A stretch of 48,751 bases of DNA. Source: Clostridia bacterium. GTDB lineage: Bacteria; Bacillota; Clostridia; Christensenellales; Aristaeellaceae. Positions 1-48,751 of this stretch are shown here, piece by piece. The stretch is from contig JAFXRG010000061.1 of assembly GCA_017526525.1 (NCBI GenBank), forward strand, positions 1-48,751. The letters run 5' to 3'. The position numbers were made by a program, and so were the translations under genes. The notes under the pieces are model-generated. The model ran no database searches and was not told where the DNA came from. It was given only the letters and a program-made list of their open reading frames with translations. Every line of letters starts with the position of its first letter. Positions within the stretch are counted from its first letter, which is position 1.

Positions 1-2
1 GC

Positions 3-215
3 GCCTGCCATTTTACAGACACCTGTACTACATGCCATGAAGACGGAACCACATCATCCAAACGTCTTGAGACGAAAAAGCTGATCGCAGAGCTGAAAAA
101 AGATAACCCGTCCATTGAAGCCAATATCTTCAACAGCATGGAAAATGTTGATCTGGGAGCTGTGATCGGTTATAAAAAAGATGGAGTCAGGCACAATTTT
201 CTGGAGAAATACTGA
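3..215 (+). CDS. C-terminal part of an unrecognised protein (5' end outside window)
   Basis: The reading frame is open from the first bases to a TGA at 213-215 and encodes about 70 residues. The visible part begins with a Cys/His cluster (ACHFTDTCTTCHEDG) and continues as a charged helical stretch ending in HNFLEKY. Four cysteines or histidines in close spacing could bind a metal, but I do not recognise the family. No start codon is visible, so this is the tail of a gene entering from the left, or itself a fragment, as the next feature is a relic. Confidence 0.5.
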   Translation, partial: ACHFTDTCTTCHEDGTTSSKRLETKKLIAELKKDNPSIEANIFNSMENVDLGAVIGYKKDGVRHNFLEKY

Positions 216-261
216 CACTACAAAATATGGCTGTTTATTGCTTTGTTCATGTTTTTTGCAG

Positions 262-381
262 AGTCCCGCCAAAGATTATTTCTGGCTGTACCTGGAGGCC
301 GCGGCAGTTTACCTGATCATCTGCTCGATCCTGACTGTGCTGCAGCACAGGGGCGAAAAAGCACTGGAGGCAAGACGATTG
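262..381 (+). pseudogene. C-terminal fragment of a polar amino-acid ABC transporter permease
   Basis: About 40 residues read as the end of a HisM/GlnP-type inner-membrane permease: the final hydrophobic helix (DYFWLYLEAAAVYLIICSIL) followed by a basic tail of the form EKxLEARR. This is where the family normally stops, but no start codon, no EAA loop and no earlier helices are present upstream. The frame runs on past the expected end to a stop near 429. I infer a decayed permease. The space between 216 and 490 holds nothing else that I can see. Confidence 0.5.
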
Positions 382-490
382 GTAATAATTATTTCAACGA
401 TATTCTGCGGGTCCAGTCTGAATTCCTGACGCCTGCGTCGGAAACGAACTGAAAATACCAGGCTGAGCAGGCAGCGGAGGTGGAAGGTTC

Positions 491-1126
491 ATGAAGCAGA
501 TCATTGCCTTTGGTGATTCAAATACCTGGGGACTGAATCCGGTGCTGAGGACCCGGTATCCGGAGAATGTCCGCTGGACGGGTTTGTTAAGAAAAAAACT
601 GAGCCGCAATGGATTTGAACTCGTTGAGGAAGGCCTTTGCGGCAGGACGACTGCTTTTGACGATCCGAACCGTCCCGGTTTAAAGGGGGAGGAAGCCGTT
701 TCCGGGATCCTTTCCAGGAATAGCCGATCCTTCGCTGCGATCATCATGCTGGGGACCAATGACTGCAAGGCTGTGTTTGACGCGACGGCGGAAGAGATCG
801 GCAAGGGGCTGGAAAGGTGCCTTGATCGGTTTGAATCAGAAATCAGTCCGGAACACATCCTTGTGATTGCTCCGGCCGCGCTGGGAAAGGACGTCTGGAA
901 ACCGGAAAAGGATCCGGCATTCAGCCGCAAGTCTGTCCGGGTATCTGCCGAACTGAAGACAGTGTATTCAAAAATCGCCGGAAAGAGGGGCCATCTCTTT
1001 CTGGCGGCAGAGGATTATGTCAGTCCATCCCGTTTTGATGACGAGCATATCAACGCGGAAGGACACAGTATTCTGGCAGAGGCGATTTACCGAACCCTGA
1101 CGGATTCTTTTCTTCAGACCGGCTGA
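491..1126 (+). CDS. SGNH/GDSL-family hydrolase (arylesterase-like)
   Basis: The 211-residue protein starts MKQIIAFGDSNTWG, which is block I of the SGNH hydrolases with the nucleophile Ser in GDSN. Block III is LGTNDCK (Asn of the oxyanion hole), and DEHINAEGH near residue 185 supplies the Asp and His of block V. It has no signal peptide, so it is probably a cytoplasmic esterase or deacylase on small acyl substrates. The start at 491 follows a GGAGGTGGAAGG ribosome site. The length fits the single-domain family. The physiological substrate cannot be told from sequence. Confidence 0.9.
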   Translation: MKQIIAFGDSNTWGLNPVLRTRYPENVRWTGLLRKKLSRNGFELVEEGLCGRTTAFDDPNRPGLKGEEAVSGILSRNSRSFAAIIMLGTNDCKAVFDATAEEIGKGLERCLDRFESEISPEHILVIAPAALGKDVWKPEKDPAFSRKSVRVSAELKTVYSKIAGKRGHLFLAAEDYVSPSRFDDEHINAEGHSILAEAIYRTLTDSFLQTG

Positions 1127-1193
1127 CGGTGATTAGCGCATGCATGGATGAAAGCGTCAAACAGCCTCTGATGGTCCGGATAATGGTCGCTGA

Positions 1194-1397
1194 GTGAAAA
1201 TGCATGGTATTATCCTGTCAGTATTCTGGGTATGTAAACAAAATGGCAGGGAGACAGACGGTGCTGGATTTCATGCATTACCGGAAGAAGATACTTTGTT
1301 TCTGAATGAAACGCAGGTGGAAGAGTTTATCGACAGACCGTATTATATTCTTGAAAACGGAAGGAAAACAGAAGTCTCTGTTACAGGTATCTGCTGA
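1194..1397 (+). CDS. Short hypothetical protein, probably the tail of a decayed gene
   Basis: The frame encodes at most 67 residues ending DRPYYILENGRKTEV... and its TGA overlaps the ATG of the next pseudogene (TGATG at 1395-1399). The C-terminal 40 residues look like real protein (regular acidic/hydrophobic pattern, FIDRPYYILENG), while the first 20 look like random translation. There is no convincing ribosome site. I read it as the 3' end of a gene whose front has been lost. The family is not recognised. Confidence 0.35.
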   Translation: MKMHGIILSVFWVCKQNGRETDGAGFHALPEEDTLFLNETQVEEFIDRPYYILENGRKTEVSVTGIC

Positions 1398-1760
1398 TGG
1401 GTATTCTGATATGCGGTCTCAATGGAACGGGAAAAAGCACTCTGGGGAGCATGCTGGCTGATCGGATGGGCTACGAGTTCGTGGATAATGAAGATCTTTT
1501 TTTTCCGAAGACAGATCCTTCGTACGTGTTTTCCAGCCCGAGAAGTGAAGAAGAAGTGATTTGGCGACAGGATCCTCCCGGGCGGTGACCTGTATGATAA
1601 AGAGAGCAAGTGGTTTTCGCTGACGGACAGCAGGCCGGAGACTTATGTCACAGACTGGCTTGATACGGTTGATTGCCCTGTGATCCGGATTGACGGGACA
1701 TTGCCGGTTGAGGAAAATGTGGATTATCTCGTGTCGGTATTGGCAGAGGAGGACAATTGA
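1397..1760 (+). pseudogene. P-loop nucleotide kinase with internal deletion and frameshift
   Basis: The 5' part gives an intact Walker A (MGILICGLNGTGKSTLG) and a shikimate-kinase-like segment with FVDNEDLFFPKTDP, then reaches SEEEVI. Its own frame then runs into a stop near 1588. In another frame the sequence resumes perfectly as FGDRILPGGDLYDKESKWF and continues to VSVLAEEDN with a TGA at 1758-1760. The join lies at about 1561. Judging by the family pattern, the lid and central region are missing, so this gene is dead. It is followed after one base by an intact P-loop kinase gene. Confidence 0.75.
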
Positions 1761-1761
1761 A

Positions 1762-2313
1762 ATGAAACTGGTATTTATCATAGGAGATGCAGCGGTCGGT
1801 AAAATGACAGTTGGTCAGGAACTGATGAAAATAACAGATCTCAGGCTCTTCCATAACCATATGACAATCGAGCCTGTTATAGAGATCTTTGGCAGATATG
1901 ATGGAAAGACGATTGCTGAAATGCGCGATCTGATCTTTAAGAACTTCGCTGCATCGGAGAACTACGGGATGATATTCACCCTGATGGTGGATTTTGACAT
2001 GCCTGAGGAATGGGAATACCTGGAGCATATCAAAAAGATCTTCGAACCTTACGGAACGGAGTTCTATTATGTTGAACTGATCGCACCCCAGGAGATCAGA
2101 CTTCAGCGGAATATTACAGAGAATCGCCTGAAGAACAAACCTTCCAAAAGGGATATTGAAACATCAAACCAGAGGCTGCTGAACGATGATGCCAATCACA
2201 GATGCGTAAGCCGTGAGGGTGAAATAACTTTTGACAATTATCTCAGAATCGAAAATTCTGATAAGGAACCGGAAACAGTTGCCAGAATGATCAGGGATGC
2301 CTTTGGGCTGTAG
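1762..2313 (+). CDS. P-loop NTPase/kinase-like protein
   Basis: The start at 1762 has an AGAGGAGG ribosome site at about 10 bases. The 183-residue protein opens MKLVFIIGDAAVGKMTVG, a Walker A in which Ser/Thr is preceded by KM rather than KS/KT (GxxAVGKMT). This variant is typical of a family of small AAA/shikimate-kinase-like proteins of unknown substrate. HNHMTIEP follows, then a lid-like basic region (RLQRNITENRLKNKPSKRD). It is probably a cytoplasmic phosphotransferase. The gene begins one base after the preceding pseudogene. Its last codons share a 16-base identity with the end of a Nudix stub at 5916-5931. Confidence 0.75.
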   Translation: MKLVFIIGDAAVGKMTVGQELMKITDLRLFHNHMTIEPVIEIFGRYDGKTIAEMRDLIFKNFAASENYGMIFTLMVDFDMPEEWEYLEHIKKIFEPYGTEFYYVELIAPQEIRLQRNITENRLKNKPSKRDIETSNQRLLNDDANHRCVSREGEITFDNYLRIENSDKEPETVARMIRDAFGL

Positions 2314-2339
2314 CAAAACTTGGGCTGTAACCGAAGAGA

Positions 2340-2565
2340 CGGTAATCTGAGCCAAGGCGAAGACCAATGGTTTTTCTTTAATATCATTACACACGGGTTT
2401 GTCAAAATCCATGACGAACGGAGCAGGGTGAATAATCCGGGTTTTGCCGTTTTTCAGGGTGCCCCAGTAGTATTTTCCGCTGCCGTCATTTTTGCGGGGT
2501 GGACAAAGCTGCTTTTTTACGTGGATGATACCGCGTTCAAAATCATACCGTTCCGGTATCCGGAT
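2340..2565 (-). pseudogene. Tyrosine recombinase (phage/ICE-type integrase) fragment
   Basis: Read on the minus strand, about 75 residues match the middle of Int-family recombinases: RYDFERGIIHVKKQL, then KYYWGTLKNGKTRIIHPAPF, the pattern in which a strand with T/SLKNGKTR.I.PAPFV follows the first catalytic Arg. The catalytic Arg region, the HxxR box and the Tyr are absent, and no start fits. It is a relic of a mobile element. It occupies the otherwise gene-free 2314-2650 stretch, inside a run of cassette-like accessory genes and stubs. Confidence 0.6.
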
Positions 2566-2654
2566 AAAGATTGATTCCCTGGAGAAAATGGAATAAAATG
2601 AAAGCAGTGAGAAGACGGTTTTCGGATGAATTCGGAATTTAAGGAGGTATGACT

Positions 2655-2747
2655 GTGAAAAAACATCTGGTATCATGGATCTGTCTGTGCCTTGTGCTCT
2701 TCCTGGCATGCCCGGCGGCGGTTGCTGAGGCGCAGAAGGATCAATGA
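2655..2747 (+). pseudogene. Orphan signal peptide, 30 codons (body of gene lost)
   Basis: After AAGGAGGT, a GTG (2655; an ATG lies six bases earlier in the same frame) opens a frame reading KKHLVSWICLCLVLFLACPAAVAEAQKDQ and then TGA. This is a complete export signal (basic start, hydrophobic core, AVAEA cleavage site or an FLAC lipobox) with no mature protein behind it. I infer the 5' end of a secreted-protein gene cut off by deletion. A functional short secreted peptide is less likely. Confidence 0.5.
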
Positions 2748-2782
2748 TTATTGAATTCAGACAGGCGACAATTGAAGATTGA
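2744..2782 (+). pseudogene. GNAT acetyltransferase N-terminal stub
   Basis: An ATG overlapping the preceding stop (CAATGATT) and preceded by AGAAGGA reads MIIEFRQATIED and then TGA. MI.FR.AT.ED is the typical opening of a GNAT-fold acetyltransferase. If the TGA were TGG the frame would run a few residues further, then stop again. It is a very short decayed 5' end and is listed because the same thing recurs at 8220. Confidence 0.35.
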
Positions 2783-2830
2783 CGGATTGTACGAACCGAA
2801 AAAAGATTCTGATACTGATTTACGGACTGA

Positions 2831-2855
2831 TTCCCAACGCAATTTGCGTTGGGAA
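2831..2855 (+). repeat. 25-bp near-perfect palindrome upstream of patatin gene
   Basis: Two 12-base arms (TTCCCAACGCAA and its exact reverse complement) flank one central T. There is no T-run immediately after, so it is a poor terminator. It sits 54 bases upstream of the patatin start and could be an operator or a recombination scar. Confidence 0.6.
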
Positions 2856-2908
2856 CTTTATGCAAAATAATGGAGAAATCCACGTGTCCTGACTACGGAG
2901 AACAGACG

Positions 2909-3766
2909 ATGAAAACAGCGCTCATCATGGAAGACGGGGCCATGCGCGGCATGTTCACCTGCGGAGTGATCGACGTGCTCATGCGGCACGGGATCACCTT
3001 TGACGGCGCGGCAGGAATCTCTGCCGGCGCTGTTTTCGGCTGCAACTTCAAGTCCGGACAGGTTGGCCGTCCGATTCGCTATAACAAGAAATACTGCTCT
3101 GATCCCCGCTATTGCAGCGTCCGATCACTGCTTCGAACCGGCGATCTGTATGGAGCGGATTTCTGCTATCGGGAACTCCCGGATGAACTGGACGTTTTCG
3201 ACCGCGAAGCTTTCCGAAACAATCCGCTTCAGTTCTATGTCGGAGCGACAGATGTTTCGACAGGCAAACCCGTCTATCACCTGTGCTCAGACGGCGGCTC
3301 AGAGGATATGCTTTGGTTCCGGGCTTCCGCATCCATGCCCATGGTTTCCAGACCGGTGCAAATCCATGATCAGCTGCTTCTGGACGGAGGAATTACGGAC
3401 GCTGTTCCATACGCCGTTATGGAAGGACAGGGTTACCGCCGCAATGTCATTGTCCTGACTCAACCGAAAGGCTACAGGAAGGGACCTGCGTCAGGCATGG
3501 CGATGATGAAAATCATGCTCCGGAAGTATCCCCGCATTACTGACGCCATGGCTGTCCGTCACCAGATGTATAACCATCAGATGGACGAAATTGACGGGCG
3601 TGAAGCTTCCGGGGAATCCCTTGTGATCCGGCCCCCGCAGTCCCTGCAGATCGGTCATACAGAAAAGAACCCGAATGAACTGGAAAGAGTCTACCAGATC
3701 GGTGTTCGCGAAGCCGAAAAGAGACTTGACGATATTCAGAGTTTCCTCGCCGGAGGTGAAACATAA
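2909..3766 (+). CDS. Patatin-like phospholipase
   Basis: The start at 2909 follows CGGAGAACAG. The 285-residue protein shows the bacterial patatin features: the Gly-rich oxyanion region (EDGAMRGMFTCGV), the nucleophile elbow GISAG (AAGISAGA, near residue 38) and the catalytic Asp in LLDGGITD (near residue 163). It is therefore a Ser-Asp dyad lipid acyl hydrolase, similar in length to the YjjU/RssA-type single-domain proteins. No signal peptide or membrane helix is seen, so cytoplasmic action is likely. The gene stands alone, with an HD-domain gene 51 bases downstream. Confidence 0.92.
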   Translation: MKTALIMEDGAMRGMFTCGVIDVLMRHGITFDGAAGISAGAVFGCNFKSGQVGRPIRYNKKYCSDPRYCSVRSLLRTGDLYGADFCYRELPDELDVFDREAFRNNPLQFYVGATDVSTGKPVYHLCSDGGSEDMLWFRASASMPMVSRPVQIHDQLLLDGGITDAVPYAVMEGQGYRRNVIVLTQPKGYRKGPASGMAMMKIMLRKYPRITDAMAVRHQMYNHQMDEIDGREASGESLVIRPPQSLQIGHTEKNPNELERVYQIGVREAEKRLDDIQSFLAGGET

Positions 3767-3817
3767 CTTGAAAGCCGGCATCATGACTAATATCAGTTAA
3801 AGAACAGGAGAAAAGCC

Positions 3818-4285
3818 ATGAGCAGAATAAAGGATTTACAGAGACAGGTTTTCAAAGTACTGACTGATACCGATGAGCCGATGAAAGCCATGGCTCATCT
3901 GCATGGTGTGTCCCTTGCTGCCGTGATGATTGCCAAGAAACGTGGACAGAACCCAGAGTTGGCAGCGATGTCCGGGCTTCTCCATGATCTGTGGGCATAC
4001 AAGTCCGGCTCCTATGATGATCACGCTCATCTCGGCGCTGACTATGCCCGGAAAGTGCTGGGGAAAATGGAGATTACCACATCTGATGAGACAGATATCA
4101 TCTGCGAAGCTATCTGGCATCATGATGATAAGGCCAATATAGACTGCGATTTCGCTGAGGTGCTGAAGGATGCGGATGTGATTGACCACTGCCTGACTGA
4201 CCCAACGAAGGAGATCAAGGAAAAAGAGCGTTCGAGATATAAGAAGCTATGCCTGGAATTCGGTCTGACGGAGGCGGTGGAATGA
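3818..4285 (+). CDS. HD-domain phosphohydrolase
   Basis: The 155-residue cytoplasmic protein has an HD-superfamily layout: His in MAHLHGVSL, then GLLHDLW (the HD doublet, near residue 57), HAHLGADYA, IWHHDD near residue 107 and DADVIDHCL. These residues form a metal-binding phosphohydrolase site, and the short length suggests a YqeK- or uncharacterised small HD type. The ribosome site is GGAGAAAAGCC. Its stop overlaps the start of the next gene (ATGA at 4282), so the two are translationally coupled. Confidence 0.85.
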   Translation: MSRIKDLQRQVFKVLTDTDEPMKAMAHLHGVSLAAVMIAKKRGQNPELAAMSGLLHDLWAYKSGSYDDHAHLGADYARKVLGKMEITTSDETDIICEAIWHHDDKANIDCDFAEVLKDADVIDHCLTDPTKEIKEKERSRYKKLCLEFGLTEAVE

Positions 4286-4677
4286 CCCGGCAGGAGCTGA
4301 TTAACTATATCTTCAACACATACAGTGTTGAGCCGGATTATCCTTTTCCGCGGGATGACGTAACCTGCGTGTTCCGGCATATTGATAACCGAAAGTGGTT
4401 CGGGATCGCTATGGTTATTCCATACAGAACACTTGGAATCAATCAGGACGGCGAAGTGGATGTATTGAACATCAAGTGCAATCCGATTATGATGGGTTCT
4501 CTGCGGGACAAGCCCGGTTTTCGTCCGGCGTACCACATGAACAAGGATAAGTGGATCACCATCCTGCTGGATGGTTCCGCGGAGCAGGAGGATATCACAG
4601 CGCTGCTGGCAATGAGCTATAGTATGACGGCCAGCAGGATCAGGAGGAAGACGAATCATGAAATCCATTCTGATTAA
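4282..4677 (+). CDS. MmcQ/YjbR family protein
   Basis: I place the start at 4282, overlapping the upstream stop and preceded by GGAGGCGG. An earlier in-frame ATG at 4249 lies inside the HD gene and lacks a site. The 131-residue protein carries the family pattern: DYPFPRDDVTCVFRH near the start, LNIKCNPIMMGSLRD, GFRPAYHMNKDKWITILLDGS and a C-terminal helix. The fold is that of CyaY-like DNA-binding proteins, but the cellular role is not established for most members. The last 20 bases overlap the next small gene. Confidence 0.85.
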   Translation: MTRQELINYIFNTYSVEPDYPFPRDDVTCVFRHIDNRKWFGIAMVIPYRTLGINQDGEVDVLNIKCNPIMMGSLRDKPGFRPAYHMNKDKWITILLDGSAEQEDITALLAMSYSMTASRIRRKTNHEIHSD

Positions 4678-4795
4678 AGACACAACCCGGGAAGAACGAA
4701 TCCGGATTGTACATCAGGCACTCTGGGACGCTTGCGGCATAGACTGTGATGATGGACTTAAGGAAATCCTGGAAGAAACACGCGAAATCAGATGA
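4658..4795 (+). CDS. Small 45-residue protein, unrecognised function
   Basis: The ATG at 4658 has a strong AGGAGGAAG site inside the previous gene. The product MKSILIKDTTREERIRIV... ends DDGLKEILEETREIR. The opening resembles a group of small clostridial proteins with the same first 15 residues and a Cys-rich tail. Here only two cysteines (CGIDC) remain and the tail is short, so it may be truncated. The good ribosome site and coupling to the MmcQ-like gene support real translation. Confidence 0.5.
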   Translation: MKSILIKDTTREERIRIVHQALWDACGIDCDDGLKEILEETREIR

Positions 4796-4810
4796 AGGAG
4801 GAAAACATCA

Positions 4811-5404
4811 ATGGATGCATTGGAAGCTCTCGTCACCAGAAGAAGCACCCGGAATTACAAGCCTGATCCTGTTGAACAGGAGAAGATTGACAAGATTCTG
4901 GAATCCGGCAGACAGGCTCCAAGCGGTGGCAATAATCAAACCAGCCATTTCTTTGTGATCAGAAATCGGGATGTGCTGGACAAACTGATTGTAATGACCG
5001 AAAAGGCTTTTGCTGTCATGGAAGTCACAGAGAATACCTACGCGAGCATGAAACACTCTATCAACGCATCGAAGAAAGGCGGATATGTGTTCTGCTATAA
5101 CGCGCCTGTCCTGATTGTCGTTGCGAACCGGAAAGACTATGGAAACAACGTAGCAGACTGTGCCTGCGCTATTGAAAACATGATGGTTGCCGCCAACGCA
5201 CTGGATCTGGGTAGTTGCTGGATCAATCAGCTGAAATGGCTGAACGAAGAACTGGAGATTGTAGAATATCTACGCAGCTTTGGCATGAAGGAAGACGAGC
5301 GGGTCTACGGAGCGGTGATCATCGGGTACCCCGCAACTGAATCCGGTTTGCCGAATCGGAATCTGATGGCTCTCAGAGGCAATAAAGTGACCTGGATTGA
5401 CTGA
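4811..5404 (+). CDS. Nitroreductase family protein (FMN-dependent)
   Basis: The 197-residue protein begins MDALEALVTRRSTRNYKPDPV, with the RRS.R.Y FMN-phosphate motif of nitroreductases, followed by ESGRQAPSGGNNQ (second FMN contact) and GSCWIN near residue 138. C-terminal residues include IIGYP. It should reduce small electrophilic substrates with NAD(P)H via bound FMN as a cytoplasmic dimer. Its start follows AAGGAGGAAAACATCA. Substrate preference cannot be inferred. Confidence 0.92.
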   Translation: MDALEALVTRRSTRNYKPDPVEQEKIDKILESGRQAPSGGNNQTSHFFVIRNRDVLDKLIVMTEKAFAVMEVTENTYASMKHSINASKKGGYVFCYNAPVLIVVANRKDYGNNVADCACAIENMMVAANALDLGSCWINQLKWLNEELEIVEYLRSFGMKEDERVYGAVIIGYPATESGLPNRNLMALRGNKVTWID

Positions 5405-5430
5405 AAAGTCAGTGCACGGAGGAGTTACTG

Positions 5431-5763
5431 ATGCAGATTGATACATTCTCGTTGGTTATCATCGTGGCTGTTGCCGGGAGCTTCCTTTACGCTGGATATA
5501 ACATCTGGCGGACAAAGAAGAACGGCATTGAAACAGATGCGTTTGTGACACGTATCGAAGAACGCGAATCGCATGATTCAGATGGCGTGACGAATTACGA
5601 TGACTATTATGTTCGCTACCAGAATCAGGAAGGCAGAACAATAGAAGCGACAATATCGAATCCGAAGAGGAAGGGCCTGGTACTTGGAGCACGTATCCGG
5701 ATTCGCTATTTACCGGAAAAGCCCAACTCTGTTGTATATATCGGATTAAAGAGCGAAGAATAA
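5431..5763 (+). CDS. DUF3592-type membrane protein
   Basis: The 110-residue protein has one N-terminal membrane helix (SLVIIVAVAGSFLYAGYNIW), then a small beta-rich domain with TDAFVTRIEER, DDYYVRYQNQEG and LGARIRIRYLPEKPNSVVYI. This is the DUF3592 layout: a signal-anchored domain with R(I/V)RYLPxxP. The role is unknown. The ribosome site is GGAGGAGTT, and it starts 26 bases after the nitroreductase stop. Confidence 0.8.
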   Translation: MQIDTFSLVIIVAVAGSFLYAGYNIWRTKKNGIETDAFVTRIEERESHDSDGVTNYDDYYVRYQNQEGRTIEATISNPKRKGLVLGARIRIRYLPEKPNSVVYIGLKSEE

Positions 5764-5786
5764 CGCATCAGGAAAGGCGCCTACAG

Positions 5787-5933
5787 ATGACTGAATACTT
5801 TGATATTGTAGATGAGACTGGACAGCCAACCGGAAAAATCATCAGATGGGACGATGTCCATCAGAAGGGAACGCTTCACCGTACGGCTCATGTATGGCTG
5901 GTGAGGAAACAGTCTGATGCCTTTGGGCTGTGA
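5787..5933 (+). pseudogene. Nudix hydrolase N-terminal stub
   Basis: The frame reads MTEYFDIVDETGQPTGKIIR... through HRTAHVWLVRK, the standard start of an IDI-like/Nudix protein (FDIVDE.G.PTG, then H.TAHVW). It then stops after QSDAFGL, before the Nudix box (GX5EX7REUXEEXGU). The last 16 bases before the stop are identical to the end of the P-loop kinase gene at 2296-2311, suggesting that the Nudix gene was cut and joined to foreign 3' sequence. AGGAAAGG precedes the start. Confidence 0.6.
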
Positions 5934-5969
5934 TTCTTTATTACTATTGCTAAGCTGAGGATTGATTTC

Positions 5970-6941
5970 ATGAAAGTGAATTTTGAAACAGAACGACTGA
6001 TTATCCGCCCGCTCGTTCCGGATGACGCTGAGGCGGCATTTCGCTGGTGCGGTGATCCGAATGTAAATACCTATATGATTTACCCGCTGTATCATCGGGC
6101 GGAGGATGTGCGAACCTGGCTGGAAAGCCGGGATGCGGATGATCCTGACAACTATGACGAAGGAATCTGCCTGAAAAGCACCGGAGAACTGATCGGCAGC
6201 GGCGGCATGCGATACGCTCCGGAACGCAATGCCTGGGAAATCGGATATAATCTTCGAGCGGATCAGTGGGGACACGGATACACCGGCGAATACCTGACCG
6301 CACTGCTGGATGTGATCCGGAAAGACCGTCCGGTGGAGGCCATTGACGGTATCTTTGCGGCTGAAAACAGCAAAAGCCGCCGGGTGATGGAAAAGCTCGG
6401 GATGGTATATATCCGGGATACCAGCTTCAGCAAGCTGGACGGCAGTCAGACATTCCCGGCGAAATACTATCGACGGAATCTCCCACAACCCGCAGAACAT
6501 TGCGGAGTCTGTGAACGGATCGAGATGACCAGGAACGGATCAAACCCGTATTTCGTCAAAGAACTGGAAACGGGTTATGTGGTGATCGGAGATCATCAGC
6601 GTTTTGAGGGATATACGCTTCTGCTGTGCAAGGAACACGCGACTGAGTTGAGCCAGCTGGCTCCGGATTTCCGGACGGCGTTTCTCCGGGACATGGCTAT
6701 GACGGCGGAAGCAGTTGAAAGGGCCTTCCGTCCGAACAAGGTGAACTATGAACTGCTCGGCGCAGGGAAAGGCCGTCATATGCACTGGCATATCTTTCCG
6801 CGCCGTAACGGCGATACACCGAAATCCGGGCCTGTCTGGCAGGTGCAGGACATGAACGATGACCGATATCTCCCGTCAGCGGAAAAGCTGGAAGAACTGA
6901 AATCGGCGTTGGGGAAAGAACTGGATCTGCTTTGCAAATAA
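5970..6941 (+). CDS. GNAT acetyltransferase-HIT domain fusion
   Basis: The 323-residue protein has two complete domains. Residues 1-170 are a RimJ/RimL-type N-acetyltransferase (FETERLIIRPL, NAWEIGYNLRADQWGHGYTGE as acetyl-CoA loop, SRRVMEKLGM). Residues 177-323 are a HIT-family nucleotide-binding domain with CGVC at the start and the triad HMHWHIFPR near residue 269. The reading frame is continuous across the junction (LPQPAEHCGVC). The first part should acetylate an amino group and the second should bind or hydrolyse a nucleotidyl bond. No direct coupling of the two activities is known to me. It overlaps nothing; the next gene starts 17 bases later. Confidence 0.88.
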   Translation: MKVNFETERLIIRPLVPDDAEAAFRWCGDPNVNTYMIYPLYHRAEDVRTWLESRDADDPDNYDEGICLKSTGELIGSGGMRYAPERNAWEIGYNLRADQWGHGYTGEYLTALLDVIRKDRPVEAIDGIFAAENSKSRRVMEKLGMVYIRDTSFSKLDGSQTFPAKYYRRNLPQPAEHCGVCERIEMTRNGSNPYFVKELETGYVVIGDHQRFEGYTLLLCKEHATELSQLAPDFRTAFLRDMAMTAEAVERAFRPNKVNYELLGAGKGRHMHWHIFPRRNGDTPKSGPVWQVQDMNDDRYLPSAEKLEELKSALGKELDLLCK

Positions 6942-6958
6942 CGAAGGAAATGGGAAAA

Positions 6959-8236
6959 ATGATCAGACTGGAGAGAATCAACGGAAAAAACGTCCGGGAT
7001 ATCCTGAAGCTGCGTGTCAGCGATGCGCAGAAAAGCTTTGTCGCCCCGAATGATGTCAGCATTATCGAGGCGTATATCGCGATTACTCATCACGGACAGG
7101 CTTTTCCTTTCGGAATCTATGATGACGGGACACCGGTAGGCTTCTGCATGATCGGCTTCGGAGCGGATGACGACTGGGAGGATGCCCCGGCCATCGCGAA
7201 AGAAAATTATAATCTGTGGCGCTTCATGATTGACGAACGGTATCAGGGAAAAGGCTATGGCAAAGCTGCCATGAGACAGATCCTGGATTTCATTGCCAGT
7301 GAACCATGTGGACCCGCGGAGTATTGCTGGCTGTCTTATGAGCCGGAAAACGCGGCAGCGAAAGCGCTTTACGCCTCCTTCGGTTTTACAGAAACCGGAG
7401 AATGGGATGACGACGAGATCATGGCAGCTCTGAAACTGAATCCGCATGATCAGAAAGATTTGGTGATCAGCCGATTTGCTGAGATATCAAAGGAGATTCT
7501 GGCTGATCGAATCGCGGGGATATATCTGCATGGGTCCGCGGTGATGGGGTGCTATCAGCCGAAGAAAAGCGATCTGGACTTCCTGATCGTGGTGAATGCT
7601 GTATTGTCAGAAACGGAAAAGCGCAGGTTTATGGACAAACTGATCGAACTGGATCATGAATGCCCGGGCAAAGGGATCGAAATGAGCATTGTCACAAAAG
7701 ACGTTTGCAATCCTTTTGTTTATCCGACGCCGTTCATCCTGCATTATTCCCGGATGCATACTGAATGGTATCGAAGGGATCCTGAAGATTATATCCGGAA
7801 GATGAACGGAATGGATAAGGATCTTGCCGCCCATTTTACTGTGATCCGGGGCCGGGGATGCTGCCTGTACGGGCTGTCGATACAGGATCTGTTCGCGGAA
7901 GTGCCGGAACAGGATTACCTTGATTCCATATGGGATGACGTTTCCGGCGCGGAAGAAGAGATCCCAGAAAACCCTATGTACCTGATTCTGAACCTGGCGA
8001 GAGTGCTGGCATATCTGAAAGAGAAAAAGGTCATGTCCAAACAGGAAGGCGGAATGTGGGCGCTGGAAATTTTGCCGGAACGGTATCATTCGCTGCTTCG
8101 TTCTGCGCTTCGGGAATATGAGGCCGGAGAAGATGTCCCATATGATCAGGAACTGGCAAAAAACTATGCTGATTATATACTGGATCAGATAACACGTGAA
8201 AGAAATCAGGGAGAAGCAAATGGATATTTTCTTTGA
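6959..8236 (+). CDS. GNAT acetyltransferase-aminoglycoside nucleotidyltransferase-like fusion
   Basis: I choose ATG 6959, preceded by AAGGAAATGGG, rather than an upstream TTG that overlaps the previous gene. Residues 1-160 form a GNAT domain (DERYQGKGYGKAAMRQIL, YEPENAAAKALYASFGF). Residues 165-425 match ANT(3'')/AadA-like nucleotidyltransferases with a DUF4111-type helical tail: GSAVMGCYQ...SDLDFLIVV gives the GS...DxD metal site near residue 191, and a C-terminal helical bundle ends EYADYILDQ-like. The two halves resemble separate antibiotic-modifying enzymes, but resistance is inference only. Its 3' end overlaps a GNAT stub in another frame. Confidence 0.85.
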   Translation: MIRLERINGKNVRDILKLRVSDAQKSFVAPNDVSIIEAYIAITHHGQAFPFGIYDDGTPVGFCMIGFGADDDWEDAPAIAKENYNLWRFMIDERYQGKGYGKAAMRQILDFIASEPCGPAEYCWLSYEPENAAAKALYASFGFTETGEWDDDEIMAALKLNPHDQKDLVISRFAEISKEILADRIAGIYLHGSAVMGCYQPKKSDLDFLIVVNAVLSETEKRRFMDKLIELDHECPGKGIEMSIVTKDVCNPFVYPTPFILHYSRMHTEWYRRDPEDYIRKMNGMDKDLAAHFTVIRGRGCCLYGLSIQDLFAEVPEQDYLDSIWDDVSGAEEEIPENPMYLILNLARVLAYLKEKKVMSKQEGGMWALEILPERYHSLLRSALREYEAGEDVPYDQELAKNYADYILDQITRERNQGEANGYFL

Positions 8237-8348
8237 AACGGAACGTGTTCTGGCGAGAAAACTTGAACCGGAAGATGCTGCGCGGCTATATGAAAATCAC
8301 ACAGAGGCAAAAGTGAAGAAATGGTTTTCGAATGAAAGCTATCTCTGA
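8220..8348 (+). pseudogene. GNAT acetyltransferase N-terminal stub (42 codons)
   Basis: The ATG at 8220 overlaps the preceding gene, with GGGAGAAG as ribosome site. It reads MDIFFETERVLARKLEPEDAARLYENH... and stops after SNESYL. This is a clean GNAT opening (FETER...R.LEPEDA) lacking the acetyl-CoA site and everything beyond. I infer a truncated gene whose 3' part was deleted. Confidence 0.6.
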
Positions 8349-8386
8349 CAGGTAAGCGGTTTTGTTTTTGATCGGGAGGGATCAGG

Positions 8387-9289
8387 ATGATCAGGGAAGT
8401 CAAACGGGAAGAACTTTCTGCCTGTGCGGATTTGATCAGGAAGAGCTTTCAGACAGTTGCCGATGAGTTTGGTTTCACCAGGGAAAACGCGCCGCGGTTT
8501 ACTGCTTTTGCCACCACGGAAGAAAGGCTGACCTGGCAAATGGAAAGTGAACACAGACTCATGTATCTGGATGAAGAAGATGATGAAGTTTGCGGTTATT
8601 ATTCTTTGCTGCTTCGGGACAGAAATGAATGTGAACTGGGGAACCTTTCTGTGCTTCCGGAATATCGGCACAGGGGAATTGGCGGCCAACTGCTTCATCA
8701 TGCGATAAAAACTGCCGGGGAACAGGATTGCACTGTGATGAATCTGAGCATCGTGGAGGAAAATACTGTACTCCGAAAGTGGTATGAACGTTACGGCGCT
8801 GTTCATACGGGTATGGAAAAGTTTGATTTCTTTCCTTTTACCTGCGGCTATATGAAGATTATCCTGCCGAAACAGGGAACAATGGATTTCAGGATCGTTG
8901 AGGGTGCTGACCGGATCAGTATTGATGAGGTTATCCGGCTTCTGAGAACAACCTACTGGGCAAACAAACGATCAGAAGAACAGATTCGGAAATCCATGGA
9001 CAACTCTTCCTGCTACGGTGTTTACCTTAATGACGGGCAAAAACTGGTTGGATTTGCCCGGGTGATCAGCGACTTCGCAACCACTTATTACCTTGCAGAT
9101 GTTGTTATTGATCCGGATTGCCGGCACCGGGGACTGGGAAAAGCACTGGTTTCGCATATCGTCTCGTTACCGGAATATGCCGGGCTTCGCGGCCTTCTGC
9201 TGACAAAGGATGCGCACGGGCTGTATGAGAAATATGGGTTTGAAACAGCGGACGGCAGGGCAATGGTAAAATCACCAAACCATGGATGA
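8387..9289 (+). CDS. Tandem GNAT acetyltransferase (two GNAT domains)
   Basis: The 300-residue protein has two GNAT domains in one frame. The first, residues 1-160, has LGNLSVLPEYRHRGIGGQLL and ENTVLRKWYERYGA. The second, residues 165-300, has MDFRIVEGADRISIDEVI, LADVVIDPDCRHRGLGKALV and LYEKYGFE. Each keeps the R-x-x-G-x-G/A pyrophosphate loop (HRGIGG and HRGLGK), so both could bind acetyl-CoA. The start at 8387 follows GGGAGGGATCAGG. Substrates are unknown. Confidence 0.88.
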   Translation: MIREVKREELSACADLIRKSFQTVADEFGFTRENAPRFTAFATTEERLTWQMESEHRLMYLDEEDDEVCGYYSLLLRDRNECELGNLSVLPEYRHRGIGGQLLHHAIKTAGEQDCTVMNLSIVEENTVLRKWYERYGAVHTGMEKFDFFPFTCGYMKIILPKQGTMDFRIVEGADRISIDEVIRLLRTTYWANKRSEEQIRKSMDNSSCYGVYLNDGQKLVGFARVISDFATTYYLADVVIDPDCRHRGLGKALVSHIVSLPEYAGLRGLLLTKDAHGLYEKYGFETADGRAMVKSPNHG

Positions 9290-9313
9290 TGCGGAAGGGG
9301 ACAGGAGAAACCA

Positions 9314-9883
9314 ATGATTTATTACAGAGATGAAAAGCTGGTGATCCGTACGATGGAAGAAGCGGACGGCCCGGTTTTTGTAAAGGAATACACTGCCCAG
9401 GGATGGCATCCGGATATTGCCGGATATCAGATGAGAATGAAGGACCAGGCGGAAGGAAAATGTATTGCCCTGACAGCGGTATACCAGGGATGCCCCGCCG
9501 GTTATGTGTACCTGTATCTGACTGTACGGGAAGGACCGTTCAGGGGAAAAGGCTGGCCGATCATTGTTGACTTCAGCGTACTGCAGAAATACCAACGGAA
9601 AGGAATTGGCAGTAAACTGATGGATACAGCCGAACAAATTGCTGCAGATTATGCGGATACTGTATGCCTGGGAGTCGGAGTATGCAAGGAATACGGTGCT
9701 GCCCAGCGGATGTATGTCAGGCGGGGGTATATCCCGGACGGTTCAGGCGTCTGGTATCAGGATAAGCAATGCGTCCAGTATGAGACCGTCTGTACAGTTG
9801 ATGATGATCTGATTCTGTATTTCTCAAAGGCATTGCCGGTTGAGGTGACTGACAAGCCGGAGCTCCCGACCGTTTCAACCTGA
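9314..9883 (+). CDS. GNAT family N-acetyltransferase
   Basis: The 189-residue protein is a single GNAT domain: VDFSVLQKYQRKGIGSKLMDTAEQIA gives the acetyl-CoA loop (QRKGIGSK, near residue 97), and GAAQRMYVRRGYIPDG the C-terminal helix-strand pair. A C-terminal tail (PVEVTDKPELPTVST) is probably disordered. The start follows GGGGACAGGAGAAACC. It closes the run of acetyltransferases. A GGTTGAT palindrome and the next regulator gene lie downstream. Confidence 0.88.
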   Translation: MIYYRDEKLVIRTMEEADGPVFVKEYTAQGWHPDIAGYQMRMKDQAEGKCIALTAVYQGCPAGYVYLYLTVREGPFRGKGWPIIVDFSVLQKYQRKGIGSKLMDTAEQIAADYADTVCLGVGVCKEYGAAQRMYVRRGYIPDGSGVWYQDKQCVQYETVCTVDDDLILYFSKALPVEVTDKPELPTVST

Positions 9884-10003
9884 ACATCGGGCATGCCATG
9901 CCACGCTGCATAGCGGCCGTCCGCAGCAGGAAGAGATCGCTCTGAACGGGAATCTAAAGGGAATATCAGGGAGAACAAGCTCGCACCAATAACATTGAAA
10001 CGG

Positions 10004-10044
10004 ATCAACCTCCGGTTGATTTTTCCCGGTTGAATATCAACGGG
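10004..10044 (+). promoter_or_regulatory. Two adjacent inverted repeats with ATCAAC/GTTGAT half-sites
   Basis: ATCAACC-TCC-GGTTGAT (10004-10020) is followed after four T residues by CCCGGTTGA-ATA-TCAACGGG (10025-10044). Both dyads share the core GTTGA/TCAAC. They lie 75-115 bases upstream of an XRE-domain regulator, so an autoregulatory operator is likely. The first could also serve as a weak terminator for the acetyltransferase gene. The rest of 9884-10118 holds nothing recognisable. Confidence 0.5.
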
Positions 10045-10118
10045 AGAGTGTTGGTGCCCTTATGCTTTTTCTGTTACGATATTCCTGCGCGGAAGAGGCG
10101 CCGGAAGGAGGGGCTGTT

Positions 10119-10940
10119 ATGAACACCGGAGAAAAGATTGCGGCTGCCCGGAAAGCAAAAGGATGGTCCCAGGAAGACCTGGGGTGGAAGGTCGGCGTGT
10201 CGACCCAGGCAGTGAGCAAATGGGAAAACAACCTGAGCGAACCGGACAAGGACCATCTTGTCATGCTGGCAAACCTGCTGGGATTGTCCCTTGAGGAACT
10301 GATGGCGGGTATCCCTTCACCCGGCTGGAAGCTTGGAAGCCCGTATTTCGATCCGGAGCGCATGTACACTTATGTGAAGGCAAAGGCGCAAGCCGCGGGA
10401 CTGACGCAGACGCTGGCAGCGCTGCCGCTGATGCGGGAGAAGCATGCCGGTGTGAACAGGGAGGGTTCGGACGTTCCGTATTATGTCCATCCGCTGACAC
10501 TGGCCTGTCATGCACTGGCGATGAATATTACAGATGACGATGTGCTGGCGGCTGCTCTTCTGCACGATGTGATCGAGGATACAGGGACAACTCCGGAAGA
10601 ACTGCCGGTGAGCGGCCGCGTGCGGGAAGCGGTTTGCCTGGTTTCCCACAACACTTACGGCGGAGAAGAGGACAAGGAAAAGAACAAGCCGCTGTATTAC
10701 GGGAACATCGCCAAAAATCCGCTGGCCGCATTGGTCAAGTGCATGGACAGGTGCAATAACCTGTCCACCATGGCGGAGGGGTTCAAAAAGCCCAAAATGG
10801 TGAAATATGTGAAACAGACCGAGCAGTATGTCCTGCCGCTGCTGGACGTAGTGAAGGAAGTGCCGGCGTGGAACAATGCGGCCTGGCTGATGCGGTATCA
10901 GATGATCACCATGCTGGAGGCGTTCAAACGGCTGTTGTGA
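10119..10940 (+). CDS. XRE transcription regulator fused to SpoT/Mesh1-like HD hydrolase domain
   Basis: ATG 10119 follows GGAAGGAGGGG; an upstream in-frame ATG lacks a site. Residues 1-60 are a Cro/C1-type helix-turn-helix (IAAARKAKGWSQEDLGWKVGVSTQAVSKWE). Residues 95-270 are an HD domain of the RelA/SpoT hydrolase class: YYVHPLTLACHAL (near 124), AAALLHDVIEDTG (near 146) and ALVKCMDRCNNLSTM. The last follows the VK.ADR..N pattern that completes the metal and guanine site. The synthetase domain is absent. It may be a DNA-binding protein whose activity depends on a (p)ppGpp-like ligand, or a hydrolase with its own operator. Both readings are inference. Confidence 0.85.
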   Translation: MNTGEKIAAARKAKGWSQEDLGWKVGVSTQAVSKWENNLSEPDKDHLVMLANLLGLSLEELMAGIPSPGWKLGSPYFDPERMYTYVKAKAQAAGLTQTLAALPLMREKHAGVNREGSDVPYYVHPLTLACHALAMNITDDDVLAAALLHDVIEDTGTTPEELPVSGRVREAVCLVSHNTYGGEEDKEKNKPLYYGNIAKNPLAALVKCMDRCNNLSTMAEGFKKPKMVKYVKQTEQYVLPLLDVVKEVPAWNNAAWLMRYQMITMLEAFKRLL

Positions 10941-10986
10941 AGGAGAAAACAGCAATGGGGAAACCAGGAGAGGGAGGGGACGGGAT

Positions 10987-11118
10987 ATGGAGAACGGGAA
11001 GCCGGTTGAGGCAAAAACGGAACAGATCCGGAAACTGGTGCGGAGGATCCTGACGGATTGTGTGGATCTGACCGGCGAACAGCCCGGGCATCAGCCGGAT
11101 GCTTCTGCACTTCATTAA
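10987..11118 (+). CDS. Possible 43-residue protein
   Basis: A GAGGGAGGGGAC site sits just upstream of ATG 10987. The product, MENGKPVEAKTEQIRKLVRRIL... to PDASALH, is soluble and charged and has no recognised family. Its end overlaps the first direct repeat of the downstream promoter. It may be a fragment or a fortuitous frame. Confidence 0.25.
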   Translation: MENGKPVEAKTEQIRKLVRRILTDCVDLTGEQPGHQPDASALH

Positions 11119-11192
11119 CCATTCTTTAACACAACGCTGACAAAACATAAACAAACCTCCGCTATGATCAGCCTGTCAGTTGGGTAACTGAC
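11114..11192 (+). promoter_or_regulatory. Promoter with four 11-bp-spaced direct repeats, -10 box and leader hairpin
   Basis: ATTAACC (11114), TTTAACA (11125), GCTGACA (11136) and ATAAACA (11147) lie exactly 11 bases apart. Nine bases after the last comes the -10 TATGAT (11163-11168), with no independent -35. This is the layout of promoters activated by OmpR/PhoB-type regulators (B. subtilis PhoP boxes are TTAACA-like with 11-bp period). The transcript start is followed by a hairpin, GTCAGTT-GGGT-AACTGAC (11175-11192). It drives the epimerase gene. Confidence 0.65.
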
Positions 11193-11226
11193 GGATGAGA
11201 AGAAAAACATAACGGAGGGTTTGAAT

Positions 11227-12243
11227 ATGAAAAACAATATGAAGTATCTGGTTACCGGCGCAGCGGGATTTCTGGGCGGCACGATCTGCCGCCAGCTGAT
11301 CGAACGGGGCGAGGCTGTACGGGCCTTCGTGCTCCCGGGCGATCCGGCCATGAAATATATACCCGGGGAGGCGGAGATCGTGGAAGGCGACCTGACCGAT
11401 ACAGATTCCCTGGAAAAACTGTTCAGCGTGGAGGAAGGCACCGAGACCATCGTGCTGCATATCGCCAGCATCGTCACCGTGAACCCGGATTATTCCTCCA
11501 AAGTGATGGAGGTCAACGTGGACGGCACGAAGAACATCATCCGCCTGTGCCTTTCCCATCCCGAATGCAAAAAGCTGGTCTACTGCTCCTCCACCGGGGC
11601 CATTCCGGAGGCAGCCATGGGCCAGGCTATCCGTGAAGTCCGGCACTTTGACCCGGACGAAGTGGTGGGCTGCTACAGCCGCAGCAAGGCCATGGCCAGC
11701 CAGGCGGTGCTGGACGCTGTACACGACCGGGGCCTGAATGCCTGCATCGTCCACCCCAGCGGCATCATGGGACCGGAGGATTTCGCCGTCGGAGAGACAA
11801 CCGGTACGCTGATCCGAATCATCAGGGGCGAGATGCCCGTTGGCATCGACGGTTCCTTTAACCTCTGCGACGTGCGGGACCTGGCGGCCGGCACCATCGC
11901 AGCGGCGGACAAGGGCAAGGCCGGGGAATGCTACATCCTGGCCAACGAGCCGGTGTCCTTCCGGGATTTCTCCCGCATGGTCAGCGATGAGGCGGGATGC
12001 AGGAAAGTGAGCATGTTCCTGCCTGTCTGGGCGGCCAATATGATGGGCGGCATGATGGAAAAGCAGGCAAGGAAGAAAGGCACCAAGCCCATGATGACCC
12101 GTTTTTCTGTCTATAACCTGGCCCGCAACAACAAGTTCGATTCCACCAAGGCTATCCGGGAGCTGGGCTATTCTGCCCGGCCCTACCGGGAAACAATCCA
12201 CGATGAAATCGTCTGGCTCAGGGAAACCGGCAAGATCGCCTGA
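11227..12243 (+). CDS. NAD-dependent epimerase/dehydratase family protein (extended SDR)
   Basis: ATG 11227 follows CGGAGGG; an in-frame TTG six bases earlier is less likely. The 338-residue protein has the extended-SDR dinucleotide motif VTGAAGFLGGTI, an acidic strand-3 end (VEGDLTD), the catalytic Ser region YCSSTGAIP and YSRSKAMA as YxxxK. It resembles dihydroflavonol-4-reductase-like or nucleoside-diphosphate-sugar epimerases. The exact substrate is unknown. It stands alone between a repeat-bearing promoter and a strong terminator, next to the two-component system that probably controls it. Confidence 0.88.
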   Translation: MKNNMKYLVTGAAGFLGGTICRQLIERGEAVRAFVLPGDPAMKYIPGEAEIVEGDLTDTDSLEKLFSVEEGTETIVLHIASIVTVNPDYSSKVMEVNVDGTKNIIRLCLSHPECKKLVYCSSTGAIPEAAMGQAIREVRHFDPDEVVGCYSRSKAMASQAVLDAVHDRGLNACIVHPSGIMGPEDFAVGETTGTLIRIIRGEMPVGIDGSFNLCDVRDLAAGTIAAADKGKAGECYILANEPVSFRDFSRMVSDEAGCRKVSMFLPVWAANMMGGMMEKQARKKGTKPMMTRFSVYNLARNNKFDSTKAIRELGYSARPYRETIHDEIVWLRETGKIA

Positions 12244-12283
12244 GGCGGGAGCACAGATGAGCAGAACAATCTGCGCCATCACG

Positions 12284-12310
12284 GGCGGGAAGCGGCTTTC
12301 CCGCCTTTTT
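12284..12310 (+). terminator. Rho-independent terminator after the epimerase gene
   Basis: GGCGGGAA and TTCCCGCC form an eight-base GC-rich stem around a short GCGGCT-type loop, followed by TTTTT. Confidence 0.85.
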
Positions 12311-12318
12311 CCGTTACG

Positions 12319-12352
12319 ATTAACTGAACTTTAACAAAAGGCGTGCTATACT
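12319..12352 (+). promoter_or_regulatory. Promoter of the two-component operon with two 11-bp-spaced repeats
   Basis: ATTAACT (12319) and TTTAACA (12330) are 11 bases apart and are followed after ten bases by TATACT (12347-12352). The arrangement matches the promoters at 11114 and 14241 and suggests autoregulation by the response regulator encoded directly downstream. Confidence 0.6.
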
Positions 12353-12380
12353 GAACAGGAACCAGCAGGGAGGGACGTTT

Positions 12381-13055
12381 ATGTTTAAAGTATTGGTGGC
12401 AGAGGATGACCGGGAGCTGAACAGCCAGGTATGCACCTATTTGAAGCAAAACGGCTATGAGGCCGTAGGCTGTCTGAATGCCAACGACGCCTTCAACACG
12501 CTATATAACGATCTCTTTGACCTGATCGTGTCCGACATCATGATGCCGGGGATGGATGGGTTCGAGTTTGCGCGCATCGTGCGGGAGAACAGCAAAGAGC
12601 TTCCCATTCTGTTCATGACCGCCCGGGACGATTTCGCGGCCAAGCGGCAGGGCTTTCAGATTGGCGCGGATGATTACATGGTGAAGCCCATCGACCTGGA
12701 GGAACTGGTGCTGCGGGTGGGCGCGTTGCTGCGCCGGGCAAAGATCACTAACAGCCACCGGCTGGAGGTGGGCGACGTGCTGCTGGACGCTGACGAGCGC
12801 TCCTGTACGGTGAAGGGCGAGGAAGTCAATTTGACCACCCGGGAATTCAATATCTTATACAAACTGCTCAGCTATCCTAAAAAAACCTTTACCCGGGCCC
12901 AGCTCATGGACGAATTCTGGGACGCGGATTCCTCCTCCACCCTGCGCACGGTGGACGTGTACATGACGAAGCTCAGGGAGAAGTTTGCCGATACCGACGT
13001 ATTTGAGATCCAGACCGTGCGCGGCCTGGGCTACAAGGCGGTGATCAAGGAATGA
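12381..13055 (+). CDS. OmpR/PhoB-family response regulator
   Basis: The 224-residue protein has an N-terminal receiver (acidic pair in VAEDDRELN, phosphoacceptor Asp in LIVSDIMMPGMDG near residue 54, switch Thr in FMTARDD, Lys in DDYMVKPID) and a C-terminal winged helix (residues 130-224, LTTREFNILYKLLS...RTVDVYMTKLREKF...RGLGYKAV). Phosphorylation by the downstream kinase should promote binding as a head-to-tail dimer to direct repeats. Three repeat-bearing promoters in the neighbourhood, including its own, are natural targets. Its stop overlaps the kinase start by four bases. Confidence 0.95.
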   Translation: MFKVLVAEDDRELNSQVCTYLKQNGYEAVGCLNANDAFNTLYNDLFDLIVSDIMMPGMDGFEFARIVRENSKELPILFMTARDDFAAKRQGFQIGADDYMVKPIDLEELVLRVGALLRRAKITNSHRLEVGDVLLDADERSCTVKGEEVNLTTREFNILYKLLSYPKKTFTRAQLMDEFWDADSSSTLRTVDVYMTKLREKFADTDVFEIQTVRGLGYKAVIKE

Positions 13056-14101
13056 ACAAGGAGCGAAAAGCCTTTCTGATCTGGCGGTACGTCACTTTTT
13101 TCCTGATGGTCTCCTTTGTGGTCACCTGTTCCTTTTTGCTGTTCCTCAATTCCATGCAGATCGACTATGCCATGCTGCCACGGAACGCCCTGTTCACCTT
13201 CGGCAACGTGGCATTTTTGAGCTTCTTCCTGCTGCTGTCCGACTGGCTGTTCCGCAAATGGACGATCGACAAGCCTTTAAAATTGATCCACGAAGCCACG
13301 AAGCGCATGACCGAGGGCGACTTGTCAGCCCGTATCGACATGAGCAAATTCACCATTGCCGGGGAGGATTTTCAGCACATTGCCGAAGACTTCAACCTGA
13401 TGGCGGAGGAACTGTCCGGCAACAGCACCATGCGGACGGACTTTGTTTCCAATGTGTCCCACGAATTGAAAACGCCCCTGGCGGTGATCCGCAATTACAG
13501 CAAGCTGCTGCAAAGCGAAAGGATTACCGAAGCGCAGCGCCTGGAATACGCCCAGGGTATTGACCGGGCCACCCAGCGGATGACGGCGCTGATCACCAAC
13601 ATCCTGAAAATGAACAAGCTGGAAAACCAGCAGATCAGCCCCCGGGTGCAGGAATACGACCTGACGGAGCAGGTGGCCGAATGCCTGCTTGCCTTTGACG
13701 ACGCCCTGGAGCGCAAGCATATCGACCTGCAATGCGAAATGGACGACCGCATCCTGGTGACCGCCGATCCCGAGCTGCTGACGCTGGTGTGGAACAATCT
13801 TCTGTCCAACGCCGTCAAATTCACCCCGGAGGGCGGCAGCATCACGGTGACAGTCAGGCCGGAAAACGAAAACGCGGTCGTCTCCGTGCGGGACACCGGC
13901 TGCGGCATTACCCCGGAAACCGCGAAGCACATCTTCGATAAGTTTTACCAGGGCGATAACAGCCACGCCGCCGAGGGCAACGGCCTGGGCCTGGCGCTGG
14001 TCAAGCGGGTGATCGACCTGACCGGCGGCGGGATCAGCGTCAGCAGCACGCCGGGCGAAGGCAGCACCTTCACGGTTAAGATCAGACGGAGTGAAGCATG
14101 A
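13052..14101 (+). CDS. Sensor histidine kinase (HAMP, HisKA, HATPase)
   Basis: The 349-residue protein has two N-terminal membrane helices (residues 10-32 and 45-70) with only a short extracellular loop, which fits intramembrane sensing. A HAMP linker follows (residues 70-125), then HisKA with the phosphoacceptor in FVSNVSHELKTPLAV (near residue 137). The ATPase domain has NLLSNAVKFTPEGG (N box), VRDTGCGI, FDKFYQG and GNGLGLALVKR. It should phosphorylate the response regulator in the same operon (ATGA overlap). The signal is unknown; a cell-envelope cue is plausible given the tiny sensor loop. Confidence 0.95.
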   Translation: MNKERKAFLIWRYVTFFLMVSFVVTCSFLLFLNSMQIDYAMLPRNALFTFGNVAFLSFFLLLSDWLFRKWTIDKPLKLIHEATKRMTEGDLSARIDMSKFTIAGEDFQHIAEDFNLMAEELSGNSTMRTDFVSNVSHELKTPLAVIRNYSKLLQSERITEAQRLEYAQGIDRATQRMTALITNILKMNKLENQQISPRVQEYDLTEQVAECLLAFDDALERKHIDLQCEMDDRILVTADPELLTLVWNNLLSNAVKFTPEGGSITVTVRPENENAVVSVRDTGCGITPETAKHIFDKFYQGDNSHAAEGNGLGLALVKRVIDLTGGGISVSSTPGEGSTFTVKIRRSEA

Positions 14102-14232
14102 AAAAACTGAATTTGCCAGAGCCGGTTATGACGGTGCTGCGGAACAGCGACCTGCGCTCCCGGTATATGCTGAATCTGCCCCTCTGGGCCAATCTGCTGG
14201 TGGCGGCCTTCAAGCTGGGAATGGGGATCTAA
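14098..14232 (+). CDS. Small 44-residue hydrophobic peptide, coupled to the kinase gene
   Basis: The ATG overlaps the kinase stop (GCATGA). The product starts MKKLNLPEPVMTVLRNSDLRSRYM and ends in a hydrophobic stretch LNLPLWANLLVAAFKLGMGI, which could be one membrane helix. It may be a small regulator of the kinase or the remnant of a longer membrane protein. The family is not recognised. The overlap suggests translation. Confidence 0.45.
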   Translation: MKKLNLPEPVMTVLRNSDLRSRYMLNLPLWANLLVAAFKLGMGI

Positions 14233-14240
14233 AGAACAGC

Positions 14241-14319
14241 GTTAACAGTTTTCTGACAGAACGCGAACAATTCTCAAACAAAGGCGCGGTATGATGATCC
14301 TGTCAGTTGGGAAACCAAC
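14241..14319 (+). promoter_or_regulatory. Promoter with four 11-bp-spaced repeats, -10 box and leader hairpin
   Basis: GTTAACA (14241), TCTGACA (14252), GCGAACA (14263) and TCAAACA (14274) are exactly 11 bases apart, and TATGAT (14290-14295) follows after nine bases, the same geometry as at 11114. The leader CCTGTCAGTTGGG is also shared with that promoter. Here it forms GTTGG-GAAA-CCAAC (14306-14319). Confidence 0.65.
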
Positions 14320-14372
14320 GGACAATAAAAGAACCATAAAACCGGAAAAAGCGAAAAAGTGAGGAAAAAATC

Positions 14373-14744
14373 ATGGAAAAGCAGGAAAACGCTGTGAACA
14401 TTACCTACTCCGCCGAGGAGCAGAAAGAACTGAACGCCATCCGTGCCAGGTATGCGCCGAAAGAAAACAGGCCCCTGACCAATCTGGAGAAAGCCAAAGC
14501 CATTGATGCCAGGGTGGAAAGAAAGGGATTGATTGCCGGGCTGACTGTCGGCATCATCGGAACGCTGGTGACGGGGCTGGGCATGTCCTGCATACTGGTG
14601 TGGGATAAGATGGTTCCGGGTATTCTCATCGGCCTGGCAGGCCTGGCGGGAGTTGCCGGGGCTTACCCGATGTATCAGCGGGTAATCAGGAAGGAGCGGG
14701 CCAGGGTGGCCGATGAAATCATGCAACTCAGCGAAGCGGAATAA
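14373..14744 (+). CDS. Small two-helix membrane protein
   Basis: The 123-residue protein has a charged N-terminus (YSAEEQKELNAIRARYAPKE), two membrane helices (GLIAGLTVGIIGTLVTGLGMSCILV and ILIGLAGLAGVAGAYPMYQRV) and a charged C-terminus. It resembles a clostridial membrane family that databases often label dihydropteridine reductase, a name that the sequence does not justify. No enzymatic motif is visible. Its promoter carries the repeats attributed to the adjacent response regulator, so it is probably a member of that regulon. Confidence 0.7.
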   Translation: MEKQENAVNITYSAEEQKELNAIRARYAPKENRPLTNLEKAKAIDARVERKGLIAGLTVGIIGTLVTGLGMSCILVWDKMVPGILIGLAGLAGVAGAYPMYQRVIRKERARVADEIMQLSEAE

Positions 14745-14758
14745 AGGAAGACGCAGCC

Positions 14759-14839
14759 ATGAGCGGGAAGCAGAATTCTGCACCCGGCGTGACGGTTGAC
14801 GGCATCATGACAAAGATGGGACTGCTGGGGAAGCTGTGA
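14759..14839 (+). CDS. Possible 26-residue peptide
   Basis: An AAAGGAAGACG site precedes ATG 14759. The product MSGKQNSAPGVTVDGIMTKMGLLGKL has no recognised family. It lies 14 bases after the membrane protein and 15 before the next gene, so it may be a fragment or simply a spacer frame. Confidence 0.25.
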   Translation: MSGKQNSAPGVTVDGIMTKMGLLGKL

Positions 14840-14854
14840 GACCGGAGGGACAGT

Positions 14855-15886
14855 ATGCGATTGTTTGTGGGGCTTCGGCCGTCTGAGGAGTTTCGGGCTG
14901 CATTGTCTGTACTGCAGTCCCGGCTTCAGGCTGCCGGTGTTGCCGCAAGATATCTTGATCCTTCCAATCTTCATCTGACCCTGGCCTTTATCGGGGAGTG
15001 GCCGGGGAACGTCTCCGCGGTTCTTCCGCCGGTGGAGCAGCCGTTCACCCTGACTCTTTCCGGCGTTGGCCTTTTCCCGGAAGCAAAAGTAATCTGGGCC
15101 GGCGTTCAGAAATCTCCCGCATTGGACCGGCTGGCACAGCAGGTTCGTGAAAAACTGACGGCCGCAGATATCCCGTTTGATCCGAAACCCTTTGTTCCGC
15201 ACATAACGCTGGGCCGGAAACCAGTTGTTCCGGAGGCTGTCGATCTTTCGGGAATTATGATGCCTCCTGCAGAAATGACCGTAGAGGACGTATTCCTGTA
15301 CAAATCCGAACGCGGAGAGAACGGAATGGTTTATTCCGTAATCGGCAGCAGCACTGAGAAACAGCATTGGAGAAAGCAGTCTATGAGCAAGTATGTTGAC
15401 CTGGCGATGGAACGCCGGAATCAGTTTACTCCGGAAGGAAAACCTGCCTGGAACTGTTGCCAGGCAGTCGCGTCTGTTTTTGCGAAAGACGCCGGCTATG
15501 ACGAGGATTCCTGCATGAAGGCAGCAACATTTTTTCGCGGCGGCATGCAGATGGGCTCTGTCTGCGGAGCAATCACCGGCAGCCTGATTGCCCTCGGCAT
15601 GGCCGGTATAGATGATCCGCAGGTATCAAATGAACTGATCCGAAAAGTCCGCGATCATCATAACGGGATGATCCATTGCGCGGATTTGCTGCGGATCAAC
15701 GCCCAGAACGGCGGGGAAAAAATGCCGCACTGCAACGCCATGATCAGGGAATGTATCGGATACGCGGAAGAAGCGATGCGGGCAAAAGGAAAACTGAAAC
15801 CAGAAGGCTTGAATGAGCCTGGCCTGGACATGGAGGCGGATAAACCGTATCCACAGCAATTTCTTCAATCGGGTATTCGGCGGTGA
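14855..15886 (+). CDS. RNA 2',3'-cyclic phosphodiesterase (ThpR) fused to C_GCAxxG_C_C redox protein
   Basis: Residues 1-165 match the 2H phosphoesterase ThpR: MRLFVGLRPSEEFR, first HxT motif in NLHLTLAFIGEW and second in VPHITLGRKPV. Residues 177-343 match the C_GCAxxG_C_C family: WNCCQAVASVF, then MGSVCGAITGSLIALGM, and later cysteines in HCADLL and PHCNAMIREC. The frame is continuous, and an internal ATG at 15384 lacks a good ribosome site, so a real fusion is likely. The first half should open cyclic phosphates on RNA ends and the second is a putative metal or redox protein. A functional link is not known to me. Confidence 0.8.
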   Translation: MRLFVGLRPSEEFRAALSVLQSRLQAAGVAARYLDPSNLHLTLAFIGEWPGNVSAVLPPVEQPFTLTLSGVGLFPEAKVIWAGVQKSPALDRLAQQVREKLTAADIPFDPKPFVPHITLGRKPVVPEAVDLSGIMMPPAEMTVEDVFLYKSERGENGMVYSVIGSSTEKQHWRKQSMSKYVDLAMERRNQFTPEGKPAWNCCQAVASVFAKDAGYDEDSCMKAATFFRGGMQMGSVCGAITGSLIALGMAGIDDPQVSNELIRKVRDHHNGMIHCADLLRINAQNGGEKMPHCNAMIRECIGYAEEAMRAKGKLKPEGLNEPGLDMEADKPYPQQFLQSGIRR

Positions 15887-16058
15887 AACCCGAAAGGATG
15901 TGGCGGAGCATGCTGAAATCATCGACAACACCGTCTATATGTGCGGCGGGCTCGGTGCGGATGCGATGGACACCAGGATCGTGCTGAACCGGCTGCTGGA
16001 TCCGGAAAAGGTATCCCGAATCCTGATTAACGGGATTGGTTACAGCAGCGCAGAATGA
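15848..16058 (+). pseudogene. Unrecognised C-terminal gene fragment
   Basis: A frame different from the preceding gene reads IHSNFFNRVFGGETRKDVAE... through VYMCGGLGADAMDTRIVLN to NGIGYSSAE and stop. The composition looks like genuine protein, but there is no start with a ribosome site and the front overlaps the previous gene. I treat it as the tail of a lost gene. The family is not recognised. Confidence 0.35.
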
Positions 16059-16109
16059 GCAGCTGGAAATATATAGCGGCGGAATAATTCAAAACGGCGG
16101 AATAACAAG

Positions 16110-16151
16110 AGCCTGTGATTCGGTTTTCACTCACCGAAGCGCGGGCTTTTT
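16110..16151 (+). terminator. Terminator-like hairpin
   Basis: AGCCTGTG pairs with CGCGGGCT (two G-U pairs), enclosing an inner TCGG/CCGA hairpin, and is followed by a short run of T. Confidence 0.6.
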
Positions 16152-16193
16152 GCTTTATGGAACTTGGGAATGCTCTCTCTCCGGCTTGGAACG

Positions 16194-16231
16194 AAGGGAA
16201 CGAAAAGGGTCGTCCCCATCGTTCCCTTTTT
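16194..16231 (+). terminator. Strong rho-independent terminator
   Basis: AAGGGAACGA and TCGTTCCCTT form a perfect ten-base stem followed by a T-run. It insulates the next promoter. Confidence 0.8.
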
Positions 16232-16232
16232 C

Positions 16233-16262
16233 TTGACTGATAACGATTGCAGGCAGTATAAT
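16233..16262 (+). promoter_or_regulatory. Sigma-A-type promoter of the VWA/XpaC operon
   Basis: TTGACT and TATAAT are separated by 18 bases, 43 bases upstream of the lipoprotein start. Confidence 0.75.
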
Positions 16263-16304
16263 CCTTACCAGAAAATGGTTCGATTGTCATAAAGGGGGAA
16301 AAAC

Positions 16305-17879
16305 ATGAAAAGAATTATCTCCTTGTTGTTGCTTCTTGCGATCCTGTTCACGCTGACCGGATGCGGACAGGGTTCCAGGACAACGTCCTCCGCGAAGGAA
16401 GAGCGATACCTCCGTATTCTCTGCTGTCCGGAACACAAAGAGCTGGAGCCTATCCTGAGCGACTTTGCCAGGGAGCACAATGCCCGGTTTGAGTTTTCAT
16501 ACGCAGGGGCGCTGGACATCATCCAGAAGCTGAATTCCGGCGAAGCATCAAATTATGATGCTGTGTGGCTGTCCAACTCCATCTGGACCAGCCGGCTCAC
16601 TAACAGCTCCATCCTGAAAAACGGCAAGTCCATTTTCATCAGCCCGGTGGTGTTTGCCATTGACCGCGCGGAAGGGGAGAAGCTGAACCTGACCGGCCGT
16701 GACGTAACGTTAAAGGAGATCATGCAGGCTATTACGTCCTCCGGCATCAGCTTTGTCATTCCCAATATTACCCGCACAAACAGCGGCGCGAGCATTTACC
16801 TGAGCATTCTCAGCACGCTGGTGGGCAACCCCGGGGTTATGACCATCGCTCAGATTTCACAGGATTCGGTCACTGAAGAATTAAAAGACTTTTTCAGCCA
16901 TGTAGGACGCACCTCCGGCAGTGAGGATTATCTGCTGGAGCTGGTGGAAAACGGTGAGTACAGCTGCATGGTCAATACCGAGAGCCAGGTGCTTGCGCTG
17001 AACCGCAAACTGGAGGCAGCAGGCAAAGCCCCCATGTACATCCTGTATCCCACAGACGGCGTCAGCATCGGCGATGCCCCTCTGTATTTCGTAAACAACA
17101 ACAGCAGCCGGGAAGGCATCTTTCTGGAGCTGCAGCGCCACCTGCTCAGCAACAAAGTACAGGAACAGCTGCTGAACCGCGGCTTCCGCGCCAACTACGG
17201 CGGTACCATCGACCCCAAATACGCGGAAGTGTTCAAAGCTTCTTACGGTATCCAGACCGACCGCTGCCTCTCGCCTGTGAAATATCCCTCCATGCAGGTA
17301 ATCACAGAAGCACTGAACCGTTATCAGCTTCTGTTCCGGAAGCCCACCGCCATTGTGTTCTGCCTGGATTATTCCGGCTCCATGGCCGGAGACGGCATCA
17401 AGCAGCTGACCTCAGCCATGGACTATATCCTGGATAACGAAAAGACCTCTGATGATTTCCTCCAGTTCTCCGGAGTGGACAGCGTTACTGTCCTGGGCTT
17501 CTCGGGCAAGATCATTGGCTGGAAAACCGACACGGGGGACAATCTTTACACGCTGCGAAGCTTTGTCAGGGACACCAGCCCCTCCGGAATGACCGATATA
17601 TACCTGGCATCCCTGAAGGCCTTTGAAATCCTGGAACAGTATCCGGATGATTATATCAAGTCCGTGGTCCTGATGACAGACGGCGTGTCCAACGGCATGA
17701 CCTTCAGGGATTTCGAAAGCAGAAGCAAGGGCCATACGATCTATCCGGTCTATTCCATCACCTTTGGCAAGGCGAACACCAGCCAGCTGAGCGAGCTGGC
17801 ACAGAAAACCGGCGGCAAGGTCTTTGACGGTGTAAATGACCTGACCAACGCCTTCCGTGAAGTAAGGGGCTATAACTGA
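16305..17879 (+). CDS. Lipoprotein with solute-binding domain and von Willebrand A domain
   Basis: The 524-residue protein starts with a lipoprotein signal (LLLAILFTLTGCGQ, Cys near residue 20). Residues 35-320 resemble a type-2 periplasmic-binding (SBP_bac) fold: YLRILCCPEHKELEPILSDF, YDAVWLSNSIW, and a C-terminal lobe with IDPKYAEVFKASYG. Residues 345-520 are a VWA domain with an intact MIDAS: CLDYSGSMAGDG (DxSxS) near residue 353, a Thr in PSGMTDIY and MTDGVSNG. It should be membrane-anchored outside the cell and bind a metal-dependent protein ligand. It heads an operon with an XpaC-like and another binding-protein-like gene. Confidence 0.85.
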   Translation: MKRIISLLLLLAILFTLTGCGQGSRTTSSAKEERYLRILCCPEHKELEPILSDFAREHNARFEFSYAGALDIIQKLNSGEASNYDAVWLSNSIWTSRLTNSSILKNGKSIFISPVVFAIDRAEGEKLNLTGRDVTLKEIMQAITSSGISFVIPNITRTNSGASIYLSILSTLVGNPGVMTIAQISQDSVTEELKDFFSHVGRTSGSEDYLLELVENGEYSCMVNTESQVLALNRKLEAAGKAPMYILYPTDGVSIGDAPLYFVNNNSSREGIFLELQRHLLSNKVQEQLLNRGFRANYGGTIDPKYAEVFKASYGIQTDRCLSPVKYPSMQVITEALNRYQLLFRKPTAIVFCLDYSGSMAGDGIKQLTSAMDYILDNEKTSDDFLQFSGVDSVTVLGFSGKIIGWKTDTGDNLYTLRSFVRDTSPSGMTDIYLASLKAFEILEQYPDDYIKSVVLMTDGVSNGMTFRDFESRSKGHTIYPVYSITFGKANTSQLSELAQKTGGKVFDGVNDLTNAFREVRGYN

Positions 17880-18511
17880 TGAAGAAAACGCAAAAGGATA
17901 ACCGTTTTCTGTGGTCAGGCCTCACGGGCGGGCTTGGTACGCTTGCGGTCTTTTTTGCGGCCGGCAACCTGCCGATCGCAATAGCCTCCGGCGCTGCCGT
18001 ATTTGCAGCGGGCTCGCTGCTTTTCAAAAAGCCGAAGGAGCCCCCGGAGGTTCCGGCTGCGGTGCCCGTGGACGATGCCACCCTTCTGGAAAAAGGGCGT
18101 GATGGCACACGGGTCATGCATGAGCTGGCCGCCGGGATCGACGATGAAAAGGTCAGGCGCAATGCCGATGAAGTGGCCCGGCTGTGCGATACCATCATCA
18201 GCATGGCGGCTGATGACTCACGAAAGCTGAAAAAATCCACCAAGCTGGTTACCTACTACATCCCCACGATCAACAAAACCCTGGAGCTTTTCCGGAAGCT
18301 GGAGTCCTCCGATACCGACCGGGACGCGTATGAACAGGCGAACCGCTTCCTGGATGACTGCGAGGCCGGCCTTCGAAAGCATATTGAGAATCTCAGCAGC
18401 ACTGACCTGACGGACCTGTCCGTGGAGATGGAAGCCATGATCAACGTCATGAATATTGACGGTCTTGTAAACCGTATGAATCAACTGTCCGTATCACAAG
18501 AAAAGAAGTAA
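17879..18511 (+). CDS. XpaC-like (5-bromo-4-chloroindolyl phosphate hydrolysis family) protein
   Basis: The start overlaps the previous stop by one base (TGATG). The 210-residue protein has an N-terminal membrane hairpin (LTGGLGTLAVFFAAGNLPIAIASGAAVFAAGSLLF) and a long helical cytoplasmic part containing YYIPTINKTLELFRKLESSD, the family's signature segment. XpaC proteins are usually encoded beside TelA-type toxic-anion-resistance proteins. No TelA gene is present here. The function is unknown. Coupling to two surface binding proteins suggests a membrane-envelope complex. Confidence 0.8.
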   Translation: MKKTQKDNRFLWSGLTGGLGTLAVFFAAGNLPIAIASGAAVFAAGSLLFKKPKEPPEVPAAVPVDDATLLEKGRDGTRVMHELAAGIDDEKVRRNADEVARLCDTIISMAADDSRKLKKSTKLVTYYIPTINKTLELFRKLESSDTDRDAYEQANRFLDDCEAGLRKHIENLSSTDLTDLSVEMEAMINVMNIDGLVNRMNQLSVSQEKK

Positions 18512-18524
18512 CAGGAGGCCGAAC

Positions 18525-19667
18525 ATGAAAAAGAAACTGATTCTGGGTATTCTCCTTTTTGCAGCCATTATCGGAGCGGGCATTGTGATCAGCAAGCTGG
18601 TAAGTCCCCAGCAGCCGGCTGCGCAGAATCTGAAAACCGTCACCGTATACGGCGCCGTGGGCGGCGGCAAGGAGAATTTTCTTGCCGACCCGGATGTGAA
18701 CCGCATTATGGCGGAAAGATACGGCATCTCCGTGCAGAATGATCCCTGGTCCAACGGGAAACTGATCAAAAATGAGCTGAAGTATACGGACAAAAACAAC
18801 GGCTCAACCGGCACCGTTGATTTTGTGTTCTTCTCCGACCAGCGCTACTACGAATACTATCAGCTGGACGCGAAGGAAGGCGAAGCCGCCAGACTCCCGA
18901 AACAGCGCGCCGAGATCATCCTCAACACGCCGATCGTCTTCTACAGCTGGAAAGAGGTCGTGGATGTCCTGGAAAAAGAAAATATTGTTACCGAGCGTGA
19001 CGGTGTCTGTTACATAACGGACATGAACAAGCTGCTGGAATATATCACGAGCGAAAAGAAATGGAAGGATATCGGCCTGAATATTTACGGCAACGTCAAC
19101 ATCGGCTCCACCGACCCTGTTACTTCTTCCCCCGGCGCGACCTACTACGGCCTGCTGGCTTCCATTCTGAACGAAGGGCAGGTGTCTTCCAAAGCCCTGA
19201 GCGAAACCATGCCCAGGCTGCAGCAGTTCTATAAACAGTCCGGATTCATGAACAATACGCCTGCGGACCTGTTCGACCAGTACCTGCGCACCGGCTATGG
19301 CACCAAGCCGATCATCGTTGACTACGAAAAGAGCATGGTCGACTTTGCCATCAACAATCCTGAAGGCTATGCCAGCGTGAAGGACCGCGTACGCATCCTG
19401 TATCCGGAACCCACGATCTGGAATTCGCATTGCATTATTTCCTTTACGGAAAAAGGTACGAAGTTCATTGAAGCCCTGAACGATAAAGAAATCCAGGAGA
19501 TCGCATTTAGCCGCTACGGTTTCCGTACCGGCCTGTCCGGCGGCCAGTATGATGTCAAAGCCATCGGTGTCGACGGCCTGCCGCAGGAGATCCTGAACGT
19601 GGTGCCCGGCCTGAAGATGGATACCTACAACCTGATCATTGAAGGCCTGAAGGAAGTTGAGTTCTGA
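18525..19667 (+). CDS. Membrane-anchored solute-binding-like protein
   Basis: The 380-residue protein has one N-terminal hydrophobic anchor (LILGILLFAAIIGAGIVIS) with no lipobox. The rest looks like a type-2 periplasmic-binding fold: VTVYGAVGGGKENFL, GTVDFVFFSDQRYYE, SSPGATYYGLLASIL, TKPIIVDYEKSMVDFAI and ILYPEPTIWNSHCIISF, a layout like the binding part of the VWA lipoprotein two genes upstream. It has no transporter genes beside it, so sensing or adhesion is as likely as uptake. The ribosome site is ACAGGAGGCCG. Confidence 0.75.
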   Translation: MKKKLILGILLFAAIIGAGIVISKLVSPQQPAAQNLKTVTVYGAVGGGKENFLADPDVNRIMAERYGISVQNDPWSNGKLIKNELKYTDKNNGSTGTVDFVFFSDQRYYEYYQLDAKEGEAARLPKQRAEIILNTPIVFYSWKEVVDVLEKENIVTERDGVCYITDMNKLLEYITSEKKWKDIGLNIYGNVNIGSTDPVTSSPGATYYGLLASILNEGQVSSKALSETMPRLQQFYKQSGFMNNTPADLFDQYLRTGYGTKPIIVDYEKSMVDFAINNPEGYASVKDRVRILYPEPTIWNSHCIISFTEKGTKFIEALNDKEIQEIAFSRYGFRTGLSGGQYDVKAIGVDGLPQEILNVVPGLKMDTYNLIIEGLKEVEF

Positions 19668-19692
19668 TCACCGTGTCAATATAAAAAATTAA

Positions 19693-19931
19693 TAATCAGC
19701 GAAAGATTGTTTCCAAAATACGTTGCGGAATCGCGGTTGAACAGTACGGGGTTCCGCTGACTGCTTATCTCTGCTATCACCTGGGCCTGGCCGCCGAAGG
19801 CCTGGGAGATCCCGCGGAAGCGGAAAGGCAATACCGGCGTTTTCGCTGAAATAAAAAGGCAGCTTGCGGAGAACGGCTTCACCGCACTCCGTGAACTGGA
19901 CGGGATTCTCTGGTCTGTGCTCAACCATTGA
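19693..19931 (+). pseudogene. Gene fragments in two frames, TPR-like
   Basis: Between the binding-protein gene and the XRE-receiver gene, one frame reads QYGVPLTAYLCYHLGLAAEG... to AEAERQYRRFR and stops. The adjacent frame continues AEIKRQLAENGFTALRELDGILWSVLNH and stops at 19931. The first piece has a TPR-like LGLAAEGLGDPAEAE pattern. There is no start. I read this as a decayed gene. The rest of the gap holds nothing clear. Confidence 0.4.
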
Positions 19932-19995
19932 CACGATCGTTGGTAAATGACGGATCCGCTGAAGGATAAAAACAAAGGAAAAAAGGTGTGCTTTC

Positions 19996-20598
19996 GTGAA
20001 CCAGCTATTTGCAAAAACCCTGCGTAAGCTGCGGGAAGAAAAAGGGCTTACCCAGAAACAGCTTGGCGAAAAGCTGTTCGTTAACCATTCCACGATTACC
20101 CGCTGGGAAAATGCCAGCCGCCTGCCGGACTTTACTATGATCCGCCGTCTCGCTGAATGCCTGGGAGTGGACGCCAATGATCTGATCCAGACGGCGTTCC
20201 AGAGCGAAGACCATCCGAACGTGATCATAGTGGACGACTGCAAGGCCATCCTTTCCGACGGCCTGAACGTCCTGGGGGAGGCTCTGCCCAACGCTGCGAT
20301 TACGGGCTTCATCAAGCCGAAGGAAGCCATCGAATATGCGCAAACCAACCAGGTGGCGCTGGCAATCCTGGATATTGAAATGGGCAGGACCAGCGGGTTT
20401 GAACTGAGCCAGAAACTGCTCGAAATCAATTCCCACACCAATATCGTCTTTCTCACCGCTTACGCCGACTACTCCCTCGACGCGTGGAAAACCACGGCCA
20501 GCGGTTTTTTGCTTAAGCCCGTTACCGCGGAGAAAATACATGAAATGCTGAAAAGGCTGCGCTATCCGATTTTTCCGATGGGAGGAGAGGACGAGTGA
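19996..20598 (+). CDS. XRE helix-turn-helix fused to response-regulator receiver domain
   Basis: The GTG start at 19996 follows AAGGAAAAAAGG. Residues 1-65 are a Cro/C1-type DNA-binding domain (LRKLREEKGLTQKQLGEKLFVNHSTITRWE). Residues 74-190 are a receiver: VIIVDDCKAIL (acidic pair), LAILDIEMGRTSGFEL (phosphoacceptor Asp near residue 124), VFLTAYADY and FLLKPVTAE (Lys). This reverses the usual order, receiver first, and uses a phage-repressor-type output. It overlaps the LytS-like kinase gene by four bases, so the two should form a signalling pair, perhaps controlling the upstream surface operon. Confidence 0.88.
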   Translation: MNQLFAKTLRKLREEKGLTQKQLGEKLFVNHSTITRWENASRLPDFTMIRRLAECLGVDANDLIQTAFQSEDHPNVIIVDDCKAILSDGLNVLGEALPNAAITGFIKPKEAIEYAQTNQVALAILDIEMGRTSGFELSQKLLEINSHTNIVFLTAYADYSLDAWKTTASGFLLKPVTAEKIHEMLKRLRYPIFPMGGEDE

Positions 20599-21881
20599 GC
20601 GACTGGAACAACGTTATCATCTTCTCCATCATTATCGCGGCGATCATCATAAGCGGCTTTGGACTTTGGGCTGCAGTCGCCATGCCCGGGCCTGACCGCT
20701 GGAACAAACGCTTTTTCCGGAACTATTTTATCATACTTTTCCTGGGCGGGATTTCCGGCCTCGTTGATGTGACACTCGCCGGCGATCCTTCCTTAAGTGC
20801 GCTGCTGTATATAAGCATCGCGTTCCTGGAATGTATGATCCTCTCGCTGCCGCTGCTTATGATGACGGTTTATTTGCTGCACATCTGCGGAAAAGACCTG
20901 CGCTCAAACCGGCTCTGGCGCACCGTGCTCGGCATGTGGGCAGTTTTCCTGATCCTGCTTTTCGCGATCTCGTTTAATGCCTATTCCACCTTTACCGCGG
21001 CGGACAGCCAGTATTACCGGGTACCCTTGTACACGTTTATGCTGCTGGCCCTGGTTGCAATCCTGGCGCTGGATTTTGCGGGCATGATACGATACCGGAA
21101 GCGGCTGACGCATAAAGAATTCCTCGGATTATCCATTGCGCTGCTGCCGATGATGGCCGCGCTGATCATACAGATATTCTTCGACGCCTATGCGCTTCTC
21201 GATATCAGCTATGTGACCGCTGCCCTGGTGATGTACAGTTTCATCCTGTCCGACCAGGTTGAGCGGGAACTGAGGTATCTGCGGGAGATTGCCAACCAGC
21301 GCGCCAGCATCACGGTGCTGCGGATGCGGCCCCATTACATCTACAATACCCTGATGAGCATTTACAGCCTTTGCAATATTGACCCCCAGCGGGCCCGGCA
21401 GGTTACGATGGATTTTACCAATTACCTGCGCAAAAATTTCGACGCGGTTGCCAGCGACAGCACCATTCCCTTTTCCGCGGAACTGGAGCATACCCGTGCT
21501 TACCTGGCCGTGGAGCAGGCGCAGTATGAGGAGCAGCTTGTTGTGGAATACGACACGCCGTTTACCTTTTTCCGCCTGCCGCCGCTGACCCTGCAGCCCC
21601 TGGTGGAAAACGCCGTGAAGCATGGCATGAATCCGGATGAGGGACCGCTTCATATTTCCATCTCCACCCGGCAAACGGATTCCGGCGCCGAGATCACCGT
21701 GAAGGATGACGGCCCCGGCTTTGACCCTTCTGACGAAAACAAATCCCATACCACCCTGACAAACATCCGGCAGCGGCTTGAAATGATGAGCGGCGGCATC
21801 TTGCATATCACATCCGGGAAAGGCGGGGGAACCGTGGTGACGGTGAAAATTCCGAAAGCAGGAAGCGTTTCTGAAGGATAA
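20595..21881 (+). CDS. LytS/YesM-type sensor histidine kinase (His_kinase family), multi-pass membrane
   Basis: The GTG start overlaps the upstream stop. The 428-residue protein has about six N-terminal membrane helices (residues 5-215), then a His_kinase domain with the phosphoacceptor in MRPHYIYNTLMSIYSLC (near residue 250; families often read P.F.FN) and an ATPase domain with PLVENAVKHGM (N box), VKDDGPGFDP and TTLTNIRQRLEMM. LytS-type kinases normally partner LytTR regulators. Here the partner is the XRE-receiver fusion. The signal is probably a membrane-soluble or small-peptide ligand, an inference from the many helices. Confidence 0.9.
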   Translation: MSDWNNVIIFSIIIAAIIISGFGLWAAVAMPGPDRWNKRFFRNYFIILFLGGISGLVDVTLAGDPSLSALLYISIAFLECMILSLPLLMMTVYLLHICGKDLRSNRLWRTVLGMWAVFLILLFAISFNAYSTFTAADSQYYRVPLYTFMLLALVAILALDFAGMIRYRKRLTHKEFLGLSIALLPMMAALIIQIFFDAYALLDISYVTAALVMYSFILSDQVERELRYLREIANQRASITVLRMRPHYIYNTLMSIYSLCNIDPQRARQVTMDFTNYLRKNFDAVASDSTIPFSAELEHTRAYLAVEQAQYEEQLVVEYDTPFTFFRLPPLTLQPLVENAVKHGMNPDEGPLHISISTRQTDSGAEITVKDDGPGFDPSDENKSHTTLTNIRQRLEMMSGGILHITSGKGGGTVVTVKIPKAGSVSEG

Positions 21882-21890
21882 CATGAACCA

Positions 21891-22372
21891 TGAATGAACA
21901 GAAAGGAAATGAAAACGGGCAGCTTCCGGATTGTTCCTGTGATCTGCGCCGAAGGCACGCACCGCGATACGTTCCCGGGATGCAGGGGTAACCGGGGCAT
22001 GGCGGCTGTTACTCGTCGGGCGAAATCGTGCCGTGCATGCAGTTGTCAGGAACCATGCAGCAGAGGGGCGAGTCCCTGGGCAATGTGCACACCGACAGGC
22101 TGAAGGACCTGCTCACAGCGGGCAGTTACCTGGAAAACATCTGCACTACGGTCGGCGACATACGCAAAAACAATCGGAAATGCGGCGGGTGCAAATGGTT
22201 TGAATACTGCACCGGCGGATGCAGGGCCCTGGCTTACCTGTATTCGGGAGAGAGCAAGGGCCTCTGCGGCGAGGACCTGACCAAATGCAGGTTCTTTGAA
22301 AACGGCTGGTATGAAAAAACCAGGGATGCGCTTTCGGAGTGGAAGAACCTGAGCCCGGTCGGTATCGTTTAA
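21891..22372 (+). pseudogene. Radical-SAM/SPASM protein C-terminal relic
   Basis: After a frame break near 21995 (a TAA in the productive frame) the sequence reads GCYSSGEIVPCMQLSG and later KCGGCKWFEYCTGGCRALAY, LCGEDLTKC. This is the SPASM auxiliary iron-sulfur cluster pattern (CX2CX5C with further Cys) of peptide-modifying radical SAM enzymes. The SAM-binding CX3CX2C and the barrel are absent. A start-like ATG at 21891 leads into another frame. I infer a dead maturase, interesting because a Nif11-leader precursor gene lies 1.5 kb downstream. Confidence 0.65.
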
Positions 22373-22426
22373 TGGGAACCCGGAGACGGTGGCCGGCCGG
22401 GGTGCCGAAAGAGCCGGTTTTGCATC

Positions 22427-22457
22427 TTGACTTAGAGTGAACTTCAGACTTTAAAAT
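22427..22457 (+). promoter_or_regulatory. MerR-type promoter (19-bp spacer) of the aldo-keto reductase gene
   Basis: TTGACT and TAAAAT are separated by 19 bases, and the spacer carries a partial dyad TAGAGT-GA-ACTTCA. Overlong spacers with a central AGAGT/ACTCT-like dyad are the hallmark of MerR-family regulated promoters. The regulator is not in this window. Confidence 0.6.
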
Positions 22458-22596
22458 ACGCTTATCCTGATGGCAAAATATGATCAAGGGGGAACCGCAG
22501 CCTGTTTCTTTCGGATCTGACAGAATATAAAACCGAACTGTTCCGCCGGGCGGAACCTGGCCGGCGGAGTATTGTATCAAAGGAGGAACAACGAAT

Positions 22597-23577
22597 ATGA
22601 ATCAGCGCATTCTGGGCAAAACAGGAAGACAGATCAGTGAGATCGGCCTTGGAACATGGCAGCTGGGAACCCGGTGGGGGGACCCCTTTAACCGGGAGGA
22701 GGCCATGAAAATCCTTGGGACCGCGTATGAAAACGGGATCAATTTCATTGACACCGCGGATGTTTACAACGGAGGAAAAAGCGAGGAAACCATCGGGGAA
22801 TATCTGCTGGAGCATCCCGGACGTTTTTTTGTGACAACGAAGTGCGGAAGACGCCTGAACCCGCATACGGCGGAAATGTACACCCCTGACGCGATCCGGG
22901 ACTTCATTGAAGGAAGCATGAAACGCCTGAAGGCTGAAAAACTGGACCTGATCCTTCTGCATTGCCCTCCGGGACCGGTCTACAGGCGGGACGACATATT
23001 CAGCGAACTGGACCGGCTGAAGGGATCCGGGAAAATCCTGGATTACGGGGTCAGCGTCGAGAAGGCGGAGGAAGGCATCCAGGCGATGGAATATAACATT
23101 TCCGCCATGGAAGTCATCTTCAATATGTTTAGGCTGAAACCGTTGGACCGGCTTTTCCCGCTGGCAAAAAAGAACAATGTGGGCATCATTGCCCGCGTTC
23201 CCCTGGCCAGCGGTCTCCTGACCGGGAAATATACCAAAGACACCGTTTTCGGCGCGCAGGATCACCGCAGCTATAACCGGGACGGGGCTGCGTTTGACAA
23301 AGGAGAAACATTCTCCGGCGTGCCGTATGAACTGGGGCTGCAGGCAGTGGAAGAACTGAAGAAAGTCTTTGGAACGGACGATCTTGCCGCGATCGCGATC
23401 CGCTGGGTACTGATGCATCCGGAAGTCAGCGTTGTGATTCCCGGGGCCAGCAGGGCCGAACAGGTTATGAGCAATGTGAGGGCTGCCGAACTGGCTCCGA
23501 TTCCGGAAAAGCAGATGCAGGCAGTCCGGGAGATCTACGACCGCTGCCTGAGGGAATCCATTCATCCCCAGTGGTAA
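22597..23577 (+). CDS. Aldo/keto reductase
   Basis: The 326-residue protein has the AKR barrel and tetrad: FIDTADVYNGGKSEE (Asp and Tyr), FVTTKCGRR (Lys) and DLILLHCPP (His). NADPH contacts come near the end (AIRWVLMHPEVSVVIPGASRAEQV). It should reduce aldehydes or ketones with NADPH in the cytoplasm and resembles the YqkF/IolS-type subgroup. The start follows AAAGGAGGAACAACG. The promoter geometry points to MerR-family control, often linked to carbonyl or oxidative stress. Confidence 0.93.
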   Translation: MNQRILGKTGRQISEIGLGTWQLGTRWGDPFNREEAMKILGTAYENGINFIDTADVYNGGKSEETIGEYLLEHPGRFFVTTKCGRRLNPHTAEMYTPDAIRDFIEGSMKRLKAEKLDLILLHCPPGPVYRRDDIFSELDRLKGSGKILDYGVSVEKAEEGIQAMEYNISAMEVIFNMFRLKPLDRLFPLAKKNNVGIIARVPLASGLLTGKYTKDTVFGAQDHRSYNRDGAAFDKGETFSGVPYELGLQAVEELKKVFGTDDLAAIAIRWVLMHPEVSVVIPGASRAEQVMSNVRAAELAPIPEKQMQAVREIYDRCLRESIHPQW

Positions 23578-23731
23578 TCCCCGCAAAGCCTTTCAACGGG
23601 TTATCGGGCCGGAAAAACCGATGAGCCGTCATGCCCGGGAAAATCTCCGACCGGATCACACCGGGCAACCCGGCGGCGGGGAGAAATCCGGCATGCGTTC
23701 CGCATACGGACAGGCTCCGGATAAAAAATAT

Positions 23732-23759
23732 TTGCAGATCCGGAATTCCATGGTATAAT
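23732..23759 (+). promoter_or_regulatory. Sigma-A-type promoter of the Nif11-leader gene
   Basis: TTGCAG and TATAAT are separated by 16 bases, about 70 bases upstream of the start codon. The gap 23578-23730 shows no gene. Confidence 0.6.
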
Positions 23760-23829
23760 CCCCTCAGAAAAGCACAGCATCCGGCATTTCACACCACGCA
23801 AAGAAATAACAGAAAAGGAGAACTGCATC

Positions 23830-24270
23830 ATGAAAACACTGCAGGAACTGTACAATGACGTTGCGGCGAACCCGGAACTGAAAAAGGCTTTCTCCGCGGC
23901 CGCCAAATCCGGAAAAATCGTGCAATTTGCGAAAGAGAACGGCTGCAGCGCGCCTGACGATGAGCTCGCTGCCTTTGCGGCATCATTCGAATCCGAAACG
24001 GACATGAAAGCCCTCTCCCTGGAGGAACTTGAAAACGCTGCGGGCGGAAAATGCGACGATACGGATCACTGCAACCACCGCGGTAAGGGCGGCTGGGAAG
24101 GCGGCTTCAAGAAAGACTACGTCAACAAATACTGGTACCAGAGAAACCAGTGCGGTTACTGTAAAAAAACGTTTTACAGCCGCTACGCGCTGATTGACGA
24201 TGTCAGGCGCGGCGATACCTGGGTTGAGGTTTCCCAGCAGGAATACGATTCGGTCCGCGGCTTCCTGTGA
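23830..24270 (+). CDS. Nif11-type leader peptide precursor with Cys-rich C-terminal part
   Basis: The 146-residue protein begins like Nif11-related leaders: LQELYNDVAANPELKKAFSAAAK, then IVQFAKENGCSAPDDELAAFA, and ends its leader LSLEELENAAGG with the double glycine at residues 72-73. Such leaders are cut after GG by C39-peptidase ABC exporters. The remaining 73 residues start KCDDTDHCNHRGKGG and contain CX5C (75, 81) and CX2C (108, 111), which could bind zinc or form thioether or disulfide links. The core is long for a bacteriocin and rich in Tyr, Lys and Arg. An NHLP exporter lies 22 kb away in this window. The start has AAAAGGAGAACTGC. Confidence 0.78.
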   Translation: MKTLQELYNDVAANPELKKAFSAAAKSGKIVQFAKENGCSAPDDELAAFAASFESETDMKALSLEELENAAGGKCDDTDHCNHRGKGGWEGGFKKDYVNKYWYQRNQCGYCKKTFYSRYALIDDVRRGDTWVEVSQQEYDSVRGFL

Positions 24271-24336
24271 TGGTTCAGCCTTGCCCATCGCCCGGACGAT
24301 CTGTTCCGGACACCGAAAAACAAAAATGACTGACGG

Positions 24337-24382
24337 GTGATCTTTCGCTGCCCATCAAGGGCGGACGAAAGATCACTTTTTT
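24337..24382 (+). terminator. Strong rho-independent terminator
   Basis: GTGATCTTTCG and CGAAAGATCAC form an eleven-base stem enclosing an inner GCCC/GGGC hairpin, followed by TTTTTT. Confidence 0.88.
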
Positions 24383-24416
24383 GCAATACGGCGGAAACGC
24401 CCGGAAAAAGAATCCC

Positions 24417-24445
24417 TTGCGGCAGGAAAACGAATGCGTTATGAT
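24417..24445 (+). promoter_or_regulatory. Promoter of the first MATE-GHKL gene
   Basis: TTGCGG and TATGAT are separated by 17 bases, 77 bases upstream of the start codon. Confidence 0.5.
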
Positions 24446-24521
24446 TATAAAAACACCATTTTATGATATTTTCATTTTTCACGTTCACATTTTTCCCTGT
24501 CCGAGGAAAGGATGAAACCTG

Positions 24522-26261
24522 ATGGCGTCCAGCAATATCCGGAAGCCCTTTCTGAAACTCCTGCCCATTCAGATTGCCGCGGTGACGGCAGGATCGGTCA
24601 ATTCGCTGGTTGATACGCTGCTGACAGGCAGGTATATCGGCCCGGAGGCCGTGGCGGGGATCGGTTTTTTCAGCCCCATGCTGACCGTGATCTTTTTGTT
24701 CTATGTTGTGGTGCGGGGCACCACGATCCTCTGCGGACGGGCCATCGGCAGCGGCCGGCGGAACGACGTGATCTCCCTGTTTTCAACGGCCGCGGTGACG
24801 GTGACAGGCTATGGGCTGCTGCTGGGGATCAGCTGTTTCTGCCTCCGGAGTCCGCTGACCCGGCTCCTGGGCGCCGGCGGAATCACGGCGGACTACCTGC
24901 AGGACTATATTGCCGGCTATGCGCCGGGCATTCCGTTCCTCTGCGCGTCGTCCGTGCTGCTGACATACCTGCCCTGCAACAATGAACTGAACAAAAGCTA
25001 CTGCGTCATGGGGTTTATGGTGGCTTCCAATACAGCGCTTGATTTTCTCCTGGTCAGCGTCCTGAAAATGGGCACCTTCGGTATGGGACTGGCCACCTCC
25101 GTCAGTTACACCCTTTCCGCCGTGATCATGATTCCGCTTTTCCTGAAAAAATCGAAGGCATATCATTTTGAATGGAAACGGATCAGTTTCCGGAATATGC
25201 GGGAGACCCTCCGGCTCGGGCTTCCGGAGGTGCTGTTCAACCTCGGGATAACGATCCGGAGCTACCTGGTCAACCTGACGGTGATGCATTCGATCGGGCC
25301 GGCAGGGATCGCGGCGCTGAATGTTGAAAACACGCTGCTGTGCTTTCTCGGCGCGATTCCCCAGGGAACCGGCAACGCGTTTACGCTGATGGCCAGCATT
25401 TATTACGGGGAAAGAGACCGGGACAGCCTGAAGGCGCTGACGGGCACCGCCCTGAAAACGGGGCTGATGCTGAGCAGCGCGGCAACGGTGATCCTGATGG
25501 CCGGCAGCGGCCTGATCAGCAGGCTTTTCTTTCCCGAGGGCGGAGAAACGTGTCTCCTGACGCAGCAGATGTTGCTGTGCTTCGCATCCTGCTTCGTTTT
25601 CAACACGGTGTTCACGATATGGATCCGGCTTTTGCAGATTGAGGAACACATGAAGATCGTGGACCTGATGAACCTGCTGGAACAGCTCTTTATTGCCGCA
25701 ACGGCGATCGGGGGAATGCGGCTGATCGGGGTTACGGCGATCTGGCTGGCCCAGCCGGTGTCCGAGATCCTCTGCCTGCTGGCGATCGGAATCCGGATTG
25801 TGTCCGGCCTGCACCGGTTCCCCCGGACGGCGGAGGAATGGATGAAGCTGCCGAAGGATTTCGGCGCAAAGGCGGAGAACGTGATGGAAGCCACCGCGGA
25901 CAGCCTGGAGGAGGTTGCCCGGCTGTCCAGGGGAATCATGGATTTCCTGGAGAAGCGGGGCGTTGCCGCGAGAACCCGGTCCATCGTTGGCCTGTGCGTG
26001 GAGGAAATGGCCGGCAACGTGATCAGCTACGGCCGGAGGGACGGAAAGGCGCACACAGTGGAAATCCGCGTGGTAGCAGAGGAACAGCTGGTTGTGCGGG
26101 TGCGGGACGACTGCCCGGCCTTCGATCCGAAACAGCGGATTGACCAGTTTGAGCCGGAGGATCCGGCAAAGAACATCGGGATCCGGATGATCGGAAAGCT
26201 GACAAGGAAAATGGATTACCATACGGACGCAGGCGTCAATACCCTGCTGATGGTGATCTGA
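24522..26261 (+). CDS. MATE-family transporter fused to RsbW-like GHKL ATPase domain
   Basis: The 579-residue protein has a twelve-helix MATE efflux core (residues 1-435: SLVDTLLTGRYIGPEAVAGIGF, GMGLATSVSYTLSAVIM, AQPVSEILCLLAIGIRI). Residues 445-579 form a cytoplasmic HATPase_c_2 domain like anti-sigma kinases: VGLCVEEMAGNVISYG is the N box with Glu and Asn, VRVRDDCPAFDP the G1 box, and NIGIRMIGKL the lid/G2 region. Key ATP-site residues are kept. MATE proteins use ion gradients, so the ATPase domain is more likely regulatory, for example a serine kinase or a partner-binding module. A paralogue with the same design lies at 43598. Confidence 0.85.
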   Translation: MASSNIRKPFLKLLPIQIAAVTAGSVNSLVDTLLTGRYIGPEAVAGIGFFSPMLTVIFLFYVVVRGTTILCGRAIGSGRRNDVISLFSTAAVTVTGYGLLLGISCFCLRSPLTRLLGAGGITADYLQDYIAGYAPGIPFLCASSVLLTYLPCNNELNKSYCVMGFMVASNTALDFLLVSVLKMGTFGMGLATSVSYTLSAVIMIPLFLKKSKAYHFEWKRISFRNMRETLRLGLPEVLFNLGITIRSYLVNLTVMHSIGPAGIAALNVENTLLCFLGAIPQGTGNAFTLMASIYYGERDRDSLKALTGTALKTGLMLSSAATVILMAGSGLISRLFFPEGGETCLLTQQMLLCFASCFVFNTVFTIWIRLLQIEEHMKIVDLMNLLEQLFIAATAIGGMRLIGVTAIWLAQPVSEILCLLAIGIRIVSGLHRFPRTAEEWMKLPKDFGAKAENVMEATADSLEEVARLSRGIMDFLEKRGVAARTRSIVGLCVEEMAGNVISYGRRDGKAHTVEIRVVAEEQLVVRVRDDCPAFDPKQRIDQFEPEDPAKNIGIRMIGKLTRKMDYHTDAGVNTLLMVI

Positions 26262-26326
26262 CGGGCAGGACCGGAAGCCGGTAAATTTTTGAGAGAAAAA
26301 AACAGAGGCGGAAAGGACAACGGCGG

Positions 26327-27364
26327 TCAGGGTTCGGTGATATATGCCAGGGCCAGGTCAAAGGTGTTCCGCAGACCGTCTGTATGCGTGCGTTCGTAGC
26401 CGTGGCTGTTGGCGGTGCCGGGACCGATGGCGGCATGGCGGATGTCATAGCCGGCAAGGACGGAACCGTCCCCGTCGGAACCGTAATGGGGCGTAAAGAC
26501 ATCCATCACATAATCCACGCCCGCAGCCTTCGCGGTTTTCCGCAATTCCGCGGTCATGCCGCTGTGATAGGGGAAGCGGCTGTCCTTGGCAAAGATGGAG
26601 ACCCGGTGTTCTTCCGAATTCTGGTCCGGGCCTGTAGGGGCGATATCCAGGGCCAGGATATCCTTTATGCCCTCCGGCAGCCAGGCGGTGCCGTGGCCGA
26701 TTTCCTCATAGCAGGCAAAATAAGCGATGACCCTGCGCTTCAGCTTCAGGCTGTTCTCCCGGACGGCCTTCATCAGGCCCAGGAGCACGGCGGCGCAGGC
26801 TTTGTCATCAATGAAACGGCTTTTGATATATCCGCCGGAGCGCGTGAAACGATGATCCAGGGCGATGTAATCGCCGGTTTCCACCCCCAGGGCGCGGGTA
26901 TCGTCCGCGGACTTTACCGGCCGGTCCAGCACAACGCAGACGTTGGTGCGGAAATCCCCCTGCTCCCCGCGAAGCTCATTTTCGGTGACATGAACGGAAT
27001 TGGGCGTGCGGCAGACGGTGCCGGTGATCACATCCCCGTCCGCAGTATACACACGGACGTTTTCCGTGACACAGTAGAAGGGATAGAGCCCTCCGACGGG
27101 ACAGACGTTCAGGGTACCGTCCGGATTGATTTTCCGGACCATCAGGCCGATATCGTCCAGGTGAGCGGTGATGACCAGGGGATCCCCTTCGCCGCCGAGA
27201 TCCGCCAGGACACCGCCCTTATGGGTGAAGCACGGTTCAATTCCCAGGGCGCGGATGAGTTCAGCGGCCTTCCGGGAGACCGCTTCATACTGGCCGGTGG
27301 TGGAGTCCACGGACAGCAGGACCTGAAAGGTATCCAGGACATAGGATTCATCAAAGAAGCTCAT
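26327..27364 (-). CDS. M42-family metallopeptidase (glutamyl/deblocking aminopeptidase type)
   Basis: The 345-residue protein shows the M42 co-catalytic metal residues: VITAHLDDIGLMV (His-Asp), KSRFIDDKACAAV (bridging Asp), YEEIGHG (catalytic Glu and ligand) and NSHGYERTH (late His). It is a cytoplasmic aminopeptidase that probably forms a tetrahedral dodecamer as in the family. It is convergent with the MATE-GHKL gene and divergent from the ABC transporter gene. A weak ACCGG-AAG-CCGGT hairpin lies in the 65-base convergent gap. The start follows AAAGGATTGG on the minus strand. Confidence 0.9.
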   Translation of the reverse strand: MSFFDESYVLDTFQVLLSVDSTTGQYEAVSRKAAELIRALGIEPCFTHKGGVLADLGGEGDPLVITAHLDDIGLMVRKINPDGTLNVCPVGGLYPFYCVTENVRVYTADGDVITGTVCRTPNSVHVTENELRGEQGDFRTNVCVVLDRPVKSADDTRALGVETGDYIALDHRFTRSGGYIKSRFIDDKACAAVLLGLMKAVRENSLKLKRRVIAYFACYEEIGHGTAWLPEGIKDILALDIAPTGPDQNSEEHRVSIFAKDSRFPYHSGMTAELRKTAKAAGVDYVMDVFTPHYGSDGDGSVLAGYDIRHAAIGPGTANSHGYERTHTDGLRNTFDLALAYITEP

Positions 27365-27542
27365 TTTTTTCCAATCCTTTTTTTATTTCCGACAGGACCG
27401 GCAGGGCCGGCCTACTGGATTTCTGCCTGTAATCTGTATTATTCTTTGCGGGCATTCCTTTTCCTGCTTTGCGGACGGCGGGGGAAGCAGAATGCCGGAC
27501 ATTTACGGCGGAAAGGTGTTCCGGAAACCGGACTCCGCGTGT

Positions 27543-27548
27543 TATAAT
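27543..27548 (+). promoter_or_regulatory. -10 box of the amino-acid ABC operon
   Basis: A TATAAT lies 33 bases upstream of the chosen start at 27581. No good -35 is visible 17 bases upstream, so an activator may be needed. Upstream ATGs at 27557 would fall at the transcript's 5' end, which supports the start at 27581. Confidence 0.4.
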
Positions 27549-27580
27549 CTGCTGTGATGCTGATGATCGGAGATGAAATC

Positions 27581-29158
27581 ATGCACAGAAAAAAACAGAA
27601 AAGCGAAACCAGACCGGCCCGAAGGGCCGGAAAGGCAGCAGGGATTTTTATCCTGCTTGCGATGATGCTTTTCCTGGTAACGGGATGCTCCGGGAGCGGA
27701 AACAAGGCCATCACCTCCCTGGAACAGCTGTCCGAACCTGGAATCCGGATCGGCGTGCCCAGCACCATTATTGAATACGATATGCTGAAAAAGGATTATC
27801 CGAACGCCACGGTGATTCCCTATACGGATTCCCCGCTGGGCTACCGGGACGTGGCCAACGGCCGGCTGGATGTGTTTGTTTACGCGCGCGAGGAGATGAA
27901 GCTTGCCATTGAGCACGGGACGGAAGGCGTGAAGCTCCTGGACGGAACCTACCATTCCAACGATGCCGCGGTGGGGATTTCCCCGGCAGCAAAAATCCCG
28001 AACCTGCAGGAGAAGATCAACACCTTTATCCGCGAGCTGCGGGCGGACGGCACGCTGGAGGATATGTTCGACCGCTGGGTGCTCCGCAGCGAGTATGAAA
28101 TGCCCGCGATTCCAAAGACGGAGAACCCGAAATACCACCTGCGGGTGGCTACATCCGGCACGGTGATGCCTTATTCCTACTATGTGGGAACACAGCTCAA
28201 CGGGTATGATATCGAACTGGCTTACCGCTTTGCATCCTGGCTGGGCGCGGATGTGGAGTTCAAGGTGATCGATTACGGCGGAATTATTACCGCGGCGGCC
28301 ACCGGCGAGGTGGACTGCATCATGGCCAACCTTTACCGCACCGAGGAAAACAGCAAAACGATTCCTTTTTCCGAAACGCTGTTCGTTGTGGAGATGACCG
28401 GAATGGTGCCGGACAGCGCCAGACCGGCTGCTGCCAAATCCTTCTGGGACTCGATTGCGGAGAGCTTTGAAAAAACCTTTATCCGGGAGAACCGGTGGCA
28501 GCTCCTCCTGGAAGGAATCGGCACAACGCTGCTGATTACGGTGCTGTCCATCCTCCTGGGAACAGCGCTGGGCTTTGGCGTTTTCCTTCTGTGCAGGAAA
28601 GGAAACCCCGTGGCAAACGGCCTGACGCACATTATGATCCGGCTCGTGACGGGACTGCCGACGGTGGTGCTCCTGATGGTTCTCTATTACATCATCTTCG
28701 GGGGACTTTCCATCCCCGGAACGATTGTATCCGTTATCTGCTTTACGATGGTTTTCGGCTCAGCCGTCTTTGCCATGGTGAATACCGGCGTATCCACCGT
28801 GGACAAGGGGCAGGCAGAGGCGGCGTGCTCCCTGGGATTCACGGACCGGAAGGCCTTTTTCGATGTGGTCCTGCCGCAGGCGATGCCGTATATCATGCCG
28901 AATTACAGGGAACAGATTGCCGCGCTGGTCAAAGCCACATCCGTTGTCGGATATGTTACGGTGCAGGACCTGACCAAGATGGGGGACATTATTCGCAGCC
29001 GCACTTTTGAGGCGTTTTTCCCGCTGCTGGTGGTCGCGCTGGTTTATTTCATCCTTGCGGATCTCCTGACTGCCCTTGCACGCAGGCTTGAACTTCACAC
29101 GGATCCGAAGAGAAGAACGAAGGAAAAGATCATGAAGGGAGTGAAGGCCGGTGATTGA
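27581..29158 (+). CDS. Polar amino-acid ABC transporter: lipoprotein binding domains fused to permease
   Basis: From ATG 27581 (GATCGGAGATG upstream) the 525-residue protein has a basic start and lipobox LFLVTGC (Cys 36). There are two SBP_bac_3-like segments (residues 45-180, IRIGVPSTIIEYDM to TLEDMFDRWV, and 190-290, YHLRVATSGTVMPYSYYVG to FSETLFVVEM), then a HisM-type permease (residues 305-510) with the EAA loop EAACSLGFTDRKAFFDVVLPQ. Fused receptor-permease polypeptides are known for glutamine systems of Gram-positives. The two receptor segments look unequal, and the first lacks part of a lobe. The ATPase follows with an eight-base overlap. Confidence 0.88.
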   Translation: MHRKKQKSETRPARRAGKAAGIFILLAMMLFLVTGCSGSGNKAITSLEQLSEPGIRIGVPSTIIEYDMLKKDYPNATVIPYTDSPLGYRDVANGRLDVFVYAREEMKLAIEHGTEGVKLLDGTYHSNDAAVGISPAAKIPNLQEKINTFIRELRADGTLEDMFDRWVLRSEYEMPAIPKTENPKYHLRVATSGTVMPYSYYVGTQLNGYDIELAYRFASWLGADVEFKVIDYGGIITAAATGEVDCIMANLYRTEENSKTIPFSETLFVVEMTGMVPDSARPAAAKSFWDSIAESFEKTFIRENRWQLLLEGIGTTLLITVLSILLGTALGFGVFLLCRKGNPVANGLTHIMIRLVTGLPTVVLLMVLYYIIFGGLSIPGTIVSVICFTMVFGSAVFAMVNTGVSTVDKGQAEAACSLGFTDRKAFFDVVLPQAMPYIMPNYREQIAALVKATSVVGYVTVQDLTKMGDIIRSRTFEAFFPLLVVALVYFILADLLTALARRLELHTDPKRRTKEKIMKGVKAGD

Positions 29159-30242
29159 GCTGATCCACCTGGAAAAGAAATATGAGCAGACCGTTCCCCT
29201 GAAGGACGTGAACGCGGTAATCAACCGGGGAGATGTGATCTCGGTGATCGGCCCCTCCGGCACGGGAAAATCCACATTGCTCCGCTGCATCAACCTGCTG
29301 GAAAAGCCGACGGGCGGGCAGATCCTCCTGGACGGCGAGGATATTACGGATCCGAAATACGATGCCGTAAAAGCCCGGCGGCGGATGGGAATGGTTTTCC
29401 AGAGCTTCAATCTTTTCGGACACCTGACGGTGATTGAAAACCTGATGCTGGCACCGCGGGAGATCCTGAAAAAAACAAAGCAGGAGGCCTATGACACAGG
29501 CATCGCGCTGCTGAAGCGGGTCGGACTGGCCGGCCGGGAATTCCAGTATCCCGACCAGCTGAGCGGCGGACAGAAGCAGCGCATCGCCATCGCGCGGACC
29601 CTGGCAATGGATCCGGATGTGATACTGCTGGATGAGCCGACAAGCGCCCTGGATCCCACCATGGTCGGGGAAGTGCAGGCGGTGATCCGGGACCTGGCGG
29701 GAACCGGAAAAACCATGATGATTGTGACCCATGAAATGAACTTTGCCCGCTCCATCTGCAACCGGGTTTTCTATATGGACCAGGGAGTCATCTTCGAAGA
29801 CGGAACGCCGGAGCAGGTTTTCGACCATCCGCAGAAGGAGCAGACCCGGCGGTTTATTCACAAACTGAAGGTGCTGGAGCTGCTGATTGACAGCCGGGAA
29901 TACGACTTTGCCGGCGCCGGCACTCTCATTGACCAGTACTGCCTGCGCAGCGATATCCTGCTGCGGGTGAAGTACCGCATCCGCCTGGCGTTTGAGGAAC
30001 TGGTGCAGCAGATTTTGCTGCCGGTGCTGGAACGGACCGCCCTCCATGTGACCGTGGAGTATTCGGAAGAGGAGAAAACCGCGACGGTGATCATTGCGTA
30101 CGGCGGCCCGCGTTATGATCCGGCGGAAGGAAAAAACGACCTGGCCTACACGGTGCTGAAACGGTCCATCAGCGAACTGACATACCAGTACACCGAAGGG
30201 GCGGAACTGTCCAATACGATCCGCGCGGTGATCCTGTCCTGA
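29151..30242 (+). CDS. Amino-acid ABC transporter ATPase with C-terminal GHKL-like extension
   Basis: The GTG start overlaps the permease gene. Residues 1-240 are a GlnQ/HisP-type ATPase: Walker A IGPSGTGKSTLL, Q-loop VFQSFNLFG, signature LSGGQKQR, Walker B VILLDEPTSALDP and switch His in VTHEM. GlnQ proteins usually stop there. Residues 243-363 add a domain with the outline of an RsbW-like GHKL fold: RIRLAFEELVQQIL in N-box position (Asn replaced by Gln), ATVIIAYGGPRYDPAEG in G1 position (Asp lost) and NDLAYTVLKRSISELTYQY as the last helix. It is probably a degenerate, ligand- or partner-binding regulatory domain. Confidence 0.85.
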   Translation: MIELIHLEKKYEQTVPLKDVNAVINRGDVISVIGPSGTGKSTLLRCINLLEKPTGGQILLDGEDITDPKYDAVKARRRMGMVFQSFNLFGHLTVIENLMLAPREILKKTKQEAYDTGIALLKRVGLAGREFQYPDQLSGGQKQRIAIARTLAMDPDVILLDEPTSALDPTMVGEVQAVIRDLAGTGKTMMIVTHEMNFARSICNRVFYMDQGVIFEDGTPEQVFDHPQKEQTRRFIHKLKVLELLIDSREYDFAGAGTLIDQYCLRSDILLRVKYRIRLAFEELVQQILLPVLERTALHVTVEYSEEEKTATVIIAYGGPRYDPAEGKNDLAYTVLKRSISELTYQYTEGAELSNTIRAVILS

Positions 30243-30360
30243 GGCGAAACCGGGCTGCCGATGGCCGGAGGGGAGAATCCGGCGCTGCCGGCGGCACGGA
30301 TCCGGCAGGAAGAGAAAACAACAGAAAACAAACGGAAGGACATCCTGAACGGAGGACACG

Positions 30361-31242
30361 ATGAAAACCTACGGGGCGCTGGAAGCAGGCGGCACCAAGA
30401 TGGTGCTTGCCGTGATGGATGAAGAGGGAAATACGGTGCGGCAGACGGTGATTGCCACAAAGACTCCCGATGAAACTATGCCGGAAATGATCGCTTTCTT
30501 TTCGGCCTGTTCCGTCTGCAGCCTGGGAATCGGCGGTTTCGGCCCGCTGAACCTGGACCGGAATTCGCCGGAATACGGCTGCATTACGGAAACCCCCAAG
30601 ACTGCCTGGAGGCATTATCCGCTGCTGCAGGCATTCCGGGAGGCGCTGAAGATTCCGGTGGGACTGGATACCGACGTGAACGCGGCGGCCCTGGCGGAGG
30701 CACGGCTGGGGGCCGCGAAAGGGAAGGAAAGCTGCCTGTATGTAACGGTGGGAACCGGCATCGGCGGCGGGGTGATCATCCACGGGAAACCGGTTCACGG
30801 ACTTATGCACCCGGAAATCGGACATATTTCCGTATCGCCCCTTCCGGAAGACCCGATGCCTGAAGGGATCTGTCCCTATCATCCCCACTGCCTGGAGGGG
30901 CTGGCTTCCGGGCCGGCCATCGAAAAACGCTGGGGCATTTCCGCCCGGGAACTGCCGCCGGACCATCCCGGATGGGAAATCGAAAGCGCGTACCTGGCGC
31001 AGCTGTGCGCCTGCGCCATGCTGGCCTTTTCCCCTGAAATGATCATTCTGGGAGGCGGCGTCATGCAGCAGAAATTCCTGCTGCCCCGGATCCGGGAAAA
31101 GACGCTGAAGCTGCTGAACGGATACATCGCGCATCCGGCGGTCAGCGAAGGCCTGGACCGGTATATCGTCGCGCCCGGGCTGGATACCCGCAGCGGCATT
31201 ACCGGGGCCTATCTGCTGGCCCGGGAAGCGGAAGGCGAATAA
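30361..31242 (+). CDS. ROK-family sugar kinase (fructokinase-like)
   Basis: The 293-residue protein opens YGALEAGGTKMVLAV (phosphate-binding loop), has TDVNAAALAEA with the catalytic Asp, VTVGTGIGGGVI (ATP site) and the ROK zinc cluster HPEIGHI...CPYHPHCLEGLASGPA. ILGGGVMQQ follows near the end. The pattern fits fructokinases of the ScrK/GmuE type, which phosphorylate fructose or mannose at the 6-position using ATP, more than glucokinases. The start follows AACGGAGGACACG. It stands 118 bases behind the ABC operon and may be co-transcribed. Confidence 0.88.
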   Translation: MKTYGALEAGGTKMVLAVMDEEGNTVRQTVIATKTPDETMPEMIAFFSACSVCSLGIGGFGPLNLDRNSPEYGCITETPKTAWRHYPLLQAFREALKIPVGLDTDVNAAALAEARLGAAKGKESCLYVTVGTGIGGGVIIHGKPVHGLMHPEIGHISVSPLPEDPMPEGICPYHPHCLEGLASGPAIEKRWGISARELPPDHPGWEIESAYLAQLCACAMLAFSPEMIILGGGVMQQKFLLPRIREKTLKLLNGYIAHPAVSEGLDRYIVAPGLDTRSGITGAYLLAREAEGE

Positions 31243-31282
31243 CAGCGGAAGAAGAAAAAAGAACCAAATGGCAAAAAAAGCC

Positions 31283-31335
31283 TTGACAGATCTTTCAACA
31301 TCGATATAATCATACAGTGTTAGATCAATCTAACA
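31283..31335 (+). promoter_or_regulatory. feo promoter with DtxR/IdeR-like operator
   Basis: TTGACA (31283) and TATAAT (31305) are separated by 16 bases. Directly downstream lies a perfect palindrome, TGTTAGAT-CA-ATCTAACA (31318-31335), covering the transcription start. TTAG-N6-CTAA resembles operators of DtxR-family iron or manganese repressors, so iron should repress the operon. A second copy of the core precedes feoB. Confidence 0.75.
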
Positions 31336-31376
31336 ACTGGCGACCTTATATTTCATGATAAGTCAGGAGGGGTTCA

Positions 31377-31589
31377 ATGATGCCATTAAGTTATGCAAAC
31401 CCCGGGGAAGAAGCCGTGATCCGGAAGGTGGGCGGAAGTCCCGAGGTCAGGAAACACCTGGAAAACCTCGGCTTCGTCGCGGGCGGTACGGCGACCGTTA
31501 TCACATCCATGAACGGAAATGTGATTGTGAAGGTCAAGGAATCCCGCGTGGCCATCGATGAAGAGATGGCGCGCAAAATCATGATTTAA
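31377..31589 (+). CDS. feoA: FeoA-domain protein (ferrous iron transport)
   Basis: The 70-residue SH3-like protein has the FeoA pattern: LSYANPGEEAVIRKVGGSPEVRKHLENLGFVAGGTATVI, then GNVIVKVKESRVAIDEEMARKIMI. FeoA is a small cytoplasmic protein that assists FeoB. The start follows CAGGAGGGG; a second ATG comes immediately after the first. It is the first of two feoA genes in this operon, an arrangement common in Clostridia. Confidence 0.93.
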   Translation: MMPLSYANPGEEAVIRKVGGSPEVRKHLENLGFVAGGTATVITSMNGNVIVKVKESRVAIDEEMARKIMI

Positions 31590-31603
31590 CAGGAGGTACG
31601 GGC

Positions 31604-31825
31604 ATGAACAGTCTGCGGGAAGTGCCGGTGGGCGGCAGGGCAAAGGTGGTCCGGATTCACGGGGAAGGAGCCGTGCGGCGCAGGATCATGGACATGGGCA
31701 TTACCAAAGGGGTGGAGATATATGTGCGGAAAATGGCTCCCCTGGGGGATCCCGTTGAGATCACCGTGCGCGGGTATGAGCTTTCCCTTCGCAAGGCGGA
31801 CGCCGAAAGTATTGAGGTGGAATAA
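31604..31825 (+). CDS. feoA: Second FeoA-domain protein
   Basis: The 73-residue protein reads LREVPVGGRAKVVRIHGEGAVRRRIMDMGITKGVEIYVRKMAPLG, then PVEITVRGYELSLRKADAESIEVE, the canonical FeoA fold with G..RRR...MG. It begins 14 bases after the first feoA with AGGAGGTACGGGC. The two copies differ clearly, so this is not a recent duplication. They may form distinct contacts with FeoB. Confidence 0.93.
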   Translation: MNSLREVPVGGRAKVVRIHGEGAVRRRIMDMGITKGVEIYVRKMAPLGDPVEITVRGYELSLRKADAESIEVE

Positions 31826-31844
31826 TTTTTTTTTCGCCCTGCAG

Positions 31845-31858
31845 TTAGATAACACTAA
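31845..31858 (+). promoter_or_regulatory. Second DtxR-like half-dyad, upstream of feoB
   Basis: TTAG-ATAACA-CTAA repeats the core and spacing of the operator at 31318 (TTAG-ATCAAT-CTAA). It lies 29 bases before feoB, after a ten-base T-run, so it may give feoB separate iron control. Confidence 0.5.
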
Positions 31859-31886
31859 GTAAACGAATAACAGGAGGGACATCCCG

Positions 31887-34349
31887 ATGGAGATTCGAAT
31901 CGCACTGGCAGGCAATCCAAACAGCGGCAAAACGACCCTGTTCAACGCACTGACCGGTTCCAACCAGTTTGTGGGCAACTGGCCGGGCGTCACGGTGGAA
32001 AAGAAGGAAGGCAAGCTCAAAAAGCACAGCGGCGTAACGATCACCGACCTGCCGGGCATTTACAGCCTGTCTCCCTATACCCTGGAGGAAGTTGTGGCCC
32101 GGAATTACCTGATCAATGAACGGCCGGACGCCATACTGAACATTATTGACGGCACCAACCTGGAAAGGAACCTGTACCTGACCACGCAGCTGGCAGAGCT
32201 GGGCATTCCGCTGGTGATTGCCATCAACATGATGGATGTGGTGAAGAAGAACGGCGACAAGCTGAATACCGCCGATCTTTCCCGACAGCTGGGCTGCCGG
32301 GTGGTTGAAATCTCTGCCCTGAAGGGAACCGGCATTACGGAAGCCGCGGAAGCGGCCATCCAGGCGGCACAGTCCGCAAAGACCGTTCCGCAGCATACTT
32401 TTTCCGGGCCGGTGGAACACGCCCTGGCGCACATTGAAGAGGCAGCCGTGCATGGCATGCCGGAAGAGCAGCAGCGGTGGTACGCCATCAAGGTGTTTGA
32501 ACGGGACGCGAAGGTGATGGAGCAGTTGGGCGTTCCGGAGGAAACCCGGAAGCACATTGAGGAGGACATTGCCGCCGCCGAAAAAGAGCTGGACGATGAC
32601 GCAGAAAGCATTATCACCAACGAGCGCTATGTATACATTGCGCAGGTGATCCGGTCCTGCTACCGTAAGCACAACGCCGGGAGCCTGAGCTCTTCCGACA
32701 GGATTGACAAGGTGGTGACCAACCGCTGGCTGGGCCTGCCCATCTTCGCTCTGATTATGTTTGCGGTATACTGGATTTCCATGGTGGCCGTCGGCACCCC
32801 GGCCACGGACTGGGCCAACGACGGGCTTTTCGGAGACGGATTCCATCTCTTCGGCAACGGGACCGCCGCCTATGAAGCGGCGGCGGAACGCTACGGCGAT
32901 ACGGACCAGATCATCCAGGCTTTTTCCGAACAGTACGGCGTGGAGATCGACGGGGAAAACCCGGAAGAATCCCTGAAGGCCCTGCTGGCGGCTACCCCGG
33001 AGGACGCCGCCGTGACCTACGTTACCCAGGACGAGGAAACGCTGGAAACAGAGGAACACCCGGATACCGGCAAAGAGGAGCTGCAGGCCGCCGTGGAGGA
33101 ATACCTGAGCACGGAAGACGGATACAAGCCTGACATCGGCGCTCCCGATCCAGCCCGGTACGGCACCTGGGTGCCCGGGATTCCGGTGCTGGTGGAGCGC
33201 GGCCTGGACCGGATCGGCGCGGCGGAATGGCTGAAAGGGCTGATCCTGGACGGCATTGTGGCCGGCGTCGGATCGGTGCTGGGCTTTGTGCCCCAGATGC
33301 TGGTGCTGTTCCTGCTGCTGGCCTTCCTGGAAGCCTGCGGCTACATGGCCCGGATCGCTTTCATCCTGGACCGGATTTTCCGCAAGTTCGGCCTGTCCGG
33401 CAAGTCCTTTATTCCCATGCTGATCGGCACCGGTTGCGGCGTGCCGGGGATCATGGCCTCCCGTACCATTGAAAATGAACGGGACCGGCGCATGACCATC
33501 ATGACCACCACGTTCATTCCCTGCAGCGCAAAGATTCCATTTATCGCCATGATTGCCGGCGCGATTTTCCACAAATCCGCATGGGTAGCCACCAGCGCGT
33601 ACTTTATCGGCATGGCGGCGATCATCATCAGCGGCATCATGCTGAAAAAGACGAAACGCTTTTCCGGTGAACCCGCCCCGTTTGTCATGGAGCTTCCCGC
33701 CTATCACTGGCCCACGGCGGGCAATGTGTTCCGCTCCATGTGGGAACGCGGCTGGAGCTTCATCCGGAAAGCCGGAACGATCATCCTGCTCTCCACGATC
33801 CTGGTGTGGTTCCTGAGCCGCTTTGGCGTGGCGGACGGCACCTTCCGGATGCTGGAAAAAGAGGAACTGGAAAAGTCCATCCTGGCCGGGTTCGGCGGGA
33901 TCGTGGCATGGATTTTCAAACCGCTGGGCTTCGGTACCTGGCAGGCGACGGTGGCTTCCATTACCGGCCTGATTGCCAAGGAAAACATTGTGGGCACGAT
34001 GGGCATCCTCTACGGCGGCACAGCGGCCTACGCCAACCTGGCAGCTTCCTTTACCGGCATTGCCGCCTATGCGTTCCTGGTGTTTAACCTGCTGTGCGCA
34101 CCCTGCTTCGCGGCCATCGGCGCCATCCGGCGGGAGATGAACAACGCAGGCTGGACATGGTTCGCCATCGGCTATCAGTGCGGATTTGCCTACGCGGTAG
34201 CCCTGATGATTTACCAGTTCGGCAGGCTGTTCACCGGCAATGCGAACATCATCGGGCTGATCGCGGCGCTGGCGGTGCTGGGCGGAATGATCTATATGCT
34301 GTTTTTCAAGAAATATCACGAGGCCACTGAGCTGACCCGGAAAGTGTGA
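31887..34349 (+). CDS. feoB: Ferrous iron transporter FeoB
   Basis: The 820-residue protein has the N-terminal G domain (GNPNSGKTTLFN, TDLPGIYSLSP with the switch, INMMDV), a helical GDI region to about residue 275, and the membrane part with the conserved VPQMLVLFLLLAFLEACGYMAR, SFIPMLIGTGCGVPGIM and TTTFIPCSAKIPF segments. It moves Fe2+ inward in a GTP-dependent way. Between the first and second membrane segments (about residues 305-450) is a long acidic soluble stretch, larger than in E. coli FeoB. Many clostridial FeoB proteins have a shorter version. The start follows CAGGAGGGACATC. Confidence 0.96.
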   Translation: MEIRIALAGNPNSGKTTLFNALTGSNQFVGNWPGVTVEKKEGKLKKHSGVTITDLPGIYSLSPYTLEEVVARNYLINERPDAILNIIDGTNLERNLYLTTQLAELGIPLVIAINMMDVVKKNGDKLNTADLSRQLGCRVVEISALKGTGITEAAEAAIQAAQSAKTVPQHTFSGPVEHALAHIEEAAVHGMPEEQQRWYAIKVFERDAKVMEQLGVPEETRKHIEEDIAAAEKELDDDAESIITNERYVYIAQVIRSCYRKHNAGSLSSSDRIDKVVTNRWLGLPIFALIMFAVYWISMVAVGTPATDWANDGLFGDGFHLFGNGTAAYEAAAERYGDTDQIIQAFSEQYGVEIDGENPEESLKALLAATPEDAAVTYVTQDEETLETEEHPDTGKEELQAAVEEYLSTEDGYKPDIGAPDPARYGTWVPGIPVLVERGLDRIGAAEWLKGLILDGIVAGVGSVLGFVPQMLVLFLLLAFLEACGYMARIAFILDRIFRKFGLSGKSFIPMLIGTGCGVPGIMASRTIENERDRRMTIMTTTFIPCSAKIPFIAMIAGAIFHKSAWVATSAYFIGMAAIIISGIMLKKTKRFSGEPAPFVMELPAYHWPTAGNVFRSMWERGWSFIRKAGTIILLSTILVWFLSRFGVADGTFRMLEKEELEKSILAGFGGIVAWIFKPLGFGTWQATVASITGLIAKENIVGTMGILYGGTAAYANLAASFTGIAAYAFLVFNLLCAPCFAAIGAIRREMNNAGWTWFAIGYQCGFAYAVALMIYQFGRLFTGNANIIGLIAALAVLGGMIYMLFFKKYHEATELTRKV

Positions 34350-34353
34350 GAAG

Positions 34354-34524
34354 ATGTTTCATGCAATTGCGGAAAACGCGGGAACGATTGTCGTAACCCT
34401 GGTACTGGTCGGCATCGTGGCCGCCATCCTCGTCAAAATGCGCAAGGACAAAAAGCAGGGGAAATCCTCCTGCGGCTGCAGCTGCGGCAGCTGCCCCATG
34501 TCGGGCGCCTGCCATAAGCAATGA
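34354..34524 (+). CDS. FeoB-associated Cys-rich membrane protein
   Basis: The 56-residue protein has one membrane helix (IVVTLVLVGIVAAILVKM), a basic stretch and a Cys-rich tail, SCGCSCGSCPMSGACH. This is the small protein commonly encoded directly after clostridial feoB, thought to help deliver or receive iron at the membrane. It starts four bases after the feoB stop, so it is in the same operon. The ribosome site is GTGAGAAG. Confidence 0.9.
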   Translation: MFHAIAENAGTIVVTLVLVGIVAAILVKMRKDKKQGKSSCGCSCGSCPMSGACHKQ

Positions 34525-34557
34525 AGTTAAAAGCAGACAGGCCGCCGGGATGAACCG

Positions 34558-34812
34558 TTATGGAGAAGAGACGCGGTTCTGCCGGCGGTACTGTCCGGGG
34601 GTGACCCCGGTTTGCTGCTTGAAGAAACGAATAAAGGAAGATACATTGGGCATCCCCACCTCCGCCCCGACAATCTGGACGGGGTCATCGGTCTGCGACA
34701 AACGTCTGCAGGCCTCTTTTTTTCGCAGGGACTGAACATACTCCAGGACGCTCTGGCTGGTACAGTTTTTGAAATAATGGGAAAGGTTTGACGGCGTCAG
34801 GGAGGGGAAACG
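34558..34812 (-). pseudogene. AraC-family regulator, C-terminal DNA-binding fragment
   Basis: On the minus strand about 84 residues before the stop give a full AraC/XylS helix-turn-helix pair: LTPSNLSHYFKNCTSQSVLEYVQSLR, then ACRRLSQTDDPVQIVGAEVG, FIRFFKQQTGVTPGQYRR. Upstream of residue 92 of this frame the sequence is low-quality translation overlapping the divergent aminotransferase gene, and no sensor domain is present. It is a truncated regulator gene that may once have controlled its divergent neighbour. Confidence 0.75.
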
Positions 34813-34900
34813 AACCGGAAAGCAGGAAGAGGAAAACGGAAGGGAGAATAACAATATCCAAACGGTTATGAAGAATACAGCAGAATGGAAGGAACAGGGA

Positions 34901-36088
34901 ATGACAGAGAGAAACCTGGATTTTGACCGGATTGTCAACCGGAAAAATACCCGATGCATCAAATACGACTTTGCCGCCGAAAACGGATATCCGGAGGATG
35001 TCCTGCCCCTGTGGGTGGCGGATATGGATTTCAGGACTTCCTCCTTTGTGGAGGACGCCCTGGCGGAACTGACGCGGCACAATATTTACGGATACAGCGA
35101 CACCCGGCCCGGGGACGGATTTTTTGAAGCGGTGAGCGGTTGGATGAGAAGGCACCATCACTGGGAAACCGATCCGGCATGGCATGTGAAAATCCCCGGG
35201 GTTTGCTTCGCGATTGCCGCCGCCATCCGCGGACTGACAGCCCCGGGAGATGCCGTGATCATCCAGGAACCGGTTTACCATCCCTTCGGCAGCCTGATTC
35301 TGCAGAACGGACGGAAAAAGGTTTCCTCCGACCTGATCCGGGACGCGGAGAAAACCTACCGGATGGATTATGACGACTTTGAGAAGAAAATCATTGAAAA
35401 CAACGTGAAAATGTTTATCCTGTGCAATCCGCACAATCCGGTGGGCCGGGTATGGACCGGGGAGGAGCTGCGCAGGATCGGCCGGATCTGCGCGGAGCAC
35501 CGGGTGATCGTGTTCAGCGATGAAATCCATTCCGATTTTGTCTGGGAGGGGGAGCACCAGGTATTCCAGGAAGCGGATCCTTCTTTCCGGAACATCACAA
35601 TTACGGCCACCGCTCCGAGCAAAACCTTTAACCTGGCAGGGCTGCAGCAGTCCAACATCTTTATTCCGGATTCCGGGCTGCGGCAAAGCTTTACGGAAGA
35701 GCTGCACCGGACCGGCCTGGATGAACCCACGATCTTCGGAATCACCGCGGCACAGGCCGCCTATGAAAAGGGAGAGACCTGGTACGAAACCATGAAGGCC
35801 TATATCCGGAAGAATATCTGTTTTGCGGAAGCGTTTATCCGGGACCGCCTGCCGGGCACGGAGATGAAGAAACCGGAGGGGACGTACCTGCTTTGGGTGG
35901 ATTTCAGGGGAACCGGCCTGAACGCGGCGGAACTGGAGGAAATGATTGTTCACAAAGCCCGCCTCTGGCTGAACAGCGGCTCCGTTTTCGGCAGGGCGGG
36001 CGAGGGCTTCCAGCGGATCAACGCGGCCTGCCCGCAGAGCATCCTTCGGGAAGCGCTGGAAAGACTGGAGCGCGCGCTGTTATCTTAA
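34901..36088 (+). CDS. PatB/MalY-type PLP aminotransferase (cystathionine beta-lyase-like)
   Basis: I choose ATG 34901, preceded by GGAAGGAACAGG; an in-frame ATG at 34868 lacks a site. The 395-residue fold-type I protein begins NLDFDRIVNRKNTRCIKYDF and DVLPLWVADMDF, typical of PatB/MalY. It shows CNPHNPVGRVWT, FSDEIHSDFV (Asp contacting the pyridine nitrogen), the Schiff-base Lys in ATAPSKTFNLAGLQQSN and a late Arg in FQRINAACP. It should cleave C-S bonds of cystathionine or cysteine, or act as an aminotransferase. A truncated AraC gene lies divergently upstream. Confidence 0.92.
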   Translation: MTERNLDFDRIVNRKNTRCIKYDFAAENGYPEDVLPLWVADMDFRTSSFVEDALAELTRHNIYGYSDTRPGDGFFEAVSGWMRRHHHWETDPAWHVKIPGVCFAIAAAIRGLTAPGDAVIIQEPVYHPFGSLILQNGRKKVSSDLIRDAEKTYRMDYDDFEKKIIENNVKMFILCNPHNPVGRVWTGEELRRIGRICAEHRVIVFSDEIHSDFVWEGEHQVFQEADPSFRNITITATAPSKTFNLAGLQQSNIFIPDSGLRQSFTEELHRTGLDEPTIFGITAAQAAYEKGETWYETMKAYIRKNICFAEAFIRDRLPGTEMKKPEGTYLLWVDFRGTGLNAAELEEMIVHKARLWLNSGSVFGRAGEGFQRINAACPQSILREALERLERALLS

Positions 36089-36475
36089 CGCGGAATAGTA
36101 GTCTTCCAGCTCCCCGCGGCTGTACAGGAAAACGGTGCGCATATTGGGATCAAACTGGGTTCCCATGCCTTCGCACATGATCCGGGCGGCCTGCTCAAAG
36201 CTCATGGGCTCCTTGTAAACCCGTTTGCTGACTTGTTGTACAGCGTTTCATCGATGGGGTCTGGCCGGTCAGGTCCACGGTGCGGTCTTCGGTCAGCGGG
36301 AAATCCCGCTTCAGCCACTGACTGGTGCTGTTGGTCCGCGGGTCGATTTCCATATAGGCTGTCTGGCTGCTGTAATTGCCCTGGATGGACAGCTCACGAC
36401 GGTTGAACACCGCCAGAAGCTGAATATGCACCACGAGCATCGCCAGCGTTACGAAAAAGAGGAATGACGAATTTG
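36080..36475 (-). pseudogene. Relic of a membrane sensor with HD-GYP-like C-terminus
   Basis: On the minus strand the front reads SFLFFVTLAMLVVHIQLLAVFNRREL, a membrane helix followed by an extracellular-looking segment (NYSSQTAYMEIDPRTN, then LTEDRTVDLTGQTP). After a frame break near 36225 it resumes as KEPMSFEQAARIMCEGMGTQFDPNM and LYSRGELEDYYSALR, which is the end of an HD-GYP or HD phosphohydrolase domain. The catalytic middle is missing. The stop overlaps the aminotransferase end. I infer a large internal deletion. Confidence 0.6.
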
Positions 36476-36511
36476 AATAAATTACTATATATCAGACGGT
36501 ATCAGGCTGTC

Positions 36512-36546
36512 AAAAAAGACAGCCCGCGAAATTCGGGGCTGTCTTT
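36512..36546 (-). terminator. Rho-independent terminator of the glycosidase gene
   Basis: AAAGACAGCCC and GGGCTGTCTTT form an eleven-base stem, and read on the minus strand it is followed by a T-run. It may work in both directions. Confidence 0.8.
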
Positions 36547-36559
36547 GTAAGGGACGATG

Positions 36560-38488
36560 TTACTCGGCGGGCTTTTCCGGCGGCGACAGGCGGATTCCGG
36601 TGCCGCGGGGGTACAGGATTTCGTCGGTAAACTTGCAGGCGCTGTCCATGGCCGGCAGGTTCACCGGCAGGGTGCCGGAGATTTCACCGCCGCCCAGCAG
36701 CAGGTAAAGCGCGGCGGGCAGGTTGGGACCGTACTGGCTGACCCCGTTGCCGACCTCCCGGGGATCCTCGCTCATGCCCCGGGCGCCGAAGCATACCGCC
36801 AGGGCATCGGCGGAGGGGAAGCGGGCGGCGTCATAGGGCAGCTGGGCGCTGATTACGATGACGCTGTTGCCGGCGGCATGGGCCAGGGTGAGAATGGTAT
36901 CCATCAGCACGGAAGAGGATCCGGCTTTCTGGGCGGGATCCATGCCGGCGGCGCTGTAGGCGGTGTGGACGGCGAAGATGCGGCGGTTTTCCTGGCACAC
37001 CTTTACCAGGTCGCCGGCTGGCAGGGAGGGAATGCTGTAAACCGGGATTTCTGTTTCCGCCGGAATTTTTCCCTCTTCCTTCAGGCGGCTTACCGCGTAT
37101 TCCGCGCTCATGACCTGGCTGTCGAAGGGAACCAGCACGGCTGCCTTATCCTCCGGGAGGTTCAGGGGCAGGATGTTTTCGTTTTTCAGCAGGGTCACCG
37201 CTTTTTTCGCGATTTCAAACTCCTGCTCATGATGCTCCGCGGAACCGACCACGCTGACAGCCTTCCGGATCCGGTCCTCGAGATCACCGCTGTCATAGGG
37301 CGCCAGCATTCCGTGCTGTTCCTTGAAAGACAGAACCCGCAGCACCGCCGCATCCACAGCTTCCATGGAAATTTTGCCCTCGTCCGCCAGCGCGGCCACA
37401 TCCCGGACGTACTGCTCCAGGGCGGCCATGTCATCCGGGGTAAAGGGATCCACCGGCCGGAGGATCAGGTCCACGCCGGCTTCGATGGCCAGTTTTGCCG
37501 CATCCAGGACGTCAAAGTGCCTGGCAATGGCATCCATGTTCATGGCATCGGCGACAATCAGGCCGGAGAAGCCCATATCCCCCCGCAGGATATCGGTCAG
37601 GATGGTTTTCGAAAAGGTGGCGGGCAGGCCGATTTCCTCACCGGTTTCCTTCGAAATATAGGTACCTTTTTCAATCAGGGGATACACGATATGCGCGGTC
37701 ATGACCATATCCGCGCCGGCATCGATTCCGGCCTGGAAAGGAACCAGCTCAAAGTCCTTCAGCTGCTCATAACTTTTCACGACGACGGGCAGGCCGGTAT
37801 GGCTGTCCGTGTCCGTATCCCCATGGCCGGGGAAATGCTTCAGGGCGGAGAGGGAACCGGCTTCATGCAGGCCATGGATGAAGGCGGTGCCGTGAACGGT
37901 GACGGTTTCCGGATCGTCGGAGAAGGAACGGATTCCGATGATGGGATTGGAAGGATTGTTGTTCACATCCATCACCGGGCCGAAGGAGCCGGAATAACCG
38001 ATGGCCACGACCTCTTCACCGATCAGCCGCGCGACAGCCTCCGTGACAGCCGGATCGTTTACCGCCCCCAGCGCCATGCTGCCGGGGGTCATGGTGCCCC
38101 GCCCCAGGCGGGTTACATAACCGCCTTCCTGGTCGGTGCAGGTGATCAGCTGGGGCCGGCCGGCCACGGAGCCGCTGGCCTTCTGCACCGCGTCCACCAG
38201 ACGGAGGGCTTTTTCATTTTCCCGGGAATTCTGCAGGTTGAAAATCACGCCGCCGAAGCCGTATTCCTTCAACACGGCTTCCATTTCCGGATAGATTTCC
38301 TGAACCCCCACCTTTTCACCCTGCTCATTCTGGCGGTAATAGAACGCCGGCATCAGCAGCTGGGCAATTTTCTGTTCCGTCGTCATCTGACGGAGCATAT
38401 CGGACGGGACGGATGCTTTTTCTTCGGCCAGGCCGGCGCCGGAGAGAAGCAGTATCAGGGCAAGCAGCAAAGCGATCCATCGTTTCAT
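36560..38488 (-). CDS. Secreted glycoside hydrolase family 3 (beta-N-acetylhexosaminidase-like)
   Basis: The 642-residue protein starts with a signal peptide (MKRWIALLLALILLLSGAGLAEE). The N-terminal GH3 barrel (about residues 35-370) has TCTDQEGGYVTRL, SFGPVMDVNNNP, the NagZ-type catalytic loop KHFPGHGDTDTDSHTGLP (near residue 220, with the His that replaces a Glu as acid/base) and GLIVADAMNMDAI (nucleophile Asp). A C-terminal GH3_C domain follows (residues 400-640). It should remove beta-linked N-acetylhexosamine from peptidoglycan fragments or chitin outside the membrane. The start follows AAGGAAAGG on the minus strand. Confidence 0.9.
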   Translation of the reverse strand: MKRWIALLLALILLLSGAGLAEEKASVPSDMLRQMTTEQKIAQLLMPAFYYRQNEQGEKVGVQEIYPEMEAVLKEYGFGGVIFNLQNSRENEKALRLVDAVQKASGSVAGRPQLITCTDQEGGYVTRLGRGTMTPGSMALGAVNDPAVTEAVARLIGEEVVAIGYSGSFGPVMDVNNNPSNPIIGIRSFSDDPETVTVHGTAFIHGLHEAGSLSALKHFPGHGDTDTDSHTGLPVVVKSYEQLKDFELVPFQAGIDAGADMVMTAHIVYPLIEKGTYISKETGEEIGLPATFSKTILTDILRGDMGFSGLIVADAMNMDAIARHFDVLDAAKLAIEAGVDLILRPVDPFTPDDMAALEQYVRDVAALADEGKISMEAVDAAVLRVLSFKEQHGMLAPYDSGDLEDRIRKAVSVVGSAEHHEQEFEIAKKAVTLLKNENILPLNLPEDKAAVLVPFDSQVMSAEYAVSRLKEEGKIPAETEIPVYSIPSLPAGDLVKVCQENRRIFAVHTAYSAAGMDPAQKAGSSSVLMDTILTLAHAAGNSVIVISAQLPYDAARFPSADALAVCFGARGMSEDPREVGNGVSQYGPNLPAALYLLLGGGEISGTLPVNLPAMDSACKFTDEILYPRGTGIRLSPPEKPAE

Positions 38489-38633
38489 TTTTCGGATTTC
38501 CTTTCCTTGTTGTTTTCAGTTTTTTCCGCCGGGCCGGGGAGGATCAGTTGCGGCTGCGGACGACCATGTCATACAGCCGCTGCGTATCCAGGAATCAATA
38601 TTCAGCAAGGATCATCCCATCTTCTCCGGCTTC

Positions 38634-40111
38634 TCAGGGCCGGGGTATTCCGTCCGCGCCGACGCGGACCAGGGCGGCATAAGCCAGATTCGGATCTCCG
38701 GAAGCTTCCAGGGACTGCCGGATGAGCGCGGGATCCGCCTCCGGCGTGAAGGTCCACTCGCCCTTCGGCGTCTGAACGGTCAGCGGACGGGAAAAATCCA
38801 CCAGGAGGGGATTGAGCAGGATGTCAAAGTCGCCGTTGACATCTTCCGAAATGGTAACCGATACGGTATTCGAAGCTTTGTCAAAGGAGGCGGTCAGGAT
38901 ACCGCGGTTCACGGAATAGTCCGCCCGGAGCCAGTAAAAACCGGTATATTGCCGGGCAGGCGCCCGGGTGGACAGGTCCCACACCAGCTTTTCGGGAACC
39001 GGATTCCGGGTAAAGGAGGAAACATACGCAACGGCGTTTGTGTTGACGGAGGAGGTGACTTCCAGGCCCAGGGTTTCCGTGACCAGCGCAGACATGGCCT
39101 CATCCAGCTCGGGATCACCACTCGTGTAGGACAGAATGGAAACATCGTCGGAACCGTCAATCCGGGCCAGCACGCTGAGGAACTTGTCGAGCCAGTTTTC
39201 TTCCGCGGCCCGCCGGGCAAACTCCGCGGGATCCTTTACCACCGTCTGGGCACCATCTTCACTGTCCAGGTAATTATGTCCGGCGGGAACATGCACCAGC
39301 ACCCGGTGCGGATAGCTGCAGCCGTACTGAAGGCTGTAATCCGTCAGCGTTTTTTCAAATTCGGCGGCACGGATGGAACGCATGGCGTCCTCGGAATAGT
39401 AATCCCGAATACCGACCTGGATTTCAAATGGCAGGTTGGCGGCGTTCAGAAGGCTGACGCCGTTGGGATGCCCGGAGGACATGTTCACCGCGGCGAACCG
39501 GTCCGCCATGCGGGGCGCGACGGCGAATACCCCGTCGCCTCCGGCAGAGAAGCCCAGCAGATAGACCCGGTTCGGATCCGCATGCTTCAGGAGAATCATG
39601 TTTTCGATGAGCCGGTCGTACAGGGGATAGGAATCATCCACAAAATGCGTGTTCCAGACATCCTCGATGCCGCGGCAGGCCACATAGATTCCGTTGGAAA
39701 CCGCGCCCTTGTAGTATTCGGTCATCTGAAGCCACTGCTCGTTGTTGCTTTCTTCGGGGGCGCCCCCGCCGCCGTGCAGCGCAATATACAGGGGGTAGGT
39801 TCCGTCCGCGTCCGGGTTTCCGATGATGTCCATGGTGTACTTCATCTGATGGCTGCCGTATTTCATGACACATACATCCAGGTAAACGGGGCCATCGTCC
39901 TCATCGTAGTAACCGATATCAATTTTCGTGCGGACGGGCGTCACTTCCGCAACGCGCACAGGATCCGCCGCCGCTTCCGCTTGCAGGGCGGCGAAAGCAT
40001 CCTTCACGGCCGCCGGGCATCGGGCTGATCGGCGCAGGCCGGGAAAACCAGCGCCAGGGCAGCTGCCAGAAGAATGGAAAACAAGCGTAAGAAGGTATTC
40101 TTTTTGCGCAT
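38634..40111 (-). CDS. Exported alpha/beta-hydrolase (PHB-depolymerase/feruloyl-esterase-like), frameshift behind signal peptide
   Basis: ATG at 40111 (minus) follows AGGAAAGGGG and reads a lipoprotein-like signal, RKKNTFLRLFSILLAAALAL and VFPACADQPDA, then meets a TGA at 40006-40004. The mature protein continues in another frame (AAVKDAFAALQAEAAADP) and runs to 38634. It has LYIALHGGGGAPEESNN (oxyanion region), YLLGFSAGGDGVF (nucleophile GxSxG), a late His in VHVPAGHNYLDSE and a C-terminal beta-rich domain. One base lost or gained between about 40006 and 40040 inactivates the gene unless it is a sequencing error. The intact family member would be a secreted esterase, fitting the adjacent secreted glycosidase. 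Confidence 0.75.
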
Positions 40112-40156
40112 ATTCGCAAACCCCTTTCCTATTCAACATTTAACAAGATCATTTTT

Positions 40157-40185
40157 ATTATATCCGGTTTGGGACGGATAAACAA
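40157..40185 (-). promoter_or_regulatory. Promoter of the exported esterase gene
   Basis: On the minus strand TTGTTT and TATAAT are separated by 17 bases, 46 bases upstream of the ATG at 40111. Confidence 0.6.
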
Positions 40186-40277
40186 GCAAAATCGGAAGAC
40201 TGCGGGAAGCCTTCACGGACGGTTTCTTTTATGGTATCATTCGGGAAAAGACATTTCGATACAGGGAGGATCCGTTT

Positions 40278-41276
40278 ATGGCATTTGAAAATAAAACCCT
40301 GGGAGAACTACTGGGGGATCCGCGGATCGGGAAGATTGCGGCGGACGCGATCCGGATGCGGGACCTGAGCCGGGAAGACCTCTGGCACAAAACGCTGGGC
40401 CAGCTGAAGGAAATGCATTTCGGCGGCGAGATCGGCGACGGCTTTGTGCGGCTGTTTGCGGCAGCGGAAACCGGCGACTGGTACTTTCCGCTGTACAGCG
40501 AAAAGGAATGCGCGGAGGACGGGGCCCGGAAGGGGGTCAACGCGGTGTGGCTGCCTTCGGCGGAGGCCGGCGCGGACCGGAAGCCTTTTATCCTGCTGGT
40601 TCCCGGCGGCGGGTTTGTGAACGTATGGAACCTGACGGAAGGGTGGCCGGTGGCGGCACAGTTCAACCGCCTGGGCTATCACGTGTTCATCCTGACCTAC
40701 CAGGTAGAAGGGGAGGAGCGGCTGCTGGACAAAAACATGGAGGATTTTGCCCGGGCCCTGCGGCTGATCCGGGACAGCCGGGAGCATTTTCATGTGGATC
40801 CGGACCGGTACATGACCTGCGGCTTTTCCGCAGGAGGATACCTGGTGTGCCTGTGGAACACGCCGGGAAAGGGATACGCAGCCTTCGGACTTCCGAAGCC
40901 GGAAGCCTGCATTCCGGTATATCCCTTTGTGAGCCCGAAGCTGGAGCTGACGCGGGAACAGGACGGCGAAGAAGACGAAAACTGGGACATCCGCCTGTAC
41001 GGATGCCCGGTCCGGGAAGCGGTGAAGCAGGATTTTGAAATACCGGAGCACGCGGAAGGCTTCCCGCCCAGCGCGTTTTTCCTGGCAGCGGGAGACGAGC
41101 TGGTGAACCCGGATCATTCCCGGATACTGGCGGCGGCGCTGGAAAAGCATTCCATTCCTTGCAGGCTGGAAATCGGGCCGGACGGCGGACACGGTTTTGC
41201 CGACGGCAGCGGCATGTGCATGGCCGGATGGACGGAGCGGGCGGTTCGCTGGACGGAATCGCTTTCAGGCCGGTAA
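40278..41276 (+). CDS. Alpha/beta-hydrolase (acetyl-esterase/xylanase-esterase-like)
   Basis: The 332-residue cytoplasmic protein has the hormone-sensitive-lipase-like layout: LLVPGGGFVNVWN in the oxyanion position, MTCGFSAGGYLVCLWN (nucleophile Ser), AAGDELVNPDHS (Asp) and GPDGGHGFAD (His). It resembles intracellular acetyl-esterases that deacetylate oligosaccharides. The first 90 residues carry a helical extension (LGELLGDPRIGKIAADAIR). It is divergent from the exported esterase and followed by a strong terminator. The ribosome site is ACAGGGAGGATCC. Confidence 0.88.
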   Translation: MAFENKTLGELLGDPRIGKIAADAIRMRDLSREDLWHKTLGQLKEMHFGGEIGDGFVRLFAAAETGDWYFPLYSEKECAEDGARKGVNAVWLPSAEAGADRKPFILLVPGGGFVNVWNLTEGWPVAAQFNRLGYHVFILTYQVEGEERLLDKNMEDFARALRLIRDSREHFHVDPDRYMTCGFSAGGYLVCLWNTPGKGYAAFGLPKPEACIPVYPFVSPKLELTREQDGEEDENWDIRLYGCPVREAVKQDFEIPEHAEGFPPSAFFLAAGDELVNPDHSRILAAALEKHSIPCRLEIGPDGGHGFADGSGMCMAGWTERAVRWTESLSGR

Positions 41277-41309
41277 GAAAAGAAATCCGCATCCACCGCG
41301 GAATACAGG

Positions 41310-41347
41310 GCGGAAAACTGCGTCACCGCAGTTTTCCGCAGTTTTTT
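41310..41347 (+). terminator. Strong rho-independent terminator
   Basis: GCGGAAAACTGCG and CGCAGTTTTCCGC form a thirteen-base perfect stem with a four-base loop, followed by TTTTTT. Confidence 0.92.
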
Positions 41348-41372
41348 GTTTTCATTCGTGTTATAAATATGA

Positions 41373-41378
41373 TATAAT
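41373..41378 (+). promoter_or_regulatory. -10 box upstream of the SpoIIE-type phosphatase gene
   Basis: TATAAT lies in an AT-rich stretch 68 bases before the start. The -35 region (TTTCAT at 17 bases) is weak. Confidence 0.45.
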
Positions 41379-41445
41379 GGTCTGTATGCATGAATGATAT
41401 CTGCGAAATCGGCCAGGAGAATGATTCCTTTGCGAAAGGACAGGT

Positions 41446-43557
41446 ATGGATACAGACGTTATTTTGAAAATGTCAGGGGCAACGCTGGGCTACGTTTTGG
41501 TGACGGCGATCATCTGGCTTTTCTGGAAGAAAAATGAAAAACAGGGCCTCCGGGCAAAGATCCTGGTAGGCCTGGTTTACGGCGGGGCCTCCGTGCTGGC
41601 AAACCATTTCGGGATTTCCGTCGGAAGCATCCTGCAGCTGAATGTCCGGGATATCGGCCCGCTGGCGGCAGGACTTTTCTTCAGCCCGCTGAGCGGCATC
41701 ATTGCCGGAACCATCGGCGGAGCCGAACGAATCCTCGCCGGGGAGCTGTGGAAAATCGGACAGTTTACGGAGCTGGCCTGCGGCATGAGCACTTTCCTGG
41801 CCGGCGTGATTGCCGCCCTGCTGAACAGCAAGGCGTTCCAGGGAAAACGGCCGCCCATGACCCAGGCGTTTTTCCTCGGCGCGGTCACGGAAGTTTTCCA
41901 CATGTACGCGGTACTGTTCACCAACCGGAACTCCATGAGCCTGGCTTATTTCGTGGTGCAGACCGCGGCCATTCCCATGATTTTTTTCACGGCCGTCGGC
42001 GTGGCGCTGTGCTCCCTGACCCTCTCGAAGATTTCCGGGGCGCCGTTGAATTCCGGATGGAGAACCCCGACGGAGAGGATTCCCATCACAACGCTTTTCC
42101 AGCGGGCGCTGCTGGCGGTGATCGCGGGATTGTTTGCCTTCAACTTTATCGTTTCGTATAACCTGACCTCCCGGATGATGATCGAAAGCATCGGGACGGA
42201 GCTGACCCTCGCCTCCGCGCTGAAAAAAGATATCTACAGCAGAACCGGGAATATTGAATACCTGAAACGGAATGTGGAGGAAGAGACCACCACCGACTTT
42301 ATTTTCCTGCTGGTGAACAGGAAAACGAAAGAAGTCAGCATGAATTACTACGCCGAGCTGGACGAGAACCTCCGGCTGGACAAAGCCATGGCCCTGGCGG
42401 AGGAGCACGCGGACCAGGACGCTTTCCGGCTGGACGGCGAAGTGATCAACGGCCTGGATGCTATGTGCCTGGTGACTTCCATCGGCGAAGATTATTACCT
42501 GTTTTCCCTGCGGGAAACCTTCTCCGCCACCAACGCCAGGGACCGCCAGCTGTATGAAAGCACGCTGTCGGACATCCTGATGTTTGCGGTGCTGTACCTG
42601 CTGGTGGCCATGTTGTCGGAACGGGTGGTGGTCCGGAACCTGCACCGGGTGAACGAATCCCTGCACCGGATTACAAACGGGAACCTGAACGAAACCGTAT
42701 GGGTGCATACCAGCCGGGAATTCACAGACCTGAGCAATGACATCAATAAAACCGTGACGGCCCTGCGGGGCTATATCAGCGCGGCGGAGCAGCGAATGAA
42801 GGATGAGCTGAAAATGGCCGCCGCCATCCAGGAAGCTGCGCTGCCGAAGAATTTCAACCTGCCCACCGGGGATGTTGAGCTGTACGCGCTGATGACGCCT
42901 GCGAGGGAAGTGGGCGGCGACTTTTATGATTTCTTCTTCATCGGCATGGATCAGCTGTGCCTCGTGATTGCCGACGTGAGCGGAAAGGGCATACCGGCTT
43001 CCCTGTTCATGATGCAGGCCAAAACCGCCATCAAGAACAACGCCCGGAGGGGCAGTAATCCCGCGGAGCTGCTGGAGAAGGTGAACGGAATTCTCTGTGA
43101 AGGCAACAGCGCGGAAATGTTCGTTACCGTATGGATCGGCATCCTGAACCTGAAAACCGGGCTGATGCAGTGCGCCAACGCGGGACACGAATTCCCGGTG
43201 CTGATGCGCTGCGGCGGGGATTACCAGCTTGTGAAGGACAAGCATGGCCTGGTGCTGGCGGCAATGGAGGGAATCCACCAGAAGAGCTACGATGTTCAGC
43301 TTTATCCGGGAGACCAGCTGTTTGTTTACACGGACGGCGTGCCGGAAGCCATTAACGAAAAGGAAGAGGCATACGGAACCGGCCGGCTGGTGGAGCGGCT
43401 GAACCGGATGAAGAACTTTGAGCAGCAGCGGATCCTGGAGGATGTGCTGCAGGACATCCGGAACTTTGCCGGAACCGCGGAGCAGTTTGATGATATTACC
43501 ATGATGGGGATTGCTTACCATCCCCAGGAAAACATCCCACCGGTGCAGAATTCGTAA
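41446..43557 (+). CDS. Membrane SpoIIE-type PP2C phosphatase with LytS-like 5TM sensor and HAMP
   Basis: The 703-residue protein begins with a 5TMR-LYT membrane sensor (residues 1-190) bearing the signature NVRDIGPLAAGLFFSPLSG, then IAGTIGGAERIL. Another helix, an extracellular segment (about 245-385), a second helix and a HAMP-like linker follow. The C-terminal SpoIIE/RsbU domain (475-690) has REVGGDFYDFFFI, CLVIADVSGKGIPASLFM and FVYTDGVPEA, the metal-binding Asp residues of PP2C. It should dephosphorylate a STAS anti-anti-sigma protein in a partner-switching pathway. The next gene encodes a transporter with an RsbW-like domain, a logical partner. Confidence 0.9.
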   Translation: MDTDVILKMSGATLGYVLVTAIIWLFWKKNEKQGLRAKILVGLVYGGASVLANHFGISVGSILQLNVRDIGPLAAGLFFSPLSGIIAGTIGGAERILAGELWKIGQFTELACGMSTFLAGVIAALLNSKAFQGKRPPMTQAFFLGAVTEVFHMYAVLFTNRNSMSLAYFVVQTAAIPMIFFTAVGVALCSLTLSKISGAPLNSGWRTPTERIPITTLFQRALLAVIAGLFAFNFIVSYNLTSRMMIESIGTELTLASALKKDIYSRTGNIEYLKRNVEEETTTDFIFLLVNRKTKEVSMNYYAELDENLRLDKAMALAEEHADQDAFRLDGEVINGLDAMCLVTSIGEDYYLFSLRETFSATNARDRQLYESTLSDILMFAVLYLLVAMLSERVVVRNLHRVNESLHRITNGNLNETVWVHTSREFTDLSNDINKTVTALRGYISAAEQRMKDELKMAAAIQEAALPKNFNLPTGDVELYALMTPAREVGGDFYDFFFIGMDQLCLVIADVSGKGIPASLFMMQAKTAIKNNARRGSNPAELLEKVNGILCEGNSAEMFVTVWIGILNLKTGLMQCANAGHEFPVLMRCGGDYQLVKDKHGLVLAAMEGIHQKSYDVQLYPGDQLFVYTDGVPEAINEKEEAYGTGRLVERLNRMKNFEQQRILEDVLQDIRNFAGTAEQFDDITMMGIAYHPQENIPPVQNS

Positions 43558-43597
43558 AACCGTGACCGCCGGAAAAGCGGCAAAGGAGAGAAAGAGA

Positions 43598-45346
43598 ATG
43601 ATTCGCAAACTTGTTCGGCAGATGTTGACAGCCCAGGTGTTTTCCGCACTGACGGTATCCCTTTGTCTGCTGATTGACAGCATTATGATCGGGCGGTTCC
43701 TGGGCGAACAGGCCATTGCCGCCTACGGACTGGCCAATCCGCTGCTGCTGGCCATCGGCGCCATCGGAAGCCTGCTGGCGGCAGGCATCCAGGTGACCTG
43801 CAGCCGTTCCCTGGGCCGCGGATCCCAGGAGGAAACCAACGCCGGTTATTCATCCGCGATTATGGTGGCGGGCATCATTTCCGGGGTTTTCATGGTGGCG
43901 GCCATTCTGTTCCGTTCCTTCTTTGCCAAAGCGATGGGAGCGGGGAGCAGCGGCGAGCTGTTCAACCAGACCCGGGATTACATTGCGGGCTTCAGCATCG
44001 GGGCACCGGGATCCATGGGAGCGCTGGTGCTGGTTCCTTTCCTGCAGATGGCCGGGCAGAGCAACCTGCTGATTGCGGCAGTGCTGACCATGACGATCGC
44101 GGATATCGGCCTGGACCTGCTGAATGTGCTGGTGTTTAACGGCGGAATGTTCGGCATGGGCCTGGCTTCCGCGATCAGCTACTACGCGGCCATGGTTGTC
44201 AGCGCCTTCTATTTTCTCTCCAAAAAATGCGTTTTCCGTTTTACCCGGAAGGGCGTGACCGTGAAAAAAATGCTGGAACTGTTCAAAAGCGGCGTTCCGG
44301 CGGGCTTCAGCATGGCGGCGGCCATGGTCCTGGTGTTTGTGATGAACCATATCCTGATGAGCACCGGCGGGGAAGACGCCCTGTCGGCGTTCACGGTGAT
44401 GATGTCCCTGGGCAACGCGGCCCAGTGCATCAATACCGGCACCGGCGGCGTATCGCTGACCCTGTCGGGAATGTTTGTGCAGGAAGAGGACCGCAATTCC
44501 CTGAAGGAGCTGCTGTGGCTCCTGTTCCGGTACGCGGTGATCCTGGGACTGGGAATGGGCCTGGTGCTGCTGGTTTTCGCGGGACCCCTGGTAGGCCTGT
44601 TTATTACGGAGCCCGGAAAAGCCCGGGATATGGCGGCACTGGCACTCCGGCTGTACGCAACGGGCCTGATTCCCTGCTGCGCCTGCAGCGCGCTGAAAAA
44701 CTGCTACCAGGCGGAGGGAAAGATTGCACTGACGGAGATCCTTCATTTAACGGAAGGCGCGCTGCTGCCTGCCGTTGCGGGATTTATCCTGAGCCGGATC
44801 TGGGGAACCACCGGCGCGTGGCTGTACTTTGTGGCCGGCGAATTGCTGGCGGTTCTTGCGATCTGCCTGCTGATCCGGCATAAGACCGGACGGAAGCCCT
44901 GGGACGGGGATGCCTTCCTGATGCTGGACGAGGATTTCGGCGTCGGACCGGACGAAATGATGGAAGCGGAGATCCGCTCCATTCAGGACGTGACCGCCGT
45001 GGCCGAACAGGCGCAGCAGTTCTGCATGCGCCACAGCCGGGACAACCGCATGGGCAACCATATTGCGCTGTGTATTGAGGAAATGGCCAGCAATACCGTT
45101 CAGCACGGCTTCTCCAAGGACGCGGAGAACCACCTGTCCGTGAGGATTCTGCACAAGCCGGATGCATGGGTGCTCCGTTTCCGGGATGACTGCAGGGCCT
45201 TTGACCCGGTGCATTACATTCCCGCCAACGGGAAGAAAGCCGTGGGGATTCACCTGGTGCTGGCCCTGGCCAGTGACGCGCGCTATACCTATTCCATGAA
45301 CATGAACAACCTGTCGCTGAGGCTGCCCGAAACGGACAAAAAATAA
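43598..45346 (+). CDS. MATE-family transporter fused to RsbW-like GHKL ATPase domain (second copy)
   Basis: ATG 43598 follows AAAGGAGAGAAAGAG. The 582-residue protein has a MATE core (residues 1-435: LCLLIDSIMIGRFLGEQAIAAYGLA, GMGLASAISYYAAMVVSAF, LTEGALLPAVAGFILSRI) and a cytoplasmic GHKL domain (450-582) with IALCIEEMASNTVQHGF (N box), LRFRDDCRAFDP (G1) and KAVGIHLVLALA (lid region). It has the same architecture as the protein at 24522, though clearly diverged. It starts 40 bases after the SpoIIE phosphatase and so is probably co-transcribed. I propose that export or signalling is governed by partner switching. Confidence 0.85.
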   Translation: MIRKLVRQMLTAQVFSALTVSLCLLIDSIMIGRFLGEQAIAAYGLANPLLLAIGAIGSLLAAGIQVTCSRSLGRGSQEETNAGYSSAIMVAGIISGVFMVAAILFRSFFAKAMGAGSSGELFNQTRDYIAGFSIGAPGSMGALVLVPFLQMAGQSNLLIAAVLTMTIADIGLDLLNVLVFNGGMFGMGLASAISYYAAMVVSAFYFLSKKCVFRFTRKGVTVKKMLELFKSGVPAGFSMAAAMVLVFVMNHILMSTGGEDALSAFTVMMSLGNAAQCINTGTGGVSLTLSGMFVQEEDRNSLKELLWLLFRYAVILGLGMGLVLLVFAGPLVGLFITEPGKARDMAALALRLYATGLIPCCACSALKNCYQAEGKIALTEILHLTEGALLPAVAGFILSRIWGTTGAWLYFVAGELLAVLAICLLIRHKTGRKPWDGDAFLMLDEDFGVGPDEMMEAEIRSIQDVTAVAEQAQQFCMRHSRDNRMGNHIALCIEEMASNTVQHGFSKDAENHLSVRILHKPDAWVLRFRDDCRAFDPVHYIPANGKKAVGIHLVLALASDARYTYSMNMNNLSLRLPETDKK

Positions 45347-45348
45347 GC

Positions 45349-45383
45349 GAAAAAAGCCGGCGGATCGCATGATCCGCCGGCTG
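45349..45383 (-). terminator. Bidirectional terminator between MATE-GHKL and sigma-factor genes
   Basis: AGCCGGCGGATC and GATCCGCCGGCT form a twelve-base perfect stem with a GCAT loop. On the minus strand a TTTTTT run follows, so it ends the sigma-factor operon. Confidence 0.88.
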
Positions 45384-45402
45384 CTTCAAATGAGACTGAT
45401 GA

Positions 45403-45891
45403 TCAGACCCGGTCCTGGAGCGCCTTGCGCAGCATCAGGAGGGCATTCTGATGGCGAAGCTTCACGGCGCCGTAGCTCAGGCCCATAAGCTCGGCAATTT
45501 CCGTCAGGGGTTTTCCGTCGTAATACCGCAGGACGATGATGTCCATCATCTGCTGGGGAAGGGAACGAAGGGCAGAGGCCAGCTCGGACAGGGACTCGGT
45601 ATTCAGCAGGTCCTCATCCAGCTCGGTTCCGTCCGTAAGGTTTTCGTCCAGCTCCGAGGAGGGTTTTGTACGCCGGAAATGGTCGATGACGATATTACGG
45701 GTGATGGTAAAAATCCAGGTATTCAGGGATGCTTTTTCCGGATCAAAATCATCCAGCTTTTTGATGATCCTTTCGAAGACCTCTGAAAAAAGGTCTTCCG
45801 CATCCGCTTTGCCGCGGATCCGGGCCCGGATATACCCCATGATTTTGCCGCCGTATTCCGCATAGATCTGGTCGACGTTAACGGTTGCCAT
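45403..45891 (-). CDS. ECF-type RNA polymerase sigma factor
   Basis: The 162-residue protein has sigma region 2 (residues 5-75, with DAEDLFSEVFERIIKKLDDFD and LNTWIFTITRNIVIDHFRR) and region 4 (105-160, LPQQMMDIIVLRYYDGKPLTEIAELMGLSYGAVKLRHQNALLMLRK). Regions 1 and 3 are absent, as in ECF factors. It should direct polymerase to a specific promoter set. No classical zinc anti-sigma gene follows. Instead the gene overlaps by 14 bases a small upstream gene on the same strand, and the convergent neighbour carries an RsbW-like domain. Confidence 0.9.
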   Translation of the reverse strand: MATVNVDQIYAEYGGKIMGYIRARIRGKADAEDLFSEVFERIIKKLDDFDPEKASLNTWIFTITRNIVIDHFRRTKPSSELDENLTDGTELDEDLLNTESLSELASALRSLPQQMMDIIVLRYYDGKPLTEIAELMGLSYGAVKLRHQNALLMLRKALQDRV

Positions 45892-46081
45892 CTTCTTTGC
45901 TTTCCTGTTCCTTCTTCAGAAGGTACATATTCGATATTCCGGCAGCGTTGACGTATTCCAGTTCATCCAGATCCAGCTCCCGGACCGAGTAGCGGGAATG
46001 GACGGAATCGATGACGCTCTGAAGCGCGGAATTGCCCTCGAATTTCTGATAATCGAAGAGCTTTTTCAGGGACTGCTCCAT
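45878..46081 (-). CDS. Small leader-like protein overlapping the sigma-factor gene
   Basis: Several ATGs follow AAAGGAGTGATG; I favour 46081, the third of a tandem, for its eight-base spacing. The product, about 67 residues, is helical (MEQSLKKLFDYQKFEGNSAL), then reads VRELDLDELEYVNAAGISNM and a charged tail. LDLDELEYVNAAG looks like the end of a RiPP leader (compare LSLEELENAAGG at 23830) and is also reminiscent of the STAS core EY.[DN][SA]AG[LI]. It could be a sigma-factor partner. It is translationally coupled to the sigma gene by a 14-base overlap. Confidence 0.6.
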   Translation of the reverse strand: MEQSLKKLFDYQKFEGNSALQSVIDSVHSRYSVRELDLDELEYVNAAGISNMYLLKKEQESKEDGNR

Positions 46082-46113
46082 CATCATCACTCCTTTCATC
46101 TTTCTTCCAGATC

Positions 46114-46143
46114 TTTATACGGGGCTATGCGGCAGGATGTCAG
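46114..46143 (-). promoter_or_regulatory. Promoter of the leader-like/sigma operon
   Basis: On the minus strand CTGACA and TATAAA are separated by 18 bases, about 30 bases upstream of the start codons. Confidence 0.5.
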
Positions 46144-46197
46144 CAAAAAAAAAATTAAAAAAACTTCCATACTCCCATAAAAATTTCCATTGAAAAA

Positions 46198-46226
46198 TGG
46201 ACAATTTGCTGTGATCCGTGCATAAT
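46198..46226 (+). promoter_or_regulatory. Promoter of the NHLP export genes
   Basis: TGGACA and CATAAT are separated by 17 bases, 52 bases before the first gene. The two promoters here diverge across an A-rich stretch (46144-46190), a natural site for shared control. Confidence 0.45.
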
Positions 46227-46277
46227 AATATCAGAAGTGCGCCCAGATCGCAACGCCCTGAGAGGAGTAAATTTTTT

Positions 46278-46739
46278 ATGGAAAATAATCAGCTGTTCCG
46301 GCAGAAATCCCTGGATCGTATTTCCTCCCCGGAGGAGATGCACGACTATATGCGGGTAACCAGTCCCCGGCTCTGGATGATCCTGACGGCGATTGTTACG
46401 CTGCTGGCCGGTTTTATTGCCTTTGCTTCCACCACCCGGATGGAGAACACGATTCCCATCAAGGTGACGGTGGAGTCCTACGGTGAGGGAGCCGAAAGCA
46501 GGACGATTGTTTCCGCCAACCTTCCCCTCAGCCAGAAGGCCAGCATCGAAACCGGCATGGAGGTGCGGATCGGGAATGAAAAAGGCAAGGTTCTCCTGAT
46601 CAGCGTGATTGCGGAGAGTGAAAACCTGTACGTTCTGTTTGAAATGGAGCACGAGGTCATTCCGCTTCCGGAAGGCGAACATGACGCCGTGCTGGTGCTG
46701 GAATCCACCACCCCCATCAGTTTTCTCTGGAACAAATAA
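46278..46739 (+). CDS. NHLM/NHLP-type bacteriocin system secretion (HlyD-like) protein, short form
   Basis: ATG 46278 follows GAGAGGAGTAAAT. The 153-residue protein begins with the NHLM secretion-protein signature FRQKSLDRISSPEEMHDYMR and VTSPRLWMILTA, then one membrane helix and a beta-rich lipoyl/barrel-like part (EGAESRTIVSANLPLSQKASIETGMEVRIGNEKGKVLLIS). Full-length members have a long coiled coil between two half-domains. Here the coil is absent, so this is a reduced adaptor. It should couple the ABC exporter, encoded 30 bases downstream, to substrate passage across the envelope. Confidence 0.85.
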   Translation: MENNQLFRQKSLDRISSPEEMHDYMRVTSPRLWMILTAIVTLLAGFIAFASTTRMENTIPIKVTVESYGEGAESRTIVSANLPLSQKASIETGMEVRIGNEKGKVLLISVIAESENLYVLFEMEHEVIPLPEGEHDAVLVLESTTPISFLWNK

Positions 46740-46769
46740 ACCGCATTCAGCGTGAGTGAGGAAAACAGC

Positions 46770-48751
46770 GTGAGTAAGAAATTGAAAAGCCCGGTTAAAA
46801 ACGGCGTGGCGAAGGTGCCGGTGATCATGCAGATGGAAGCGCTGGAATGCGGCGCGGCCTGCCTGGCCATGGTGCTGGCGTACTATTCCAAGTGGATTCC
46901 GCTGGAGCAGGTACGCATGGACTGCGGCGTATCCAGGGACGGCTCCAACATGAAGAACGTTTTCCTGGCAGCACAGAACTACGGGCTGGAAGTGCACGGA
47001 TACCGGGTGGAAATGGAAGCCATCAAAAGCAGCGTGACCTTTCCCTGCATCATCCACTGGGATTTCAACCATTTTGTGGTGCTGGACGGATTCAAGGGCA
47101 ACAAGGCCGTCCTGAACGATCCGGCCCGCGGACTGGTCAGCGTTTCCATGGAAGAATTTGATGAATCCTTTACCGGCCTGGTGCTGACCTTCAGCCCCAC
47201 GGAAAACTTTGTGCCCTCCGGCAAACGGAAGAGCACCCTGGCCTTTGCCCGGAAACGCCTGCGGGGCGCGGGTGGCGCGGTGGCGTTTGTCGTGCTGACG
47301 AGCATCATTACCTATCTTTTCGGCATCATCAATCCGGTGCTGTCCCGGATTTTCTTTGACAAGCTCCTGACCGGACAGGCGCCGAACTGGCTGTATCCCT
47401 TCATTACCGCCCTGGCGATGATCACGGCGTTCCAGATTATTGTCAAATGGGCGCAGACGATATACAGCCTGAGAATCAACGGAAAAATGGCCATTGAGGG
47501 CAACGCTTCCTATATGTGGAAGGTGCTGCGGATGCCGATGGAATTCTTCTCCCAGCGCATGACCGGCGATATCCTGCAGCGGCAGGGAACCAACGCCACC
47601 ATTGCAGAAACCCTGGTGGATACGGTGGCCCCGCTGGCGCTGAATACCATTATGATGCTGTTTTACCTGGTGATCATGCTGCGCTACAGCGTGATCATGA
47701 CGCTGGTGGGACTGGTTTCCCTGCTGATTGACCTGCTGGTGGCCCAGTATATGGCCAACAAGCGTGTGAACCTGACCCGGGTGCAGATGCGGGATGAAGG
47801 CAAGCTGGTTTCCACCACCATGGCCGGCATCAGCATGACGGAAACCATCAAGGCTTCCGGCGCGGAGAACGGGTTCTTCCGCAAATGGAGCGGATACCAG
47901 GCATCGGTGAACGTCCAGAAGGTCCGGTTTACCACCCTGAGCGCCCAGATCGGCCTGATTCCGCAGTTCATCAATATGGCCAGCAAATATACCGTTCTGT
48001 TCCTGGGCGTGATCCTGGCCATGAGGAACGACTTTACCCTGGGTATGATTATGACCTTCCAGGGCCTGCTGGCTTCCTTCATGGAGCCTGCGTCCACCCT
48101 GGTGCAGGCCGGGCAGAGCATTCAGGAAATGCGCACGGAAATGGAACGTGTGGAAGATGTGATGGAATATCCGGACGATCCGGTGCTGAAATACGGCGAG
48201 GATTGTTCAGAAGAGGAATTTACCAAGCTGTCCGGGGATGTGGAACTGAAGCATGTGACCTTCGGCTATTCCCGCCTGGGCAAGGCTACCGTGGAGGACT
48301 TCTCCATGCACCTGGAGCCCGGCAAACGGATTGCCATTGTCGGTCCCAGCGGCTGCGGAAAGTCCACGATCAGCAAGCTGCTGACGGGCCTGTACCAGCC
48401 CTGGAGCGGGGAGATCCTGTTTGACGGGAAACCGATTGACAAAATTCCGAGAAATGTGTTTACCGGTTCCGTGGCCATGGTGGACCAGGACATCGTGCTG
48501 TTTGAGGACACCATTGCCAACAATATCCGGATGTGGGATGAATCCATTGCGGACTTTGAGGTTATCCTGGCGGCCCGGGATGCCCAGATTCATGAAGATA
48601 TCCTGCAGCGTCCCGGAGGATACCAGGCCAAGCTGATCGAAAACGGCAAGGACCTGTCCGGCGGACAGCGGCAGCGGCTTGAAATTGCCCGGGTGCTGGC
48701 GCAGGATCCCTCCATCATCGTGCTGGACGAAGCCACCAGCGCCTTGGACGC
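46770..48751 (+). CDS. NHLP-family C39-peptidase ABC exporter (3' end beyond window)
   Basis: The GTG at 46770 follows GTGAGGAAAACAG; an in-frame GTG at 46752 is an alternative. The visible 660 residues have a C39 peptidase (1-140) with catalytic Cys in MQMEALECGAACLA, His in HWDFNHFVVLDG and the NDPARG segment. A six-helix exporter domain follows (165-430), then an ABC ATPase from about 490 with Walker A VGPSGCGKSTIS, signature LSGGQRQR and Walker B IIVLDEATSALD, cut by the window edge. It should remove double-glycine leaders and export the cores. The Nif11-leader protein at 23830 is a candidate substrate. Confidence 0.93.
   Translation, partial: MSKKLKSPVKNGVAKVPVIMQMEALECGAACLAMVLAYYSKWIPLEQVRMDCGVSRDGSNMKNVFLAAQNYGLEVHGYRVEMEAIKSSVTFPCIIHWDFNHFVVLDGFKGNKAVLNDPARGLVSVSMEEFDESFTGLVLTFSPTENFVPSGKRKSTLAFARKRLRGAGGAVAFVVLTSIITYLFGIINPVLSRIFFDKLLTGQAPNWLYPFITALAMITAFQIIVKWAQTIYSLRINGKMAIEGNASYMWKVLRMPMEFFSQRMTGDILQRQGTNATIAETLVDTVAPLALNTIMMLFYLVIMLRYSVIMTLVGLVSLLIDLLVAQYMANKRVNLTRVQMRDEGKLVSTTMAGISMTETIKASGAENGFFRKWSGYQASVNVQKVRFTTLSAQIGLIPQFINMASKYTVLFLGVILAMRNDFTLGMIMTFQGLLASFMEPASTLVQAGQSIQEMRTEMERVEDVMEYPDDPVLKYGEDCSEEEFTKLSGDVELKHVTFGYSRLGKATVEDFSMHLEPGKRIAIVGPSGCGKSTISKLLTGLYQPWSGEILFDGKPIDKIPRNVFTGSVAMVDQDIVLFEDTIANNIRMWDESIADFEVILAARDAQIHEDILQRPGGYQAKLIENGKDLSGGQRQRLEIARVLAQDPSIIVLDEATSALD

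Follow-up and report, generated by a model that had tools for sequence, protein, structure and literature searches.

The window analysed here is a stretch of 48,751 nucleotides from a Clostridia bacterium, a single contig (C24) on which a transporter gene runs directly into a kinase-like domain. The gene is one open reading frame on the forward strand, with its ATG at 43598 and its stop at 45346, and it encodes a protein of 582 amino acids. Pfam places MatE on this protein in two stretches (74 bits) and HATPase_c_2 at residues 464-574 with 33 bits against a cut-off of 27.4; both domains lie above cut-off on one polypeptide, as the original prediction had it. The MATE transporter part covers residues 1-449 (43598-44944, +), and the GHKL/HATPase_c_2 tail covers residues 454-577 (44957-45328, +), the latter being recognised by Pfam, by conservation, by the order of its structural elements, and by a 96.9% profile match to standalone GHKL proteins. 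Within the tail, the predicted N box IEEMASNTVQHGF and G1 box DDCRAFDP are present as given, at residues 493-505 and 530-537, and a G2 glycine stands at residue 550. An AlphaFold2 model built from 75 sequences (mean pLDDT 87, pTM 0.85) has a helical MATE body followed at 454-577 by a strand-helix-helix-strand-strand, helix-strand-strand unit. A C-terminal part with no GHKL fold had been named beforehand as grounds for giving up the idea, and since the order of elements in this unit is that of a GHKL domain, those grounds do not arise. A structure search with the whole fusion returned MATE transporters and related flippases only, covering residues 1-449.

The surroundings of the gene are likewise as first described. 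Forty bases upstream ends the gene for a SpoIIE-type PP2C phosphatase of 703 amino acids (41446-43557, +), with SpoIIE at 151 bits, a 5TM-5TMR_LYT sensor at 88 bits, and a HAMP domain below cut-off. On the other side, the fusion gene converges on an ECF sigma factor gene (45403-45891, -), which carries Sigma70_r2 and r4 and matches TIGR02937 with 110 bits. The window also contains a second MATE-GHKL fusion of 579 amino acids (24522-26261, +; MatE 87 bits, HATPase_c_2 66 bits). At 29151-30242 (+), an amino-acid-type ABC ATPase is followed by a C-terminal stretch of about 120 residues that looks like GHKL (IRLAFEELVQ..., GGPRYDP); profile comparison gives this stretch 71% to standalone GHKL and 17% to the fusion tails, and Pfam lists no HATPase there.

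Relatives were collected by searching genome contigs with an alignment of three fusions. The scan matched 274 stretches, 211 of which encode a relative, and the best 80 of the 211 were kept, with gene calls in these loci being longest open reading frames rather than annotations. By their titles, the best 80 of 211 come mainly from ruminant-gut Clostridia, together with four Spirochaetes or Spirochaetales and one Synergistes. A single stop-free frame runs across both domains in 75 of the best 80 of 211, so the proposed check for a MATE plus HATPase_c_2 architecture elsewhere came out positive, and a frameshift or assembly artefact as the source of the fusion is ruled out by these 75 loci. Outside this check stand L133 and four loci that run off a contig end (L103, L125, L132, and L136). 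The stretch of L133 that matches the fusion measures 1,727 bases, a number not divisible by three, so this copy is possibly frameshifted. Set A3 comprises 73 of the best 80 of 211 loci and the two window proteins; it leaves aside L103, L125, L132, L133, and L136 (partial, late-starting, or possibly frameshifted) and the full L095 and L109. The fusion of a transporter with a kinase-like domain is confirmed as an architecture.

The host genome has five recognisable fusions, namely the two in the window and those at L011, L009, and L053. The tail is above the Pfam cut-off in four of the five; that of L053 falls below it (20.6 bits) and reaches 96.9% in profile comparison. L054 is a possible sixth, recognised by eye from the alignment only, and its tail goes unrecognised by Pfam and by profile comparisons (2.2% and 9.2%). 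In a tree of 17 MATE proteins encoded by the host genome, one branch with a support of 99/99 holds the six fusions (L054 included) and L035. L035 (contig C61, 1366-3183, +) is a long MATE protein of 605 amino acids, with a C-terminal extension that is not recognised as GHKL. Because L035 sits within the branch, two changes are required to place the fusion label on the tree, and a single change suffices in only 3% of bootstrap trees; a plausible history is one ancient fusion whose tail later decayed in L035 and L054. By eye, the gene after L035 resembles a nonribosomal peptide synthetase. At L009 (3030-6926, -), the MATE-GHKL gene is followed after 21 bases by a gene for a SpoIIE-GHKL fusion.

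Conservation was counted over all 80 kept loci (the best 80 of 211) plus the window protein, partial rows included. The N-box Glu, the N-box Asn, the G1 Asp, and one G2 Gly are invariant in the 81 aligned rows, the first three across 80-81 rows and the glycine, Gly550, in 79 of 79. The GxG of the G2 box is absent from the tail: column 548 holds Ala in 46 of 79 rows, and the window protein reads AVGIHLV in this region, without the first Gly. The ATP-site residues of the fusion tail are intact except for that glycine. The N box aligns to RsbW, and the comparison of the tail with solved RsbW and SpoIIAB structures by sequence is weak (E 0.51 with the single sequence, 0.056 with the profile). In the reading we prefer below, the tail would bind ATP and carry out phosphotransfer. 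Two paralogues in the host genome have replaced the N-box Asn, L009 with Val and L054 with Tyr, and because these two lack it, not every paralogue can be a classical kinase. In the transporter part, Asp27 is conserved in 78 of 78 rows and aligns with an Asp of BH2163, and it is presumably the N-lobe acidic residue for cation coupling in MATE transporters.

What the tail might act upon is suggested by the genes around it. Within the window only the SpoIIE and fusion genes are adjacent, and direct STAS neighbours are absent. The SpoIIE-fusion pair recurs in the closest relative, L057, where the genes lie 12 bases apart and the phosphatase has the same LYT sensor. Neighbours in the other loci were sought with profiles from the host genome's own SpoIIE, STAS, and GHKL proteins. 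STAS genes occur in 18 of the best 80 of 211 loci, and in 17 of these 18 the STAS gene adjoins a gene for a protein of about 200 residues, which we call X; at the remaining one, L109, the contig ends 485 bases past STAS. X is found without STAS at L089, where the contig starts, and at L106, and the X motif pattern missed one STAS, that of L092. Among the best 80 of 211 loci, the 3 kb around the fusion take in STAS at 17, X at 18, and either of the two at 19, on the strand opposite to the fusion in two of the 19 (L092 and L106). Of the best 80 of 211 loci, 46 have 3 kb or more of sequence on each side, and STAS or X is within 3 kb in 13 of these 46. STAS becomes scarcer farther out, with counts of 10, 1, and 1 for consecutive 2-kb bands covering 50, 43, and 35 loci. 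SpoIIE is within 3 kb in 5 of the best 80 of 211 (L057, L068, L087, L093, and L094), and standalone GHKL in 9 of the best 80 of 211, with SpoIIE-GHKL fusions counted. STAS, GHKL, and SpoIIE stand together in L079, L087, and L093, and the sole GHKL found in L093 is the fusion itself. The gene order with STAS, X, and SpoIIE is tight and overlapping in places. Two further sets were drawn from these loci, A4 from 15 of the 19 X-bearing loci and A5 from 14 of the best 80 of 211 together with the window.

Protein X may be a degenerate protein of RsbW fold, as a model with a pLDDT of 67 and its fold match suggest; profile comparison of X with GHKL proteins is not significant (1.3%). Pfam and NCBIfam offered only poor matches as to its identity (Cas_Cas1 at E 0.05-0.07), and an anhMurNAc kinase was set aside as a poor NCBIfam match (E 0.008, 15 against 436 bits).

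The association of X with the tail extends beyond immediate neighbours. Across 150 genomes sampled from the same family, matches to the tail profile occur in 49, to X in 56, and to both in 44 (Fisher 3e-21, kinship ignored), where the counts are of tail-profile matches rather than confirmed MATE fusions; the open frames of these matches are mostly 550-700 amino acids long, and some are 248-418. With stricter scores, 30 genomes have both, 7 the tail only, and 11 X only (p 5e-16, kinship ignored). Collapsing the sample to 50 genera leaves 15 with both, 1 with the tail only, and 3 with X only (p 5e-9, kinship above genus ignored). X lies within 10 kb on the same contig in 12 of the 75 tail matches.

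Neighbourhoods and co-occurrence support a tie between the MATE-GHKL transporter and STAS/SpoIIE partner switching, which is the part of the predicted coupling that held up; the part concerning sigma-factor release gained no such support, as set out below. A coupling of transport and kinase within the fusion is something we infer. Our preferred reading, to which we give about an even chance, is a partner-switching 'transceptor', a MATE transporter with a tail that binds or phosphorylates STAS, SpoIIE reversing this and X competing. The fusion would be a cation-driven MATE transporter with a cytoplasmic serine kinase of the RsbW/SpoIIAB GHKL type as its tail, making it a membrane-tethered component of a STAS partner-switching circuit. 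The tail would bind, and probably phosphorylate, the small STAS protein, the SpoIIE-type phosphatase would undo the phosphorylation, and X, encoded beside STAS, would compete for the same STAS, with the roles of STAS as putative substrate and X as candidate competitor both belonging to the proposal. One polypeptide would then link the state of transport with the state of STAS, and serine partner switching would replace the histidine kinase. As for the direction of control, a sensor input to the switch and a transport gated by STAS appear about equally likely.

The tail might instead be an intramolecular nucleotide sensor, its ATP-bound form gating the pump with no protein substrate, and the linkage to STAS and X would then reflect shared regulation. 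Such a tail would fit the 61 of the best 80 of 211 loci that have no STAS or X within 3 kb (33 of 46 where 3 kb is available on both sides), the conserved ATP-site residues, and the paralogues that keep the tail after losing the N-box Asn. We hold this to be doubtful, because of the strong co-occurrence with X, which extends to genomes without NHLM ABC1, and because of the tight, at times overlapping, order of genes with STAS, X, and SpoIIE.

The right end of the window brings in a second kind of neighbour. A short protein, possibly NHLM HlyD-like (46278-46739, +; weak match to TIGR03794, 20.8 bits against a cut-off of 156.2), is followed by the gene for an NHLM ABC1 peptidase/permease/ATPase (46752-48751, +; TIGR03796 with 808 bits over 647 of 710 positions, cut-off 853), inside which the contig ends. 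Contig C42 (L144) opens with the C-terminal part of an NHLM ABC1 gene, the piece that the window's copy lacks, and continues with NHLM ABC2 (730 bits, above cut-off), a gene that we take to be PreA-like, and X and STAS on the opposite strand. Since the other three NHLM ABC1 genes of the host genome are whole, C42 most likely continues C24; the join is only probable, because the two ends share no exact overlap of at least 6 bases and the genome's completeness is 64%. The contig that bears the STAS-X pair of this genome thus probably adjoins the window's right end. If the contigs are joined, four out of the five STAS genes in the genome have NHLM export genes no more than about 7 kb away, on contigs C53, C5, C43, and C24-C42. 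On contig C29, a STAS-SpoIIE-GHKL module stands beside a radical-SAM-like gene (a label given by eye) instead of NHLM. The loci compared here are L010, L014, L015, L016, and L144.

These export genes could mean that the fusion is an NHLM accessory, a MATE protein that exports the peptide or acts as an immunity pump for it, and that whole export clusters are under the control of the partner-switching genes. Besides the NHLM genes downstream of the fusion in the window, homologues of them and of the HlyD-like gene occur in five of the best 80 of 211 related loci (L064, L068, L077, L094, and L127), and STAS would lie within about 7 kb of every one of the genome's four NHLM ABC1 loci if the join holds. 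In the 150 genomes, NHLM ABC1 is found in 58, of which 33 also have the tail profile (p 8e-7), and NHLM ABC1 and X are found together in 40 (p 3e-10). On the other hand, NHLM ABC1 is below the threshold used in 16 of the 49 tail-profile genomes, and the odds ratio of the tail is 65 with X and 6 with NHLM. The link of tail and X also persists on either side of this division: X is present in 31 of 33 against 9 of 25 genomes with NHLM, and in 13 of 16 against 3 of 76 genomes without it, the first figure of each pair being for genomes with the tail profile. An accessory role in export is unlikely on this balance.

The original prediction had the state of the transporter set the release of a sigma factor, and the convergent ECF gene would be the obvious candidate, with the tail as its anti-sigma factor. 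In the window, L068, and L094 the ECF and fusion genes converge, and at L064 and L127 they share a cluster. L064, L068, L094, and L127 are the only ones of the best 80 of 211 with a homologue of the window's ECF above 40 bits, in flanks of up to 8 kb and on contigs whose shortness limits the count, against 19 with STAS or X within 3 kb. The classical partners of RsbW and SpoIIAB are of the sigma-B/F type, not ECF. The ECF factor was set aside as a general partner of the fusion and is probably not one, and an anti-sigma role for the tail is very improbable. Ahead of the ECF gene lies the small protein that had been put at 67 residues, a length counted from an inner Met of a 73-residue frame (45878-46099, -). 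It bears a ELDLDELEYVNAAG motif that is leader-like by eye, draws no match from Pfam (up to E 0.1) or from NCBIfam (up to 0.01), and has homologues beside ECF in L064, L068, L094, and L127. The family shares the core LFD.Q....N..LQ.VIDSVH.RY ... AAG and varies in its short tail, and by eye the protein resembles a leader peptide for the adjacent C39 exporter. Finally, a tail that is the functionless, decaying relic of an old fusion, as the unrecognised tail of L054 and the lost N-box Asn of L009 might suggest, is scarcely credible for the window protein, in whose own group the key tail residues never vary, even in rows with identity as low as 43%.

Fusions of transporters and kinases are already known, and it is the kinase class that makes the MATE-GHKL fusion unusual. 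CbrA/CrbS-type SLC5-STAC histidine kinases likewise hold a transporter and a GHKL-type kinase in one membrane protein, according to two accounts (PMC7096432, PMC13022988). They have an SLC5 fold and a two-component histidine kinase acting on a response regulator, whereas the present protein has a MATE transporter and an RsbW-type tail linked to STAS; Pfam up to E 0.1 places no SLC5, STAC, or histidine-kinase dimerisation domain on it. Of the known systems, CbrA comes nearest in principle, differing in the class of both transporter and kinase. In CbrA the kinase is reported to be dispensable for uptake and histidine to have no significant effect on its activities (PMC7096432), which by analogy gives reason not to presume that transport and kinase are tightly coupled in the fusion. 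Even for CbrA, the studied case, the coupling of transport and signalling is described as still open in a second account (PMC13022988).

The RsbW/SpoIIAB anti-sigma serine kinases share with the tail the HATPase_c_2 domain, the N-box Glu and Asn, and the G1 Asp; unlike them, the tail is fused to a transporter, and its G1 and G2 boxes are changed (DDCxAFDP, and the first G2 Gly absent). SulP/SLC26 transporters with a STAS domain are also fused to one half of a STAS-kinase pair (PMC8256260). They are the mirror image of the fusion here, which carries the kinase-like half and whose transporter is a MATE. The SiaA/SiaB/SiaC phosphatase-kinase switch of Pseudomonas differs from the present loci, which have STAS proteins, and we know of no fused transporter in that system. 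NHLP/NHLM peptide export is represented by the truncated ABC1 in the window and the ABC2 above cut-off on C42, and the main text of the 2010 NHLP description mentions no STAS, sigma factor, or phosphatase (PMC2887384). In the titles and opening lines of abstracts of the open-access literature, we found no description of a MATE-GHKL fusion.

How transport and signalling couple can be tested directly in the present family, since it has many members, includes both intact and seemingly dead versions, and offers STAS, X, and SpoIIE as candidate partners. It is conceivable, as a speculative extension, that an undescribed class of transceptors exists, a MATE branch with one to several members per genome, in which an RsbW-type kinase loads or unloads STAS against X as a decoy, so that the movement of substrate sets the switch and may govern NHLM export in many of these genomes. 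In the usual picture, partner switching is a soluble circuit with a separate sensor phosphatase as its source of input, and the kinase half on a transporter would place an input or an output of the switch inside the pump.
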